From: an uncultured Bacteroidota bacterium
Lineage (GTDB): Bacteria; Bacteroidota; Bacteroidia; Bacteroidales; P3
Direction of reading: 5' to 3'
DNA: 64,000 nucleotides
Assembly (NCBI GenBank): GCA_902777005.1
Contig: CACYSB010000002.1
Location: forward strand, 62,001-126,000
Both the position numbers and the translations under genes were made by a program. Below the pieces are notes generated by a model, which ran no database searches, had not been told where the DNA came from, and saw only the letters and a list, made by a program, of their open reading frames with translations. This document shows positions 1 through 64,000 of the stretch, one piece after another. How positions within the stretch are numbered: the stretch's first letter is position 1; the number at the start of each line of letters is the position of its first letter.

Positions 1-37
1 TGAGCTAATACCCCGTTTGTCTCTCTCGAAATCGGGT

Positions 38-46
38 GCAAAAGTA
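38..46 (-). promoter_or_regulatory. Bacteroidetes -7 promoter element facing left
   Basis: The minus strand reads TACTTTTGC, matching the Bacteroidetes -7 consensus TAnnTTTGC. It would drive a gene lying off the left edge of the window. No coding sequence is seen between it and position 1. Confidence 0.5.
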
Positions 47-170
47 CAACCTTTTTCCAATATGGCAAAATTTTTTTTGTCCTAGTATGTTCTGGTATAG
101 TATTAACTGTTGTTATACAGAGAATTGGCTGTAATAAAAATTTAGAATTGCATGGTTGTAGGACCATTAT

Positions 171-205
171 AAAACGCCCTGCCACAACCTGTGGCAGGGC
201 GTTTT
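171..205 (-). terminator. Rho-independent terminator of the gtrA-like operon
   Basis: A near-perfect inverted repeat (AAAACGCCCTGCCACA, 3-nt loop, TGTGGCAGGGCGTTTT) lies 15 bp beyond the stop codon of the leftward GtrA-like gene and ends in T residues on both strands, so it may work in both directions. Confidence 0.85.
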
Positions 206-220
206 AGGGGGTCGAACTAT

Positions 221-631
221 TCACTGTTTTTTGCGGAAAGTGAAGAGCATGTTGCCAAAGAAATTCCACAGTGTGGTGACACCGACGGCGAACACCCATA
301 TAAGGTAGAAACGCCAGTCGTCGAACCAGTCGGGCAGCAGATTTCCTGTAATCCACATGGTGCCGTTGTTCACGCCCAGACCTATGACGGATACGAGTAT
401 GAACTTCAGGTACTCAACGGCAACTTGTTTCTCTTGGCTGTGGAATGTCCAGATGCGGTTGAGGATGTAGTTTGTGGTGGCGGCGGTGACAAAGCCGATG
501 GTGTTGGCTAAAAAAGGGTTTAGCCCAACAACCTCCTTGAAGAGGTAGAGCACACTGAAATGCACCAGCATACCGCTGGCGCCCACAATGCCGAACTTGA
601 TGAACTTGGTGATGAGGGGGCGGAGCTCCAT
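221..631 (-). CDS. GtrA-like small membrane protein
   Basis: A 136-residue protein with four hydrophobic segments (about residues 10-30, 35-56, 74-95 and 104-126). The N-terminal KFIKFGIVGASG and the TNYILNRIWTFHS stretch between segments 2 and 3 are typical of the GtrA family (PF04138). Family members take part in moving or presenting lipid-linked sugars for cell-surface polysaccharide or teichoic acid decoration; the substrate here is unknown. Its start codon overlaps the stop of the upstream secreted-protein gene by one base (TAATG), so the two are co-transcribed and probably translationally coupled. A strong terminator follows. Confidence 0.85.
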   Translation of the reverse strand: MELRPLITKFIKFGIVGASGMLVHFSVLYLFKEVVGLNPFLANTIGFVTAATTNYILNRIWTFHSQEKQVAVEYLKFILVSVIGLGVNNGTMWITGNLLPDWFDDWRFYLIWVFAVGVTTLWNFFGNMLFTFRKKQ

Positions 632-1266
632 TAGTTGAAGATCTTTTCTTCAGGGCTGTGAATGATACCGGTCTTGCGCACTTTGATTTTCTTGTTGCTT
701 TTCGATTTACTGATGCGTGGTGCAGGTTTTTTGACACGCGGTAGATATTGGATGTCTCCGTCTTCGTTAATCTCAAGGCCGTAGACCTTACGAGTGGCGA
801 GGTTGCATTTTACGTGCCAGAAATGGCCACAACCACCTTTAGTTAGAAGGATGTCACTTGCAAGTTTTTCGTCTGTAAGATTCTCATCCCACAGAAAGTT
901 GACCCATATGATATGGTCTCCACGGTCGTTAGTGAAGCCGACATATTGGCGGCGGTACATGCGCATGTGTTCATCGACTACAGGACACATGCCGCCTTGA
1001 TTGTAGTGCTCACGGTTTAGGTAAGCGATACGTTTTTGGATGAGTTTCTCAGTCTCGGCAATTTCTTCGTCGGTGGGCGTGAAACGTCCGTCTTGGTTCT
1101 CCACGGTGAAGTCAACCTCCCAATCCTGATGATAGCTCCAACCGTGGTAATTGTTGCCCCACACCTCGGCATTTTTCCATTTTTCGGTGGGTTCTATGTA
1201 TTCCTGTGCGTTGGCGAAAGAGGCCATCAACAGTAGGCCAAGCGTCAAAAACAGCGATTTCTTCAT
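631..1266 (-). CDS. Secreted protein of unknown function
   Basis: A 211-residue protein with a clear signal peptide (cleavage after ...SFANA, about residue 20). The mature part is polar, rich in Trp/Tyr/His near its start (NNYHGWSYHQDW), has a Cys/His cluster (GGCGHFWHVKC) near residues 145-155, and ends in a strongly basic tail (SKSKSNKKIKVRK). I do not recognise the family. It is the first gene of a two-gene leftward operon with the GtrA-like gene and has its own promoter at 1291-1299. Export to the periplasm or beyond is inferred from the signal peptide only. Confidence 0.7.
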   Translation of the reverse strand: MKKSLFLTLGLLLMASFANAQEYIEPTEKWKNAEVWGNNYHGWSYHQDWEVDFTVENQDGRFTPTDEEIAETEKLIQKRIAYLNREHYNQGGMCPVVDEHMRMYRRQYVGFTNDRGDHIIWVNFLWDENLTDEKLASDILLTKGGCGHFWHVKCNLATRKVYGLEINEDGDIQYLPRVKKPAPRISKSKSNKKIKVRKTGIIHSPEEKIFN

Positions 1267-1290
1267 GTTTTTATTCCTTAGTTTTCAAAT

Positions 1291-1299
1291 GCAAAGATA
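1291..1299 (-). promoter_or_regulatory. -7 promoter element for the 1266-221 operon
   Basis: Minus strand TATCTTTGC, the best form of the Bacteroidetes -7 motif, 25 bp upstream of the ATG at 1266. It is back to back with the rightward promoter at 1351. Confidence 0.75.
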
Positions 1300-1350
1300 C
1301 TCATATTTCGGCATCTGCACAAATTTTTTTTCTAATTTACAAAAAAGTAG

Positions 1351-1359
1351 TATATTTGC
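1351..1359 (+). promoter_or_regulatory. -7 promoter element for the CoA-transferase/kal operon
   Basis: TATATTTGC on the plus strand, 44 bp before the ATG at 1403, with an AT-rich spacer upstream. It makes a divergent promoter pair with the element at 1291-1299. Confidence 0.7.
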
Positions 1360-1402
1360 AATTTGAAATAGTAACGGAAAATAGATAAAAAAAGTATACG
1401 TT

Positions 1403-2050
1403 ATGAACAAATTTGTCACAGTAAAAGAGGCCGCCGACAAGATTCACGACGGCATGACCGTTATGGTCGGAGGTTTCCTTGGCGTTGGCAACCCCATCGC
1501 TCTCATTGATGAGCTCGTAGCCCGCAATGTTAAAGACCTTACCATTATTTGCAACGACACCGCCTATCCTGAGGTGGGTGTTGGCAAACTCATTACCAAC
1601 CATCAGGTGAAGGCTCTCATCGCCACCCATATCGGCACCAACAACAACACGATAGACCAGATGAACGCCGGGGAACTGAAGGTCACACTCCAGCCTCAGG
1701 GCACCCTCGCCGAGCAAATTCGTGCTGCCGGAGCCGGTCTCGGTGGTGTGTTGACTCAGACTGGTCTCGGTACCGTCGTTGAGAATGGCAAGCAGAAGGT
1801 CACCGTTGATGGCAAGGAGTATCTCCTTGAGAAACCCGTCCATGCCGACGTCGCCATCATTGGTGCCAACATCTCCGATGAGGAAGGCAACCTCGTGTAC
1901 AAGGGCACTAGCCAGAACTTTAGCCCCATGATGGCTACCGCCGCTGACACCGTCATCGTCGAGCCGCAGGAGATTGTGGCCACCGGCAGCATCGCCCCTG
2001 AGAATGTGAAGACCCCAGGCATCTTCGTCGATTACATCATCAAAAAATAA
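1403..2050 (+). CDS. Butyrate-acetoacetate-type CoA-transferase, subunit A
   Basis: A 215-residue protein with the family I CoA-transferase subunit A pattern: GMTVMVGGFLGVGNP near the N-terminus (the glycine-rich CoA-binding loop), then LTIICNDT, QGTLAEQIRAAGAGLGG (residues about 98-114) and DVAIIGANISDEEGNLVYKGTSQNF near the C-terminus. Subunit A (AtoD/CtfA type) has no catalytic Glu of its own; that residue lies in subunit B, which is not encoded next to it or anywhere in this window. The gene is followed after 9 bp by 3-aminobutyryl-CoA ammonia-lyase, as in lysine-fermentation clusters of Fusobacterium and Porphyromonas. It probably exchanges CoA between butyryl-CoA and acetoacetate together with a B subunit encoded elsewhere. 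Confidence 0.88.
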   Translation: MNKFVTVKEAADKIHDGMTVMVGGFLGVGNPIALIDELVARNVKDLTIICNDTAYPEVGVGKLITNHQVKALIATHIGTNNNTIDQMNAGELKVTLQPQGTLAEQIRAAGAGLGGVLTQTGLGTVVENGKQKVTVDGKEYLLEKPVHADVAIIGANISDEEGNLVYKGTSQNFSPMMATAADTVIVEPQEIVATGSIAPENVKTPGIFVDYIIKK

Positions 2051-2059
2051 AGAAACATT

Positions 2060-2452
2060 ATGGCAGTTACCTCTATGCTCCGCGTCCGCATGAGCGCCAA
2101 GGACGCACACTATGGTGGCAATCTCGTTGATGGCGCACACATGGTTCACCTCTTCGGCGATGTGGCCACAGAGCTTCTTATCAAACAGGACGGCGACGAA
2201 GGTCTCTTCTGCGCCTATGACATGGTAGAGTTCAAAGCCCCCGTCTATGCCGGCGACTATATCGAGGCTTACGGCGAGATTACCCATGTGGGCAACACCA
2301 GCCGCAAGATGAAATTCGAGGCCTACAAGGTCATTCGCACCCTCCCGGAAATTAGTGCTAGCGCCGCCGAGGTACTTGAAGAGCGCATCCTTGTCGCTCG
2401 TGCCACCGGCACTTGCGTAACCCCCAAAGAGTGCCAGCGCTACAACAAGTAA
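2060..2452 (+). CDS. kal: 3-aminobutyryl-CoA ammonia-lyase
   Basis: A 130-residue single hotdog-fold protein. The start [20 protein letters not shown] and the segment [41 protein letters not shown] closely resemble Kal of anaerobic lysine fermenters. It removes ammonia from L-3-aminobutyryl-CoA to give crotonyl-CoA, a late cytoplasmic step that turns lysine into acetate and butyrate. It is the second and last gene of a two-gene operon, ended by a strong hairpin. The rest of the pathway (aminomutases, Kdd, Kce) is not in the window, so the pathway assignment rests on this gene and its partner. Confidence in the family is high. Confidence 0.88.
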
Positions 2453-2465
2453 TATAGTATAAGTG

Positions 2466-2503
2466 AAAAAGCGGTTGATCGGCTTCGATCAGCCGCTTTT
2501 TTT
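2466..2503 (+). terminator. Rho-independent terminator after kal
   Basis: Hairpin AAAAAGCGG..GATCG-GCTT-CGATC..CCGC followed by seven T, 13 bp after the kal stop. It separates this operon from the PrsW gene. Confidence 0.9.
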
Positions 2504-2519
2504 ATAACTGTTTATTCCC

Positions 2520-3293
2520 ATGAACATAGCCTTCATCTCCGCAGTGCTTCCGGTCATCGTGCTGCTCTACTTCATCTACAAGAAGGACAAATACCAGCCC
2601 GAGCCTTTAGGCAAGCTTATATGGGTATTCCTTGTGGGCTGCTTCAGTGTGGTCCCCGCCGCCCTTTTGGAAGCGCTCATCATGCCCTTTGCACCCGATG
2701 CCGAAACTATGCCGGTGCTGAACGGTATCTTTAATGGCTATGCTGTCGCCGGTTTCAGCGAGGAGCTCTGCAAGTTGTTGCTACTGTTGTGGCTCATATG
2801 GCGCAGCCCCCACTTCGACGAGTACTTCGACGGCATCGTCTATGCCGCCTACCTCTCGCTTGGTTTTGCCTGCATAGAGAATGTCGGCTATGTGTTTCAG
2901 GGTAGCGACCAGATGGTCACCGCCCTCATGCGCGGCGTGCTCGCCGTACCGGCCCACTTCCTCTTCGCTGTCACCATGGGTTATTATGTCTCCCTCGCCA
3001 AGTTCGATCCAGAGCACCGCCGCAGCCATCTTTGGAAGGCATTTCTATTCCCCATGCTGCTCCACGGCACTTACGACGCCCTGCTGATGGTCTCAGGCAC
3101 CCTCGGCGAAGCTTATGGCGAGGAGAGCATGGTGGTTATGGCCACTTGCGCAGTGCTCTTCATCGTCTTCATCATCTTCGACATCAAGATGTGGCGCTGG
3201 GGTCTCAAGCGCATCAAACGCTTGCAGGAGCGTTCTAAGGAACAAGGCTTCGACCGCATGCACCCCTTCGATGGCTTCACCTGGAATTTCTAA
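2520..3293 (+). CDS. PrsW-family intramembrane metalloprotease
   Basis: A 257-residue membrane protein with about seven hydrophobic segments. It has the PrsW motifs (PF13367): E81-E82-x-x-K85 in FSEELCKLL, E120 in CIENVGYVF, H146 in VPAHFLFA, and H182 with D186 in LLHGTYDALL; the Glu and His residues are expected to bind zinc inside the membrane. In Bacillus PrsW does site-1 cleavage of the anti-sigma factor RsiW; the target here is unknown. It also belongs to the wider ABI/CAAX-protease clan. It starts 16 bp beyond the kal terminator and no typical promoter is obvious in that gap, so it may depend on read-through or a weak promoter. Confidence 0.88.
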   Translation: MNIAFISAVLPVIVLLYFIYKKDKYQPEPLGKLIWVFLVGCFSVVPAALLEALIMPFAPDAETMPVLNGIFNGYAVAGFSEELCKLLLLLWLIWRSPHFDEYFDGIVYAAYLSLGFACIENVGYVFQGSDQMVTALMRGVLAVPAHFLFAVTMGYYVSLAKFDPEHRRSHLWKAFLFPMLLHGTYDALLMVSGTLGEAYGEESMVVMATCAVLFIVFIIFDIKMWRWGLKRIKRLQERSKEQGFDRMHPFDGFTWNF

Positions 3294-3295
3294 TC

Positions 3296-4423
3296 TTATT
3301 GTATTTTGGCCTTCAGTGCACGCACCCTTTCTGCCGAGGTGTGTATGCGCTCTGCGCTTATGGAGCCGTCGGCTACCAGTTTCTTTATTATACGTACCGC
3401 CTTGGGTACCATATCGCTGTCGTAGGTGCCTCCGTTGTTGCTTAGGCACAGCATGTCAGCACCGGCTTCGATGGCCATCTTCAGTGTCGTCTCGAACGAG
3501 TATTCGTTCACTATCGCTCCCATGGCGAGGTCGTCTGTAACTATAACGCCCGTGAAGCCCAGCGAGTCGCGCAGATATGCAGTAATGCGTGGCGAGAGCG
3601 ATGCTGGCAACCCATCAGGGTCGAGCTTGCGGTTTATGACATGTGCTGTCATCACCATCGGTACAGTCTTTACAAGCTCACGGTATGGGTGCAGCTCTAT
3701 CTCCTTCCATGTGCTGCTCACATCCACCAGGCCCTTGTGCGTATCGCCCTTGGCGCTACCGTGTCCTGGGAAGTGTTTCATGCATGAGGCCACCCCCTTC
3801 CTGTCCTGTTCCTCAATCCAGATGCGGCAGTATTCGGTCACCCTCTCCGGCGAAGCCGAGAAACTGCGCTCCAGCTTGCCTATGACGGGGCAGTCGGGGT
3901 TGACATCCACGTCGGCCACAGGGGCGAAGTTGAGGTTGATACCAACTTTTTGCAGCATCTGCGCCGTCATGCGTGCACAACTGCGCACACTGTCGTTGCC
4001 TGCTGTCGCCGAAGCCTGCGGCGTGCCTACGGCGGGGAAGCCGTATCGTGGGTGTAGTCGGCTCACGAGGCCACCTTCTTGGTCAATACCTATCAACAGG
4101 TTGGGATTGACGCGGCGTAGTTGTTGGCAAAGACTCTGCACCTGATTCACGCCGGTAATGTTACGTCCGCGTTTTCCGGAGGCAGCGTCATAGTCGAAGA
4201 GTATAACACTGCCCACATGGAAGTGCGTCAAGTCTCGCCAGATATGGTCGGTGGAATCAAGTGCTACACCTCTGAAACCCACCAGCAGCATCTCGCCGAT
4301 ATCTTCATCCAGCATGTATTCGATGATGGTATCTCTGTTGTCTTCTTCGTTGACCGGCATCGCTGGGTTGCCGTTGCAACCTATCAATGCCAATATCATG
4401 AGCAGTGTGGTCAATATCTTCAT
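3296..4423 (-). CDS. Glycoside hydrolase family 3 lipoprotein (NagZ-like)
   Basis: A 375-residue GH3 enzyme with a lipoprotein signal (LALIGC, lipid Cys16). The NagZ-type signature KHFPGHG (216-222) followed by D227-T-H229 supplies the Asp/His acid-base dyad of bacterial beta-N-acetylglucosaminidases, and VIVTDDLAMGA puts the nucleophile at D297. IGIDQEGGLVSRL (111-123) is the substrate-binding segment. It likely removes N-acetylglucosamine from muropeptides or dietary glycans at the membrane. Unlike cytoplasmic NagZ it is predicted to be exported and lipid-anchored, and there is no C-terminal beta-lactamase-like domain. Its ATG overlaps the recR stop (ATGA). Confidence 0.9.
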   Translation of the reverse strand: MKILTTLLMILALIGCNGNPAMPVNEEDNRDTIIEYMLDEDIGEMLLVGFRGVALDSTDHIWRDLTHFHVGSVILFDYDAASGKRGRNITGVNQVQSLCQQLRRVNPNLLIGIDQEGGLVSRLHPRYGFPAVGTPQASATAGNDSVRSCARMTAQMLQKVGINLNFAPVADVDVNPDCPVIGKLERSFSASPERVTEYCRIWIEEQDRKGVASCMKHFPGHGSAKGDTHKGLVDVSSTWKEIELHPYRELVKTVPMVMTAHVINRKLDPDGLPASLSPRITAYLRDSLGFTGVIVTDDLAMGAIVNEYSFETTLKMAIEAGADMLCLSNNGGTYDSDMVPKAVRIIKKLVADGSISAERIHTSAERVRALKAKIQ

Positions 4424-5034
4424 CCTTCAAATGGTATTCTGTGGGCTATGCTGCGCCCGAGGGTTATCTCGTCGGTGTAGTTGAGGCTGTCGCCAACGGC
4501 CACGCCGCGCGCCAGGGTCGTCACCTTCACGCCGGTGGGCTGCAACTGACGGTGTATGTAGTAGCCCGTGGTGTCGCCTTCCATGGTGGTGGGCAGTGCT
4601 ATGATGACTTCCTCTACGGGAGCTGGGTCTCCTGTCTCCACGCGCCGCAGCAGGCTCGCTATCTCGATGTCCTGCACCCCTATGCCGTCGATGGGCGATA
4701 TGACGCCTCCCAGCACGTGGTACAGGCCGCGGTACTGCTGTGTGTTCTCAATGGCCATCACGTCCTGCACGTTCTCCACCACGCACACCAGCCCCTTCTG
4801 CCGCTTCTCACTGCTACATATGGGGCACACCTCGGTGTCGCTCAGGTTGTGGCAGTAGCGGCAATGATGGAGTTCAGTCTTAAGCCTGACCAGAGCCTCG
4901 CTCATATCGCGCACGGCCTGCTCGTCCCGTCCAAGCAGGTGCAGCGCATATCGCAACGCCGACCGCTTGCCAACCCCGGGCAGGGTGGCCAACTGCTCAA
5001 CAGCCTCCTGCAGTATCTTCGACGGTAGTTCCAC
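4420..5034 (-). CDS. recR: Recombination mediator protein RecR
   Basis: A 204-residue protein of normal RecR length. Order: helix-hairpin-helix (LPGVGKRSALRYALHLLG, 18-35), a zinc finger (C58, C61, C70, C73), then the Toprim domain (VCVVENVQDVMAIENTQQYRG and HVLGGVISPIDGIG). RecR works with RecO, and RecF where present, to load RecA on single-stranded gaps. The start is GTG; no upstream ATG gives a plausible protein. It is translationally coupled to the downstream GH3 gene through an ATGA overlap, although the two functions are unrelated. Confidence 0.95.
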   Translation of the reverse strand: MELPSKILQEAVEQLATLPGVGKRSALRYALHLLGRDEQAVRDMSEALVRLKTELHHCRYCHNLSDTEVCPICSSEKRQKGLVCVVENVQDVMAIENTQQYRGLYHVLGGVISPIDGIGVQDIEIASLLRRVETGDPAPVEEVIIALPTTMEGDTTGYYIHRQLQPTGVKVTTLARGVAVGDSLNYTDEITLGRSIAHRIPFEG

Positions 5035-5060
5035 AAGAAAAATCCTCTATTCGTACATAT

Positions 5061-5069
5061 GCAACGTTA
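5061..5069 (-). promoter_or_regulatory. Possible -7 element for recR
   Basis: Minus strand TAACGTTGC, one mismatch from TAnnTTTGC, 27 bp upstream of the recR GTG. Weak match, placed by position. Confidence 0.4.
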
Positions 5070-5073
5070 TAAC

Positions 5074-5105
5074 GTGAGGCGGCACAAGATATTGTGCCGC
5101 CTCAC
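5074..5105 (-). terminator. Perfect hairpin downstream of the lipoprotein gene
   Basis: GTGAGGCGGCACAA-GATA-TTGTGCCGCCTCAC is a perfect 14-bp stem with a 4-nt loop, 22 bp past the stop of the leftward lipoprotein gene. There is no T run on either side, so it is a hairpin of terminator type with unproven activity. Confidence 0.5.
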
Positions 5106-5127
5106 AGAAAAAGGGTGTTATGAAACA

Positions 5128-6039
5128 TCAATTGGCGTAGGAAAACGTGTAGCGGTTACGAATAGGGGAACCTTTCCAGTCGTCGTTGTTGGTCTCAAAC
5201 AGTTCTGTAGGATAACCATCTGCGCCGAAGGTCCATTGCCACTCGCAATAATTGTTGGAAGATGAAGTCAGGGCACATTTACTACTCCAGAAAGGCATAG
5301 ATATTCCCGCTGTGAATCTATTTCTTCCATCGATACCTGTCATGAAATGGATTGGGAAATAAAATGGATTGGGATTGTTTGTATAGGTATAATATATACC
5401 CATAGATTCATAACTGATTTGAACCAGATTGCCAGCTACCCAACCAAGAGAATAGATGCCAGACTCATTCCCATAATGAATTGCAAGGTTCACCTGATTA
5501 TTACCTGGGTACGAGTATGTCACTGTTTCATTGCCCCCTACGGAAGCATGACGAACAATTCGCCCATTAGTATCATATTCGTAGTTGACCACACTTCCCT
5601 CCTGAAGTTCACCATTTGCATCAGACTCAAGACCGATACATGAGACAACCCTATTGTTTTCATAAGTGAAACGGTAGCCAGATCTACCTGTAATATCCTC
5701 ATCCCCCATTCTATAATTTGAAGTAATAATAATTTCGTGCAGCAAATCACCATCCCATATATATTCAGTCACTGTCTGGGACTCTTGTTCCATTGTTTGC
5801 CAATTAAGATTTTGACATGTTACCTTACTCACATGTTTTTCCGGGAAAGTTGTAGGAATAGGATATGTTGTGGATAATTGAGGTGTCGGGTCTCCGCCAG
5901 GATTGTTCGGGTCACCCTGAATAACTGACGATTCATTGGTTGGCGTGGAATTTTCCTTCTCACAAGATACAGCAAACATAAGCGGAAGGACTGCAACGCA
6001 AAGTGTCAACAACTTTTTAGTAGTATAGTTTAGTTTCAT
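5128..6039 (-). CDS. Lipoprotein with YD/RHS-like strand repeats, function unknown
   Basis: A 303-residue lipoprotein when started at the ATG at 6039, which gives a clean signal (basic KLNYTTKK, hydrophobic core, lipobox FAVSC); an upstream ATG at 6072 would put a non-signal-like extension in front. After a Pro/Asn/Gly linker (GDPNNPGGDPTP) the body is a series of beta-strand pairs such as YEYDTNGRIVRHASV and VTYSYPGNNQ, resembling the DUF4595/YD-repeat-like proteins common in Bacteroidales. Function unknown; surface exposure is likely. Its codons are more AT-rich than its neighbours. It is preceded by a leader of about 220 nt. Confidence 0.75.
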   Translation of the reverse strand: MKLNYTTKKLLTLCVAVLPLMFAVSCEKENSTPTNESSVIQGDPNNPGGDPTPQLSTTYPIPTTFPEKHVSKVTCQNLNWQTMEQESQTVTEYIWDGDLLHEIIITSNYRMGDEDITGRSGYRFTYENNRVVSCIGLESDANGELQEGSVVNYEYDTNGRIVRHASVGGNETVTYSYPGNNQVNLAIHYGNESGIYSLGWVAGNLVQISYESMGIYYTYTNNPNPFYFPIHFMTGIDGRNRFTAGISMPFWSSKCALTSSSNNYCEWQWTFGADGYPTELFETNNDDWKGSPIRNRYTFSYAN

Positions 6040-6258
6040 GACCATTGCCCTATTGTGTAACGGGCGCAACATTTGTACTGCGACTCGGCAGGTAGTTCAA
6101 TTTACACAACGATGAAAGCGAAGCCGTCCATTTGAGCTTCATTCTCTATGTAAGGGGGTAACTCTCTGTAATGTTGTATAAAGCGTCGAGATTCACATAG
6201 TCGGAATAAGGCGGAAATGCACTTTCTGTCGACAAACGTTCTCTTTCTGTTTGCAAGT
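6040..6258 (-). other. Long 5' leader of the 6039-5128 lipoprotein gene
   Basis: About 220 bp of non-coding sequence lie between a strong -7 element (6259-6267) and the ATG at 6039. It contains an imperfect hairpin near 6107-6148 and, close to the start codon, the sequence GTTGCGCCCG (6062-6071 on the minus strand), which also precedes the lipoprotein gene at 56281. I see no known riboswitch class. It may be a regulatory leader, or a small RNA followed by a second weak promoter (AAATGTTGC at 6066-6074). Confidence 0.4.
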
Positions 6259-6267
6259 GCAAAGTTA
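6259..6267 (-). promoter_or_regulatory. -7 promoter element for the lipoprotein leader
   Basis: Minus strand TAACTTTGC, an exact TAnnTTTGC match, 220 bp upstream of the ATG at 6039. Confidence 0.65.
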
Positions 6268-6321
6268 CTAACTTTTTTATGATTTGCAAAGGAAAAAACA
6301 TAGTGAGCTGGGTATCACGAA

Positions 6322-6357
6322 GAAAAAAAGAGCCTCACACGAATAGCGAGGCTCTTT
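6322..6357 (-). terminator. Rho-independent terminator of the phosphosugar mutase gene
   Basis: On the minus strand AAAGAGCCTC / GAGGCTCTTT pair across an 11-nt loop, followed by a run of T, about 20 bp past the stop at 6379. Confidence 0.85.
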
Positions 6358-6378
6358 ATCTCTTTTCTGGGGATAAAG

Positions 6379-8127
6379 TCAAACCAGCTTCATGCTCTTC
6401 TTGATGGCCTCGATCTTGGCGTCGAGGGCGGCGTTGACATCGTCGAAGCAGTGGGGGCAAGGCAGCTCGCCTTTCACGCCGAAGTAGAACTTTATCTTGG
6501 GCTCTGTGCCGCTGGGACGCACCGTGACCTTGTTGCCCTTGTCGGTGAAGAACTGCAACACGTTGCTTGTAGGCAGGTCGAGTTTGGTGACTTTGCCGGT
6601 GATTAGGTCCTTGCTCTCGTGCGTCTGGTAGTCCTTTATGCAGACGACCTTTTCGCCGTCAATCTCCTGCGGCGGATTGCTGCGGTAGTCGCGCATCATC
6701 TGCTGTATCTCCTCGGCGCCGCTCTTGCCTTTGCGCACCACGCTCAGCAAACCCTCTTTGTAGAACCCGTATTCGCGGTAGATGTCCACCAGCACGTCGA
6801 AGAAGGTCTTGCCCTGTTCGCGGGCCCAGGCTGCCATCTCGGCAATCATGGAGCAGGCGGCCACGGCGTCCTTGTCGCGCACGAAGTCGCCAATCATGTA
6901 GCCGTAGCTCTCCTCGCCGCCGGCGATGAAGGTCTCTATGCCTTCCAGCTCTTTAATCTTGGCGCCGATGAACTTGAAGCCTGTCAGCACGTCATACACC
7001 TTGACGCCCAGGCGTGCCGCGATGTCGGCAGGCAGCTCGCTGGTGACGATGGTCTTCACTATGAACTCGTTGCCGGTGAGCATCTCTTTTTCCTTCCATT
7101 GGCGCAGTATGTAGTAGAGCAGCACGCTCATGGTCTGGTTGCCGTTGAGCAGCATCCACTCGCCGTCGGGGCGCTTCACAGCCACGCCCACGCGGTCGGC
7201 GTCGGGGTCGCTGGCAAAGACAATGTCGGCGTCAATCTTGCGCGCCAGCTCCACAGCCATGCTCATGGCAGCCTTCTCCTCGGGGTTAGGGCTCGGCGTG
7301 GTGGGGAAGTTGCCGTCGGGCACCGCCTGTGCCTCGACGACGTTGACGTTGGTGAAGCCCAGCTGCTTCAGCATACGCGGTATCAACGTGATGCCGGTGC
7401 CATGCAGCGGGGTGTAGACAATCTTCACATCGTGGTGCTTCTTGATGAGTTCGGGGTTGAGGCTGTTCTGCTCAACACGCTGCAGGTACACCTTGTCGAC
7501 ATCTTCGCCTATGATGGTGATGTTCTTCTCGCCGCCGGTCATCTTCACGTCGCCGACGCTCTTGATTTTGAGCACCTCCTCGATGACGGCCTCGTCGTGC
7601 GGCGCCGTCAGCTGGCAGCCGTCGCTCCAGTAGGCCTTGTAGCCGTTGTACTCCTTGGGGTTGTGGCTGGCGGTGACCATCACGCCGGTGTGGCAGTGGA
7701 AGTGGCGCACCGCGAAGCTCAGCTCCGGGGTGGGGCGCATGCCGTCGAAGAGGTACACCTTGTAGCCGTTGGCGGCGAGCACCGAGGCGGTAATCTCGGC
7801 GAACTCGCGGCTGTGGTTGCGGCTGTCGTGCGAGACGGCGGCTCTCAGCTCCTTCTCGCCAGCATTTACCTTCTTCACGTAGTTGGCCAAGCCTTGTGTG
7901 GCCATGGCCACGGTGTATTTGTTCATGCGGTTGGTGCCCACGCCCATGATGCCGCGCAGGCCGCCGGTGCCGAATTCCAGATGGCGGTAGAAGCTCTCGT
8001 TGAGCTCCGTGGGGTTATCGGCCATGTCGCGGATAGCCTGCTTGGTGGCCTCGTCGTATTCTCCTTCGAGCCAAGCTTTGACGTTAATCTTGGCGCTCTC
8101 GTCGATGTTCAGGGTGTTGATATCCAT
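6379..8127 (-). CDS. Phospho-sugar mutase (phosphoglucomutase/phosphomannomutase)
   Basis: A 582-residue alpha-D-phosphohexomutase. Four family sites are intact: catalytic phosphoserine S154 in VTASHNPKEYNGYK, magnesium loop DPDADR (307-312), sugar-binding GGEESYGY (403-410), and the C-terminal phosphate-binding RPSGTEPKIKFYFG. It interconverts hexose 1- and 6-phosphates in the cytoplasm, feeding glycogen, surface polysaccharide and nucleotide-sugar synthesis; glucose versus mannose preference cannot be told from the sequence. The ATG at 8127 was chosen because the longer frame (to 8196) crosses the promoter region and adds a non-homologous 23-residue extension. Single-gene unit with its own promoter and terminator. 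Confidence 0.92.
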   Translation of the reverse strand: MDINTLNIDESAKINVKAWLEGEYDEATKQAIRDMADNPTELNESFYRHLEFGTGGLRGIMGVGTNRMNKYTVAMATQGLANYVKKVNAGEKELRAAVSHDSRNHSREFAEITASVLAANGYKVYLFDGMRPTPELSFAVRHFHCHTGVMVTASHNPKEYNGYKAYWSDGCQLTAPHDEAVIEEVLKIKSVGDVKMTGGEKNITIIGEDVDKVYLQRVEQNSLNPELIKKHHDVKIVYTPLHGTGITLIPRMLKQLGFTNVNVVEAQAVPDGNFPTTPSPNPEEKAAMSMAVELARKIDADIVFASDPDADRVGVAVKRPDGEWMLLNGNQTMSVLLYYILRQWKEKEMLTGNEFIVKTIVTSELPADIAARLGVKVYDVLTGFKFIGAKIKELEGIETFIAGGEESYGYMIGDFVRDKDAVAACSMIAEMAAWAREQGKTFFDVLVDIYREYGFYKEGLLSVVRKGKSGAEEIQQMMRDYRSNPPQEIDGEKVVCIKDYQTHESKDLITGKVTKLDLPTSNVLQFFTDKGNKVTVRPSGTEPKIKFYFGVKGELPCPHCFDDVNAALDAKIEAIKKSMKLV

Positions 8128-8192
8128 AGTGTCAAAGTTTTTTACATAATTATTACGATAACACGAAAAGTGCTGTTTTATTGTGCCATCCC

Positions 8193-8201
8193 GCAAATAT
8201 A
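8193..8201 (-). promoter_or_regulatory. -7 promoter element for the phosphosugar mutase
   Basis: Minus strand TATATTTGC, 65 bp upstream of the ATG at 8127; the adjacent GC-rich palindromic repeat starts only 7 bp further upstream, so any upstream promoter box would lie inside that repeat. Confidence 0.6.
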
Positions 8202-8207
8202 TTTTCT

Positions 8208-8308
8208 GTCCGTATCCGCTCTGTAACCCCTCCGTCCCTCCTCCGACAAAAAACCGTTAAACAACCGGTGAACAGTCGGAGCGGGTACGGAGCGGGTACG
8301 GAGTGGAC
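8208..8308. repeat. GC-rich intergenic palindrome, copy 1
   Basis: An imperfect 101-bp palindrome: left arm 8208-8247, loop 8248-8274, right arm 8275-8308. The right arm is a tandem of GTCGGAGCGGG and TACGGAGCGGG units; CTCCGAC and GTCGGAG close the loop, which carries ACCGTTAAACAACCGGT. The same element recurs at 19784, 30261 and 60675. Here it lies in the divergent spacer between the phosphosugar mutase and the secreted protein at 8367. Confidence 0.85.
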
Positions 8309-8366
8309 ACAATATTTTTTCATTTCCAACGTTATGTCATCATATAATAACCCTTAATAAATTTTT

Positions 8367-13638
<5,272 letters not shown>

Positions 13639-13644
13639 CGGTTT

Positions 13645-15138
13645 ATGGGCGCGCAGCGGGCATTCATAGCAATAGACCTCAAGTCGTTCTACGCCTCGGT
13701 GGAGTGCGTGGAGCGTGGGCTTGACCCGCTGCTCACCAACCTGGTGGTTGCCGACCCTACGAGGACGGAGAAGACCATCTGCTTGGCAGTGACGCCATCG
13801 CTGAAGGCTTATGGCATCGGTGGCCGTGCTAGGTTGTTCGAAGTGGTGGAGCGTGTTCGTCAAGTGAACATGGAGCGCCTGTGTTTTTCTCCGGAAGGCA
13901 TCTTCAAGGGACGATCGACGCACGACCCCGATCTGAAGGCCCATGACGACTGGGAACTGGACTATATTGTGGCGCCGCCGCGCATGAGACTATACATGCA
14001 GTATTCGGCGCGTATCTATGGCATATACCTGCGCTTCATAGCTCCCGAGGACATACATGTATATTCGGTGGATGAAGTGTTCATAGACGCCACCGACTAC
14101 TTGAAGTCGTACCGCATGACTCCGCATGAACTGGCTGTGAAGATGATAAAGGAGGTGTTGCGCGAGACGGGCATTACGGCCACGGCCGGCATTGGTACAA
14201 ACTTCTACCTGAGCAAGGTGGCTATGGACATTGTGGCCAAGCACATCCATGCCGACAAGGACGGGGTGCGTATAGCGGAAATCGATGAGATGAGCTACCG
14301 CAGACTGCTATGGGACCACCGACCTCTGACCGACTTCTGGCGCGTGGGTCGTGGCATCAGCCGTAAGTTGGAGGCCAACGGCATGATGACTATGGGTGAC
14401 GTGGCGCGGCGTTCGTTGGACAACGAGGCGTCGCTGTTCAAGCTCTTCGGCGTCAATGCTGAATTGCTGATAGACCATGCCTGGGGATACGAGCCGGTGC
14501 GGATGAAGGATGTAAAGGCATACAAACCATCGTCAAAATCATTCAGTTCAGGGCAGGTGCTGGCAGAGCCATACACTTTCGCCAAAGCAAGGGTGGTGGT
14601 TCGCGAGATGGCCGACAGTATGGCGATGAAACTGGTGGACAAGGGATTGGTGGCATCGCAGGTGGCGCTGGTAGTGAACTACGACACCAAGAGCCTTGAC
14701 AATGAGGACTACGAGGGCGAGGTGACTCTGGATTGGTATGGACGGCGGGTGCCGCGTTATGCCCACGGCAGTATGGCGATGATACCGGCTACATCATCGT
14801 CGAAGGTTATCACAGAAGCTATAGTGGCTATATATGATGCCAATGTCGACCGGAAACTGCTGGTTCGGCGGTTGACGGTGGTTGTAGGTGGGCTATTGGA
14901 TAACCGTAGCGTCAAGCCTGTAGAGGAGCTGCAGCTTGACCTTTTCTCCGACCATGAGGCCGAGGAGCGCCGCAAGGCTGAGCAGCAGGCTGTAAGAGAA
15001 CGTGAGAAAAGGATGCAGAAGGCCGCATTGACGATACAGAAACGCTTTGGCAAAAACGCAATACTGCGAGGCACCGACTTCGAAGAAGGTGCTACGCTGC
15101 GTGACCGCAACGGTCAAGTTGGAGGACACAAAGGGTGA
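13645..15138 (+). CDS. Y-family DNA polymerase (UmuC/UvrX-like)
   Basis: A 497-residue translesion polymerase. The first catalytic Asp (D11) lies in FIAIDLKSFYASVE, and the second site D143-E144 in VYSVDEVFIDATDYL. Then come the helix-hairpin-helix thumb (WRVGRGISRKLEANGMMTMGDVA) and the little-finger domain (from about residue 300). A long charged C-terminus (EERRKAEQQAVREREKRMQ) follows, without the beta-clamp motif being obvious. It resembles the UmuC/UvrX-type polymerases that occur with a small partner gene, here overlapping by GTGA at 15135. It probably copies past DNA lesions. No SOS box is visible; it appears co-transcribed with the upstream beta-galactosidase, an odd pairing. Confidence 0.9.
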   Translation: MGAQRAFIAIDLKSFYASVECVERGLDPLLTNLVVADPTRTEKTICLAVTPSLKAYGIGGRARLFEVVERVRQVNMERLCFSPEGIFKGRSTHDPDLKAHDDWELDYIVAPPRMRLYMQYSARIYGIYLRFIAPEDIHVYSVDEVFIDATDYLKSYRMTPHELAVKMIKEVLRETGITATAGIGTNFYLSKVAMDIVAKHIHADKDGVRIAEIDEMSYRRLLWDHRPLTDFWRVGRGISRKLEANGMMTMGDVARRSLDNEASLFKLFGVNAELLIDHAWGYEPVRMKDVKAYKPSSKSFSSGQVLAEPYTFAKARVVVREMADSMAMKLVDKGLVASQVALVVNYDTKSLDNEDYEGEVTLDWYGRRVPRYAHGSMAMIPATSSSKVITEAIVAIYDANVDRKLLVRRLTVVVGGLLDNRSVKPVEELQLDLFSDHEAEERRKAEQQAVREREKRMQKAALTIQKRFGKNAILRGTDFEEGATLRDRNGQVGGHKG

Positions 15139-15377
15139 AAGAAGAGTACAAGGACATAATAGAGCTGCCGTACAGCGGGGTTAGGCATCATGTGAGGATG
15201 AGCATGCATGAGCGTGCAGCCCAGCTGTCGCCGTTCGCGTCGCTCACTGGTCACAACGACATGCTGGAGGACACGGCACGTGAGAAAGAGGCAGTCGACC
15301 TTGAGAATGACAGACCCAAAGACTTCGACGAGTGGTATGCCATGCTGATGCAAATGACAGAGCAACAGTCATTCTAG
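15135..15377 (+). CDS. Small protein coupled to the Y-family polymerase (YolD-like?)
   Basis: An 80-residue acidic protein starting at GTG and overlapping the polymerase stop (GTGA). Its core, RAAQLSPFASLTGHND, resembles the conserved PF..L segment of YolD-family proteins, which sit directly behind UvrX/YqjW polymerases in Bacillus. The resemblance and the coupling suggest a polymerase accessory or regulator; this is inference. The sequence is too short for a firm family call. Confidence 0.7.
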   Translation: MKEEYKDIIELPYSGVRHHVRMSMHERAAQLSPFASLTGHNDMLEDTAREKEAVDLENDRPKDFDEWYAMLMQMTEQQSF

Positions 15378-15420
15378 AGAATATTTATGTTAATATGGTT
15401 GGTGGTTCGGTTTTTTTTCG

Positions 15421-15429
15421 TACCTTTGG
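15421..15429 (+). promoter_or_regulatory. -7 promoter element of ackA
   Basis: TACCTTTGG, with TTGG at 15399-15402 at an 18-bp spacing. The ATG of ackA is 59 bp downstream. Confidence 0.65.
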
Positions 15430-15488
15430 CAAGTCATAAAAAACGGTGACATATAAAGAAAGAATTATAAATCAAAAAAATAACAGAT

Positions 15489-16697
15489 ATGAAGATTTTA
15501 GTTTTGAACTGCGGAAGTTCGTCGATTAAGTATCAGCTGGTCGACATGGCAAACAACGCCCAGGTTATGGCCAAGGGACTGTTGGAGCGCATCGGTCTGG
15601 AGATGGGTGAGTTCACCCACAAGTGGAATGGCCAGAAGCACTATGAGCAAGTGCCTATCCCCGACCATACCGCCGGTATCAAGATTGTCCTCAATGCCCT
15701 TATCGATCCCAAGATGGGTGTTATCAAGGACTTCAAGGAGATTGGCGCCGTTGGTAACCGTGTGGCCCACGGTGGTGAGACCTTCGACAAGAGTGTCGTT
15801 GTCACCGACGAGGTGATAGAGAAGATTAAAGCCCTCACTCCGCTGGCACCGCTGCACACACCCGGTAACCTGGCTGGCATCTATGCCATGCGCGAAGTGT
15901 TGCCTGGTGTGCCTCAGGTGGCCGTGTTCGATACCGCTTTCCATACCACCATGCCCCCGAAGAGCTACCTCTACGGTCTGCCCTACGAGTACTATGAGAA
16001 GTACGGCGTGCGCCGCTACGGCTTCCACGGCACCAGCCACAAGTTCGTCGCCGAGAAGGCCGCCAAGATGATTGGCCGCGACTGGAACGACCTGAAGATT
16101 ATCTCCTGCCACCTCGGCAGCGGTGCCTCTATCTGCGCCATCGACCACGGCAAGAGCTTCGACACCACCATGGGTATGACCCCACTGGAGGGTCTGCTGA
16201 TGGGTTCGCGTCCCGGCGATGTCGACCCAGGCGTCATCGAGTTCATCATCAAGAAAGAGATTGTCGAGAACGGCAAGGACTGGAAAGACATCACCAAGAT
16301 ACTCAACAAGCAGAGTGGTCTGCTCGGCATCAGCGGCGACAAGCAGGATATGCGTGACATCCGCGCCGGTCGCGATGCAGATGACAAGCGTGCCACCTAC
16401 GCTTTCGATATGTTCGCCCAGCGTGTGAAGCGTTACATCGGCGGCTACATGGCCGAGATGGGCGGCTGCGACCTGCTGCTCTTCACCGGCGGCATCGGCG
16501 AGAACGCCTGGTTCATGCGCCGTCCTATCCTCGAGAACATGGAGTGCCTCGGTATCGACATCGACTTCTCGAAGAACGACAATGTCATGGGCGAGGACAT
16601 CATCCTCTCGACCCCCAAGTCGAAGATGGCCGTCGTGGTCTGCACCACCGACGAGGAGTATGTCATCGCCAGCGACACCTACGCGTTGGTGAAATAA
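15489..16697 (+). CDS. ackA: Acetate kinase
   Basis: A 402-residue enzyme of normal length. Motifs: MKILVLNCGSSSIKYQ at the N-terminus, VGNRVAHGGE (substrate Arg), FDTAFHTTMPP, YGFHGTSHKFVAEKAA, LGSGASICAIDHGKSFDTTMG and FTGGIGENAW near the C-terminus. It makes ATP from acetyl phosphate and ADP, releasing acetate, the main energy-yielding end reaction of a fermenter, and it complements the acetate/butyrate chemistry hinted at by kal. In many bacteria it pairs with pta; pta is not adjacent here. It has its own promoter and a perfect terminator. Confidence 0.97.
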   Translation: MKILVLNCGSSSIKYQLVDMANNAQVMAKGLLERIGLEMGEFTHKWNGQKHYEQVPIPDHTAGIKIVLNALIDPKMGVIKDFKEIGAVGNRVAHGGETFDKSVVVTDEVIEKIKALTPLAPLHTPGNLAGIYAMREVLPGVPQVAVFDTAFHTTMPPKSYLYGLPYEYYEKYGVRRYGFHGTSHKFVAEKAAKMIGRDWNDLKIISCHLGSGASICAIDHGKSFDTTMGMTPLEGLLMGSRPGDVDPGVIEFIIKKEIVENGKDWKDITKILNKQSGLLGISGDKQDMRDIRAGRDADDKRATYAFDMFAQRVKRYIGGYMAEMGGCDLLLFTGGIGENAWFMRRPILENMECLGIDIDFSKNDNVMGEDIILSTPKSKMAVVVCTTDEEYVIASDTYALVK

Positions 16698-16719
16698 ATT
16701 GACTTAGGTGGATATACTA

Positions 16720-16760
16720 CAGAAACGGATTTCCGAAAGGAAATCCGTTTCTGCATTTAT
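16720..16760 (+). terminator. Rho-independent terminator of ackA (bidirectional)
   Basis: Perfect 15-bp stem CAGAAACGGATTTCC-GAAA-GGAAATCCGTTTCTG followed by an AT-rich tail. It lies between ackA and the convergent regulator gene and probably serves both. Confidence 0.9.
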
Positions 16761-16770
16761 TATACAAGGG

Positions 16771-17064
16771 CTATTTCTTGGCTGAGATGTATTTTTTCAA
16801 TGCCTTTACATAGTCTCTGAAAGCTTCTGTCCCCGTGGGAGTGATGCGACAGGTGGTGCGAGGCATCTTACCTTTGAAGCCTTTTTCAACCGTGATATAG
16901 CCTGCGGCGGTGAGTTTGTCAAGCTGCACGCTGAGGTTGCCCGAAGTGGCACCCGTCTGTTCCTTGATATAGGTGAAGTCGGCTTCGTCGACACTCATGA
17001 GCAAAGAGACGACTGCCAGCCGCAATTCGGAGTGCAGCAATGGGTCTAATGCAGGGAACATCAT
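16771..17064 (-). CDS. Winged-helix transcriptional regulator
   Basis: A protein of about 97 residues with a single winged helix: LDPLLHSELRLAVVSLLMSV, then FTYIKEQTGATSGNLSVQLDKLTAAGYI (recognition helix) and VEKGFKGKMPRTTCRITPTG (wing), as in the HTH_34/ArsR-MarR-like small regulators. The frame is open to an ATG at 17088 (105 residues), but the ATG at 17064 gives the usual ATGA overlap with the membrane-protein stop and a normal family N-terminus. It follows the membrane protein gene in one transcript, so it probably regulates that operon, a common arrangement in Bacteroidetes. Confidence 0.82.
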   Translation of the reverse strand: MMFPALDPLLHSELRLAVVSLLMSVDEADFTYIKEQTGATSGNLSVQLDKLTAAGYITVEKGFKGKMPRTTCRITPTGTEAFRDYVKALKKYISAKK

Positions 17065-17744
17065 GGGTTCTGTTTTTTTAGCATCCAACCGGGAATCACG
17101 AGGCCGATAAGTGAGAAGAGAAATATTGACAAACAGGGTGTGATTAAATTCAAAACGATTATTGTCTTAACCGAAGCAACACTATAAACAATTATTGCTC
17201 GGATGACTCCCGAGTACTCACAAATGGCTACAAGTAGGCCGCCGAGAATACCGAACAATACCAGCCAACGTCTTTTTAGTATATGTCCCGTAACGGCGAC
17301 TGCCATACCCATCAGCAGAATGATGACAGGTGTGATTGTCACCATTGCTTGGGTTGCAGTTGTAAGGTTGTCGTATAATCTCAACACTAGGATATTCCAA
17401 ATAAGCGCAAAGAGGTAGAAACCTATGACGATACAGCCGAAACTCCACCAAGTCCTGACAACAAGTGTGCCAACAAGAGAGACGGGCGCCTGTACCTGCT
17501 TTTTGTCGTGGATACGCTTAATCCCCCAGATGATGAATGGAAGGATAAGCCATAGAAACTGTCCCATAGGCGAAGCTGACAAGCCGTTGACGAGAGCTAC
17601 TATGACGGCTGTCCCCATTGTTGCGAGACCCGACAGGTAGAGCAATTGCCCTGTGTCCTTTGCTACGACATTCCTGCTACGCTCTATTTGTTCGGTGATA
17701 ATTTCAAGACTACGTTCTGCAGTTAGGTTTACATTTTCTTCCAT
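17061..17744 (-). CDS. Six-helix membrane protein partnered with a winged-helix regulator
   Basis: A 227-residue protein with six hydrophobic helices (about 38-54, 60-76, 98-118, 130-150, 156-175, 190-218) after an amphipathic N-terminus (SLEIITEQIERSRNVVAKDTG). I do not recognise a named family; similar proteins precede small winged-helix regulators in many Bacteroidetes genomes. Function unknown. The spacer upstream carries a -7 element at 17778-17786. Confidence 0.75.
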   Translation of the reverse strand: MEENVNLTAERSLEIITEQIERSRNVVAKDTGQLLYLSGLATMGTAVIVALVNGLSASPMGQFLWLILPFIIWGIKRIHDKKQVQAPVSLVGTLVVRTWWSFGCIVIGFYLFALIWNILVLRLYDNLTTATQAMVTITPVIILLMGMAVAVTGHILKRRWLVLFGILGGLLVAICEYSGVIRAIIVYSVASVKTIIVLNLITPCLSIFLFSLIGLVIPGWMLKKQNP

Positions 17745-17777
17745 TGTTGTTTACTTTTTTTGTTTCAAATTGACGGT

Positions 17778-17786
17778 GCAAAAATA
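17778..17786 (-). promoter_or_regulatory. -7 promoter element for the 17744-16771 operon
   Basis: Minus strand TATTTTTGC, 33 bp upstream of the ATG at 17744. The rest of the 17787-17999 spacer is very AT-rich and shows no clear gene; a poor promoter match for the 18000 gene is TACTTTTTGC at 17939-17948. Confidence 0.65.
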
Positions 17787-17999
17787 AACAAGTTTATGAT
17801 ATAAACCAAATAAAATTTGAAAAAAATTTATAATAATTTGTTATCTAGTCAAATAAAAACAATATACCCAAAGATATTATGCGTTTTTTTGAGGATAAAG
17901 TATTTCGAAAAAAAACAAAAATTACACCATATGTGAGGTACTTTTTGCGTACTTGCTTGCGGAACAATAAAAACAATGTTGTTTCGTTATTATTTTGTT

Positions 18000-19577
18000 A
18001 TGAAACAATATCTGGCAATCCTAATGTTACTGCTGCTGCAGTTGGTGGCCATGGGGCAGACGCCGAAGAGCGAGCCGCTGTTTGAACGGGCGGTGAAGAA
18101 GAGCGTCGTGGGACAGTATGAGGAGGCCATCAAACTCCTTGACAAGGCGCTGGATATAGACCCCCAGTATGCCGAAGCGTGGTTGCTGCTAGGCAACCAG
18201 TATATGGCGCTGACGCAATACAGCAGGGCGCGCGAGTGCTATCAGCACTGCCTCGACCTCAACCCCAAGAGCACCCGTTGGCGTCAGGAGGCTCAGGATG
18301 GCATCCGCACGGCGGAATGGCGCCAGCACGCCGTGGAGAACCCCGTGCCGTACCACCCCATCAATCTAGGTTCCAATATCAACACCCCCGACGACGAGTA
18401 TATGCCGGCCCTCACCGCCGACTACCGCACGCTTGTCTTCACTCGCCGCAGTCCCCGCAACGCCTACACCCAGCGTGGCCTGCCCCAAGAGGAAGATTTC
18501 TACATCTCTTACTACGACACCATGGAGCTCGTCTTCGGTCCCGCCGAGCGTATGCAAGAGCCGCTCAACAGTCACGGCAACGAAGGCGCCCAGACTATCT
18601 CGCACGACGGCCGCATAGTAATCTTCACCGGCTGCGGCCGCAACAATGAACCCACCGGTTGCGACCTTTATATGAGCGTGCGCCACGGCGACCGCTGGGG
18701 CAAGCCTCGGAACCTCGGGGCACCGGTGAACTCGGTCTATTGGGAGTCGTTCCCCTCACTCAGCATCGACGGCTACACCCTCTATTTCGCCAGCAACCGC
18801 AGTGGCGGCTACGGCGGCACCGACATCTGGTACTGCACCCTTGAGGAGGGCCGTTGGAGCAAGCCCCGCAACATGGGTCCCACGGTGAACACCAAGGGCA
18901 ATGAGACGGCGCCCTACATACACTTCGACGACAAGACCCTCTATTTTGCCTCCGACGGGCACATGGGCATGGGCGGCAGCGACCTCTATATGGTCAAGCG
19001 CACCAGCGACAGCACCTGGGGCACGCCCATAAACCTCGGCTACCCCATCAACACCCCCGACGACGAGAACAACCTCATCGTCGCCCCCGACGGCCGCACG
19101 GCCCTATTCAGTAGCGACCGCCCCGACGGCTACGGCCAGCAGGACATCTACTCGTTCGTCATGCCCGCTCCCTCGCGCCCCGAACGCATCACCTTCATCG
19201 ACCCCATACGCCAGGCCGAGAACCTGCTCACCCTTGGCGACACCGTCACGCTTAGAAACATCTTCTTCGAGACTGCCAAAGCCACCCTGCTGGAGACCTC
19301 GCTCGCCGAGCTCGACCGCCTGGCCGAAGCCCTGCAGCGCCATCCGCGTCTGCGCCTCGAGGTTGGTGGCCACACCGATGCCGTGGGCAGCGACGAGGAC
19401 AACCAGCTCCTCAGCGAGCGCCGCGCCAAGGCCGTCTACGACTACCTGATACTCCGCGGTGTGTCTGCCGACCGTCTCACCTACCGGGGCTATGGCGAGA
19501 GCCGTCCGGTGGCCGACAACGACACCCCCGAAGGCCGCGCCAAGAACCGCCGCACCACCCTCACACCGCTCAAATGA
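18000..19577 (+). CDS. OmpA-family protein with TPR and PD40 (WD40-like) repeats
   Basis: A 525-residue exported protein. Order: signal peptide (KQYLAILMLLLLQLVAMGQ), TPRs (residues about 30-100: AVKKSVVGQYEEAIKLLDKALDIDP), five or so PD40 beta-propeller blades (YFASNRSGGYGGTDIWYC, YFASDGHMGMGGSDLYMV, LFSSDRPDGYGQQDIYSF), and a C-terminal OmpA peptidoglycan-binding domain (GHTDAVGSDEDNQLLSERRAKAVYDYLILRGV...YGESRPV). The order matches PorE-like periplasmic components of type IX secretion, but such proteins are numerous in Bacteroidetes and the assignment is tentative. The ATG at 18000 gives a proper signal peptide; the frame is open to 17976. Confidence 0.88.
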   Translation: MKQYLAILMLLLLQLVAMGQTPKSEPLFERAVKKSVVGQYEEAIKLLDKALDIDPQYAEAWLLLGNQYMALTQYSRARECYQHCLDLNPKSTRWRQEAQDGIRTAEWRQHAVENPVPYHPINLGSNINTPDDEYMPALTADYRTLVFTRRSPRNAYTQRGLPQEEDFYISYYDTMELVFGPAERMQEPLNSHGNEGAQTISHDGRIVIFTGCGRNNEPTGCDLYMSVRHGDRWGKPRNLGAPVNSVYWESFPSLSIDGYTLYFASNRSGGYGGTDIWYCTLEEGRWSKPRNMGPTVNTKGNETAPYIHFDDKTLYFASDGHMGMGGSDLYMVKRTSDSTWGTPINLGYPINTPDDENNLIVAPDGRTALFSSDRPDGYGQQDIYSFVMPAPSRPERITFIDPIRQAENLLTLGDTVTLRNIFFETAKATLLETSLAELDRLAEALQRHPRLRLEVGGHTDAVGSDEDNQLLSERRAKAVYDYLILRGVSADRLTYRGYGESRPVADNDTPEGRAKNRRTTLTPLK

Positions 19578-19765
19578 CACATTATGGGTGCCAACATCGG
19601 CGCCCTGTTCACCTGCCTGAGCACCTCGAAGCCCTCAAGCACGACGCCTACGGCTACCCTATAGGCAACGTCTACAGCACCCTCTATGCGCAGTACGAGA
19701 AGCTCGCCGACTATGTCATCAATGTGTCGGAAGCCATCGACCCCACCTATCGCCACCAATCCTGA
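19574..19765 (+). CDS. Small hypothetical protein overlapping the OmpA-family gene
   Basis: A 63-residue frame that starts at an ATGA overlap with the preceding stop. The second half (LKHDAYGYPIGNVYSTLYAQYEKLADYVINVSEAIDP) looks protein-like; the first third is Cys/His-rich and less convincing. No family recognised. It may be a small translationally coupled protein or the degraded end of a longer gene. Confidence 0.45.
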   Translation: MTHYGCQHRRPVHLPEHLEALKHDAYGYPIGNVYSTLYAQYEKLADYVINVSEAIDPTYRHQS

Positions 19766-19783
19766 CGCACCCTCTGCGGTGCA

Positions 19784-19894
19784 CCTCCGTATCCCCTCCG
19801 TATTTTTGACGGTTGTTTACCGGTTGTTTTACGGTTCAATACCGTAGAACAACCGGTAAACAACCGTAGAACAGTCGGAGCGGGTACGGAGAGG
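19784..19894. repeat. GC-rich intergenic palindrome, copy 2
   Basis: The best-preserved inner hairpin of the family: 27-bp arms at 19809-19835 and 19841-19867 with one mismatch around a TCAAT loop, built from ACGGTTGTT and ACCGGTTGTT units. Outside are the shared CTCCGTA / GTCGGAGCGGG / TACGGAG units. It fills the spacer between the small gene and the Sir2 gene. Confidence 0.85.
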
Positions 19895-19958
19895 ATGCGC
19901 AGGGGATATATTTTGGCGGAGGCACAATAATATATTATATCGCGCGTTATAAAATATT

Positions 19959-20636
19959 ATGAAAAAGATTGTGGTATTGACGGGCGCGGGCATCAGCGCC
20001 GAGAGCGGCATCTCGACGTTCCGCGACAGCGATGGGCTGTGGGAGCACTACCGTGTGGAGGATGTGGCCACGCACGAGGCTTACGAGCGCAACCCCGAAT
20101 TGGTGCTGAACTTCTACAACGAGCGCCGCCGCCAGCTCTTCAAGGCGCAGCCCAACGAGGCCCACCGCCAGCTGGTGAGGCTTGAGGAGAAGTATGACGT
20201 GCGCATAGTGACGCAGAACATCGACGACCTGCATGAGCGGGCGGGCAGCAGCAGTGTGCTGCACCTGCACGGCGAGCTCACCAAGGGGCGCAGCGACCGC
20301 AACCCGAACCTGATAGTTGACATAGGCGACCGCGACATAAAGCTGGGCGACATGGCCCCCGACGGCACGCAGCTGAGGCCGCACATCGTGTGGTTCGGCG
20401 AGGCGGTGCCTAATATTGAGCCTGCCGCCGCGCTGTGCGAGGAGGCCGACATATTCATCGTTGTGGGCACGTCGATGGCGGTGTACCCCGCCGCGGGGCT
20501 GATACACTATGTGCAGGCAGGTGTGCCGTGCTATGTGGTGGATCCCAAGGAGGTGCCCGTAAGCCGCAAGGTGACGTTCATCAAAGAGGTCGCCACGAAG
20601 GGAGTGACGGAACTTGTAAACAAACTGATGCAATGA
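19959..20636 (+). CDS. Sir2-family NAD-dependent protein deacylase, zinc-cysteine-less form
   Basis: A 225-residue sirtuin. NAD-binding GAGISAESGISTFRDSDGLW, TQNIDDLHERAG and catalytic His in VLHLHGEL are present, as is RPHIVWFGEAVP. The segment between GEL and RPHIVWFGE, where CobB-type sirtuins carry the four zinc Cys, is shorter and contains no Cys. This form is common among Bacteroidetes sirtuins. It removes acyl groups from lysines at the cost of NAD. It is the first gene of an operon of overlapping genes running to fabD. Confidence 0.88.
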   Translation: MKKIVVLTGAGISAESGISTFRDSDGLWEHYRVEDVATHEAYERNPELVLNFYNERRRQLFKAQPNEAHRQLVRLEEKYDVRIVTQNIDDLHERAGSSSVLHLHGELTKGRSDRNPNLIVDIGDRDIKLGDMAPDGTQLRPHIVWFGEAVPNIEPAAALCEEADIFIVVGTSMAVYPAAGLIHYVQAGVPCYVVDPKEVPVSRKVTFIKEVATKGVTELVNKLMQ

Positions 20637-21175
20637 AAACGATAGCGTTTGTATTGATTATTGTCTTCGCTGTGCTGGCCTCGGTGGCCGTGACGGGCTG
20701 GATAGTGTACCTGCTGGTGAAGCGTTATTTCGACAACGAGCAGAAGGAGCGTCTGCTGAAAATCAAGATGGACGAGCGCGCCGAGACGCTGCACGCCGTC
20801 ACGCCGATAAGGCTGCAGGCCTACGAGCGCATGGCGCTGTTCCTGGAGCGCATAAGCCCCGAGAGCCTGGTGCTGCGCTGCTGGCAGCCCGGCATGGACC
20901 TCAAGCTGTTGCAGGGGGTGATGACCAAGAACATACGCGACGAGTGGGAGCACAACCTCTCGCAGCAGGTGTACCTTTCGACGGAGTTGTGGACCCGCAT
21001 CCGCGAGGCCAAGGACGAGATGACAAGCCTCGTCAACGGCGCCGCCGTGAGCCTGCCCGACACCGACGACCCCACGCGGCTGGCGGCAAGCATCTTCGCC
21101 TCGGCGGCGAAACATTCGCCCTGCGAAGCAGCCCTGGAGGCCATGCACAAGGAAATCAACGAACTCTTCGGATAG
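20633..21175 (+). CDS. Single-span membrane protein of unknown function
   Basis: A 180-residue protein beginning with one membrane helix (IAFVLIIVFAVLASVAVTGWIVYLLV) followed by a cytoplasmic-looking helical domain (RAETLHAVTPIRLQAYERMALFLERISPESLVLRC... TKNIRDEWEHNLSQQVYLS). The family occurs in Bacteroidales but I know no function. The ATG overlaps the Sir2 stop (ATGA); the longer open frame upstream is only a shadow of Sir2. The Big_5 lipoprotein follows after 3 bp. Confidence 0.8.
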   Translation: MKTIAFVLIIVFAVLASVAVTGWIVYLLVKRYFDNEQKERLLKIKMDERAETLHAVTPIRLQAYERMALFLERISPESLVLRCWQPGMDLKLLQGVMTKNIRDEWEHNLSQQVYLSTELWTRIREAKDEMTSLVNGAAVSLPDTDDPTRLAASIFASAAKHSPCEAALEAMHKEINELFG

Positions 21176-21178
21176 CCG

Positions 21179-22819
21179 ATGCGCAGGAATACAATCATTG
21201 GTGCAATACTGGTGCTGATGGTGGCCGCTATTGCGGGTTGCGCCAAGCAGGGCTATCCCAACGGGGGCCCCAAGGACGAGCAGCCGCCCAAGGCTGTGGG
21301 CGCCAAGCCGCAGAACGAGAGCCGCAACTTCAGCGGCAGCCAGTTCTCCATAGCCTTCGACGAGTACATTGTGGTGAAGGATGCCAACAACAACGTGCTC
21401 ATCTCGCCGCCCATGCGCGAGAAGCCAGAATTCACCACCAAAGGCAAGCGGCTTGTGGTCAACATCAACGACACGCTGCAGCCCAACACCACCTATCTGT
21501 TCCAGTTCAAGGGTGCCATTGTGGACTTTACGGAGGGCAACGTGCTGCCCAGTTTCGAGTATGTTTTTTCCACGGGCGACCGCATGGACACCATGATGCT
21601 GGCGGGCCGAGTGCTCGGTGCGCACGACGGCAAGCCATGGAAGGAGACTGTCACAGTGATGGCCTACCGCGAGGGGAATGCTACCAGCGACACTGTGGCT
21701 GCGGCTCAGCAGCCTGACTTTGTCACTCGATGCGGTAAGGACGGCGTCTTCGCCTTCCACTACATACCTGCCGGGCGCTACCGTCTGGTGGCAGTCGAGG
21801 ACAAGAACCGCGACCTCCTCGTGGGGCGCGGTGAGTCGGCGGCCTGGGAGTCCACGCTGGTACAGGCTTCGGATAGCATAGACAGTGCCAATGTGACGCT
21901 GTTGCGCATCTCGGTGCCCGACCGCAGTGTGCAGCGTGTGCTCAAGGCTGAGTTCACCGGCCCGGGGCGCGCCAGTATTTCCACATTGCTGCCTATGCAG
22001 CAACCCGCCCTTACGGGCGACAGTCTGGTGTGGCGCCTCAACGAGGGACGCGACACCATGATGGTGTGGTTCCACAACTCCAAATGCGATTCAGCCCTGT
22101 TGGTGCTCAGCGACACTGCCTTGCAGGACACCCTTAAGCTGCGCTACCGTGCACCCAGGCAGCGTCGCCGCCGTGGCGGTCAGAGGCACCAGCAGCAGGA
22201 CAATGCTTTGATAAAGACTCTGTGCAGCGGTACCAGCGCCTTCTATGACGACCTCAGGCTGGCTTTCACCGTCCCTATAGCGGCTATGGTCGAAAGTGCC
22301 CAAGTCGAGGTGATGCGCGTGAAAGACAGCAGTGTCAGCCATTACCCCATAGTGCTCGACAGCAACGCCCTCGGCGCACGCATCATGGCTACGCTGCAGT
22401 CGGGTGAAGAATACCAGATGCGTCTGCGCGACAGCCTCTTCACGGATATCTTCGGCCAATATAGCGACAGCCTGGTGTTCAAGCTGGCGCCTCGCGACTA
22501 CGGCACTTTGGTGATGCAGATGGAGAACAAAACAGGCTCGCCGCTTGTGCTGGAGGTGCTCGACAGTCGTGATTCCGTGGTGGCACGCCGCAGCGTCATA
22601 GCCTCAGGCGAAGTGCGCATAGATCACCTCAAGGCCGAGGAATACCACCTGCGCGCTGTGCTCGACAGCGATGCCAACGGGATGTGGACCACTGGCGACT
22701 ACCTATTGGGCCGCCAGCCAGAGTATATCGTCTACTACAGCAAGGGCCTCAAATTGCGCGAGAAATGGGAAATGGAGGAGCGATGGACGCTGACAAAGAC
22801 TGATTTCGGCAGGAAGTAA
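21179..22819 (+). CDS. Lipoprotein with N-terminal SbsA Ig-like (Big_5) domain
   Basis: A 546-residue lipoprotein (lipobox AIAGC, lipid Cys21). Residues about 30-145 form a Big_5 domain (PF13205: PPKAVGAKPQNES.NFSGSQFSIAFDEYI...LQPNTTYLFQFKGAIVDFTEGN). The rest is beta-rich with a basic insert (RAPRQRRRRGGQRHQQQ, around 325-345). Proteins of this type are widespread in Bacteroidetes next to cell-envelope genes and lie in the outer or inner membrane; the function is not established. It shares one base with the flippase start (TAATG). Confidence 0.88.
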   Translation: MRRNTIIGAILVLMVAAIAGCAKQGYPNGGPKDEQPPKAVGAKPQNESRNFSGSQFSIAFDEYIVVKDANNNVLISPPMREKPEFTTKGKRLVVNINDTLQPNTTYLFQFKGAIVDFTEGNVLPSFEYVFSTGDRMDTMMLAGRVLGAHDGKPWKETVTVMAYREGNATSDTVAAAQQPDFVTRCGKDGVFAFHYIPAGRYRLVAVEDKNRDLLVGRGESAAWESTLVQASDSIDSANVTLLRISVPDRSVQRVLKAEFTGPGRASISTLLPMQQPALTGDSLVWRLNEGRDTMMVWFHNSKCDSALLVLSDTALQDTLKLRYRAPRQRRRRGGQRHQQQDNALIKTLCSGTSAFYDDLRLAFTVPIAAMVESAQVEVMRVKDSSVSHYPIVLDSNALGARIMATLQSGEEYQMRLRDSLFTDIFGQYSDSLVFKLAPRDYGTLVMQMENKTGSPLVLEVLDSRDSVVARRSVIASGEVRIDHLKAEEYHLRAVLDSDANGMWTTGDYLLGRQPEYIVYYSKGLKLREKWEMEERWTLTKTDFGRK

Positions 22820-24156
22820 TGAAGGCCGAGGGTAACATTCAGGGTAAGTTGTTGTCGGGGCTCTTCTGGGTCCTGCTGACCAATGTGCTGGTCAAGCCGT
22901 TCTGGATACTCGGCGTGGAGGTGGGTGTGCAGAACGCCGTCGGCAACGAGGCCTATGGCTTCTACTACGCCCTCTTCAGTTTCTCCTATATCTTCAATAT
23001 ACTGCTCGACCTCGGGGTCACCAATTTCAACACGCGCAACATAGCGCAGCACCCGCAGCTTATTACCAAGCACCTCAGTGGTATACTGGGCGTGAAGCTC
23101 TGTCTGCTGGCGTTGTATGTGGTGGTGACCTTCAGCGTGGGGCTTCTGATGGGCTATGGCAGCCGCGAGTTCGTCCTGCTGGCGTTGCTCACGCTGTGCC
23201 AGTTCCTCAATTCGCTTATACTGTATCTGCGCAGCAACTTCGAGGGGTTGCTGCTGTTCAGATGGGACAGCCTGTTTTCGGTGCTGGACCGTCTGCTGAT
23301 GATTGTCATCTGCGGCTGCATGATATGGAGCCCGTTGCGCGAGCGCTTCAATATCTACTGGTTTGTCTATGCCCAACTGGCGGCCTACGGCATCACTGCT
23401 GTGCTGGCCTTCACTGTCATTGCCCGCAAGGCGGGGCTGCAACGCCTGCGGTGGGATTGGCGCTTCTTCCTGGTGATACTGCGCAAGAGCGCCCCCTTTG
23501 CCCTGCTGGTGCTGCTCATGGCCAGCTATAATCGCATAGACCCCATACTGCTGCGGCGCCTGGCTTCGGATGCCGACGCGGGTGTATATGCCGGTGCTTT
23601 CCGCCTGCTCGACGCGTTGACCATGGTGGCCTACCTTGTCAGCGTGCCGCTGCTGCCGGTGTTCTCGCGCCTGTGTGCCGAGAAGAAGCCTGTGGCGGAC
23701 AGTGTCCGCATGGTTTTCTGGCCGCTGATGCTATTTTCCATAGGCACAGCGGTGGCCTGCTCGCTGCTGGCCGAGCCGCTGATGCGGTTGCTCTACCACG
23801 GCGGTGCGGCGCCTTACGTGCCGGTGTTCCGTGTGGTGATATTCGGGCTGGTACCCATTGGGCTGACATATATCTTCGGCACGCTGCTCACTGCCGGCGG
23901 ACATCTGCGGCAGCTCAATCTCTTCGCCGCCGCCAGCCTGGTGCTCAACGTGGTGGTCAACCTGCTGCTGATACCGCGCTTCGGCGCCGTAGGCTCGGCT
24001 TATGCCAGCCTCACGGCCCAGAGCTTCATGGCTGTGGCCCAGCTACTGTTGGCAGTGAGGCTGTTCCGCCTGCCACCAGCGGCCTTTGGACTGCCGAAGC
24101 CTAATGAGATAGTTAATGACATTAGAACAATAATAACAAACAAAGACAAAGAATGA
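22819..24156 (+). CDS. Oligosaccharide flippase (Wzx/MATE-like)
   Basis: A 445-residue polytopic protein with about 12-14 membrane helices. The N-terminus (GNIQGKLLSGLFWVLLTNVL) and the NEAYGFYYALFSFSYIFNILLDLGVTNF segment fit the polysaccharide biosynthesis (PST/Wzx) branch of the MOP exporters. It would flip lipid-linked glycan units across the inner membrane; no glycosyltransferases are adjacent, so the substrate is unknown. The fabD ATG overlaps its stop (ATGA). Confidence 0.88.
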   Translation: MKAEGNIQGKLLSGLFWVLLTNVLVKPFWILGVEVGVQNAVGNEAYGFYYALFSFSYIFNILLDLGVTNFNTRNIAQHPQLITKHLSGILGVKLCLLALYVVVTFSVGLLMGYGSREFVLLALLTLCQFLNSLILYLRSNFEGLLLFRWDSLFSVLDRLLMIVICGCMIWSPLRERFNIYWFVYAQLAAYGITAVLAFTVIARKAGLQRLRWDWRFFLVILRKSAPFALLVLLMASYNRIDPILLRRLASDADAGVYAGAFRLLDALTMVAYLVSVPLLPVFSRLCAEKKPVADSVRMVFWPLMLFSIGTAVACSLLAEPLMRLLYHGGAAPYVPVFRVVIFGLVPIGLTYIFGTLLTAGGHLRQLNLFAAASLVLNVVVNLLLIPRFGAVGSAYASLTAQSFMAVAQLLLAVRLFRLPPAAFGLPKPNEIVNDIRTIITNKDKE

Positions 24157-25031
24157 AAGCATACGTATTCCCTGGACAGGGAGCCCAGTTTGTGGGCATG
24201 GGTAAGAATCTATACGACGGCAACGAGGAGTGCCGCGCGATGTTTGAGAAAGCCAACGAGATTATAGGGTTCCGAATCACAGACCTGATGTTCGATGGCA
24301 CGCCGGAGGACCTAAAGCAGACCAAGGTGACGCAGCCCGCCATCTTCCTGCACAGCGTCATACTGGCGAAGTATATGGGCGAGGCATTCAAGCCTGATAT
24401 GGTGGGTGGCCACTCGCTCGGAGAATTCTCGGCGCTGGTGGCCGCCGGAGCCATGAGCTTCGAGGATGGTCTGCGGCTTGTCATTGCCCGCGCCAACGCC
24501 ATGCAAAAATGCTGCGAGAAGACCCCATCGACCATGGCCGCTGTGCTCAAGCTCGACGACAAGACCGTGGAGGACATCTGCGCCAGCGTCGAGGGCGAAG
24601 TGGTGGTTCCTGCCAACTACAACTGCCCCGGCCAGCTGGTCATAAGCGGCACCAACGAGGGTGTGGCACGTGCCTGCGAGAAGGTCAAAGAGATTAAGGG
24701 CAAGGCCCTGCCGCTTGCCGTGGGCGGTGCTTTCCACAGCCCCCTCATGGAGCCTGCACGCGTGGAGTTGGCAGAGGCCATAGAGCGCACCGATTTCCAC
24801 AAGCCGGTGTGCCCCTGCTACCAGAACGTGGATGCCATGCCGCATAGCGACCCCGCCGAGATAAAGCGCAACCTACTCATGCAGCTCACCTCGCCGGTGC
24901 GTTGGACTGCCACCGTGCAGAACATGCTGCGTGACGGTGCCGACGAGTTCATAGAGGTAGGTCCCGGCACAGCTCTGCAGGGTATGGTGAAGAGGGTTGA
25001 CCCCAATGCCAACGCGCACTCTGCCGAGTGA
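24153..25031 (+). CDS. fabD: Malonyl-CoA:ACP transacylase
   Basis: A 292-residue FabD. Nucleophile S88 sits in VGGHSLGEFSAL, the N-terminal FPGQGAQFVGMG and the catalytic His in AFHSPLM (about residue 195) are intact, and VGPGTALQGMVKR closes the domain. It loads malonyl groups on acyl carrier protein for fatty acid synthesis in the cytoplasm. It is the last gene of the Sir2-to-fabD operon and is followed by a perfect hairpin terminator. It is separated from other fab genes. Confidence 0.95.
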   Translation: MKAYVFPGQGAQFVGMGKNLYDGNEECRAMFEKANEIIGFRITDLMFDGTPEDLKQTKVTQPAIFLHSVILAKYMGEAFKPDMVGGHSLGEFSALVAAGAMSFEDGLRLVIARANAMQKCCEKTPSTMAAVLKLDDKTVEDICASVEGEVVVPANYNCPGQLVISGTNEGVARACEKVKEIKGKALPLAVGGAFHSPLMEPARVELAEAIERTDFHKPVCPCYQNVDAMPHSDPAEIKRNLLMQLTSPVRWTATVQNMLRDGADEFIEVGPGTALQGMVKRVDPNANAHSAE

Positions 25032-25051
25032 TGGCGGTACGATAATACAAA

Positions 25052-25085
25052 AAGAAGCCCGCGCAGTTGCGCGGGCTTCTTCTTG
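25052..25085. terminator. Bidirectional terminator between fabD and the T9SS cargo gene
   Basis: Perfect 14-bp stem AAGAAGCCCGCGCA-GT-TGCGCGGGCTTCTT with A and T runs flanking; it lies between two convergent genes. Confidence 0.92.
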
Positions 25086-25102
25086 TGTATGCTAAGAGTT
25101 AC

Positions 25103-26668
25103 TTACTTCTTAACAATCTTCTGGGTGGTGATACCGCTGAGGCTCATGACGCGAACCATGTAGACGCCCTCAGCAACCTCGCTCATGTCGAGCTTGCCAG
25201 CGCGGTCGTTGGTCAGCACAACACGGCCGTTCATATCGATAACCTCGACGCTCTTCACGTTCTCGCCCTCAACATTGAGCATGTTGCAGACGGGATTCGG
25301 GAAGATGGCCACGTTGGCGGCGTTCTCGGCGCTCTGGATGCCGGTGGTGCTACCGACGAAGATGTCGTCAATGTTCAGATAGAACATGTCGGTGACGTCA
25401 TGGTGACGGAAGGCGATGTAGATGGTCTGGCCAGCATACTCATCGAGGCTGCGGCAGTGCTGAACCATTTCGTGGGAGGTTGTGCCTTCGTAGATGGCAT
25501 TGGTGAAGTCCTCAACATTCTTGCCGGTGGTGGAGACATAGACCGAGTAGTGTTCTGCATCAAAGCCATTGGGATCCTGGCCAGCAGCATACCAGCACAC
25601 CTGGAAGTCGGTAGCGTCCTCGGGAATCATAAGGGCGGGGGTAATCATCCAGTTGTCAGGGAAAAGGGCTTGGCGATATTCGTTGCTATAGGACTCGGAA
25701 TACATGATGCCGGTGCCGCTATGGCTCATGGAACGACCGTCATTGGAATATTTCCAGTTGAAACCATCACCATCGTTGTCGATGAAGCTGAAGCAGGGGT
25801 CATAACCACTTTCAAAGTCTTCAGTCCAGGGGAACTGCTCGACGGCTTCGCAGAGGATAACCCGCACCAATGTGGTGTCAGCGAAAGTGCCGTAGCTGTT
25901 GGTGGCGGTGAAGATAAGGGTGTCGATACCAGGCTCGGTGTAGCGGAGGACAGTGTTGATACTGTTGGGGGTGCTGAGGGTACCAATTGCCGAAGTCCAG
26001 CTGAACTCTATGTCGGTTGTATCGCCTTCATAGTAGAGGGCATAGATGGGGTAGTTGGTCTCAACATAGGCTGTAGCGCCGCTCTGGAGAGGAACATAGT
26101 AGTAGGGCTTTTTGGGGGTCTTGCCAATTCTGACCTCATAAACCATGAGGTAGGAACCGAAATATTGGTCATTTCCGAACGTGAAAGTAATCTGAACGGT
26201 CTTGCCAGCCCAGTCGGCAAGGGAGATAACCCTGTGACCGAGGTCGTTGTCGGCAAAGTCGGTTGTACCATCAACAAGGGTGACGGGATCAGCATCGAGG
26301 TCGTTAACATCGAAAATCGTAACCTCATAGCCACCCATAAAATCTTCACTAGCATACCGTGACACGCCGAAAAAGTCACAGATAAAGCTATAGTCGGTAG
26401 CTTCTGCGGGGATGGTGATTTCGGGGGTGGTCATGCTGGCAGTAGCGCCAATAAGGACGACGGCGTTATAAGACTGTGCTCGATAGAATATAACCGTGGA
26501 ATCGGAGACGTAAGGCTCAATGGTCCAAGAGCTGGCCCAAGCGGCGGAGTCGCTGAAGTCTTCAAAGAACAGGGTGTCGGACAGTTCGATGGGATCGTCC
26601 TGTGCACGCAGCGATGCGGGAAGCATCAGGGCTGCAAATGCCAAAGCAAATAATACTTTTTTTGTCAT
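25103..26668 (-). CDS. T9SS-exported protein with cleaved-adhesin/choice-of-anchor domains
   Basis: A 521-residue secreted protein: signal peptide (residues 1-22), two jelly-roll domains of the cleaved-adhesin/choice-of-anchor J type (about 30-170, FFEDFSDSAAWASSW; and 275-430, FPWTEDFESGYDPCFSFIDNDGDG...DNWMITPAL), with a PKD/Ig-like domain between, and a C-terminal type A sorting domain (IFPNPVCNMLNVEGE...VYMVRVMSLSG). It is predicted to cross the outer membrane by type IX secretion and be anchored or released. Similar domains occur in gingipain-associated adhesins; ligand unknown. Own promoter at 26755. Confidence 0.88.
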   Translation of the reverse strand: MTKKVLFALAFAALMLPASLRAQDDPIELSDTLFFEDFSDSAAWASSWTIEPYVSDSTVIFYRAQSYNAVVLIGATASMTTPEITIPAEATDYSFICDFFGVSRYASEDFMGGYEVTIFDVNDLDADPVTLVDGTTDFADNDLGHRVISLADWAGKTVQITFTFGNDQYFGSYLMVYEVRIGKTPKKPYYYVPLQSGATAYVETNYPIYALYYEGDTTDIEFSWTSAIGTLSTPNSINTVLRYTEPGIDTLIFTATNSYGTFADTTLVRVILCEAVEQFPWTEDFESGYDPCFSFIDNDGDGFNWKYSNDGRSMSHSGTGIMYSESYSNEYRQALFPDNWMITPALMIPEDATDFQVCWYAAGQDPNGFDAEHYSVYVSTTGKNVEDFTNAIYEGTTSHEMVQHCRSLDEYAGQTIYIAFRHHDVTDMFYLNIDDIFVGSTTGIQSAENAANVAIFPNPVCNMLNVEGENVKSVEVIDMNGRVVLTNDRAGKLDMSEVAEGVYMVRVMSLSGITTQKIVKK

Positions 26669-26754
26669 AATTGTTGTGTTTTTGATGTTAATAATTTCTT
26701 TTAATTCGTTGTCTTTTATGTTGTTATCCGATATAACCTATATGTGGTCACAAC

Positions 26755-26763
26755 GCAAATATA
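26755..26763 (-). promoter_or_regulatory. -7 promoter element of the T9SS cargo gene
   Basis: Minus strand TATATTTGC, 86 bp upstream of the ATG at 26668; the leader in between is AT-rich. Confidence 0.65.
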
Positions 26764-26808
26764 CTACTTTTTTCATTTGTAGCACATGTTTTCAATTTAT
26801 TTAACATT

Positions 26809-27981
26809 TCAGAATGCATACACCACGCTCAGCGAGAGGCGCAGATTGGCCACCGCTTCCTTGTATCCGGCGCAGGTGTATTCGGCCTCACCGACGAAGC
26901 TCAGGCCCGTCAGGGTGGTGTAGGTGAGGCGAGGCTGCACACGCCACAGGTACTCTATGTTGTGGCCGAGGCCGAAGGTGTGCAGGGCGTCTGCATGGCC
27001 GCCGTAGTCGGTGTTCTTGGCGTAGCCGAGGAAGAGGCCCGGGCGCCAATGGCCGTGGTTGCGCTCCACGTCGACCCACACCGTGTTGAAGTGCCAGTCG
27101 CGGAAGGTGCTGTCGGCAAGCATCAGGTAGCCGCCCAGCGAGCAGCCCTCGTAGAGGCTGTTATTGAGCAGAGTCTGCGCCTTGACGGTGACGCCGCCCA
27201 GCTTGTAGCTGCCGAAGAGCGAATAGGTGAGTGAGGAGTACAGCGTGCCGTCCGGGTCGGGCACTATGGGCTGTATGGTCTTGAGGTTGACGGCGGCGCC
27301 GACGAAGAGGCCGCCGGTGCGGTAGCGCAGCTGTGCCGTCAGCTCGGGCACCAGGCTGTGGCGTGCAAAGAGGGTGCTCTTGGCCTCAGTGCCGTCGAGC
27401 AGCCCCTGGCTCTTGTTGTCGAGCTGCCACTGCGCCACGGCTACAGCCTCGAAGCCGCCGAGGCGGTACTCATAGCGTACCTGTGGCTGACGGGCGTAGC
27501 AGTGGAACGGCGCACCCATGTTCAACGGGTTGGTCATGGGCATTATCTCGTGCACCACCATGGCGTACCAGTACTGGCCCATGAGCAGGCGGTGGCGTCC
27601 GCCCCAGTCCATGTCGATATAGGCGTGGCGCAGACGCAGCGTGTTGATGTTGTCGTTGGTGGCGCCGGTGAAGTCGCCCTCGATGTAGGCCGAGGTCTTG
27701 GCCCCCAGCATGTCGGGTCCGGTGACGCGCAGGCCGAGGCGTGCGGTGATGGCCAGTATGTTGGCCTGCCAGCCCTCGTTGACATCGTGCCCCGCCGAGT
27801 CCTTTGCTACGGGCTTGGGGAAGAAGAGCATCATGTCCTCACGCCCGCCCACCACCGAGCGGCTGTCGGCGTAGTAGTGAGGGTTGGCGAAGCCGTGGAT
27901 GTCGAGCTTGAAAGGCGACTGAGCCCATGCGGAGCCCATCAGTCCCATCAAGCCCATCAAACCTAATACAAACCGTTTCAT
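26809..27981 (-). CDS. Outer-membrane beta-barrel (porin-like) protein
   Basis: A 390-residue exported protein. The ATG at 27981 gives a signal peptide (MKRFVLG, GLM repeats, SAWAQ) and overlaps the upstream stop (ATGA). Alternating hydrophobic strands such as TAQLRYRTGGLFVGAAVNL and a final strand ending in aromatic Phe (LRLSLSVVYAF) show an outer-membrane barrel of roughly 16 strands, reminiscent of DcaP-like or phosphate-selective porins; the family is not certain. The signal-peptide core is encoded by a 9-bp tandem repeat. It is coupled to a Mpv17-like inner-membrane protein. Confidence 0.8.
   Translation of the reverse strand: MKRFVLGLMGLMGLMGSAWAQSPFKLDIHGFANPHYYADSRSVVGGREDMMLFFPKPVAKDSAGHDVNEGWQANILAITARLGLRVTGPDMLGAKTSAYIEGDFTGATNDNINTLRLRHAYIDMDWGGRHRLLMGQYWYAMVVHEIMPMTNPLNMGAPFHCYARQPQVRYEYRLGGFEAVAVAQWQLDNKSQGLLDGTEAKSTLFARHSLVPELTAQLRYRTGGLFVGAAVNLKTIQPIVPDPDGTLYSSLTYSLFGSYKLGGVTVKAQTLLNNSLYEGCSLGGYLMLADSTFRDWHFNTVWVDVERNHGHWRPGLFLGYAKNTDYGGHADALHTFGLGHNIEYLWRVQPRLTYTTLTGLSFVGEAEYTCAGYKEAVANLRLSLSVVYAF
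27935..27961 (-). repeat. 9-bp tandem repeat in a signal-peptide core
   Basis: Three direct copies of CCCATCARN on the plus strand, read on the minus strand as Leu-Met-Gly units of the porin-like protein's signal peptide. Confidence 0.7.
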
Positions 27982-28676
27982 TTCTTGCTTCCTCCGGCCA
28001 GTGCGAGGATGAGACCCAGGGCCACGCCCAGCAGGGCGGCGAAGAGCACCTGCAGGTTGGCGGGCAGGATGAAGGTTATGGTGTGCGCCGGGAACCAGAA
28101 GAGGGGGATGGTCTTCTTGATGACCACATTCCACTGCACGTCCCAGTTGACCTTCTCGCGGAATATCTCGCGCATCTTCATCGGGCGCAGCAATCCGCGT
28201 ACGGTGCCGCCGTTGTCGAGTATGTGTATGTCGGTGCACTTGTGGAAAGTCATCATCACCGGTGCGAAGATACTGTTCATCAGTACCGACACGGCGAAGG
28301 CGACACCCACCTTGCCCCACGTTAGTTCAGGTGCAGCGAACACCGCCGCCGCGCTCTTCCAGCCGAGGGAGCCAAGGAATGCCGGCACGCCGGTCTTGAA
28401 GATCACCATGGCCATGGCTATGCACATGCCCAGAAAACCCCACACCATCATGCGCGGCAGCACGCCGAAGCCCGGCTTGCTGTAGACACCCTCGCGGATG
28501 CGCAGCGCCAGCATCTCGCCCAGCGTCGCCAGTATGGCGAACTTGAAGAAGGCCATGATGTAGGGGTGGTGGGCCGTGGCCCAGTTGAAGCCCTCGGCCG
28601 CATGGGTCTGCGGGATGGCGAAGAGTGCCGCCACCACAGCGACACAGGCTATAAGTATCCAGTCTCCTTTTTTCAT
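27978..28676 (-). CDS. Polytopic membrane protein (Mpv17/PMP22-like?)
   Basis: A 232-residue protein with about five membrane helices. The C-terminal stretch IPLFWFPAHTITFILPANLQVLFAALLGVALG recalls the W-x-x-P...NF..VP...R motif of Mpv17/PMP22 proteins, and the internal KVNWDVQWNVVIKK has the usual position before it. Function in bacteria unknown. It precedes and overlaps the porin-like gene, suggesting a transport-related pair. Confidence 0.65.
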   Translation of the reverse strand: MKKGDWILIACVAVVAALFAIPQTHAAEGFNWATAHHPYIMAFFKFAILATLGEMLALRIREGVYSKPGFGVLPRMMVWGFLGMCIAMAMVIFKTGVPAFLGSLGWKSAAAVFAAPELTWGKVGVAFAVSVLMNSIFAPVMMTFHKCTDIHILDNGGTVRGLLRPMKMREIFREKVNWDVQWNVVIKKTIPLFWFPAHTITFILPANLQVLFAALLGVALGLILALAGGSKK

Positions 28677-28677
28677 A

Positions 28678-28702
28678 ACTCTTAGCTTTTTACTCTTGAC
28701 TT
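28678..28702. repeat. Degenerate heptamer island between cysS and the membrane protein gene
   Basis: ACTCTTA, GCTTTTT, ACTCTTG and a partial ACTT follow each other at 7-bp steps and reach into the cysS stop codon. The match between units is loose. Confidence 0.35.
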
Positions 28703-30167
28703 AAATCTGCCACGTGGCGCCGTCCTTGCCGTCCTTGACGGTTACGCCGGCCTCCTTAAGGGCGTCGCGTATCTTGTCGCTGGTGGCCCAGTCCTTGTTG
28801 GCCTTGGCTGTGGCGCGGATGTCGAGGATGATGTGCATCAAGCCGTCGATGAGGGCTGTGTTGTCGCTCGCCGTCTCGTCGCGCATGCCCATGACCTCGA
28901 AGAGGAAGGTGTCAAAGACACCCTTGAGCTCGTCGATGTCGGCCTGGCTGAGCTTCAGCTTGCCGTCGTTGGCCTGGTTGATAATGCGGGCAGCGTCGAA
29001 GAGATGGCTCAGCACTATAGGCGTGTTGAAGTCGTCGTTCATGGCGTCGTAGCACAGCGTGCGGTATTTCGCCACGTCGGCGGCGCTCTCCTTGGCGGCC
29101 TGCAGGCGGCCGAGGGTCTTGTAGGCTTCCATCAGCTTCGCGAAGCCTTTCTCCGCGGCCTGCAGTGCCTCGTTGCTGAAGTCCACGGTGCTGCGGTAGT
29201 GGGCCTGGAGGATGAAGAAGCGGATGGTCATGGGCGAGTAGGCCTGCGTGAGCAGGGGGTGCTTGCCCGTGAAGAACTCGTCGAGGGTGATGAAGTTGCC
29301 CAGACTCTTGCCCATCTTCTGGCCGTTGATGGTGATCATGTTGTTGTGCATCCAGTAGCGGCAGGGCGCATGTCCGGTGGAGGCCACGCACTGCGCTATC
29401 TCGCTCTCGTGGTGCGGGAAGACGAGGTCCATTCCGCCGCCGTGTATGTCGAAGGGCGAGCCGAGGTACTTGGCGCCCATGGCCGTGCACTCGGCGTGCC
29501 AGCCCGGGAAGCCGTCGCTCCAGGGCGAGGGCCAGCGCATGATATGTTCGGGGGCTGCCTTCTTCCACAGCGCGAAGTCGCCGCTGAAGCGCTTCTCCTC
29601 CTGCCCGTCGAGCTCGCGGGTGGTGGCCAGCATCTCCTCAATCACGCGGCCGCTGAGCTGGCCGTACTTGTGGGTCTGCTCCTGATATTTGCGCACGTCG
29701 AAGTACACCGAGCCGTTGCTCACATAGGCGTAGCCGGCGTCGAGTATCTGCTGCACCAGGGCTATCTGTTCCATGATGTGGCCGCTGGCGTGGGGCTCGA
29801 TGCTGGGAGGCAGCACGCCCAGGCGCTCCATGGCGGCGTGGTAGCGGTTGGTGTAGTACTGCGCCACCTCCATGGGTTCGAGCTGCTCCAGACGCGCCTT
29901 CTTGGCAATCTTGTCCTCGCCCTCGTCGGCGTCGTGCTCTAGGTGTCCCACGTCCGTGATGTTGCGCACATAGCGCACTTTGTAGCCCAGATGCTGCAGG
30001 TAGCGGAAGACCACATCGAAGGTGATTGCCGGGCGGGCGTGGCCCAGGTGGCCGTCGCCGTAGACGGTGGGTCCGCACACATACATGCCCACGCGCCCCT
30101 CGGTAATGGGGCGGAAGAGCTCCTTCTGGCGGCTCAAAGTATTGTATATCAACAGTTGCTGTTCCAT
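28701..30167 (-). CDS. cysS: Cysteinyl-tRNA synthetase
   Basis: A 488-residue class I synthetase. HIGH-type motif [10 protein letters not shown] follows CGPTVY (first zinc Cys); further zinc ligands are Cys in WHAECTAM and the HHESEIAQC segment; the KMSKS loop reads [11 protein letters not shown]. The DALR/anticodon-binding helices form the C-terminus. It charges tRNA-Cys in the cytoplasm. The ATG at 30167 ([18 protein letters not shown]) fits the family; the frame is open 8 codons further, close to the promoter at 30188. A palindromic repeat lies upstream. Confidence 0.96.
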
Positions 30168-30187
30168 AATGCCATATATTTTAAAGT

Positions 30188-30196
30188 GCAAAGATA
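30188..30196 (-). promoter_or_regulatory. -7 promoter element of cysS
   Basis: Minus strand TATCTTTGC, 20 bp upstream of the ATG at 30167. Confidence 0.75.
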
Positions 30197-30260
30197 CGAA
30201 GAAAAAATGATATATAGACGATTTTTATAGCCTCTCCGCCCCAGCGTAGTCCGCCATCTC

Positions 30261-30364
30261 TACGTATCCGCTCCGTACCCGCTCCGACTGTTCACCGGTT
30301 GTTTACCGGTTGTTCTACGGTATAGAACCGTTGAACAATGGTAGAACAACCGTAGACGAGACGG
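30261..30364. repeat. GC-rich intergenic palindrome, copy 3
   Basis: TACGTATCCGCTCCG, TACCCGCTCCGAC and TGTTCACCGGTTGTTTACC on the left, then an inner hairpin built from GTTCTACGGT / ACCGTTGAAC units. The right outer arm is degenerate. It lies between cysS and the LolE-like gene, just beyond the latter's stop. Confidence 0.8.
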
Positions 30365-30393
30365 CGAGGAGGCGAAGGAAAGGCGGAGAGGGG

Positions 30394-31617
30394 TTAGCGG
30401 CCGATGGTACCGCGGCGGCCGACGGTGAGGAAGACCGAGGCGCTGCTGATGGCCATGACGAGGATGAATGTGGCGAGGAAGTCGACGCCGCGCATGGCCA
30501 CGGGGAAGGCGCTGACGACGAAGTTGCCGTCGCCCATGCGGATGATGCCGAAGTGCTGCTGCAGGAAGCACACGATGAAGCCCAGCAGCAGCCCCGCCAG
30601 CACGGCGACGCCGCAGATGAGAAGCCCTTCGGTGGCGAAGGCGCGGCGCACCTGCCGCACGGTCATGCCCATGCTGCGCAGGATGAAGATGTCGCGGCGC
30701 TTGTTGATGATGAGCAGCGAGAGCGAGGCCACAAGGCTGAGGGTGGAGATGAGCACTATGAGCGAGAGGATGAGGTAGATGCCGAGGCGCTCGGTGCGGA
30801 ATATCTTGAAGTAGAGGGGCTGCTGGTCGTAGCGGTCTTTGACGGTGAGTGATGAGTGATGAGTGATGAATGATGAACGGAGTGTTTGCTTGACTTTGGC
30901 GGGGTCGGCGCCGGGGCGCAGCTTGATGGCGAGGGCTGTTACCTCGTCGGGGGCATAGTCCATAAGCTGTCGCACGAAGTCGATGTGCGTCACCACAAAG
31001 CGGCGGTCGATGTCCTGCTGGATGAAGAAGGAGGCCACGGGGTAGGCGTAGCCTATGTTGAAGGCCTGGTCCATGGTGAGGCCCATGGCCGTGGTGCCGC
31101 GCCTGGGTATGTGCACCGCCGCGGGGCGGTTGGAGAGGAGGTTCATGCCGAGGCTGTAGAATACCTCGCCGCCCACAATGAGAGCCGGGGCGTCGGCGAG
31201 GGTCAGCTGGTAGGCGCCGTTGTGAATCATGGTGTCGAGGCCGCTGATGGCGCGGTAGTTGGCGTCGACGCCGCGGAGGGTGACGATGGCCTGGCGGTCG
31301 CCGTAGGTGAGCCAGGCTGTCTCGGCGGCGATTTGTGCCACTTGCTCCACGCCATCGGCTTGGCAGAGGGCGCGGTAGTCGATGTCGGAGGTGCGGAAGG
31401 TCTTGCCTTGGGCGGGCTCGACGATGAGTTCCGGGTCGAAGGTGCCGAAGAGGCCGCGCGTGATTTCGCCGATGCCGTTGTAGACGGAGAGCACGACGAT
31501 GAGGGCTGCGGTGCTCACCAACAGGCCTATGAGCGATACCCAAGAGATGACGTTGACCACCGACTTCTGGCGGTGGGCGAAGAGGTAGCGGACGGCGATG
31601 AGCTGTTCGAGCCGCAC
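30394..31617 (-). CDS. LolE/FtsX-like ABC transporter permease
   Basis: A 407-residue permease: N-terminal amphipathic segment (MRLEQLIAVRYLFAHRQKSVVNVISW), first membrane helix (about 24-48), a large periplasmic MacB_PCD domain (about 50-275), then three C-terminal helices (IYLILSLIVLISTLSLVASLSLL, the GLLICGVAVLAGLLLGFIV region, and LATFILVMAISSASVFL). This topology fits LolC/E lipoprotein-releasing permeases; the ATPase LolD is not adjacent. An in-frame heptamer island (30845-30876) replaces the end of the periplasmic domain with SSFITHHSSL. RbfA precedes it by 4 bp. Confidence 0.88.
   Translation of the reverse strand: MRLEQLIAVRYLFAHRQKSVVNVISWVSLIGLLVSTAALIVVLSVYNGIGEITRGLFGTFDPELIVEPAQGKTFRTSDIDYRALCQADGVEQVAQIAAETAWLTYGDRQAIVTLRGVDANYRAISGLDTMIHNGAYQLTLADAPALIVGGEVFYSLGMNLLSNRPAAVHIPRRGTTAMGLTMDQAFNIGYAYPVASFFIQQDIDRRFVVTHIDFVRQLMDYAPDEVTALAIKLRPGADPAKVKQTLRSSFITHHSSLTVKDRYDQQPLYFKIFRTERLGIYLILSLIVLISTLSLVASLSLLIINKRRDIFILRSMGMTVRQVRRAFATEGLLICGVAVLAGLLLGFIVCFLQQHFGIIRMGDGNFVVSAFPVAMRGVDFLATFILVMAISSASVFLTVGRRGTIGR
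30845..30876 (-). repeat. Heptamer repeat island inside the LolE-like gene
   Basis: Plus strand GTGA followed by three GTGATGA and one ATGATGA, a 7-bp tandem array. On the coding strand it is read in frame as SSFITHHSSL. The coding strand shares TTCATCATTCATCACT with the island in the SpoU gene at 61817. Confidence 0.8.
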
Positions 31618-31621
31618 CGGC

Positions 31622-31966
31622 TTATGACTTTAGGAGACGGTTGATGTTCTCCACGTAGTCGAGGGTGTCGTCGATGAAGAACTCGAGCTGCGGGATGATG
31701 CGTAGCTGCTTGCCCTCGCGGAGGCCGAGGCGACGGCGCAGGTCGGCGCTGTTGTCGCGGATGAGGGCCATGATGCTGTCGGGGCTGCCGCCGCCGATAG
31801 GCATGATGGAGACGTAGATGCGCGCAATGGAGAGGTCGGGGGTGATGCGCACCTCGGTGACGCTGATGAGCGAGGGGCCGAGGACGGGCTTCATCTCGCG
31901 CAGGAAGATGTCGCTCATGTCCTGCTGTATGAGGCGGCAAATCTTATTTTGACGGGTGCTTTGCAT
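31622..31966 (-). CDS. rbfA: Ribosome-binding factor A
   Basis: A 114-residue KH-fold protein of normal RbfA length. QNKICRLIQQDMSDIFLRE, LISVTEVRITPDLSIARIYVSIMP and RLGLREGKQLRIIPQLEFFIDDTLDYVENINRLL cover the family from end to end. It binds 30S precursors to mature the 16S 5' end. It lies directly ahead of the LolE-like gene (4-bp gap), a pairing often seen in Bacteroidetes. Confidence 0.93.
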   Translation of the reverse strand: MQSTRQNKICRLIQQDMSDIFLREMKPVLGPSLISVTEVRITPDLSIARIYVSIMPIGGGSPDSIMALIRDNSADLRRRLGLREGKQLRIIPQLEFFIDDTLDYVENINRLLKS

Positions 31967-31981
31967 GGTGGGGATGATTGT

Positions 31982-32587
31982 TTACCAGCGCCAGCCTACG
32001 CGGACCGGGAGGAAGAAAGTCTGCTGCATGTAGGCCACGCCGAGGGTGGCGTAGAAGGAGTGCCAGTTGTGGGTCATGTTGCGCAGGCCGTGGGCATAGT
32101 ACCAGTTGATGCCGCCGTAGGCTTCGGCCATGGGGGTGAAGAGCATGTTGTCGGCCATGAGTATGCTGCCGCCGATGCGAGCGCCCATGAGGGGAGCCCA
32201 CTTGATGGTGGTGGGCTGGTAGTCGACACCCATGACTGCCTTCCAGATGGGGCGGAAGTCAAAGTCGATGAAGGCCGTGGCGCCAAAGTGCGACTCGGCG
32301 TCCTTGATGCGGATGCTGTGGAAGTGGTTGCCGCCGACGCCGAAGCCGAGGAACCAGTCCTGGCTGATGTTGATGCCGGCCATGACGTTGAGGCTGGCGC
32401 TGTTCTCGTAGTTGGCCAGGTTGTAGCCTTTGTCGCCGAGCTTGCCGTAGTTGCCCATGAAGGGGGCGTAGCCTATCTCGGCCTTGAGCATGAACTCGTT
32501 TTTGGGGCCGAGCTGGGTGTACTGCGCGTTGGCGCCGATGGTCAGCGCGGTGAGCGCTGTGACGATGATGATGCTTATTCTGTTCAT
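31982..32587 (-). CDS. Small outer-membrane beta-barrel protein
   Basis: A 201-residue exported protein: signal peptide to about residue 21 (TIGANAQ), then about eight amphipathic strands (FMLKAEIGYAPFMGNYG, SASLNVMAGINISQDWFLGFGVG, FYATLGVAYMQQTFFLPVRVGWRW), ending in an aromatic strand as outer-membrane barrels do. OmpW/OmpX-like size; no specific family recognised. Its ATG overlaps the stop of the M1 peptidase gene (ATGA). Confidence 0.75.
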   Translation of the reverse strand: MNRISIIIVTALTALTIGANAQYTQLGPKNEFMLKAEIGYAPFMGNYGKLGDKGYNLANYENSASLNVMAGINISQDWFLGFGVGGNHFHSIRIKDAESHFGATAFIDFDFRPIWKAVMGVDYQPTTIKWAPLMGARIGGSILMADNMLFTPMAEAYGGINWYYAHGLRNMTHNWHSFYATLGVAYMQQTFFLPVRVGWRW

Positions 32588-34911
32588 AACACTATTATTT
32601 TCGATGTCAATGATATGCTGTTGTTTTCAATCTTCACGGTGTAGGTGCCGGGGGCCAGCTTCGGAGTCATCGTGTCGCCGTTGTGGCAGCCGTTGCGATG
32701 CCAGGCCTGTCGGCCGGAGGCGTCGATGACGGTCACAGAGTATGGTTCGGAGGTGGGAGCCTCGACGGAGAAACTGTCGCCGCTGTGTATGGGGTTGGGG
32801 AAAAGGTTGAGGTGAGCGGAGAGGGTTTGATGGTCGGCGATGGAGAGAGGGTAGGGGTTGACGGTGACGAGGTTGGTGTCTACCACGGCGAGGGTGTATT
32901 CGCCAGTGAGAAGGTTGTCGAAGACGAAGTAGCCGTCGTTGGCGGTGCCCACATGGCGTTTGCTGACCACCGTCCATGGCTCGGTGTTATATTTGCGCCA
33001 CAGCAGGACTATGGAGTCCAGGGAGGCCTGTTTCTTGTAGAAGCCCTCGTCGAGGTGAGGATATTCGCTGTCGGAGTAGCCGTCGCGGATGTAGCGGAAA
33101 CGGCCGGAGAGGTCTTGGTTGTAGCGTGCCCTGCTGCGCACCACCCAGTAGCGGTTGGAAGGGCGTATGACGCCAGTGGTGGTGTCGATGCCCGAGGGGC
33201 GCGCATAGTGGTGTTCCACATAGTAGCGGCCGTGGTACTGTGCCGAGGCACCGCGGACGGCAAAGAAGGCCATGTCGGTGGGTATGGTGCCGCTGGAGCC
33301 GGTGACGTCAATACTGTCGACGGTGACGGCATCGCTGATTTCGCAGTCGAGGTCGAGGACGCAGAAATAGGGGTCGAAAGGCATCTGGTAGTTGGCAATG
33401 ACAGTGTCGGTGCCTTGAAACGAGAACCATACTTTGTGGCGCTGGCCGAGGTGAGAGAAGAAAGTGACGGGGACGCGGTTTTGGCGCATGAGGTTGTCGG
33501 TGGCCACGCTGTTCTGTTGGATAGTGATACTAATATTTGTCCAACCCTGGGAACCCTCGCCCAGTCCGAAGGAGACGCTGTAGTCATTGAAGCCAGGGCT
33601 AAAGACGTGGAAGTCGAAGAAGCCGGAGAGGTCGACGCCGGAGTAGGCACTGAGTGAGTCGCGGAGGCGGTAGGCGTCGATGGAGGTGAAGGCGCAGCGT
33701 TCCATGAGGGTGCGAATGGTGGCATAGAAGAGCGAGTCGCCAAGGTAGCCGCGCAGGGAGTGCCAGACGAGGCCTCCCTTGTCGTAGGAGGTGGCGCCGT
33801 AGGTGTAGTTGTGGGGCATGTCGTGCAGTGCGCGGTAGGCGGCATCGTCGTGGTGCGTGGTGCGCAACACCTTGTCGAGGTTCTGCTGGTAGGTGGCGTT
33901 GGAGGCGCGGCGGCCGTGGGTGGCTTCGCGAGCCACCTCGCTGGTGAAAGTGGCGCCGCCCTCGTTGATCCACATGTCGCCCTCGGTCTCGCAGGTGACG
34001 AGGTTGCCGAACCAGGCGTGGCCGAGCTCATGGGCTATGGTGCTCTGACCGGCAAGAGATACGGAGGCCATGGCTGGGCGGGCGAGGGCTATGTTGTTGA
34101 CATGCTCCATGGAGCCCATGGCAGTGCCGATGTAGCCGATGCGTCCCCAGCGGTAGGGGCCGAAGCACTGCTCGAACATGGGCACCACGGCGTCGAGGAG
34201 TGCGTAGACGTTGGCGGTGACGGCGCTGTCCTGGGTAGTGAAGCCTATGGTGACGGGGTAGCCTCCGGCGGTGGTCTGTATGCGGTGGAAGTCGGCCTGG
34301 CTGATGCCGACGAGGTAGGTGCAGACGGGGTGTTCAATCTCCCAGACGGAGAGCTCGCAGCCATCGTCGCCGATGGAACGGCTCTGTAGCATGCCGCTGC
34401 ACTCGGCGCTCCAGCCCTGCCGGGCTTTGATGCGCAGGGTATAGGTGGCCTTGTCGTTGTAGTTGTCGCGGCAAGGAAACACGGCGCGGCCGATGGAGTG
34501 GAGGCGGTTGTGGAAGGCGGCGCCGAGGTTGTAGGTCATGTCGTTGTCGAAGTGAAAACCTCCGAAGCCGTAATCCTCGACGTAGCCGATGCCGTGGTAG
34601 TGGATGGTAAGAGTGAAGGTCTGTCCGGCGGCGATGCCGGCGGTGGTTATGTGCATGAGGTCATTGTCGTCGATGCGGCGGCCGTCGATGAACATGGAGT
34701 CAGCGGTGCCTTCAAGGTCTAGAGCAATCTCGGAACAGGGGCGCATGAGCTGAAGGGTTAGCACGGCTTTGCCACGGAAAGGGGCGCCGCTGCTGAGGTC
34801 GAGGGTCAGGTCATAGTGTTGCACGTCGACCGAGTCGGCAATTTGCGCATGCATGACACCGCAGCACAGGAGCATGGCGATTAGGGTCAATATCCTCTTT
34901 ATTCCAATCAT
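32584..34911 (-). CDS. M1-family metallopeptidase with T9SS sorting domain
   Basis: A 775-residue exported aminopeptidase-like protein. The signal peptide starts at the ATG at 34911 (GIKRILTLIAMLLCC...MHAQ). N-terminal M1 beta domain, then substrate-anchoring GSMEHVN in place of GAMEN, zinc site H294-E295-x-x-H298 with E317 18 residues later (HELGHAWFGN...WINEGG). A long beta-rich C-terminal part ends with a type A sorting domain (LFPNPIHSGDSFSVEAP...GTYTVKIENNS). It should hydrolyse peptides outside the cell after type IX export. Promoter at 34933. It shares a transcript with the barrel protein. Confidence 0.92.
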   Translation of the reverse strand: MIGIKRILTLIAMLLCCGVMHAQIADSVDVQHYDLTLDLSSGAPFRGKAVLTLQLMRPCSEIALDLEGTADSMFIDGRRIDDNDLMHITTAGIAAGQTFTLTIHYHGIGYVEDYGFGGFHFDNDMTYNLGAAFHNRLHSIGRAVFPCRDNYNDKATYTLRIKARQGWSAECSGMLQSRSIGDDGCELSVWEIEHPVCTYLVGISQADFHRIQTTAGGYPVTIGFTTQDSAVTANVYALLDAVVPMFEQCFGPYRWGRIGYIGTAMGSMEHVNNIALARPAMASVSLAGQSTIAHELGHAWFGNLVTCETEGDMWINEGGATFTSEVAREATHGRRASNATYQQNLDKVLRTTHHDDAAYRALHDMPHNYTYGATSYDKGGLVWHSLRGYLGDSLFYATIRTLMERCAFTSIDAYRLRDSLSAYSGVDLSGFFDFHVFSPGFNDYSVSFGLGEGSQGWTNISITIQQNSVATDNLMRQNRVPVTFFSHLGQRHKVWFSFQGTDTVIANYQMPFDPYFCVLDLDCEISDAVTVDSIDVTGSSGTIPTDMAFFAVRGASAQYHGRYYVEHHYARPSGIDTTTGVIRPSNRYWVVRSRARYNQDLSGRFRYIRDGYSDSEYPHLDEGFYKKQASLDSIVLLWRKYNTEPWTVVSKRHVGTANDGYFVFDNLLTGEYTLAVVDTNLVTVNPYPLSIADHQTLSAHLNLFPNPIHSGDSFSVEAPTSEPYSVTVIDASGRQAWHRNGCHNGDTMTPKLAPGTYTVKIENNSISLTSKIIVL

Positions 34912-34932
34912 ATAGACATATATTTCAAAAAT

Positions 34933-34941
34933 GCAAAAGTA
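34933..34941 (-). promoter_or_regulatory. -7 promoter element of the M1 peptidase operon
   Basis: Minus strand TACTTTTGC, 21 bp upstream of the ATG at 34911. Confidence 0.7.
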
Positions 34942-35040
34942 CACTATTTTTTCATAATGAGTGATATTATTTTATTTGGTACTGATAATCAGGTGCAATA
35001 AAAAGGCGGAAAATGCGTTAATGGATGCAAAAAGAACTCT

Positions 35041-35172
35041 ATGTCGATGAAAAAGACTGCCCTTCGTATAGCCCTCGTCCTGTTGCTGGCTGGACTAGCC
35101 TGTTCGGCCTGCTCGTCGGGCGACCACATGTATCGCCACAAGAAGAGCGACTGCGACTGCCCCACCTTCTGA
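35041..35172 (+). CDS. Tiny lipoprotein preceding the SprT-like gene
   Basis: A 43-codon frame: basic start, hydrophobic core (IALVLLLAGLA), two possible lipobox Cys in LACSAC, then HMYRHKKSDCDCPTF. Signal, lipobox and a conserved-looking Cys-Pro-Thr-Phe end make it a real gene despite its size; similar tiny lipoproteins ending in CPTF occur in Bacteroidales. An in-frame ATG at 35047 is equally possible. It ends 13 bp before the SprT-like gene, so the two are probably co-expressed. Function unknown. Confidence 0.75.
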   Translation: MSMKKTALRIALVLLLAGLACSACSSGDHMYRHKKSDCDCPTF

Positions 35173-35185
35173 CGCAGAGCCGGAC

Positions 35186-35812
35186 GTGACTACCGAGGAG
35201 AGATACCGTGCCATACTACGCAACCACTTGCCTGAGCAGGCGGTAGGGTGGGTGTATGAGTATCTGGAGCGCTACAAGGTGCATTTCCATATCACTCGTG
35301 AGCGCCGCAGCAAGCTGGGCGACTATCGCTGGCCTCAGTCGCGGCACCCGTTCCACGAAATGTCTGTCAATGGTGATTTGCCGAAGCTCATGTTCCTGTG
35401 GGTCTTTCTGCATGAGGCCGCCCATCTTGAGACGCATTTGAAATACCGCAGCGTCCAACCCCACGGTCACGAATGGCAGTATGAATATGTGCGTCTGATT
35501 GCCGACCACAGGGACTGTTTCCCCGACGAGGTGCGCCCGATGCTGGACCGTTATGTTGCCCGCGTGCCGCTGCAGCGCAGTCTGGGACACGAGATAGAGA
35601 AAGCCCTACGCCATCATGGCTCTGATATACAAAGTGTAGTAGCCATGTGTCTTGACGATTTGCCGGCTGGCAGCAGGTTCCGCCTAAAGACGAAGCCGGA
35701 GGTGTTGTTTGAGAGCATCGAACGACGCCGCACTCGGTGGCTCTGCAGGGATGTCGATAGTAGTCGGAAGTATGCCGTCGCGGGTCGTGCCGAAGTGACA
35801 GAATGTCCTTAG
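35186..35812 (+). CDS. SprT-like zinc metalloprotease-fold protein
   Basis: A 208-residue protein starting at GTG. Zinc motif H76-E77-A-A-H80 in VFLHEAAHLETH with a further His pair downstream (VQPHGHEWQYEYVRL), the SprT/WLM pattern. The N-terminal LPEQAVGWVYEYLERYKVHFHITRERRSKLGDYRWP is the usual strand-rich front. The C-terminus (RRTRWLCRDVDSSRKYAVAGRAEV) holds one Cys, so no full zinc ribbon. Protease activity is plausible but unproven. Follows the tiny lipoprotein. Confidence 0.85.
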   Translation: MTTEERYRAILRNHLPEQAVGWVYEYLERYKVHFHITRERRSKLGDYRWPQSRHPFHEMSVNGDLPKLMFLWVFLHEAAHLETHLKYRSVQPHGHEWQYEYVRLIADHRDCFPDEVRPMLDRYVARVPLQRSLGHEIEKALRHHGSDIQSVVAMCLDDLPAGSRFRLKTKPEVLFESIERRRTRWLCRDVDSSRKYAVAGRAEVTECP

Positions 35813-35991
35813 TGGAGAGGTGTGAAATTGTGGAAAACCTGTTGAAAAAATCCCAAAAAGGTTTTCGTGTTTCCTGTTGAAAAGTGGGAAAAATAGCAAA
35901 AAAATAGTGTTAAAATATTTTTGTAACACACTGTTTCATAGTGCTGCCGTGGAATTTTAAGATTATTTAACATGTATTGGTGCCAAAGATG

Positions 35992-36024
35992 TTTGGTGGG
36001 TAAGGAAAATAGTTGTAATTTTGC
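35992..36024 (+). promoter_or_regulatory. Promoter of the ribosomal superoperon
   Basis: TTTGG at 35992-35996 and TAATTTTGC at 36016-36024 at a 19-bp spacing, a full Bacteroidetes sigma-ABfr-type promoter, 77 bp upstream of rpsL. The rest of the 35813-36101 spacer is AT-rich with no other recognised feature. Confidence 0.85.
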
Positions 36025-36101
36025 AGTTCCTTTTTGGGCGCATAGTGCCCATGAATGAGACTGAAAAACAAGTAATAAAATAATAAAACAAGAAACAGAA
36101 A

Positions 36102-36485
36102 ATGCCAACAATTCAGCAATTAGTTCGCAAAGGACGTCAGCAGATGGAGTACAAGTCCAAGTCTCCCGCCCTCGACAGCTGCCCGCAGCGTCGCGGTGTC
36201 TGCACCCGTGTGTACACCACCACCCCTAAAAAGCCTAACTCGGCCATGCGTAAAGTGGCCCGTGTTCGCCTGACCAATGGTAAGGAAGTCAATGCCTACA
36301 TCCCGGGTGAGGGTCACAACCTGCAGGAGCACTCGATCGTGATGATCCGTGGAGGCCGTGTCAAGGACCTTCCCGGTGTGCGTTATCACATCATCCGTGG
36401 TGCCCTTGATACCAGCGGAGTCGACGGCCGTCGCCAGCGTCGTTCGAAATACGGTGCCAAGCGTCCGAAACAGGCCGGCAAGTAA
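36102..36485 (+). CDS. rpsL: 30S ribosomal protein S12
   Basis: A 127-residue S12, complete, with [25 protein letters not shown] and the second decoding-site loop [24 protein letters not shown]. The Lys residues at which streptomycin-resistance mutations arise are wild type. It is part of the decoding centre of the 30S subunit and the first gene of the superoperon. Confidence 0.98.
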
Positions 36486-36489
36486 ACAA

Positions 36490-36520
36490 GTTGAAAGTTT
36501 AAAGTTGAAAGATTAAAGTT
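36490..36520 (+). repeat. Heptamer repeat island between rpsL and rpsG
   Basis: GTTGAAA, GTTTAAA, GTTGAAA, GATTAAA, GTT: four 7-bp units and a part unit filling nearly the entire spacer. No gene or terminator is present there. Confidence 0.75.
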
Positions 36521-36529
36521 TTTAGCACA

Positions 36530-36997
36530 ATGAGAAAAGCTAAGCCCAAGAAAAGAATCATCCTTCCGGATCCCAAATACAATGACGTGATGGTCACCAA
36601 GTTCGTCAACAACTTGATGATGGGTGGCAAGAAGACCATCGCCTATAAGATTTTCTACGATGCAATCGACGTCGTCAGCGACCGCACCAAGGAAGACGGT
36701 CTCGAAGTTTGGAAGAAGGCTCTCGCCAACGTCACCCCCAGTGTCGAAGTGCGCAGCAAGCGTATCGGTGGTGCCACTTTCCAGATTCCTACCGAGATCC
36801 GCGCCGAGCGTAAGCAAAGCATCGGTATGAAGAATCTCATCGGTTTCTCGCGCAAACGCAGTGAGAAGACCATGGCCCTGAAACTGGCCGCCGAAATCCA
36901 GGCTGCTTACAAGGAAGAGGGTGCCGCATTCAAGCGCAAGGAGGATATCCACCGTATGGCTGACGCCAACAAGGCCTTCTCGCATTTCCGCGCGTAA
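36530..36997 (+). CDS. rpsG: 30S ribosomal protein S7
   Basis: A 155-residue S7 of normal length ([19 protein letters not shown] ... [20 protein letters not shown]). It nucleates assembly of the 30S head and contacts the tRNA exit site. Complete; the family's usual translational-repressor role cannot be judged from the sequence. Confidence 0.98.
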
Positions 36998-37039
36998 CAA
37001 TATATATAATAGACAACAACCATCGACCAAGCAACGACA

Positions 37040-39127
37040 ATGTCAGACCTACATTACACCCGCAACATCGGCATTATGGCCCACATCGACGCCGGCAAGA
37101 CGACGACGACGGAGCGCATACTCTTCTACACCGGCAAGAATTACAAGCTCGGTGAGACTCATGAGGGATCGGCCACTATGGACTGGATGGTGCAGGAGCA
37201 GGAGAGAGGTATCACTATCACCTCCGCTGCCACCACGGTGTACTGGGAATGGCATAACAACCGCTACAAGTACAATATTATAGACACTCCGGGTCACGTT
37301 GATTTCACCGTTGAGGTGGAACGTTCTCTGCGTGTGCTCGACGGCGCCATAGCTATCTTCTGTGCTGTGGGCGGCGTGGAACCCCAAAGCGAGACCGTCT
37401 GGCGTCAGGCCGACAAGTATGGTGTGCCGCGCATCGCTTTCATCAACAAGATGGACCGTGCCGGTGCGGATTTCTTTTCGGTGGTGAGCCAGATTAAAGA
37501 GCGTCTCGGTGCCAACCCCATACCGATAGAGATACCTATCGGACAGGAAGACCTTTATAAAGGTGTGGTGGATCTCATCTCCAACAAAGCCCTCGTGTGG
37601 GACGAAAGCTCCAACGGCCAGCGCTTTGAGGAGATACCGATGCCCGAAGATTTGAAGGACATCGCTGCCGAGTACCGTCAGAAACTCATTGAGGGTGTTG
37701 CCGAGGAGAACGAGGAACTGATGATGAAGTTCTTCGATGACCCCGACAGTATCACCGCCGACGAGGTTATTGCCGAGATACGCAAGGCTACGCTGAGTCG
37801 TAAGATTGTGCCTGTTATGTGTGGTTCCGCCTTCAAGAACAAAGGTGTGCAGACGTTGCTTGACGCTGTGGCAGCATTCTTGCCCAGCCCGCTGGATATG
37901 CCTGAGGTCGATGGCATCAACCCCAAGAATGAAAAAGAGGAAAGCCGCAAGGTGGACGTGAAAGCCCCCTTCTCGGCATTGGCATTTAAGATTGCCACCG
38001 ACCCCTATGTCGGACGCCTGTGCTTCTTTCGCGTGTACAGCGGTTCGCTCGAGAGCGGTTCGTATGTGTACAACGCCAATACCGGCAAGAAGGAGCGTAT
38101 CTCACGCATTATGCAGATGCATTCCAACAAGCAGAACCCCCTCGATCGTATCGAGGCTGGCGACATCGGAGCCGCTGTGGGATTCAAGGACATCAAGACA
38201 GGTCATACACTGTGTGACGAGCAGCATCCCATTGTCCTTGAGTCGATGAAGTTCCCCGAACCCGTCATCAGCATTGCCGTGGAGCCTCACACTCAGGCCG
38301 ATATGGACAAGATGACTAACGCCCTTATGAAGTTGGTAGAAGAAGACCCCACCTTCCGTGTGAAAACTGACGAGGTGAGTGGACAGACCGTCATCAGCGG
38401 TATGGGTGAGCTTCATCTGGATATCATCATGGATCGTCTGCGCCGCGAATTCGGTGTGGATGTCAACCAGGGTCGACCAGAGGTGGCCTACAAAGAGGCT
38501 ATCACCACTACTGTGCAGCACCACGAGATTTATAAGAAGCAGACCGGCGGCAAGGGTAAATTCGCCGATGTGCTATTCGAGATTGGTCCTGCCGACGAAG
38601 GCGTCATGGGTCTGCAGTTCATCAATGAAGTCAAGGGCGGCAACATCCCCAAAGAATATATGCCCGCCATCGAGAAAGGTTTCAAGGAGGCTATGCAGAA
38701 TGGTGTTTTGGCCGGCTATCCCATGGATAGCATGAAGGTGCGCGTCATTGACGGTTCCTTCCACCCTGTGGACAGCGACCAGTTGAGTTTCGAGCTCTGT
38801 GCTAAAATAGGCTTCAGGGCTGCTTGCCGCAAAGCCAACCCCGTCTTGCTGGAACCCATTATGAAACTCGAGGTGCTGACCCCGGATGCATACGTGGGCG
38901 ATGTCACTGGTGACCTCAACCGTCGCCGTGGGGTTCTGGAGAATATCACCGCCAAGGTCGGTGTACAGGCAATACACGCCAAGGTGCCTTTGGAGCAGAT
39001 GTTTGGCTACGTCACATCTCTCCGCACCATAACCTCTGGCCGCGCCAACTCTACCATGGAGTTTTCTCACTATGCTGAGCTTACTCGCGACCAGCAGGAT
39101 GCAATACTTAAGAACAAAAATAATTAA
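37040..39127 (+). CDS. fusA: Elongation factor G
   Basis: A 695-residue translocase GTPase. G1 [23 protein letters not shown]2 region [13 protein letters not shown]3 [10 protein letters not shown]4 NKMD are all present, followed by domains II-V ([15 protein letters not shown] at the C-terminus). It drives tRNA-mRNA movement after each peptide bond. Between rpsG (42 bp) and rpsJ (12 bp), with no tuf gene, the usual Bacteroidetes order. Confidence 0.98.
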
Positions 39128-39139
39128 AAAATAAAAACA

Positions 39140-39448
39140 ATGAGTCAAAGAATCAGAATCAAGCTCAAATCTTACGACCACAACCTCGTCGACAAATCGG
39201 CCGAGAAGATTGTGAAGACCGTTAAGATGACTGGCGCAGTGGTCAATGGTCCCATACCGCTGCCTACCAACAAAAAGATTTTTACAGTGAACCGCTCGAC
39301 CTTCGTCAACAAGAAGTCGCGTGAGCAGTTCGAGTTGAACACCTACAAGCGTCTTATGGACATCGAAATCAACGATCGCGCCAAGACCATCGACGCCTTG
39401 ATGAAGCTCGAGCTCCCCAGCGGTGTGGAAGTCGAAATCAAAGTGTGA
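39140..39448 (+). CDS. rpsJ: 30S ribosomal protein S10
   Basis: A 102-residue S10 ([40 protein letters not shown]), complete. In the 30S head; also the NusG/NusE-type anchor that links transcription and translation. It starts the S10 block, 12 bp after fusA. Confidence 0.97.
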
Positions 39449-39515
39449 ATTTAATCAGCCTATGTCATTAGATAAGCTGAATTGTCTAACAAAAAGAAAA
39501 AAATCCAACTAAAAA

Positions 39516-40145
39516 ATGTCAGGATTAATCGGAAAGAAAATCGGAATGACCAGTCTTTTTGATGCCGACGGAAAGCAGATTCCGTGCACAGTTATTGAAG
39601 CTGGTCCTTGTGTTGTGACACAAGTGAGAACTATCGAGAAGGACGGCTATGAGGCCATCCAGCTTGCCTTCGGTGAGAAGAAGGAGAGCCGCACCAACAA
39701 GCCTATGCGCGGTCACTTTGCCAAGGCTGGCACCACTCCTAAACAGTATCTGGCTGAATTTAGCCGTTTCGAGGAGGGTCACAAGAAGAAATATGGTGAA
39801 GTACTTACCGTTGAAGTCTTCCAGGAAGGCGAGTTTGTCGACGTTGTCGGTACTTCGAAAGGTAAGGGCTTCCAAGGTGTTGTTACCCGCCATGGTTTCG
39901 GTGGTGTTGGTGACAAGACCCACGGTCAGCACGACCGTCTGCGTGCCCCCGGTTCAATTGGCGCTTCGTCCTATCCCTCGCGTATCTTCAAGGGTATGCG
40001 CATGGCCGGTCAGAAGGGTAACCATCGCGTGAAGGTCCAGAACCTCCAGGTGGTGAAGATTATCGCAGAGAAGAACCTCATGCTTGTCAAGGGTTCGGTC
40101 CCTGGTCCCAAAGGTTCTATTGTCAAACTTGAAAGATGGAGTTAA
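39516..40145 (+). CDS. rplC: 50S ribosomal protein L3
   Basis: A 209-residue L3, complete ([43 protein letters not shown]). It reaches the peptidyl-transferase centre with its long loop. Normal position in the S10 block. Confidence 0.97.
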
Positions 40146-40151
40146 TAAGAC

Positions 40152-40784
40152 ATGGAGATAAAAGTTTATAACATTAACGGAAGCGAAACCGGTAGAACCA
40201 TCACCCTTGACGATTCTATCTTCGCCATCGAGCCCAACGATCACGCCATCTACCTCGATGTCAAACAGTATCTCGCTGACAACCGCCAGGGCACTGCTAA
40301 AGCCAAGGAGCGCAGCGAGAACGCCCACAGCACTCGTAAGCTGAAACGCCAGAAAGGCACCGGTGGTGCCCGTTCGGGTGATTTGAAGAGCCCCGTGTTC
40401 GTCGGTGGCGGTACAATTTTTGGACCCAAGCCACGCGACTACCGTTTCAAGCTGAACGTCAAAGTGAAACGTCTCGCTCGCCGTAGTGCTCTTGCCTACA
40501 AGGCTAAAGACAACGCCATGACTGTTGTGGAGAACTTCACCTTTGAGGGTCCTAAGACTAAGAAGATGCTTGAGGTGCTCAACAATCTGAAAATCGGCGA
40601 CAAAAAGTCACTTTTTGTGCTTGAGAATCAAAATAATTTCGTATCTTTGTCCGCTAGAAACCTTAAGAACGTTAAGGTGGTAAACGTGTCGCAATTAAAT
40701 ACTTACGACATTGTTAATGCCTCTAATATTGTCGTTTGCGAGGGTTCTTTGAACGAGATTAACCGCGTTTTGGCAACAAAATAA
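40152..40784 (+). CDS. rplD: 50S ribosomal protein L4
   Basis: A 210-residue L4 with the tunnel-lining loop [20 protein letters not shown] intact. The 3' third is more AT-rich than the rest and contains a promoter-like TATCTTTG (40642) inside the reading frame. It lines the nascent-peptide exit tunnel. Confidence 0.97.
40614..40650 (+). promoter_or_regulatory. Possible internal promoter within rplD
   Basis: TATCTTTGT at 40642-40650 inside coding sequence, with TTTG at 40614-40617 at a rather long 24-bp spacing. It could boost rplW and downstream genes; may be chance. Confidence 0.3.
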
Positions 40785-40820
40785 GGGAAGAGAGTATAAC
40801 GATTTAAGAAAGTTTAACAA

Positions 40821-41174
40821 ATGATGAACATTATAGTAAAACCGCTGATCAGTGAAAAGATGACCCGCCTTACTGAGGCCGCGGCCAATCCTATCCAGAC
40901 CCGCATACAGCGTAAAAAAGGCATCGCTGCTGCTCCTGCCCAGAACCGCTACGGTTTTGTTGTTGACAAACGCGCCAACAAGATTCAGATTAAGGCTGCC
41001 GTGGAGCAGTTCTACAATGTGAAAGTTGTTGATGTGAATACGATGAACTATGCAGGCAAAGTGAAGTCGCGCTATACTAAAGCCGGTTTCCTTACGGGAC
41101 GCACCAATGCTTTCAAGAAAGCTATCGTCACCCTCGCCGAGGGCGACAGTATCGACTTCTACGCAAGCATTTAA
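40821..41174 (+). CDS. rplW: 50S ribosomal protein L23, with a lineage-specific insertion
   Basis: A 117-residue L23 against about 96 usual. The extra roughly 21 residues (AANPIQTRIQRKKGIAAAPAQ) lie after KPLISEKMTRLTE and before NRYGFVVDKRANK, in the first loop. The remainder (VVDVNTMNYAGKVKSRYTKAGFLTGRTNAFKKAIV) is standard. L23 sits at the tunnel exit and docks trigger factor and SRP. Two ATGs lie side by side at the start. Confidence 0.95.
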   Translation: MMNIIVKPLISEKMTRLTEAAANPIQTRIQRKKGIAAAPAQNRYGFVVDKRANKIQIKAAVEQFYNVKVVDVNTMNYAGKVKSRYTKAGFLTGRTNAFKKAIVTLAEGDSIDFYASI

Positions 41175-41241
41175 GACAATTAGAAAAACAAGTAATAATA
41201 GTTAAGGTCCACTGACAAGAGACCAATAAGAAAACAAAGAA

Positions 41242-42066
41242 ATGGCTTTAAAGAAAATTAAACCCACAACCCCCGGTCAGCGTCACAAGCTGGTTGTCAC
41301 CAATGATGACATTACCGCAACAAGACCGGAGAAAAGCCTTGTGTACGGCATTCGCAAAAGCGGTGGCCGCAACAATCAGGGAAAGATGACCATGCGCTAC
41401 ATTGGCGGTGGTCATAAGAAGCTCTATCGTTTCGTAGACTTCAAGCGTAACAAAGACGGTATCCCCGCCGTTGTGAAGACCATTGAGTATGACCCCAACC
41501 GCAGTTCGCGTATCGCCCTCGTGTGCTATGCCGACGGTGAGAAGAGCTATATTCTCTGCCCCCAGGGTCTGAAGGTTGGACAGACTGTTATGTCTGGTAA
41601 AGGTGTCGCCCCCGAAGTCGGCAACACCCTTCTGCTCGCTGAAATACCTTTCGGTACCCTCATCCACAACATTGAGCTCCGTCCTGGTCAGGGCGCCAAG
41701 ATGGTACGTTCCGCCGGTGCTTACGCACAGCTCATGTCTCGTGATGACAAGTATGCTATCATCAAGATGCCTAGCGGTGAGATGCGTATGATTCTTCAGG
41801 CCTGCCGTGCTACTGTCGGTATCGTCAGCAACCCCGAGCACAACCTTGAAGTCGGTGGTAAGGCTGGTCGTAACCGTCACCTCGGTCGTCGTCCTCGCAA
41901 CCGCGGCGTTGTCATGAACCCCGTTGACCACCCGATGGGCGGTGGTGAAGGCCGTCAGACCGGCGGACATCCCCGTTCGCGTAAGGGTATCCCGGCCAAG
42001 GGCTACAAGACGCGCGCTCCCAAGAAGCAGTCGAGCAAGTACATCGTCGAAAGAAGAAAGAAGTAA
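41242..42066 (+). CDS. rplB: 50S ribosomal protein L2
   Basis: A 274-residue L2, complete ([21 protein letters not shown]-terminal [21 protein letters not shown] with the conserved His). Needed for subunit association and the peptidyl-transferase centre. The next gene, rpsS, is damaged. Confidence 0.98.
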
Positions 42067-42086
42067 CTCAGTAAAAAGAAGAAACA

Positions 42087-42306
42087 ATGAGTCGTTCATT
42101 AAAGAAAGGTCGTTACCATCAAAACATGGTCTAGGGCTTCGATGATATCGCCCGACTTTGTGGGTCAGACTATTGCTGTTCACAACGGCAACAAGTTCAT
42201 CCCCGTGTACGTCACCGAGAATATGGTGGGTCATAAGCTTGGCGAGTTCGCCCCCACCCGCATCTTCCGCGGCCATGCAGGATCTAAAGATAAAGGTAAA
42301 AAGTAA
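42087..42306 (+). pseudogene. rpsS: 30S ribosomal protein S19 with an internal deletion and frameshift
   Basis: The first eight codons (MSRSLKKG) are normal S19, and from 42112 in a different frame the protein resumes ([23 protein letters not shown]... to [10 protein letters not shown], stop at 42306). About 20 residues that should lie between (the PYIN..KLEKKVL..GKK part) are missing, and the remaining bases are out of frame, so the first frame stops at TAG 42132-42134. S19 is essential and no second copy is seen here. Deletion length is about 62 bp by comparison with the usual S19 length. Assembly error is the likeliest cause. Confidence 0.85.
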
Positions 42307-42319
42307 ACACTGAAAGAAA

Positions 42320-42757
42320 ATGGGACGTAGAAAACATAATAGTGCAGAAGCACGCAAAGAAGCCAACAAGACCATCTATATGGCCAAGTTGATGAATAAC
42401 CCGACGTCGCCTCAGAAAACTCGTCTGGTTGCCGACTTGGTTCGTGGCGTCGATGTAGAGAAAGCCCTCGGTATCCTCCAATACAATCCCAGAGAGTCTG
42501 CTCCCAAGATGCGCAAACTTCTCCTCTCGGCCATAGCCAACTGGCAGGCTAAGAACGAGGGTGTCCGCATGGAAGATGCCAAGCTGTATGTGAAGCAGAT
42601 TATGGTTGATGAAGGTCGCACCATGAAACGTATGCGTACTGCCCCTCAAGGACGCGGTTATCGCATCCGCAAGCGTAGCAATCACATCACCATGATTCTC
42701 GGAAGCCGTCTTGAAGACGCTCCCGTTGCAATGGCTGAAAAGGAAGAAACAAAATAA
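42320..42757 (+). CDS. rplV: 50S ribosomal protein L22
   Basis: A 145-residue L22, complete. The tunnel hairpin GRTMKRMRTAPQGRGYRIRKRSNHITMIL is intact, and the N-terminal SPQKTRLVADLVRGVDVEKAL region is normal. A short acidic C-terminal tail (AMAEKEETK) extends it. Confidence 0.97.
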   Translation: MGRRKHNSAEARKEANKTIYMAKLMNNPTSPQKTRLVADLVRGVDVEKALGILQYNPRESAPKMRKLLLSAIANWQAKNEGVRMEDAKLYVKQIMVDEGRTMKRMRTAPQGRGYRIRKRSNHITMILGSRLEDAPVAMAEKEETK

Positions 42758-42782
42758 GTAACAAAAAAGAAGAAACTAAACA

Positions 42783-43535
42783 ATGGGACAAAAAACTAAC
42801 CCTATTGGAAACAGATTAGGTATTATCCGCGGATGGGATTCTAACTGGTTTGGTGGAAGACGTTTCGAGCAGAAACTTGTTGAGGATGATAAGATTCGTA
42901 GGTATCTCAACGCCCGTCTGGCTAAGGCTGGTATCGCCAAGATTTATATTGAGCGCACCCTGAAACTTCTCACTGTCACCATCAATGCAGCCCGTCCGGG
43001 TCTGATTATCGGTCGTGCTGGTTCTGAAGTTGACAAACTCCGCGAAGAGCTCAAGAAGCTCACCGGCAAAGATGTCCAGATAAACATCAGCGAGGTAAAG
43101 CGTCCTGAAATGGATGCTGTCCTTGTTGCCCAGAACATCGCCAAGCAGATTGAAGGCCGTATCCAGTACCGTCGTGCCATCAAGAATGCCATCACTTCTA
43201 CCATGCGCATTGGTGCCGAAGGTATCAAGGTTTCTATCAGCGGCCGTATTGGTGGTGCTGAGATTGCCCGTAGTGAGCACTTCAAAGAGGGTCGCACTCC
43301 GCTGCACACCCTCCGTGCTGACATAGACTACGCCAATGCAGAGGCTCATACCACTTATGGTCGTATTGGTATCAAGGTGTGGATTTGCCGTGGTGTCATA
43401 TATGGCAAACCCGAATTGGTATCGTCCACCGTTGGAGGCCAGCAGAAGGATCATCGTACTGGCATTGGTGCCGGCCGCCGTCCGGAAGGTGGTGCCCCTC
43501 GTCGTCGTCAGGGCGGTAACAGAAACAGTAAATAA
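42783..43535 (+). CDS. rpsC: 30S ribosomal protein S3
   Basis: A 250-residue S3, complete: [14 protein letters not shown] start, KH domain ([24 protein letters not shown]), and C-terminal domain ([20 protein letters not shown]). It sits at the mRNA entrance with helicase activity. The C-terminus is basic ([20 protein letters not shown]). Confidence 0.98.
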
Positions 43536-43583
43536 CACGAGCGTTTAACATAAAGTGTGGTAAACACTAAACAATAAGAAGAA

Positions 43584-44006
43584 ATGTTACAACCTAAGAA
43601 AACAAGATACAGAAAGCAGCAGAAAGGCAAAATCAAAGGTAATGCCTTCCGTGGACATGAACTCGCCTTTGGTACCTTTGGCATCAAGTCGCTTGAGACC
43701 TGCTTTATCACCGGTCGTCAGATTGAGGCTGCTCGTCAAGCTGTAACACGTCACATGAAACGTGAAGGTCAGATTTGGATTCGCATCTTCCCGGACAAAC
43801 CTATTACCAAGAAGCCTAACGAGGTTCGTATGGGTAAGGGAAAAGGTGCTCCTGAATACTTCGTTGCCCGTGTGATGCCTGGCACAATGCTTTTTGAGTG
43901 CGAGGGCGTTCCTATGGATGTCGCCAAGGAGGCTCTGCGTCTCGCTGCACAGAAGCTCCCCATCTCGACCAAGTTTGTCGTCAAAAGAGACTATATTGAA
44001 GAATAA
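43584..44006 (+). CDS. rplP: 50S ribosomal protein L16
   Basis: A 140-residue L16 ([39 protein letters not shown]), complete. It organises the A-site region of the 50S subunit. Confidence 0.98.
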
Positions 44007-44026
44007 AAAGAAGCACCACTACAGTC

Positions 44027-44230
44027 ATGAAGAATGAAATCGTTTTAAAGGAGCTCTCGACTGCTGAATTGAAGGAGAAACTCGACACCGAGCGTGCACT
44101 CTACCAGAAGATGCTCATGAGCCACGCTGTCTCGCCCCTCGAGAATCCCAACAAAATTAAAGAAAGTAGAAAAAACATTGCCCGCTGCCTTACCGAGCTC
44201 CGCGCGCGTGAAATCGCCGCCCAAAAGTAA
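44027..44230 (+). CDS. rpmC: 50S ribosomal protein L29
   Basis: A 67-residue L29 (KELSTAELKEKLDTERALYQK; ENPNKIKESRKNIARCLTELRARE), two helices, normal length. At the tunnel exit beside L23. Confidence 0.95.
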   Translation: MKNEIVLKELSTAELKEKLDTERALYQKMLMSHAVSPLENPNKIKESRKNIARCLTELRAREIAAQK

Positions 44231-44261
44231 GTATGGCAATTAGTAAAATCCAATTCTAAAG

Positions 44262-44516
44262 ATGGAAAGAAATTTAAGAAAAGAAAGAATCGGTGTTGTG
44301 GTCAGCAACAAGATGGACAAGTCTATCGTGATTCTTGTCGAGCGTAAGGTAAAACACCCGAAGTACGGCAAGTTCGTGAAGAAGTCCACCAAATTTATGG
44401 CCCACGACGAGAAGAACGAGGCTGGCATGGGTGATACCGTCCGTATTATGGAGACGCGTCCTTTGAGCAAGAACAAATGCTGGCGACTGGTTGATATCGT
44501 CGAGAAGGCTAAGTAA
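44262..44516 (+). CDS. rpsQ: 30S ribosomal protein S17
   Basis: An 84-residue S17 with the OB fold and the signature [20 protein letters not shown]. Complete. Confidence 0.97.
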
Positions 44517-44540
44517 CCACTATTAGAAAAACAATAAGAA

Positions 44541-44909
44541 ATGATACAGCAAGAAACCAGAATGACAGTTGCCGACAACAGTGGTGCTAAGAGCGCCCTG
44601 TGCATCCGTGTCCTCGGTGGTACCAAGAAGCGTTATGCTTCCATTGGCGACACCATCGTTGTGGCTATCAAGGATGCTATCCCTTCAGGCAACGTGAAGA
44701 AAGGTAGCGTGTCGAAAGCAGTCGTCGTGCGCACCAAGAAAGAAATTCGTCGCAATGATGGTTCCTACATCCGCTTCGACGATAATGCCTGCGTTCTGCT
44801 CACCGCTGCCGATGAGCTCCGTGGCACTCGTATTTTTGGCCCGGTGGGTCGTGAACTACGCGAGAAACAGTTTATGAAAATTGTCTCTCTCGCTCCCGAA
44901 GTATTGTAA
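44541..44909 (+). CDS. rplN: 50S ribosomal protein L14
   Basis: A 122-residue L14 ([48 protein letters not shown]), complete and of normal length. Subunit-interface protein. Confidence 0.98.
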
Positions 44910-44929
44910 ACAATAAAAGAAAAGAAGAA

Positions 44930-45244
44930 ATGAAATTGCACGTTAAGAAAGGGGATATGGTTCAGGTTATCGCCGGCGACGATAAAGGTAAGATCGCTAA
45001 GGTGCTGAAGGTTTATCCCGAAAAGAACCGCGCCATCGTCGAGGGTGTCAACGTGAATAAGAAGCATACCAAACCCAATGCGAAGAATACGCAGGGAGGT
45101 ATTGTTGAGCAGGAAGCTCCCATTCACATTTCCAACCTTATGGTTGTTGTCGGTAAAACCCCCACAAAGGTTGGCCGTCGTGTCGATGAAAAGACTGGCA
45201 AAATAGTCCGTTATTCTAAAAAAACAGGGGAGGAGATTAAATAA
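44930..45244 (+). CDS. rplX: 50S ribosomal protein L24
   Basis: A 104-residue L24 with its KOW motif ([28 protein letters not shown]). An assembly initiator of the 50S subunit. Its TAA shares one base with the rplE ATG (TAATG), the only overlap in the operon. Confidence 0.97.
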
Positions 45245-45804
45245 TGGCTTACATTCCAACATTAAAAACCAAGTACAAAGAGGAAATTCTGCCCGCTCTG
45301 ATGAAAGAGTACGGATACAAGACTGTCATGCAGGCTCCTCGTCTGAAAAAAATAACCCTCAATCAGGGTCTTGGCAAGGCTGCTATAGCCGACAAGAAAG
45401 TCATTGATAAAGGCATTGAGGAGATGACTGCCATCACTGGCCAGAAGGCTGTGGCTACCAAGTCGCGCAAAGATATCTCGAATTTTAAGCTGCGTCGCGG
45501 TATGCCTATTGGTGTCCGTGTGACCCTCCGTGGCGAACGCATGTATGAGTTCTTGGAGCGTCTCGTTACAGCTTCCATTCCCCGTATTCGCGATTTTCGC
45601 GGCATCAATGACAAGGGATTCGACGGCAAAGGTAACTATACTTTCGGTATTGCCGAGCAGATTATCTTCCCCGAGATTGATATCGACAAGATTGACCGTA
45701 TCCAGGGTATGGACATTACCTTCGTTACATCGGCACAGACCGACAAAGAGGCTATGTCACTGCTCAAGGAGTTTGGTCTTCCGTTTAAGAATCAACAAAA
45801 ATAA
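45244..45804 (+). CDS. rplE: 50S ribosomal protein L5
   Basis: A 186-residue L5 ([48 protein letters not shown]), complete. It binds 5S rRNA. Overlaps rplX by one base. Confidence 0.98.
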
Positions 45805-45809
45805 GCATA

Positions 45810-46109
45810 ATGGCTAAAGAATCAATCAAAGCAAGAGAGCGCAAAAGAGCAAAAATGGTTGCCAAGTACGCTGCCAAACGCGCTGCCCTGAAAGAAATCG
45901 TCCGTACCGGCGAACCTGAGGATGTTGAGAAGGCTGTCATCGCCCTTCAGAAGCTTCCGAAGAATGCCTGTCCCATCCGTCAGCACAACCGCTGTCAGCT
46001 TACCGGTCGCCCGAAAGGCTACATGCGCCAGTTCGGCATTTCGCGTATCAACTTCCGAGAGATGGCTGTTTCCGGCCTTATCCCCGGTGTGAAGAAAGCC
46101 AGTTGGTAA
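45810..46109 (+). CDS. rpsN: 30S ribosomal protein S14 (long form)
   Basis: A 99-residue S14 of the long, zinc-free type; the four-Cys zinc ribbon of the short form is absent. [34 protein letters not shown] and [11 protein letters not shown] are standard. Confidence 0.97.
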
Positions 46110-46112
46110 AAA

Positions 46113-46145
46113 AAAGAAGAAATAGTAATTTATTGGTAGCTTTGC
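46113..46145 (+). promoter_or_regulatory. Internal promoter between rpsN and rpsH
   Basis: TTGG at 46113-46116 and TAGCTTTGC at 46137-46145, spacing 20 bp, in the longest spacer of this part of the operon; rpsH starts 47 bp later. It would give the spc block its own transcript. Confidence 0.7.
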
Positions 46146-46192
46146 AAGTTGGCATAACACCAATACTACAAAACTTAAAATCAAAAATTAAA

Positions 46193-46594
46193 ATGGTAAC
46201 AGATCCTATTGCAGATTACTTAACCCGTATGCGCAACGCCATTGCCGCCAAGCACCGCGTGGTTGAAATCCCCGGCTCCAAGCTCAAGAGAGAGATGACC
46301 AAAATTCTCTTTGAGAAAGGTTACATCTTGAACTATAAGTTCGAGAATGAAGGAGCTCACAACCAGAGCATCAAGATTGCTCTTAAGTATCACCCCGTCA
46401 CCAAGCAGTCGGCCATTGCCGAATTGAAGCGCGTCTCCACCCCAGGTCTGCGCAAATATGTGTCGGTTGACGAGATGCCCCGTGTGCTTAATGGCCTCGG
46501 TATCGCTATTGTCTCCACCTCCAAAGGTCTGATGACCGACAAAGAGGCTCGTACTCTCAACGTAGGTGGTGAGGTTTTATGTTACATCAGCTAA
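46193..46594 (+). CDS. rpsH: 30S ribosomal protein S8
   Basis: A 133-residue S8 (TDPIADYLTRMRNAIAAKHR ... STSKGLMTDKEARTLNVGGEVLCYIS), complete. The ATG at 46193 fits all S8 proteins; the open frame back to 46103 crosses the internal promoter. In E. coli S8 represses the spc block by binding mRNA near rplE; whether that applies here is unknown. Confidence 0.97.
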   Translation: MVTDPIADYLTRMRNAIAAKHRVVEIPGSKLKREMTKILFEKGYILNYKFENEGAHNQSIKIALKYHPVTKQSAIAELKRVSTPGLRKYVSVDEMPRVLNGLGIAIVSTSKGLMTDKEARTLNVGGEVLCYIS

Positions 46595-46615
46595 TCAAAG
46601 AGAGGAGAATAGAAA

Positions 46616-47170
46616 ATGTCAAGAATAGGTAAAATGCCCATTCACCTTCCCAAAGGTGTAGAAGTGAAGATTTCTGACGACAATGTGCTGACCGTGAAAG
46701 GCCCTCTCGGAGAGCTAAGCCAGAAAGTGAACCCCATGATTGAGATGAAAGTTGAAGATGGCGTGCTCCATTTCAACCGGCCCAATGATGAGAAAGAGAC
46801 AAAAGCCCAGCACGGCCTCTATCGTGCCCTTGCCGCTAACATGGTGAAAGGTGTCAGCGAAGGCTTCAAGACCGTTCAGGAGGTTATCGGTGTCGGTTAC
46901 AAAGTGCAGGCTACCGGCAATATTATGGAGATGGATCTCGGCTACTCTCACAAGATTTTCTTCGAGCTTGCTCCCGAAATCAAGGTTGAGACAGTTACTG
47001 AGAAGGGTAAGAACCCCATCATTACCATGACAAGCTGCGACAAGCAAATCCTTGGTCAGGCCGCTGCAAAGATTCGGTCGCTTCGTAAACCTGAACCTTA
47101 TAAGGGTAAAGGTATCCGTTTCCAGGGTGAAGAGATTCGCAAGAAAGCTGGTAAAGCTGCTGCTAAATAA
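46616..47170 (+). CDS. rplF: 50S ribosomal protein L6
   Basis: A 184-residue L6 ([21 protein letters not shown]; signature [22 protein letters not shown]), complete. Near the GTPase-associated centre. Confidence 0.98.
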
Positions 47171-47211
47171 GTTTTAGTTTAGAAAACTTACAAGCCAAAA
47201 AGAAAAATATT

Positions 47212-47565
47212 ATGGCAACAAAGAAAGATATAAGAAGAACAAAGATTAAATTCCGCATTCGTCATAAAGTCAGCGGTACCGCTGAGATGCCTCGCCTGAC
47301 GGTGTTTAGAAGCAACAAGGAAATTTATGCCCAGGTGATTGACGATGTAAAAGGTGTGACACTGACCGCAGCCTCTTCTAAAGAGAAAGGCTTTGAAAAG
47401 AGTGGCACAAAGAGTGAAGTGGCAGCGAAGGTCGGCAAGACTGTCGCCGAGCGTGCCATTGCCGCTGGTATCAATACAGTTGTTTTTGACCGTAATGGTT
47501 ACCTCTATCATGGCCGCGTGAAGAGCTTGGCTGATGGTGCCAGAGAAGGTGGTTTAAAATTCTAA
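47212..47565 (+). CDS. rplR: 50S ribosomal protein L18
   Basis: A 117-residue L18 ([48 protein letters not shown]), complete. Binds 5S rRNA with L5. Confidence 0.97.
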
Positions 47566-47572
47566 TAAAGTC

Positions 47573-48091
47573 ATGGCAGAATTAAACGTTAATAGAGTTA
47601 AATCGAGCGACATTGAGTTCAAAGATCGTCTTGTCGCAATCAATCGTGTCACGAAAGTCACCAAAGGTGGTCGCACGTTCACCTTTGCTGCCATCGTCGT
47701 TATTGGAAATGAGAATGGTGTTGTCGGCTATGGTCTTGGAAAAGCCAAGGAGGTTCAGGCCGCAGTCCAGAAGGGTGTCGATGATGCCAAGAAGAACCTT
47801 ATCCGTGTTCCTGTGCTGAAGGGTACTATCCCCCACGAGCAAATGGGTAAGTACAGCGGCGCCAAGGTCTTCCTGAAACCCGCAGCTCCTGGTACCGGTG
47901 TTATCGCCGGTGGTGCTATGCGTGCCGTCTTGGAGAGTGTCGGTGTGAAGGATGTTCTTGCCAAGTGCAAAGGTTCGTCGAATCCCCACAGTGTTGTGAA
48001 GGCTACTATCAATGCCCTTCTCCAGATGAAGGATCCTTACATGGTTGCCCAGCTCCGTGGTGTTACACTCGATAAAGTGTTTAACGGTTAA
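47573..48091 (+). CDS. rpsE: 30S ribosomal protein S5
   Basis: A 172-residue S5 ([47 protein letters not shown]-like fold with [12 protein letters not shown]), complete. It contributes to translational accuracy. Confidence 0.98.
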
Positions 48092-48110
48092 ATAATAGGA
48101 GAATAGTGTT

Positions 48111-48296
48111 ATGGCAGAAAAGAAACTCAGAATTAAACAGGTCAGAAGCATTATTGGCCGTCCGGCTCGCCAGAAGCGTACCATGGAGGCTCTTGGTCTT
48201 CGTCGTATCAACCATACCCGCGAGGTGGTCGCCACCCCTCAAATTCTCGGTATGATTGACAGCGTCAAGCATCTCCTCTCCGTTGAAGAAATTTAA
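48111..48296 (+). CDS. rpmD: 50S ribosomal protein L30
   Basis: A 61-residue L30 (KLRIKQVRSIIGRPARQKRT; ALGLRRINHTREVVATPQIL), complete, normal length. Confidence 0.96.
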   Translation: MAEKKLRIKQVRSIIGRPARQKRTMEALGLRRINHTREVVATPQILGMIDSVKHLLSVEEI

Positions 48297-48325
48297 ATCA
48301 CGTAAACTTAAGAAAGGAAAATATA

Positions 48326-48775
48326 ATGAACTTAAGCAATCTTAAACCCGCCAACGGTTCTATCAAACATTCGAAGCGCATCGGTCGTGGTGCAGGTTCT
48401 GGCAAAGGCGGTACCGCCACTCGCGGAAACAAGGGTGCTAAGGCTCGTTCCGGTTACCACCAGAAGGTTGGATTCGAGGGCGGCCAGATGCCTCTCTATC
48501 GCCGCGTGCCTAAGTTCGGCTTCAAAAATCTCAACCGTGTCGAGTATGTCGGCATTAACCTTGACACCCTCAACACTCTTGCTGAAACCAAGAATATTAC
48601 TGATTTCAACATTGATGTATTGAAGCAGAACGGTCTTATCTCGGGCAAGGATATGATTAAGATTCTTGGCCGTGGTGAGTTGACAAAGGCTGTCAACGTC
48701 ACTGCCCACGCTTTCTCGGCTACTGCCAAGAAGGCTATCGAGGACAAGGGTGGCGTCGCTACTGTTATTGAATAA
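48326..48775 (+). CDS. rplO: 50S ribosomal protein L15
   Basis: A 149-residue L15 (NLSNLKPANGSIKHSKRIGRGAGSGKGGTATRG start and a glycine-rich N-terminal arm), complete. It ends 14 bp before secY. Confidence 0.97.
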   Translation: MNLSNLKPANGSIKHSKRIGRGAGSGKGGTATRGNKGAKARSGYHQKVGFEGGQMPLYRRVPKFGFKNLNRVEYVGINLDTLNTLAETKNITDFNIDVLKQNGLISGKDMIKILGRGELTKAVNVTAHAFSATAKKAIEDKGGVATVIE

Positions 48776-48789
48776 AACAATTTGTTACA

Positions 48790-50145
48790 ATGAAGCGATT
48801 TATACAGACACTTAAAAACATCTGGTCAATTGAGGATCTTCGGAAGAGAATACTCTATACCCTTGGGTTAGTACTTATCTATCGTATTGGTTCTTATGTT
48901 GTGCTTCCAGGTGTTGACCCCTCGCAGTTGCAGGGATTGCAGAAACAGGGCTCCGAAGGACTGATGGGACTCCTCAATATGTTCTCCGGTGGAGCTTTCT
49001 CCAATGCCTCTATTTTTGCTCTGGGTATCATGCCTTACATCACAGCCTCGATTGTTATTCAGCTGCTGGTGATGGTTGTGCCTTATTTCCAGAAGATGCA
49101 ACGTGAAGGTGAAAGTGGCCGTAGAAAAATGAACCAAATCACTCGTTGGCTTACCGTCATTGTCACAGCCATGCAGGCTCCTGCCTACATCACCAATATG
49201 ATGTATCAGCTTGGTGCTTCCTCCACTGCTATCTATCCGTTCGACGGTAGTGCTCCTTCTCTGTTCTTCTGGATATCGAGTATAATCATACTTATCAGTG
49301 GAACTCTGTTTGTGATGTGGCTTGGTGAGCGTATTACTGACAAGGGTGTTGGCAACGGTATCTCGCTTTTGATTATGATTGGTATCATCGCCCGTCTGCC
49401 GTTTGCTCTGTTCGGTGAGTTTGCTTCTCGCTGGTCAGAGGGTGGAGGCTTGGTGATGTTCCTTGTCGAACTTGTCGTTCTGCTTGCAGTTATTCTGCTC
49501 GTCATACTTCTTGTCCAGGGTACCCGTCGTATTCCTGTGCAGTATGCCAAGCGTATTGTTGGCAATAAGCAGTATGGTGGTGTCCGCCAGTACATTCCTA
49601 TCAAGGTCAATGCTGCTGGTGTTATGCCTATCATTTTTGCCCAGGCCATCATGTTCCTGCCCATAACTTTCATGGGTTTCACCGGTAACAGCAGTTCCAA
49701 GTTCGCCATGGCTTTCGCCGATTATAACAGTTTCTGGTACAATCTGGTGTTCGCCATCCTCGTGGTTCTGTTCACTTATTTCTACACAGCTATTGCTATC
49801 AACCCCAACCAGATGGCAGAAGATATGAAGAAGAATGGTGGTTTTATTCCTGGCGTTAAACCTGGTAAGAAAACTGCCGAGTACCTTGAGGGTATCCTTT
49901 CCAAGATTACCCTCCCGGGTTCTATCTTCCTTGCTATCGTTGCCATTTTGCCCGCCGTTGTACGTCTGTTTGGTGTCAACACCCAGTTTGCCCAGTTCTA
50001 TGGCGGTACCTCTCTGCTGATTCTTGTCGGTGTCATTCTTGACACTCTTCAGCAGATTGAAAGCCACCTGCTCATGCGTCACTATGACGGTTTGACAAAA
50101 ACTGGACGTATCAAAGGTCGTACCTCAATGTCAATTCAAGCGTAA
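48790..50145 (+). CDS. secY: Preprotein translocase subunit SecY
   Basis: A 451-residue channel protein with ten membrane helices and the plug region after helix 1. Family signatures: ALGIMPYITASIVIQLLVMVVPYF and RRIPVQYAKR (cytosolic loop, SecA/ribosome contact), and YFYTAIAINPNQMAEDMKKNGGFIPG. It forms the inner-membrane Sec channel with SecE/SecG. Confidence 0.98.
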   Translation: MKRFIQTLKNIWSIEDLRKRILYTLGLVLIYRIGSYVVLPGVDPSQLQGLQKQGSEGLMGLLNMFSGGAFSNASIFALGIMPYITASIVIQLLVMVVPYFQKMQREGESGRRKMNQITRWLTVIVTAMQAPAYITNMMYQLGASSTAIYPFDGSAPSLFFWISSIIILISGTLFVMWLGERITDKGVGNGISLLIMIGIIARLPFALFGEFASRWSEGGGLVMFLVELVVLLAVILLVILLVQGTRRIPVQYAKRIVGNKQYGGVRQYIPIKVNAAGVMPIIFAQAIMFLPITFMGFTGNSSSKFAMAFADYNSFWYNLVFAILVVLFTYFYTAIAINPNQMAEDMKKNGGFIPGVKPGKKTAEYLEGILSKITLPGSIFLAIVAILPAVVRLFGVNTQFAQFYGGTSLLILVGVILDTLQQIESHLLMRHYDGLTKTGRIKGRTSMSIQA

Positions 50146-50160
50146 AGCGTGAATAATAGG

Positions 50161-50931
50161 ATGATTCTACTCAAGACAAAAGAAGAGATAGAGCTCATAC
50201 GTGATGCCGGCCTCCTCCTCGGGAAAACTCTCGCGGAGGTTGGCCGTCATATCCATCCGGGTGTCACAACAGCCTATCTTGACAGCATTGGTGAGCAGTT
50301 CATCCGTGACAATGGGGCAAAGCCCTTGTGCAAGGGTTTCGAAGGTTTCCCGTCTGCTTTCTGCATTTCGGTCAATGATGTGGTTGTCCACGGTATTCCT
50401 GGTGATCTTTTCATAAAGGAAGGTGACAATGTTTCTCTTGACTGTGTCATCGAACTCAACGGATATGTTGCTGATTCTGCATACACGTTTGCCGTTGGTG
50501 AAGTTAGCCCGGAAATGCGTCGCTTGATGAAGGTTACCCGTGAGGCATTATTCATTGGTTTGGATCAGTGCAAGGTCGCTAATAGAGTTGGTGATATCAG
50601 CCATGCTGTCCAGATGCATTGTGAGAAGAACGGCTACGCTGTTGTCCGCGAGTTGTGCGGTCATGGTGTTGGGTTCAAGATGCATGAGTCCCCTAACGTG
50701 CCTAATTATGGCGTCAAGGGTACTGGTCCGTTGCTCAAAGAGGGCATGGTTATCGCCGTTGAGCCGATGGTCTGCATGGGATCTAAAAACGTCAAGTTTT
50801 CCAAGGAGGACGGCTGGACCTGCCGTACCAAGGACGGCAAGCCCGCTGCGCATTATGAGCATACGGTGGCAATTACCGCCAACGGTCCCGAAATCCTTAC
50901 GACTTTTGATTTCATAGAAAACAATAAATAA
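50161..50931 (+). CDS. map: Methionine aminopeptidase, type I
   Basis: A 256-residue enzyme. Metal ligands fall in NGYVADSAYTFAVG (Asp), GHGVGFKMHE (His), GMVIAVEPMV (Glu) and HYEHTVAIT (Glu); the upstream Asp lies in the SLDCVIELNG segment. It removes the starting Met co-translationally. A GTG at 50149 lies four codons further upstream in frame and could be used instead. Normal position after secY. Confidence 0.97.
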   Translation: MILLKTKEEIELIRDAGLLLGKTLAEVGRHIHPGVTTAYLDSIGEQFIRDNGAKPLCKGFEGFPSAFCISVNDVVVHGIPGDLFIKEGDNVSLDCVIELNGYVADSAYTFAVGEVSPEMRRLMKVTREALFIGLDQCKVANRVGDISHAVQMHCEKNGYAVVRELCGHGVGFKMHESPNVPNYGVKGTGPLLKEGMVIAVEPMVCMGSKNVKFSKEDGWTCRTKDGKPAAHYEHTVAITANGPEILTTFDFIENNK

Positions 50932-50946
50932 CACGATAAGTAACGA

Positions 50947-51165
50947 ATGGCAAAACAAGCATCCATACAACTTGACGGAACTGTCACCGAATCGCTCGGC
51001 AACGCCATGTTCCGTGTCGAATTGGAAAATGGACACCAGATTATCGCCCATATCTCGGGAAAGATGCGCATGCACTACATCAAGATTCTCCCGGGCGACA
51101 AGGTCCAGATAGAAATGTCACCATATGACCTTACCAAAGGCCGCATTACTTATCGCCACAAGTAG
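50947..51165 (+). CDS. infA: Translation initiation factor IF-1
   Basis: A 72-residue single S1-domain protein ([44 protein letters not shown]), complete. It blocks the A site during initiation. Confidence 0.98.
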
Positions 51166-51209
51166 ACTGGTATACAGAAGTAAAACAAACGATTAATAAT
51201 TACACAACA

Positions 51210-51326
51210 ATGAAAGTAAGAGTTTCAGTAAAGAAAAGATCTCCCGAGTGCAAGGTGGTTCGCCGCCACGGTGTGGTCTATGTTATCAACAAGAAAAATC
51301 CTAAGTTCAAACAGAGACAAGGATAA
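51210..51326 (+). CDS. rpmJ: 50S ribosomal protein L36
   Basis: A 38-residue L36, [17 protein letters not shown]... ending [12 protein letters not shown]. It has one Cys, so it is the zinc-free form, as usual in this phylum. It lies between infA and rpsM. Confidence 0.96.
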
Positions 51327-51351
51327 TTAACAAAAACAACAAAAAGAATTT

Positions 51352-51729
51352 ATGGCACGTATTGCAGGTATTGACTTACCCAAGAACAAAAGAGGAGAGA
51401 TAGGTTTGACCTATATCTACGGTATTGGACGTAGCACTGCCAAGGAGATTCTGGCCAAGGCCGGTATCGACGAAGGCAAGAAGGTGCAGGACTGGACCGA
51501 CGACGAACAGAACGCCCTGCGTACCATCATCAACGATGAGTACAAGGTGGAAGGCGCCCTACGATCGGAAGTCCAGATGAACATCAAGCGACTGATGGAT
51601 ATCGGCTGCTACCGCGGCATCCGTCACCGTCTTGGTCTGCCCCTCCGTGGTCAGAGCACCAAGAACAATGCCCGTACTCGCAAGGGTAAGAAGAAAACAA
51701 TCGCTAACAAGAAGAAAGCTACCAAGTAA
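51352..51729 (+). CDS. rpsM: 30S ribosomal protein S13
   Basis: A 125-residue S13 ([60 protein letters not shown]), complete. The 87-bp spacer that follows is longer than others in this block and looks unlike them. Confidence 0.97.
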
Positions 51730-51816
51730 GTAATGGTCGTAGCGCCCCAATCGCGGATTAGATATTGACTTAAGGAGCGGTTGGCAGTAAGAAACAAAGA
51801 AAATCAAGCAAAAAAA

Positions 51817-52362
51817 ATGGCAAAAACTTCAAAACCGACTAAAAAGAGAGTCGTAAAAGTTGAACCTCAGGGAAGAGCATGCATCTTTGCATCCTTCAAC
51901 AACGTCATCGTTTCGTTGACGAACAACGCCGGTCAAGTGATTTCTTGGTCGTCAGCAGGAAAAATGGGCTTCCGCGGATCGAAGAAAAACACTCCGTATG
52001 CTGCACAGATGGCTGCGGAAGATTGCGGCAAAGTTGCTTATGATTTGGGCCTAAGAAAAGTCAAGGTCTTCGTCAAAGGACCAGGTCAAGGACGTGAATC
52101 TGCAATCCGCGCAATCAACACCTGCGGTATCGAGGTTATGGAAATCACCGACATCACCCCGCTGCCTCACAATGGTTGCCGTAACCCTATGCTCCCGGCA
52201 TGCACGGACAGAACCGTCGTCGCAGCAAGACCTCTGAGTACGGCATCCAGCTCAACGAGAAGCAGAAGGCCAAATACACCTACGGCATTCTTGAGCGCCA
52301 GTTCCGCAAACTTTATGCCGAAGCTTCCCGTCGCGGTGGCATCACCGGTGAGGAGCTCATGA
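51817..52362 (+). CDS. rpsK: 30S ribosomal protein S11 with abnormal C-terminus
   Basis: S11 is normal from [16 protein letters not shown] to LPHNGCR (position about 52182), including [37 protein letters not shown]. The usual final PPKRRRV and stop are missing; the frame runs on for 60 codons through rpsD sequence in a wrong frame. Codon choice over 51817-52110 (AGA Arg, GGA Gly, GCA Ala) differs from all neighbours, which use CGT/CGC, GGT/GGC and GCT/GCC. This suggests the segment comes from another genome, by gene conversion or, more likely, by chimeric assembly. Confidence 0.8.
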
Positions 52363-52703
52363 AACTCATCGAGGCCCGTCTCGACAATGTGGTCTACCGT
52401 CTCGGCATCGCCCGCAGCCGTGCTCAGGCCCGTCAGCTGGTTTCCCATCGTCATATCGCCGTCAACGGCAACGTCGTTAACATCCCCTCGTATTCTCTCC
52501 GTGAGGGCGACGTCGTCTCCGTTCGCGAGCGCAGCAAATCTCTCGAGATTATCACCGACGCCCTCGCTTCGCGTGCCAACAACTATCCTTGGCTCGAGTG
52601 GGACGGCACCAGCTTCAGCGGCAAGTTCGTCAGCTATCCGCAGCGTAGCGATATCCCCGAGACCATCAACGAACAGCTCATCGTTGACCTGTACTCGAAA
52701 TAA
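52200..52703 (+). CDS. rpsD: 30S ribosomal protein S4, N-terminus missing
   Basis: About 172 of the usual 200 or so residues. Homology starts at [20 protein letters not shown] (52185) and continues to the normal end ([12 protein letters not shown]), with the S4 RNA-binding domain intact ([31 protein letters not shown]). The first 30 or so residues and the start codon are absent; the frame opens only after a TAA at 52182-52184, and the ATG at 52200 is an internal Met. S4 is an assembly initiator and is essential, so this truncated form is unlikely to be real. Confidence 0.85.
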
Positions 52704-52777
52704 TTAGCCTCGCAGCGAGGTTACACTCCTGACAAGGTGTCAGGACATAAACCAATAAAAGAAAGAAAGGATAACAA

Positions 52778-53770
52778 ATGGCAATTTTATCATTCCAGAA
52801 ACCTGACAAGGTGGTCATGCTTGAGGCTGACGACTTCCGCGGCACCTTTGAGTTCCGCCCGCTGGAGCCCGGCTACGGCACAACCATCGGCAACGCTCTG
52901 CGTCGCGTCCTTCTCTCTTCGCTCGAAGGCTATGCTATCACCTCGGTGCAGATTGACGGTGTCGACCACGAGTTCTCCTCCATACCAGGTGTGGTCGAGG
53001 ACATGACCGACATCATCCTTCGCCTCAAGCAGATTCGCTTCCGCCGTCAGCTTGAAGACACCGACCACGAGAAGCTCTCTTTCACCGTCAAGGACCAGAC
53101 CGTCCTCAAGGCTGGTGACCTCAACAGCAACCTCAACGGCTTCCAGGTGCTCAATCCTGAACTGGAAATCTGCCACATGGAACCCAGCACCCAGCTGCAC
53201 ATCACCCTTAGCATCGACAAGGGCCGCGGCTATGTGCCCGCCGACGAGAACAAGCGCGCCACCGACCCCATAGGTGTCATCGCCATCGACTCCATCCATA
53301 CCCCCATCAAGAAGGTCATGTATGCCGTCGACGACTACCGCGTCGAACAGCGCACCGACTATGAGAAGCTCACCTTCGATATCGAGACCGACGGTTCCAT
53401 ACACCCGAAGGAAGCTCTCAAGGAGGCCGCCACCATCCTCATCCAGCACTTCATGCTCTTCTCCGACGAGCGCATCACGCTCGACGTCGAGACCAAGCCT
53501 GTGCAGGAAGAGTTCGACGAGACCACGGCGCACATCCGCCAGCTTCTCAAGACCAAGCTCATCGACCTTGACCTTTCTGTGCGTGCCCTCAACTGTCTCA
53601 AGGCAGCCGAGGTCGACACCCTGGGCGACCTCGTGTCGTTCAACAAGGCCGACCTGCTGAAGTTCCGCAACTTCGGCAAGAAATCCCTTACCGAACTGGA
53701 GAACCTGGTCGCCTCCAAGAACCTTGAGTTCGGTATGAATGTAGCAAAGTATAAACTTGATAAAGAATAA
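52778..53770 (+). CDS. rpoA: DNA-directed RNA polymerase subunit alpha
   Basis: A 330-residue alpha subunit: N-terminal assembly domain ([41 protein letters not shown]) and C-terminal DNA/activator domain ([43 protein letters not shown]). Complete. Normal place in the alpha block. Confidence 0.98.
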
Positions 53771-53778
53771 CAAAGAAT

Positions 53779-54273
53779 ATGAGACACGGTTGCAAAGTAA
53801 ATCATCTGTCCAGAACCCACGCCCATCGCGTTGCTATGCTCTCCAACATGGCCACCTCGCTTATCATGCACAAGCGCATCGAGACCACTGTTGCCAAGGC
53901 TAAGGCCCTGAGAGTGTATGTCGAGCCCATCATCAACCGCTCGAAGGAAGACTCCACCCACAACCGCCGCATCGTCTTCAGCTACCTCCACAGCAAAGAG
54001 GCCGTCAACGAACTCTTCCGCGAGGTCGCACAGAAGGTTGCCAACCGCCCCGGTGGTTACACCCGCATCCTGAAGACCGGCATCCGTCACGGTGACAACT
54101 CCGAGATGGCTATCATCGAGCTCGTCGACTACAACGAGAACATGCTCAAAGAGACTTCCAAGAAGGCTGCCAAGAGCACCCGTCGTAGCCGCGCCAAGAA
54201 GGCCGAGGCCCCCGTTGCTGAAGCCCCTGTGGCCGAGGCTCCCGCCGCCGAAGAAGCCCCCAAGGCTGAGTAA
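53779..54273 (+). CDS. rplQ: 50S ribosomal protein L17
   Basis: A 164-residue L17: the standard domain ([28 protein letters not shown]) followed by a long Lys then Ala/Glu/Pro-rich tail ([19 protein letters not shown]), as common in Bacteroidetes. Last gene of the superoperon, followed by a terminator. Confidence 0.97.
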
Positions 54274-54307
54274 TCGACAGGACAAGTGCCCCAAGAGGCA
54301 CATAAAG

Positions 54308-54339
54308 AAAAAGCCCATCCTCCAAGGATGGGCTTTTTT
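54308..54339. terminator. Terminator of the ribosomal superoperon (bidirectional)
   Basis: AAAAAGCCCATCC-TCCAA-GGATGGGCTTTTTT, an 8-bp GC-rich core extended by A/T pairs, between convergent rplQ and yigZ. Confidence 0.92.
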
Positions 54340-54356
54340 GTTTCCCTCTGGTGTTA

Positions 54357-54959
54357 TCATAGTATCTCTATCTTGACTGTCCGCAAGCCTGCGACGTCGT
54401 CATAGAAACGCACCGAGAGCGACTGGCGCACGCTGACCTCAAGTGTGCAGTCGAGGTTGTAGTTGGCGTTCTCGGGCTTAAGGTCGTAGTCTTTCAGTAT
54501 GCGCATCACATCGTTCATAGTCTCGTATGCGAAGCCGAGGCGGTAGCGGCAGTCTATGGTCTTCTCGATTATTGTGGCGTGGTCTATGGCATCACGGGCT
54601 GCTGTCTTGTATGCGTTGGCCAGACCGCTGGCGCCAAGCAATATGCCACCGAAATAGCGAACCACCACTATTAGCGTATCGGTGAGGTCGGCCGAGAGGA
54701 GCTGGCCGTGTATGGGGCGGCCGCCAGTGCCGCTGGGCTCGCCGTCGTCGTTGGCGCGGAAGGCGTCCTTGCGTGGCCCGAGGATGTAGGCGTAGCAGTG
54801 GTGACGGGCGTCGAAGTAGTCCTTGCGCAGCTGCTCGAGGTGCGCCTTCACCTCGTCGATGGTGCGCACGGGATAGGCGAAAGCCAGGAACTTGCTGCCT
54901 TTCTCCTTGTAGAGGCCTTCTGCCGGTGCCGCAATGGTCTTATATGTATCGTCAAACAT
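54357..54959 (-). CDS. YigZ/IMPACT-family protein
   Basis: A 200-residue protein of the UPF0029/IMPACT family: KEKGSKFLAFAYPV, the signature RANDDGEPSGTGGRPI and VVRYFGGILLGASGLANAYKTAA. The C-terminal ferredoxin-like domain follows (about 130-200). It is thought to regulate or rescue translation in bacteria; not established. Its ATG overlaps the ribD stop. Confidence 0.92.
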   Translation of the reverse strand: MFDDTYKTIAAPAEGLYKEKGSKFLAFAYPVRTIDEVKAHLEQLRKDYFDARHHCYAYILGPRKDAFRANDDGEPSGTGGRPIHGQLLSADLTDTLIVVVRYFGGILLGASGLANAYKTAARDAIDHATIIEKTIDCRYRLGFAYETMNDVMRILKDYDLKPENANYNLDCTLEVSVRQSLSVRFYDDVAGLRTVKIEIL

Positions 54960-55945
54960 CAGTCAATAATGATTAGTCTTTCTGGGGCGGTTCCGGGCAC
55001 CTCTGGGGCCTTCAAACCGCTGCCGAGAGTCTGTGGGCTGCGGAGGACGCGAACTTCGTCGTATAGGCCGCTTTCTATAAATGCGTCAAGAACCTGGCGG
55101 CCGCCTTCTACGATGACGCTCTGTAGCTTCTGTTCGTAGAGCGCCTGCAGGGTCTCCTCGACGGTTTTTGTGTGCAGGTGAAGCCAGTGGGGGGGGACAT
55201 CGGTGAGTCGGTTTCTTCTATCTAAAACCACGGGCTGCGGTGCCGGGCCGAGGTAGTGGCGCGGCGTGAGGGTGGGGGAGTCCTGCAGGTAAGTCTCCGA
55301 GCCCACCAGTATGGCGGACTCCTCGGTGCGCCAGCGGTGGTTCAGGCGGTTCTGTCTTTGAGAACTCAACCAATATTTTTTATTGCAATCAGAACCATCA
55401 GAACTATCAGAACTTTCTTTTTGTTCTTTTTGTTCTGATTGAGATATAGGCGCCATGAAGCCGTCGGCGCTTTCGGCCCACTTCAATATGACGTATGGGC
55501 GCCGCTGCTCCATGAAGGTGAAGAAGCGGCGGTTGAGTTCGCGGCCTTCTTCCTCCAGCACATGGCGCACTACCTCTATGCCGGCTTCCTCCAGTTTACG
55601 GAAGCCGTTGCCAGCCACCAGTGGGTTGGGGTCGTCGTTGCAGCACACCACGCGCTTGATGCCTTTCTCTATGATTAGGTCGGCGCAGGGCGGCGTCTTG
55701 CCGTAATGTGAACAAGGCTCCAGATTGACGTACAGCGTGGCACCGCAATAGTCACCTTTGCGCAATAACGCATTTCGTTCGGCGTGATTGTGCCCGTATT
55801 CCTGGTGGTAGCCTTCACTGATGATGTGCCCGTCTTTGACAATGACACAACCCACCAGCGGATTGGGCCTTACGCGTCCAAGCCCGTTGGCGGCCAGCTG
55901 TAGGCACCGCCGCATATACATTATGTCTATCTCCTGCTGCGTCAT
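54959..55945 (-). CDS. ribD: Riboflavin biosynthesis deaminase/reductase RibD
   Basis: A 328-residue bifunctional enzyme. Deaminase domain: zinc site HAERNAL and NLEPCSHYGKTPPCADLI; reductase domain after residue 150 (YVILKWAESADGF, SAILVGSETYLQDSPTLTPR, VIVEGGRQVLDAF). It converts the first riboflavin pyrimidine intermediate by deamination and NADPH reduction. Between ADGFMAPI and KKYWLSSQRQ lies an in-frame insert of 18 residues encoded by a 9-bp tandem repeat. The ATG at 55945 fits the family but is only 8 bp from the -7 box; a Met at 55921 is an alternative. No FMN riboswitch is visible. Confidence 0.94.
   Translation of the reverse strand: MTQQEIDIMYMRRCLQLAANGLGRVRPNPLVGCVIVKDGHIISEGYHQEYGHNHAERNALLRKGDYCGATLYVNLEPCSHYGKTPPCADLIIEKGIKRVVCCNDDPNPLVAGNGFRKLEEAGIEVVRHVLEEEGRELNRRFFTFMEQRRPYVILKWAESADGFMAPISQSEQKEQKESSDSSDGSDCNKKYWLSSQRQNRLNHRWRTEESAILVGSETYLQDSPTLTPRHYLGPAPQPVVLDRRNRLTDVPPHWLHLHTKTVEETLQALYEQKLQSVIVEGGRQVLDAFIESGLYDEVRVLRSPQTLGSGLKAPEVPGTAPERLIIID
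55388..55441 (-). repeat. 9-bp tandem repeat island inside ribD
   Basis: Plus strand: three ATCAGAACY units, two TTCTTTTTG units, and a final TTCTGATTG; AGAAC and GTTCT make the halves partly inverted. The 54 bp are read in frame as SEQKEQKESSDSSDGSDC. Confidence 0.8.
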
Positions 55946-55953
55946 TTCAGCGT

Positions 55954-55962
55954 GCAAAGATA
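55954..55962 (-). promoter_or_regulatory. -7 promoter element of ribD
   Basis: Minus strand TATCTTTGC, ending 8 bp before the ATG at 55945; as for the beta-galactosidase, a leaderless transcript is predicted. Confidence 0.7.
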
Positions 55963-55992
55963 CGACAAAACAGCCACATGGCAAAATATTAT

Positions 55993-56024
55993 TTTGTCAT
56001 GTCGTAGAAAGTGCGTATCTTTGC
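55993..56024 (+). promoter_or_regulatory. Strong promoter of the structured RNA at 56029
   Basis: TTTG at 55993-55996 and TATCTTTGC at 56016-56024, spacing 19 bp, both perfect. Confidence 0.85.
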
Positions 56025-56028
56025 ACCC

Positions 56029-56214
56029 GATTTCACAAGGAAATCAACGAAGCGTTATATCGTCTTGCGAATGGGAATGTCGGAACCTTCCATTAGTAAT
56101 GCAGGTAGATGTAATGGTTCGCGTTATAGCGTGGACTGTTTATCGCATCTCATTACAAGGTATTTCCGACAACCTCCATTCGAAGAAGTGGTATACGGTA
56201 CCACGCTTCTTTTT
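56029..56214 (+). ncRNA. Structured small RNA, 6S-like candidate
   Basis: About 186 nt between a perfect promoter and a terminator hairpin, with no plausible reading frame. A 5' hairpin GATTTC/GAAATC (56029-56045) precedes a long rod: CGAATGG (56068) with CCATTCG (56176); GTCGGAA (56079) with TTCCGAC (56164); CCTT (56086) with AAGG (56157); GTAATG (56096) with CATTAC (56151); AGATG (56107) with CATCT (56146). The 3' strand of the inner rod is continuous while the 5' strand bulges. It ends with a hairpin (56182-56209) and five T. Length, single rod shape and promoter/terminator fit 6S RNA, but I cannot confirm the family. It may instead be a leader with an attenuator for the 56281 gene. Confidence 0.65.
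56182..56214 (+). terminator. Terminator hairpin of the structured RNA
   Basis: GAAG-AA-GTGGTA-TACGG-TACCAC-G-CTTC then TTTTT. Confidence 0.8.
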
Positions 56215-56280
56215 AATAAAACCATTCATCGTGGTGCGGATGATTAAAGGTTGCGCCCGGCACATATAAGGGTAAAAAAA

Positions 56281-56784
56281 ATGAAACGTATATTTATTCT
56301 TATGATTTGCTGTTCCACAATCCTCATGGTGGGATGTAGTGCAAGTAAAAAGGTAGAGGTTACAGCTTATTCTACGCTAAATAGGGAGACTGAAAAGATA
56401 CAGGCAGATATGAGCGTTGAAGGATATGAACTGGTAAATGTGGACAGGAGTGAAGATGGCGAACGTAAAACAGATAGGTATTATTTCAAAAAGACAAACG
56501 GAGAAAGCTTTGAGTATGCTGTCGCCTATGACCTTCGTGACTATGAAGAAATACAATATGTAAAAGATGTAAAACTAAACGGGTGCAAGGTATCAAATGG
56601 CAGTGACTTCTCACGTTTATGTGGAACGGACGCGCAGGTAAGGCAAATTGAGAATCTCCCCCAAGATACTACAGTGAAGGAGTTTAGTCCGGGAAAACTT
56701 GTCTTTAATCTTGTCGGTTTGCCAGCAATTATATTAGGTGGATTATATACGGTGCTTTTGGTCGTTGCGGCAGCTGCACGGTAA
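56281..56784 (+). CDS. Small lipoprotein with C-terminal membrane helix
   Basis: A 167-residue lipoprotein (lipobox MVGC) with a short beta/alpha domain (YELVNVDRSEDGERKTDRYYFKKTNGESFEYAVAYDLRDYEEIQ) and one hydrophobic segment near the end (LVFNLVGLPAIILGGLYTVLLVVAAAA). No family recognised. Codons such as ATA, AGG and AAA are frequent compared with neighbours, so it may be a recent arrival. The ATG at 56281 gives the signal peptide; the frame is open 10 codons upstream. Preceded by GGTTGCGCCCG, also found before the 5128 lipoprotein. Confidence 0.7.
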   Translation: MKRIFILMICCSTILMVGCSASKKVEVTAYSTLNRETEKIQADMSVEGYELVNVDRSEDGERKTDRYYFKKTNGESFEYAVAYDLRDYEEIQYVKDVKLNGCKVSNGSDFSRLCGTDAQVRQIENLPQDTTVKEFSPGKLVFNLVGLPAIILGGLYTVLLVVAAAAR

Positions 56785-56800
56785 TAATAAATAGATATAA

Positions 56801-56836
56801 AAGAAGCGCGCCCCGATCCTAGGCGCGCTTCTTTAT
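56801..56836. terminator. Bidirectional terminator between the 56281 lipoprotein and asnS
   Basis: Perfect 12-bp stem AAGAAGCGCGCC / GGCGCGCTTCTT around a 9-nt loop, flanked by A and T runs; between convergent genes. Confidence 0.9.
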
Positions 56837-56853
56837 TATTACTTGTCGCTTAT

Positions 56854-58290
56854 TTAGAACTCGGCGGTCTTGGGGGTTCTCGGGAAGGGGATGACGTCGC
56901 GGATGTTGGCCATGCCGGTGACGAAGAGCATCAGGCGCTCGAAGCCCAGGCCGAAGCCGGCGTGCGGGCAGCTGCCGTAGCGGCGCGTGTCGAGATACCA
57001 CCACATGTCCTTCATCGGGATGTTGAGCTCCTGAATGCGGCCCATCAGTTTGTCGTAGTTCTCCTCACGCACCGAGCCACCGATGATCTCGCCAATCTGC
57101 GGGAAGAGCACGTCGGTGCCCTGCACGGTGAGGCCCGAGAAGCCCTGCTTTTTGCCAGCCTCGACCGGTTCGTCGTTCAGCTTCATGTAGAAGGCCTTGA
57201 TCTCCTTCGGGTAGTCGATCATGATGACGGGTTTCTTGAAGTGCTGCTCCACCAGGTAGCGCTCGTGCTCGGAGGCCAGGTCCACGCCCCAGCTGACGGG
57301 GAACTCAAACTTGTGGCCCTTGGCGACAGCCTCTTCCAATATCTTAATGCCCTCGGTGTAGGGCAGGCGCACGAAGTCGGTGTCGATGACGCTACGCAGG
57401 CGCTCTATGAGACCCGGGTCAATCATCTTGTTGAGGAACTCGAGGTCGTCCATGCAGTGGTCGAGGGCCCAGCGGACGCAGTATTTGATGAACTCCTCCT
57501 CAAGGGCGGTGAGGTCGTCGAGCTGGTAGAAGGCCATCTCGGGCTCAATCATCCAGAACTCTGCCAGGTGGCGCGGCGTGTTGCTGTTCTCGGCGCGGAA
57601 GGTTGGGCCGAAGGTGTAGATCTTGCCCAGCGAGGTGGCGCCGAGCTCGCCCTCCAGCTGACCGCTGACGGTGAGGGCCGTGAACTTGCCGAAGAAGTCC
57701 TGCTCCCAGTCGATGGTGCCGTCCTCCTTGCGGGGCGGGTTCTCTGGGTCGAGGGTGGAGACATGGAACATCTCGCCGGCCCCCTCGCAGTCGCTGGCGG
57801 TGATGAGAGGCGTGTGGAAGTAGAAGAAGCCGCGCTCGTGGAAGAAGGTGTGGATGGCCATGGCCATGTTGTGGCGCAGACGCATGACGGCGCCGAAGGT
57901 GTTGGTGCGCAGGCGCAGGTGGCCTATCTCGCGCAGGAATTCCATGCTGTGGCCTTTCTTCTGCAGTGGGTAGGTGTTGGGGTCGGCCTCGCCGTAGACG
58001 ACGATGCTCTCGGCCTGCACCTCGACGGCCTGGCCCGAGCCCTGGCTCTCGACGAGCTTGCCCTCCACGCCGATGCAGGCGCCGGTGGTGATGCGCTTCA
58101 GCTCCTCTTCGAACTTGGCGGGGTCGGCAACGACCTGGATATTGTGGATGATACTACCGTCGTTGACAGCCAGGAAGGCAACGTTCTTGTTGCCGCGCTT
58201 GGTGCGCACCCAGCCTTTTACACATATTGTGGTGCCGATGAGGGCGCTCACGTCTTCTTTCAACAGATGCTTGATCTCGTAGCGTTTCAT
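56854..58290 (-). CDS. asnS: Asparaginyl-tRNA synthetase
   Basis: A 478-residue class IIb synthetase: N-terminal OB anticodon domain ([24 protein letters not shown]), motif 2 ([26 protein letters not shown]), motif 3 ([18 protein letters not shown]). Asn rather than Asp specificity follows from overall AsnRS-type features such as the [15 protein letters not shown] motif. Cytoplasmic. Twelve bp downstream of manC's stop in the same direction. Confidence 0.96.
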
Positions 58291-58302
58291 TGTATGTTTG
58301 TT

Positions 58303-59421
58303 TTATTTCTTGTCTATCAGTTTCTTCAGCTCTATGTCGCTGCTGAAGCGGAAGACCATGTCTTCGTGCTGGCGGCGGCATATCATGAGGGTGTCGGCGC
58401 CGGCGGCCACTATGTAGCCGTCGAGGCCTTCGAGGATGACGTTCTTGCCTTCCGACACCAGCACCAGGTTGTTGTGGCTGTCGTAGGTGAGGGCGTTGCC
58501 GCTTACCACGGCGTTGCCGTTCTGGTCGTGGCGGTAGACGTCGTAGAGCGAGTCCCACGTCTCCACGTCGCTCCAGGCGAAGCTGGCCGCAAGCACATGC
58601 ACGTTGTCGGCCTTCTCCATGATGCCATTGTCGACGCTGACGGCCTCGCAATGCGAGTAGACGCGCTCCAGTTCCTCCCACGGCGTGGTGAGGCCGAGGG
58701 CGAAGAAGGCGTCGGCCATTAGCGGCAGGTGTTTCTTGTAGGCTTCGCGCAGCACCGGCAGCTGCCACACGAGGATACCGGCATTCCAGAAGAACTCGCC
58801 GCTGGCAATGAACTGGCGGGCCATCTCCACCGGCGGCTTCTCAGTGAAGGTTATCACCTTGTGCAGGTTCTCTGCTCTGGGCAGCGAAGGCTCGTCGTTG
58901 AACTGTATGTATCCGTAGCTGGTGTCGGGCCGTGTGGGCTGTGCGCCGAGGGTGATAATCCATTCGTTCTCTGCTACCGTCTGCACGGCCTGCTCAATGT
59001 CGGCCTTGAACTTCTCGCGGTGGAATATGGCGTGGTCCGAAGGCGAGACGATGAGCGTCGCCTCGGGGTCTATCTGGCTGATGACAGCTGCCGCATAGGC
59101 TATGCAGGGGGCTGTGTTGCGGCGCAGCGGCTCGGCGAGCACCTGGTAGGGCAGCAGGTCGGGCAGCTGCTCGCGTACGCGGTCGGCATACTGTTTGCCG
59201 GTGACGATGACGATGTTCTGCCGCGGGCATATCTGAGCGTAGCGCTCAAAGGTGAGCTGCAGCATGGAGCGCCCCACGCCGGTGACGTCGATAAACTGCT
59301 TGGGGTTGTCCGTGCGGCTCACGGGCCAGAAGCGGCTACCAAGTCCGCCGGCCATGATGACGCACCATATATGCTTTGTTGATACGTTGATATGTTGATA
59401 CGTTGATACGTTCTCGCTCAT
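58303..59421 (-). CDS. manC: Mannose-1-phosphate guanylyltransferase
   Basis: A 372-residue nucleotidyltransferase. Signature CVIMAGGLGSRFWPVSRTDNPKQFID; ETLIVSPSDHAIFHREKF-type DH metal site (IVSPSDHAI); sugar-binding TFTEKPPVE. It makes GDP-mannose, a donor for surface glycans and GDP-fucose; no separate PMI domain. Its first 15 residues (MSENVSTYQHINVST) come from the left repeat of the four-helix cassette, and its ATG overlaps the cassette gene's stop (ATGA). The family start is normally a few residues before CVIMAGG. Confidence 0.92.
   Translation of the reverse strand: MSENVSTYQHINVSTKHIWCVIMAGGLGSRFWPVSRTDNPKQFIDVTGVGRSMLQLTFERYAQICPRQNIVIVTGKQYADRVREQLPDLLPYQVLAEPLRRNTAPCIAYAAAVISQIDPEATLIVSPSDHAIFHREKFKADIEQAVQTVAENEWIITLGAQPTRPDTSYGYIQFNDEPSLPRAENLHKVITFTEKPPVEMARQFIASGEFFWNAGILVWQLPVLREAYKKHLPLMADAFFALGLTTPWEELERVYSHCEAVSVDNGIMEKADNVHVLAASFAWSDVETWDSLYDVYRHDQNGNAVVSGNALTYDSHNNLVLVSEGKNVILEGLDGYIVAAGADTLMICRRQHEDMVFRFSSDIELKKLIDKK
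59378..59412. repeat. Left tandem-repeat arm of cassette 1
   Basis: Four 8-bp units: GTTGATAC (59378), GTTGATAT (59386), GTTGATAC (59394), GTTGATAC (59402), plus GTT. It is in inverted orientation to the array at 59783-59809 and is translated in manC. Confidence 0.85.
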
Positions 59422-59768
59422 TTCCGACTGTTCAAATAGTTAATCAGTTTGTTTATTGACCCTGTAATGTTCTTGCATTGTTCTATTGCCTCTAATGCCG
59501 TTTGGTGTTCACAATAATTCAGTTCGTCAGCCAGATAAAGCATACTTCTGACCTCGGCACAACTCCCTTTCGCAATGTTGAGAAAGTGAATATAGTTAGT
59601 AGTGGTTCCCGATTCGCTTCCTTCGGCGACATTGTTCATTATTGACACGGCAGCCCGTTGGATTTGGTCTTTAAAGCCATAGTCATGACCATACTGGAAG
59701 TCCTTGTATATGGTCATCGTCAGGTTTTTTGCCTTACGCCAGATGTCTAAGTCCTCGAAAAAAGCCAT
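59418..59768 (-). CDS. Four-helix-bundle protein (S23 / intervening-sequence protein family)
   Basis: A 116-residue helical protein of the TIGR02436/S23 family: FEDLDIWRKAKNLTMTIYKDF, then FKDQIQRAAVSIMNNVAEGSE and FLNIAKGSCAEVRSMLYLADELNY, the conserved core. Relatives are encoded inside intervening sequences of 23S rRNA genes and as the accessory protein Avd of diversity-generating retroelements; they form pentameric barrels that bind nucleic acid. No rRNA gene or reverse transcriptase is near. Flanked by inverted 8-bp tandem arrays. About one third identical by eye to the second copy at 62338. Confidence 0.88.
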   Translation of the reverse strand: MAFFEDLDIWRKAKNLTMTIYKDFQYGHDYGFKDQIQRAAVSIMNNVAEGSESGTTTNYIHFLNIAKGSCAEVRSMLYLADELNYCEHQTALEAIEQCKNITGSINKLINYLNSRK

Positions 59769-59782
59769 AAAACACTATTAAC

Positions 59783-59809
59783 TTATCAACATATCAACAT
59801 ATCAACATT
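59783..59809. repeat. Right tandem-repeat arm of cassette 1
   Basis: TTATCAAC (59783), ATATCAAC (59791), ATATCAAC (59799) and ATT: the reverse complement of GTTGATAW units. It ends at the thyA stop codon. Confidence 0.85.
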
Positions 59810-60602
59810 AAACAGAAACCTCCCCTTTAATGTGCGGATGCGGGTCATAGCCTTCCAGCTTGAAGTCCTCGTAGTGGAAGCCGAAGATGTCCTTCACCTC
59901 GGGGTTGATTCTCATCGTCGGCAGTTTGCGCGGCTCGCGGCTGAGCTGCAGATGCACCTGGTCGATATGGTTCTTGTAGATATGTGCGTCGCCGAAGGTG
60001 TGCACAAAGTCACCCGGCTCCAGGCCGCATACCTGCGCCATCATCATGGTGAGCAGGGCATAGCTGGCTATGTTGAACGGCACGCCGAGGAAGATGTCGG
60101 CCGAGCGCTGGTAGAGCTGGCAGCTGAGTTTGCCGCCACTGACGTAGAACTGGAACAGGCAGTGGCAGGGCGGCAGGGCCATGTCCTGTATCTCGGCGGG
60201 GTTCCATGCCGTCACCATCAGGCGGCGGCTGTAGGGGTTCTCCTTTATCTCGCGCACCACGTTGGCTATCTGGTCTATGGTGCCGCCGTGGCCGTCGGGC
60301 CACGAGCGCCACTGGCTGCCGTAGACGGGGCCCAGGTCGCCGTTCTCGTCGGCCCATTCGTCCCAGATGCTCACGCCGTTGTCCTTGAGGTACTTTATAT
60401 TGGTGTCGCCGCGCAGGAACCACAGCAGCTCGTGGATGATGGAGCGCAGGTGCAGCTTCTTGGTGGTCAGGCAGGGAAATCCCTCGCCGAGGTCGAAGCG
60501 CATCTGGTAGCCGAACACACCCACCGTGCCGGTGCCGGTGCGGTCCTGGCGCTCGGTGCCGTGGTCGAGCACATATTGTAGAAGGTCAAGATACTGTTTC
60601 AT
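59808..60602 (-). CDS. thyA: Thymidylate synthase
   Basis: A 264-residue ThyA, same numbering as E. coli. Nucleophile C146 in [12 protein letters not shown]; phosphate-binding R in DRTGTGT and [11 protein letters not shown]; folate-site YDPHPHIK near the end. It methylates dUMP to dTMP using methylene-tetrahydrofolate. The usual folA partner does not follow; instead the four-helix cassette abuts its stop codon. Confidence 0.97.
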
Positions 60603-60674
60603 ACTTTATTTTGTTTATAACGCCGAAGTGCAAAAAATGTTGCGTACATAATATAAAAATTTGATTTTGCACCG

Positions 60675-60778
60675 TAGCCCCTCCGCACCCGCTCCGTACC
60701 CGCTCCGACTGTTCACCGGTTGTTTAACGGTTTTTTGTCGGAGGGAGTACGGAGGGGGTACGGAGCGGGTGCGGAGGG
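60675..60778. repeat. GC-rich intergenic palindrome, copy 4
   Basis: Arms at 60678-60709 and 60737-60777 with loop TGTTCACCGGTTGTTTAACGG then TTTTTT. It is close to the reverse complement of copy 1, including the loop. It occupies the divergent spacer between thyA and the sigma factor gene. Confidence 0.85.
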
Positions 60779-60833
60779 AAAGGGGATGCCGACGGCGGAA
60801 AACAAACCATAAAAATTAAAAAAAAAACACTTT

Positions 60834-60868
60834 TTTGTTTCCATATTAAAAAAAGTGTGTATCTTTGC
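60834..60868 (+). promoter_or_regulatory. Promoter of the ECF sigma factor gene
   Basis: TTTG at 60834-60837 and TATCTTTGC at 60860-60868 (22-bp spacing), 76 bp before the ATG at 60945. Upstream lies the palindromic repeat; the leader holds no other feature I can name. Confidence 0.75.
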
Positions 60869-60944
60869 ACTCAAATTGATGTAAAACAAAACCGGTTACT
60901 ATCGAGGGAAAACTATCAGTTTTAATCCTTAAAAATCAAAGGAC

Positions 60945-61538
60945 ATGACAGACGTCAAAATTAGACAACTGACAGACAACGAACTGATTACCCGTTATCA
61001 GGAGGGCGACACCGAATGCTTCGATGCGTTGTTGGAGCGCTATCAGGCCAAGGTCTACGGTTACATCTTTTCCGTCGTCAAAGACAAGGAAACCGCCGAT
61101 GATATCTTCCAGGACACCTTCTACAAGGTGGTGCTCACCATCAAGAGCGGCCTCTACAAGGACGAGAACAAGTTTGTCCATTGGGTGATGCGCATTGCGC
61201 ACAACCTCATCGTGGACTACTTCCGTCGCAACAACAAGATGCCCATGGTGCCTAACCGTCCTGAAAGCGATGTGCTTGACAACATCAAGTTCCCCGATGA
61301 CAACGCCGAGCATGCCATAATGCGCAAGCAGACGGGCCAGAACATCCGCAAGCTTGTCAAGATGCTGCCTCCAGAGCAGCGTCGCGTGGTCATTCTTCGC
61401 CACTACGGCAAATGCGACTTCAAGGACATCGCTGCCCGTACCGGCGTGAGTATCAACACGGCCCTTGGCCGCATGCGTTACGCCATCATCAACTTGCGCC
61501 GTCTGGCACAGGAACACAATATGTACATTGAGTTGTAA
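60945..61538 (+). CDS. ECF-type RNA polymerase sigma factor
   Basis: A 197-residue sigma-70 family factor: region 2 (YQAKVYGYIFSVVKDKETADDIFQDTFYKVV; WVMRIAHNLIVDYFRRNNK) and region 4 (KMLPPEQRRVVILRHYGKCDFKDIAARTGVSINTALGRMRYAI), without regions 1 and 3. No anti-sigma gene follows, unlike carbohydrate-responsive ECF systems. The linker between the regions is long (about 45 residues). Its house-keeping-type promoter suggests constitutive expression. The methyltransferase gene starts right after its stop. Confidence 0.92.
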   Translation: MTDVKIRQLTDNELITRYQEGDTECFDALLERYQAKVYGYIFSVVKDKETADDIFQDTFYKVVLTIKSGLYKDENKFVHWVMRIAHNLIVDYFRRNNKMPMVPNRPESDVLDNIKFPDDNAEHAIMRKQTGQNIRKLVKMLPPEQRRVVILRHYGKCDFKDIAARTGVSINTALGRMRYAIINLRRLAQEHNMYIEL

Positions 61539-62321
61539 GTGATAAGCAAAAATAAACTCAAGGACTTGGCCGCCTACCGACAGCAGCGCCGCTGCGACGA
61601 GGAGGCGGTCTTTGTTGTCGAAGGGCCCAAGCTCTGCGGCGAGGCACTGGTTTCTGGGTTTACCGTCAGGGTGGTGTGCGCCACTGCGGAGTGGCTGTCG
61701 GCCAATGCCATAGATGCTGTGCCCGAGTGCTACGAAGTGTCGCAGGCCGAGCTGGAGCGTCTCTCCAACATGCGCACCCCCAACCAGGTGTGGATGCTCC
61801 TCGAACGCCCCGACAATTCATCATTCATCACTAATCATTCATCATTGGTCCTGGCCCTCGACAGGATACAGGACCCCGGCAACCTCGGCACCATGATGCG
61901 CACGGCCGATTGGTACGGCATCAGGCATATCGTCTGTTCACCCGACACGGTTTCTTGCTACAACCCCAAGGTGGTGCAGGCCTCCATGGGTGCCGTGTTC
62001 CGCACACGGGTGGAGTATGTCGACCTGCCCCAATGGCTTGCTGCCTGCGGCATGCCGGTCTTTGGCGCCTCCCTGCAAGGCGAGCCTCTTGCACATTCAG
62101 ACATAGGCGCATCAGTGCATTCCCCCGCCGTGCTCCTCATTGGCAACGAAAGCCGCGGCATCGGACCCGAGGCCATGGAGCATGTCACACATCCTGTGCT
62201 CATCCCCAACATCGGCGGCACTGCCGAGAGCCTCAACGCCTCGGTGGCCGCAGGCATACTTATACATCTTCTATGTAGTGCAAGGGAGTGCAGGGGAGTG
62301 CAGGGGAGTGCAAGACAATAG
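61539..62321 (+). CDS. SpoU-family RNA methyltransferase (RlmB/TrmH-like)
   Basis: A 260-residue SPOUT methyltransferase starting at GTG directly after the sigma-factor stop. N-terminal substrate-binding domain (FVVEGPKLCGEAL), then motif 1 (LDRIQDPGNLGTMMRTADWYG), motif 2 (LLIGNESRGI) and motif 3 (TAESLNASVAAGILIHLL). It 2'-O-methylates a ribose in rRNA or tRNA. An island of 7-bp repeats (61817) adds SSFITNHSSL just ahead of motif 1, and the last 15 residues (CSARECRGVQGSARQ) come from the left arm of cassette 2. Confidence 0.9.
   Translation: MISKNKLKDLAAYRQQRRCDEEAVFVVEGPKLCGEALVSGFTVRVVCATAEWLSANAIDAVPECYEVSQAELERLSNMRTPNQVWMLLERPDNSSFITNHSSLVLALDRIQDPGNLGTMMRTADWYGIRHIVCSPDTVSCYNPKVVQASMGAVFRTRVEYVDLPQWLAACGMPVFGASLQGEPLAHSDIGASVHSPAVLLIGNESRGIGPEAMEHVTHPVLIPNIGGTAESLNASVAAGILIHLLCSARECRGVQGSARQ
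61817..61846 (+). repeat. Heptamer repeat island inside the SpoU gene
   Basis: TTCATCA, TTCATCA, CTAATCA, TTCATCA, TT. In frame. Its first 16 bases match the coding strand of the island in the LolE-like gene. Confidence 0.8.
62275..62316. repeat. Left tandem-repeat arm of cassette 2
   Basis: Four 10-bp units, GTAGTGCAAG, GGAGTGCAGG (twice) and GGAGTGCAAG, plus AC. Translated as the C-terminus of the SpoU protein. Confidence 0.88.
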
Positions 62322-62337
62322 TAAATATGGCAGTAAA

Positions 62338-62712
62338 ATGACACAAAGTTTTGAAGAGGTAATCGCTTGGCAAAGGGCTCACGCTTTTGTTCTATCAGTA
62401 TACAAAATAACAAAAGGATTCCCTGACGATGAAAAGTTTGGACTGACGTCGCAATTCCGTCGTGCAGCGGTGTCTATAGAAGCAAATATTGCAGAAGGAT
62501 ATAGAAAAATTGGAAAGTCTGATAAACTACGCTTTTTCAATATTGCAGAAGGTAGCCTTTCAGAATGCAAGGACTATATAATTTTGTCAAGAGATTTGGA
62601 GTATATAACACCTGAACAGTACAAAGAGTTATGGAATAGTATTGAAGAAGCTAGCCGTTATTTAATCAAATACAGCAACGGGGTAGTAAATAACGCAGGA
62701 ATTAAAGACTGA
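62338..62712 (+). CDS. Four-helix-bundle protein (S23 / intervening-sequence protein family)
   Basis: A 124-residue protein starting at the ATG at 62338, just inside the left repeat arm; the longer open frame to 62140 only shadows the SpoU gene. Core: SFEEVIAWQRAHAFVLSVY, LTSQFRRAAVSIEANIAEGYRK and LRFFNIAEGSLSECKDYIILSRDLEY, the family signature. Strongly AT-rich with AGA/AAA/ATA codons between GC-rich neighbours, a sign of transfer. Possible role in nucleic-acid binding by analogy with Avd and rRNA intervening-sequence proteins. Confidence 0.9.
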   Translation: MTQSFEEVIAWQRAHAFVLSVYKITKGFPDDEKFGLTSQFRRAAVSIEANIAEGYRKIGKSDKLRFFNIAEGSLSECKDYIILSRDLEYITPEQYKELWNSIEEASRYLIKYSNGVVNNAGIKD

Positions 62713-62722
62713 AAATGCATTT

Positions 62723-62764
62723 GTCTTGCACTCCTCTGCACTACATTGCACTCCTTAGCACTAC
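62723..62764. repeat. Right tandem-repeat arm of cassette 2
   Basis: GT then four 10-bp units, CTTGCACTCC (62725), TCTGCACTAC, ATTGCACTCC and TTAGCACTAC; the reverse complement of the left arm's unit. Confidence 0.88.
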
Positions 62765-62773
62765 TAAAGAAAT

Positions 62774-63826
62774 ATGGAACAATTGGAATACCAGGAAGGA
62801 AGGACAGAGATAAGCCACATGGGCAAGGTGGCGCTGATTGAGCGCCTTACCGCTGACCTTGAGCAGCGCAACGCCTCCACCGTCATGGGTGTGGGCGACG
62901 ACTGCGCCGTGATAGAGGGCAGCCCCCTGACGCTCGTCAACACCCAGACCCTCGTCGAGGGCGTCAACTTCGACATGATGTACACGCCCCTCAAGCACCT
63001 CGGCTACAAGGCTGTGGCCGTGGCGCTGAGCAACATTGCCGCCATGAACGGCACGCCGCGCCAGGTGCTGGTGAGCGTGGCCGTGAGCAACCGCTACTCC
63101 GTCGAGGCTCTCGACGAGCTCTACACCGGTGTGCGCCTCTGCTGCGAGCGCTACGACGTGGACCTCGTGGGTGGCGAGACCGGCACTTCGCGTGCCGGCA
63201 TGGTGCTCACAGTCACCGCTATCGGCGGCGTGGAGCCCGGCAAGATAACCTACCGCCGTGGCGCCGGCCTGCACGACCTGGTGTGCTGCAGCGGCGACCT
63301 CGGCAGCGCCTATGCGGGCCTACTGGTCCTCGAGCGCGAGAAGGTCACATACCAGGCCAACCCCGACTTCCAGCCCGACCTGGAGGGCTATGACTACGTC
63401 CTCGAGCGTTTCCTGAAACCCGAGCCCCGCCTCGACATCGTGAAGCTGCTGGCCGAAAAGGGCGTGGTGCCCACCTCGATGACCGACATCAGCAAGGGCC
63501 TCGCCGACAGCGTGCTGCACCTCTGCCATGCTTCGCACTGCGGCTGCGAGGTGTACGAAGAGCATCTGCCCATCGACTACCAGACTTCGCGCGTCTGCTC
63601 CGAGATGAGCAAGAATATGCTGCCCGTCAGCTGCGCCCTCAACGGCGGTGAGGATTACGAGCTGCTTTTCACCGTCAGCCAGAAGGACTATGACAAGATT
63701 AAGGACATGCAGGAGATACATATCATAGGCCACGTCACCGAGGAGGGTATGCCCGCCGTCATGGTGACGCCGCAGAACACCACTATCACACTGCGTGCAC
63801 AGGCTTTCCAAGGTGTTGACGAATGA
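62774..63826 (+). CDS. thiL: Thiamine-monophosphate kinase
   Basis: A 350-residue AIR-synthase-fold kinase: [12 protein letters not shown] (metal/ATP Asp pair), [84 protein letters not shown] and [12 protein letters not shown]. It phosphorylates thiamine phosphate to thiamine diphosphate. Its ATG lies 9 bp past cassette 2, whose arm may have replaced its native upstream region. Overlaps pcm by ATGA. Confidence 0.94.
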
Positions 63827-64000
63827 CGCGCGAGGATACATACAAGCATAAGGGATTGCGCCACCAGATGGTGGAGACGCTGCGTGGCAAAGGCATCTCC
63901 GACGAAGCGGTGCTGAAGGCCATGGACACCGTTCCGCGCCACTGGTTCATCGGCAGCGCCCTCGACGCCTATGCCTATGAGGACCGCGCCCTGAAGATAG
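63823..64000 (+). CDS. pcm: Protein-L-isoaspartate O-methyltransferase (5' part)
   Basis: The first 59 codons, cut by the window edge: [54 protein letters not shown] is the usual N-terminus of Pcm, which repairs isoaspartyl residues in aged proteins using S-adenosylmethionine. It starts at an ATGA overlap with thiL. Confidence 0.88.

What the first reader, a model, noticed from the sequence alone, without database searches (positions are those of the whole stretch)
62275..62764. Four-helix-bundle gene bracketed by 42-bp inverted arrays of a 10-bp repeat
The AT-rich S23-family gene at 62338-62712 sits between (GGAGTGCARG)4 and its inverse. Inner 12 bp and outer 7 bp of the two arms are perfect inverted repeats. 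The left arm has become the SpoU protein's C-terminus, and the right arm ends 9 bp before thiL. Sharp borders, foreign composition and symmetric arms argue for a discrete inserted unit. The arms could pair in RNA or form a cruciform in DNA, and the protein may bind them, as S23 relatives do with nucleic acid.
Basis: partly seen in the sequence, partly recalled or inferred. Interest (0 to 1): 0.85.

Follow-up and report, generated by a model that had tools for sequence, protein, structure and literature searches.

The report
S23 gene between inverted repeat arrays
A small gene of a 30-year-old orphan protein family (S23) sits between two mirror-image arrays of a short repeat, and this pattern recurs around relatives of the gene across several bacterial phyla, which suggests a widespread, very small kind of mobile DNA that may also explain many scattered short tandem repeats.

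Summary
The arms (62275-62318 / 62721-62764, 44 nt, 86% complementary) bracket an S23 gene (PF05635, E 2.5e-37). Of the 10 S23 genes in this genome, 9 are bracketed by short tandem arrays, nearly all inverted, each element with its own 6-10-bp unit; a second such element lies in the window at 59378-59808. Among 116 S23 loci from many phyla, 88 have inverted flanks above the 99th percentile of controls. The closest relative (thiL 92% identical) has an empty spoU-thiL site; related elements with the same arms occur at unrelated loci. Array unit and polarity follow the S23 lineage even at unrelated sites. Gene-less inverted array pairs (32, all of the same polarity) and solo arrays are dispersed, and their density rises with S23 copy number. 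I propose a family of minimal mobile elements: S23 gene plus inverted arrays, with gene-less satellites, organised like RAYT/REPIN but without any transposase. Recognition of the arrays by the S23 pentamer is inferred; the strand-moving enzyme is unknown. No reverse transcriptase was found in this genome, and there is no clean target duplication. The 23S rRNA IVS is the closest known relative.

The parts
62275..62318 (+). left (5') arm: ~4 copies of GGAGTGCARG plus inner GACAA
   Evidence: 86% complementary to right arm
62338..62712 (+). S23 / four-helix-bundle protein gene (124 aa)
   Evidence: PF05635 2.5e-37, TIGR02436 1.4e-34; family solved as 2gsc/2rld
62721..62764 (+). right (3') arm: inverted array, inner TTGTC
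61539..62321 (+). SpoU-family rRNA methyltransferase gene whose C-terminus is encoded by the left arm
   Evidence: PF00588; relatives without the element lack this tail
62774..63826 (+). thiL, downstream host gene (TIGR01379 273 bits)
59418..59768 (-). second S23 gene in the window, in a second element of the same architecture
   Evidence: PF05635 1.4e-31
59378..59412 (.). (GTTGATAC)4.4 array, 3' arm of second element; encodes the new N-terminus of the neighbouring gene (58303-59421, -; mannose-1-phosphate guanylyltransferase-like, named from its sequence only)
   Evidence: empty sites in G106, G080, G023, G008, G078
59771..59808 (.). (AACATATC)4.6 array, 5' arm of second element, abutting the stop of the next gene (59808-60602, -; thymidylate-synthase-like, named from its sequence only)
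61816..61846 (.). solo 7-bp array (ATTCATC)4.4 in frame in the SpoU linker; relatives carry arrays of other units, or none, at this exact place
10148..10178 (.). solo array (AATTGAG)4.4 in frame in a CDS; unit family of S23 element L013
30846..30876 (.). solo array (TGAGTGA)4.4, apparently inside a coding region; same unit as S23 element L011

Best explanation
The feature is one copy of a minimal mobile element made only of an S23 (four-helix-bundle, homopentamer family) gene and two inverted arms, each an array of about four copies of a 6-12-bp unit. SHOWN: gene and arms occur together as a unit; sites are empty in relatives; related elements with the same arms sit at unrelated loci; unit and polarity follow the S23 protein lineage; the protein is under strong purifying selection; elements sit in sense orientation between co-directional genes; gene-less inverted array pairs and solo arrays of the same build and polarity are scattered in the same genomes. 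INFERRED: the pentamer recognises the arrays (about 4.4 copies, i.e. up to five unit cores, would suit five protomers, as in a ring wrapped by repeats, compare TRAP), brings the two arms together on DNA or on its transcript, and thereby promotes spread of its own element and, in trans, of gene-less mini-elements and solo arrays. Strand breakage and joining would come from host enzymes, since S23 has no known catalytic domain. The element depends on read-through transcription of the host operon, which explains the sense bias; in 23S rRNA the same kind of element is the IVS cut out by RNase III.
For: Own genome 9/10 S23 genes with arrays, each element with its own unit; the one without a clear pair of arms, L014, also has host-like GC (0.57). 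116 loci: inverted flanks above the control 99th percentile in 88 (76%), direct only 9; both-sided arrays 85. Copy number peaks at 3.8-5.0 for most periods (258 arrays). Empty sites and related elements at unrelated sites (L195/L220, L202/L226). Unit similarity tracks protein identity at unrelated sites, rho 0.43, 0/300 Mantel permutations, in gene orientation and hardly in the reverse. Gene-less adjacent pairs 32 inverted: 10 direct, left arm G>C in 32/32, as in S23 5' arms (109:5). S23 density vs solo-array density over 26 genomes rho 0.68, p 1e-4. Sense:antisense 94:5, p 2e-22. dN/dS 0.02-0.12. Cyanobacterial, alphaproteobacterial and viral-contig S23 genes also bracketed. Coxiella IVS S23 has tandem GACAGAT/GACAGAA heptamers upstream (PMC4990558), the latter a rotation of GAAGACA arms found here.
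Against: No transposition was observed; no clean target-site duplication (the second element replaced about 20 bp of the empty site). S23 has no known nuclease or recombinase domain. Binding to arrays was not tested. Arms share the unit but not their variants in register (mean z 0.22, p 0.07), so exact inverted copying or strict stem covariation is not supported. Solo units match own S23 arms clearly in G000 and G036 but not in G002, where common AT-rich units blur the test. The genome correlation is not corrected for phylogeny and rests on 38-860 kb samples. The element is present in more distant G081/G062 but absent in the closest relative G106, so gain versus loss at this site is unresolved.
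Confidence: 0.6

Rival explanations
1. A domesticated post-transcriptional module: S23 binds the paired arms of its own intercistronic mRNA, and RNase III processing or translation of the host operon is tuned; spread is only rare recombination.
For: Sense bias 94:5; arms pair in RNA, z -6.4; purifying selection; arrays lie at start and stop codons; heptamer repeats near start codons proposed as translational regulators in Beggiatoaceae (PMC4679880).
Against: Patchy presence, empty sites in the closest relative, foreign GC, unrelated host operons and same element family at unrelated loci; gene-less pairs and solos, some inside coding regions.
Confidence: 0.2
2. Reverse-transcriptase-dependent retroelement, S23 acting like the DGR protein Avd with an RT supplied in trans.
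For: S23 is related to Avd (bAvd 1.2e-4, DivGenRetAVD 2.2e-8); sense orientation would suit an RNA route.
Against: No RVT_1 in this genome; S23 copies unrelated to RT counts in 59 genomes (rho -0.01; G002 18 S23 and G006 13 S23, no RT).
Confidence: 0.07
3. Arrays are ordinary slippage repeats into which S23 genes happen to insert.
For: Similar solo arrays exist without S23; copy number varies in places (up to 41).
Against: Inverted arrangement, lineage-specific unit and polarity at unrelated sites, empty sites without arrays, copy number peak at about 4, 32/32 polarity in gene-less pairs.
Confidence: 0.06
4. Arms are mobilised by a Y1 (RAYT/IS200-like) transposase in trans, S23 being a passenger.
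For: Organisation resembles RAYT/REPIN; weak correlation of S23 and Y1 counts (rho 0.29, p 0.025).
Against: Genomes with many S23 genes or arrays but no Y1 hit (G006, G008, G037, G057); arrays are not hairpins; arms follow S23 lineage.
Confidence: 0.05

Closest known systems
23S rRNA intervening sequence (IVS) with S23p ORF (Leptospira, Coxiella)
   Same: S23 gene between terminal inverted repeats that form a long stem; sense orientation; Coxiella has tandem heptamers GACAGAT before the ORF (PMC4990558)
   Different: Here between protein genes rather than in rRNA; both arms are short tandem arrays with element-specific units; gene-less derivatives are dispersed
RAYT/REPIN (TnpA_REP and REP) systems
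   Same: Single gene bracketed by inverted repeats, plus scattered gene-less inverted pairs and solo repeats of the same type
   Different: No HUH/Y1 transposase; repeats are tandem 6-12-mers, not hairpins; protein is a four-helix bundle without known catalysis
Heptamer repeats: Xanthomonas GGGAATC and Nostoc GGGGA(C/T)T (PMC4692102), Beggiatoaceae TAACTGA (PMC4679880), cyanobacterial STRRs
   Same: Dispersed tandem 7-mers; in Xanthomonas a preference for four units and about 70 convergent inverted pairs per genome
   Different: Not linked to S23 or a mobile element in those papers; whether these arrays are S23 derived is a prediction here
DGR accessory protein Avd
   Same: Fold family (weak profile match)
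   Different: No RT in this genome; match below the Avd cut-off

Membership tests
PF05635 / TIGR02436 (S23, 23S rRNA IVP) | profile score over curated cut-off | tested here: met
   127.8 vs 33.8 bits and 118.6 vs 24 bits
23S rRNA IVS element | location inside a 23S rRNA gene | tested here: not met
   between spoU-family gene and thiL
23S rRNA IVS element | S23 ORF between terminal inverted repeats able to form a stem | tested here: met
23S rRNA IVS element | excision from RNA by RNase III | not testable with these tools
   needs RNA work
Insertion sequence / MITE | transposase gene within element | tested here: not met
   only the S23 ORF lies between the arms
Insertion sequence / MITE | target-site duplication | tested here: inconclusive
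   possible TATG at start codon only; second element replaced about 20 bp
RAYT/REPIN | Y1 tyrosine transposase encoded between the repeats | tested here: not met
RAYT/REPIN | gene-less inverted pairs and solo repeats of the same type in the genome | tested here: met
DGR (Avd) | Avd equivalog score and an RT in the genome | tested here: not met
   34.3 vs cut-off 80; no RVT_1
Heptamer STRR/LSSR repeats | dispersed tandem 7-mers with about four units | tested here: met
   met by other elements and solos of this genome; this element itself has a 10-bp unit

The most novel reading that the evidence does not exclude
A separate class of bacterial mobile DNA, found in many phyla, in which a catalysis-free ring protein (S23) and tandem-array arms are the whole element and also spread gene-less satellites, so that the long-unexplained heptamer repeats of cyanobacteria, Xanthomonas, Beggiatoaceae and Bacteroidota, and the rRNA IVS, are all parts of one system.
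Probability: 0.42. Interest if true: 0.95.

Novelty: new variant of a known kind. Interest (0 to 1): 0.86.

Why it matters
S23 has been an orphan protein for three decades and is often annotated as ribosomal or CRISPR-associated; here it is tied to a precise DNA partner. If right, it gives the protein a function (array recognition), explains why S23 turns up inside unrelated operons (including cas operons), offers an origin for scattered short tandem repeats for which published surveys found no mechanism, and makes all of this testable with a binding assay. It also warns that N- and C-termini and linkers of some host proteins in these genomes are built from element arms.

Tried and rejected
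RT dependence: no RT in this genome, no correlation in 59 genomes. Y1 transposase in trans: only a weak correlation, several counter-examples. Arms as exact inverted copies kept in register: shuffling unit order hardly changes the fit. Phage carriage: no S23 match in 50,697 phage records, 12 loci in IMG/VR. Test of solo units in a Nostoc plasmid: none of the S23 unit in 100 kb, uninformative. Whether xcc0516 of Xanthomonas is bracketed by GGGAATC arrays could not be checked: no Xanthomonas chromosome in reach; a scan of viral contigs for that array gave 3 contigs without S23. Literature searches found no paper that links S23 to tandem arrays beyond the Coxiella heptamers; preprints and most subscription journals were not searchable.

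Full report
Observation. The gene has 37% GC, its neighbours 60-62%. The left arm supplies the last codons of the SpoU-family gene, and the right arm stops 9 bases before thiL.

It recurs. The genome (G000, 2.3 Mb, 32 contigs) has 10 PF05635 genes. Nine lie between short tandem arrays, each element with its own unit: 10 bp (this one), 8 bp (AGTAGTTC; GTTGATAC) and 6-7 bp (TAGTGGG, AGTGATG, TGATTTC, AATTGAC, AACCTTG, TTAACCT). Most pairs are plainly inverted; in the AACCTTG case the near-palindromic unit makes the orientation unclear, and some arms are short or degenerate. The GTTGATAC element is also in the window, 59378-59808. The tenth gene (L014) has no clear pair of arms and host-like GC (0.57). 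In 59 genomes of the genus, 58 carry the family, up to 18 copies.

Survey. For 116 S23 loci from this genome, its genus and many other taxa (Bacteroidota, Ignavibacteria, Acidobacteria, Verrucomicrobiota, Desulfobacterota, Clostridia, Elusimicrobia), I aligned 200 bp upstream with the reverse complement of 200 bp downstream. 88 exceed the 99th percentile of 663 offset control windows (about 1 expected); in direct orientation only 9 do. Arrays flank both sides in 85. Periods run from 6 to 12, but the copy number peaks at about 4 for most periods (258 arrays: 128 between 3.8 and 5.0; median length 31 bp for period 7, 33 for 8, 35 for 9, 38 for 10). Arrays of periods 9 and 12 elsewhere in the genome decay from two copies upward. 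S23 genes on cyanobacterial and Azospirillum plasmids and in viral contigs often show the same flanks.

Empty sites. At spoU-thiL the closest relative G106 (thiL 92%) and nine other relatives have neither gene nor array, while G081 and G062 hold an orthologous element with GGAGTGCAAG-type arms. At the second site G084 and G081 hold the element, and their unit has changed on both arms (GTTGATAC in G000, GTTGATAT in G084, GTTGATAGG in G081); G106, G080, G023, G008 and G078 are empty. Related elements with the same arms occur at unrelated loci: L195 (spoU-thiL, G062) and L220 (another operon, G036), 80% DNA identity, both with inner GACAAT/TGTC motifs; L202 and L226 likewise. No clean target duplication is visible. 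Because the element is in distant G081/G062 but not in near G106, gain and loss (or import by recombination) cannot be told apart here.

Arms belong to the protein. For 9,691 pairs of elements with unrelated flanks, array similarity rises with S23 identity (mean 0.13 below 35% identity, 0.45 at 65-75%); Mantel rho 0.43, none of 300 permutations reaches it. The likeness is in the gene's orientation and hardly in the reverse. So the arrays travel with the gene and have a fixed polarity: 5' arms have more G than C in 109, less in 5.

Gene-less relatives. In an 860-kb sample of G000 there are 76 arrays of period 7, 8 or 10 more than 700 bp from any S23 gene. Among them are arrays with the exact units of own elements, including the 8-mer GTTGATAC; TGATGAR arrays give 24 overlapping pattern hits genome-wide, none for the reversed pattern. 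Over 26 genomes solo-array density rises with S23 density (rho 0.68, p 1e-4); no phylogenetic correction was possible, and most samples are only 40 kb. Neighbouring gene-less arrays within 150 bp are inverted 32 times and direct 10 times, and in all 32 the left arm is the G-rich one, as in S23 elements. Several match an own S23 unit exactly (G012 TAGTGGG-16 bp-CTACCCA; G000 TGATGAG, GAATTGA; G002 TTATAGG, GGTTATG; G036 AGGTGAA). Solo arrays also lie in frame in coding regions; in the SpoU linker (61816-61846) different relatives carry arrays of different units, or none, at the same place. This set (gene with inverted repeats, gene-less pairs, solos) is how RAYT/REPIN families are built, but there is no such transposase here.

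Orientation, selection, partners. In collinear gene pairs the S23 gene is sense 94 times and antisense 5. dN/dS is 0.02-0.12, so the protein is kept by selection. Reverse transcriptase is absent from this genome and uncorrelated with S23 in the genus; Y1 transposases correlate weakly. The RNA of the element folds with the arms paired (MFE -151 kcal/mol, z -6.4), but unit variants are not kept in register between arms.

Known context. In Coxiella the S23 element sits in 23S rRNA, has terminal inverted repeats cut by RNase III, and carries tandem GACAGAT/GACAGAA heptamers just before the ORF, of varying number between strains (PMC4990558). The GACAGAA form is a rotation of the GAAGACA arms found here in Bacteroidales and Acidobacteria. 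S23 of Xanthomonas is a pentamer (PMC4990558; solved entries 2gsc, 2rld). Dispersed heptamers with a preference for four units and about 70 convergent pairs per genome were described in Xanthomonas, and similar ones in Nostoc, without a link to mobile elements (PMC4692102); Xanthomonas is the source of 2gsc. S23 genes in cas loci (PMC3936711) look like insertions in operons: here one lies between cas10 and cmr3 and one between cas6 and cas4.

Verdict. That this is a discrete unit that has spread is close to certain on these data (I would say 0.93). That S23 recognises the arms is likely (0.65). That it moves gene-less arrays in trans is plausible (0.5). The chemistry is unknown.

Noticed in passing
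window 8248-8303, 19805-19873, 30263-30356, 60672-60779: Intergenic hairpin-like repeats of 11-bp units (TACCCGCTCCG / CGGAGCGGGTA with TGTTCAACGGT between) of the opposite polarity to the S23 arms; another repeat family.
   Followed up: no
L283:16323-16442 (G000 C6): About 115-bp palindromic repeat with dozens of copies on both strands in G106 and G019.
   Followed up: no
L268:15688-15975, L271:3409-3592, L276:1656-1828: Very long 7-bp arrays (25-41 copies, GGTTACA and AGGGATG families) in G000, far above the four-unit mode.
   Followed up: no
window 61816-61846 and loci L016-L190: SpoU linker is a hot spot where relatives carry arrays of unrelated units with length changes in multiples of three; how arrays are replaced in place is unexplained.
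   Followed up: partly
L387, L393: S23 genes inserted in CRISPR operons (between cas10 and cmr3; between cas6 and cas4), which may explain their listing as cas-associated.
   Followed up: partly
L143, L146, L149: S23 genes 80-82% identical in DNA in Elusimicrobia, Bryobacterales and Syntrophaceae contigs at unrelated sites, suggesting transfer between phyla (MAG contamination not excluded).
   Followed up: partly
L014 (G000 C3:49619-49924): One S23 gene without a clear pair of arms and with host-like GC; possibly a domesticated copy.
   Followed up: no
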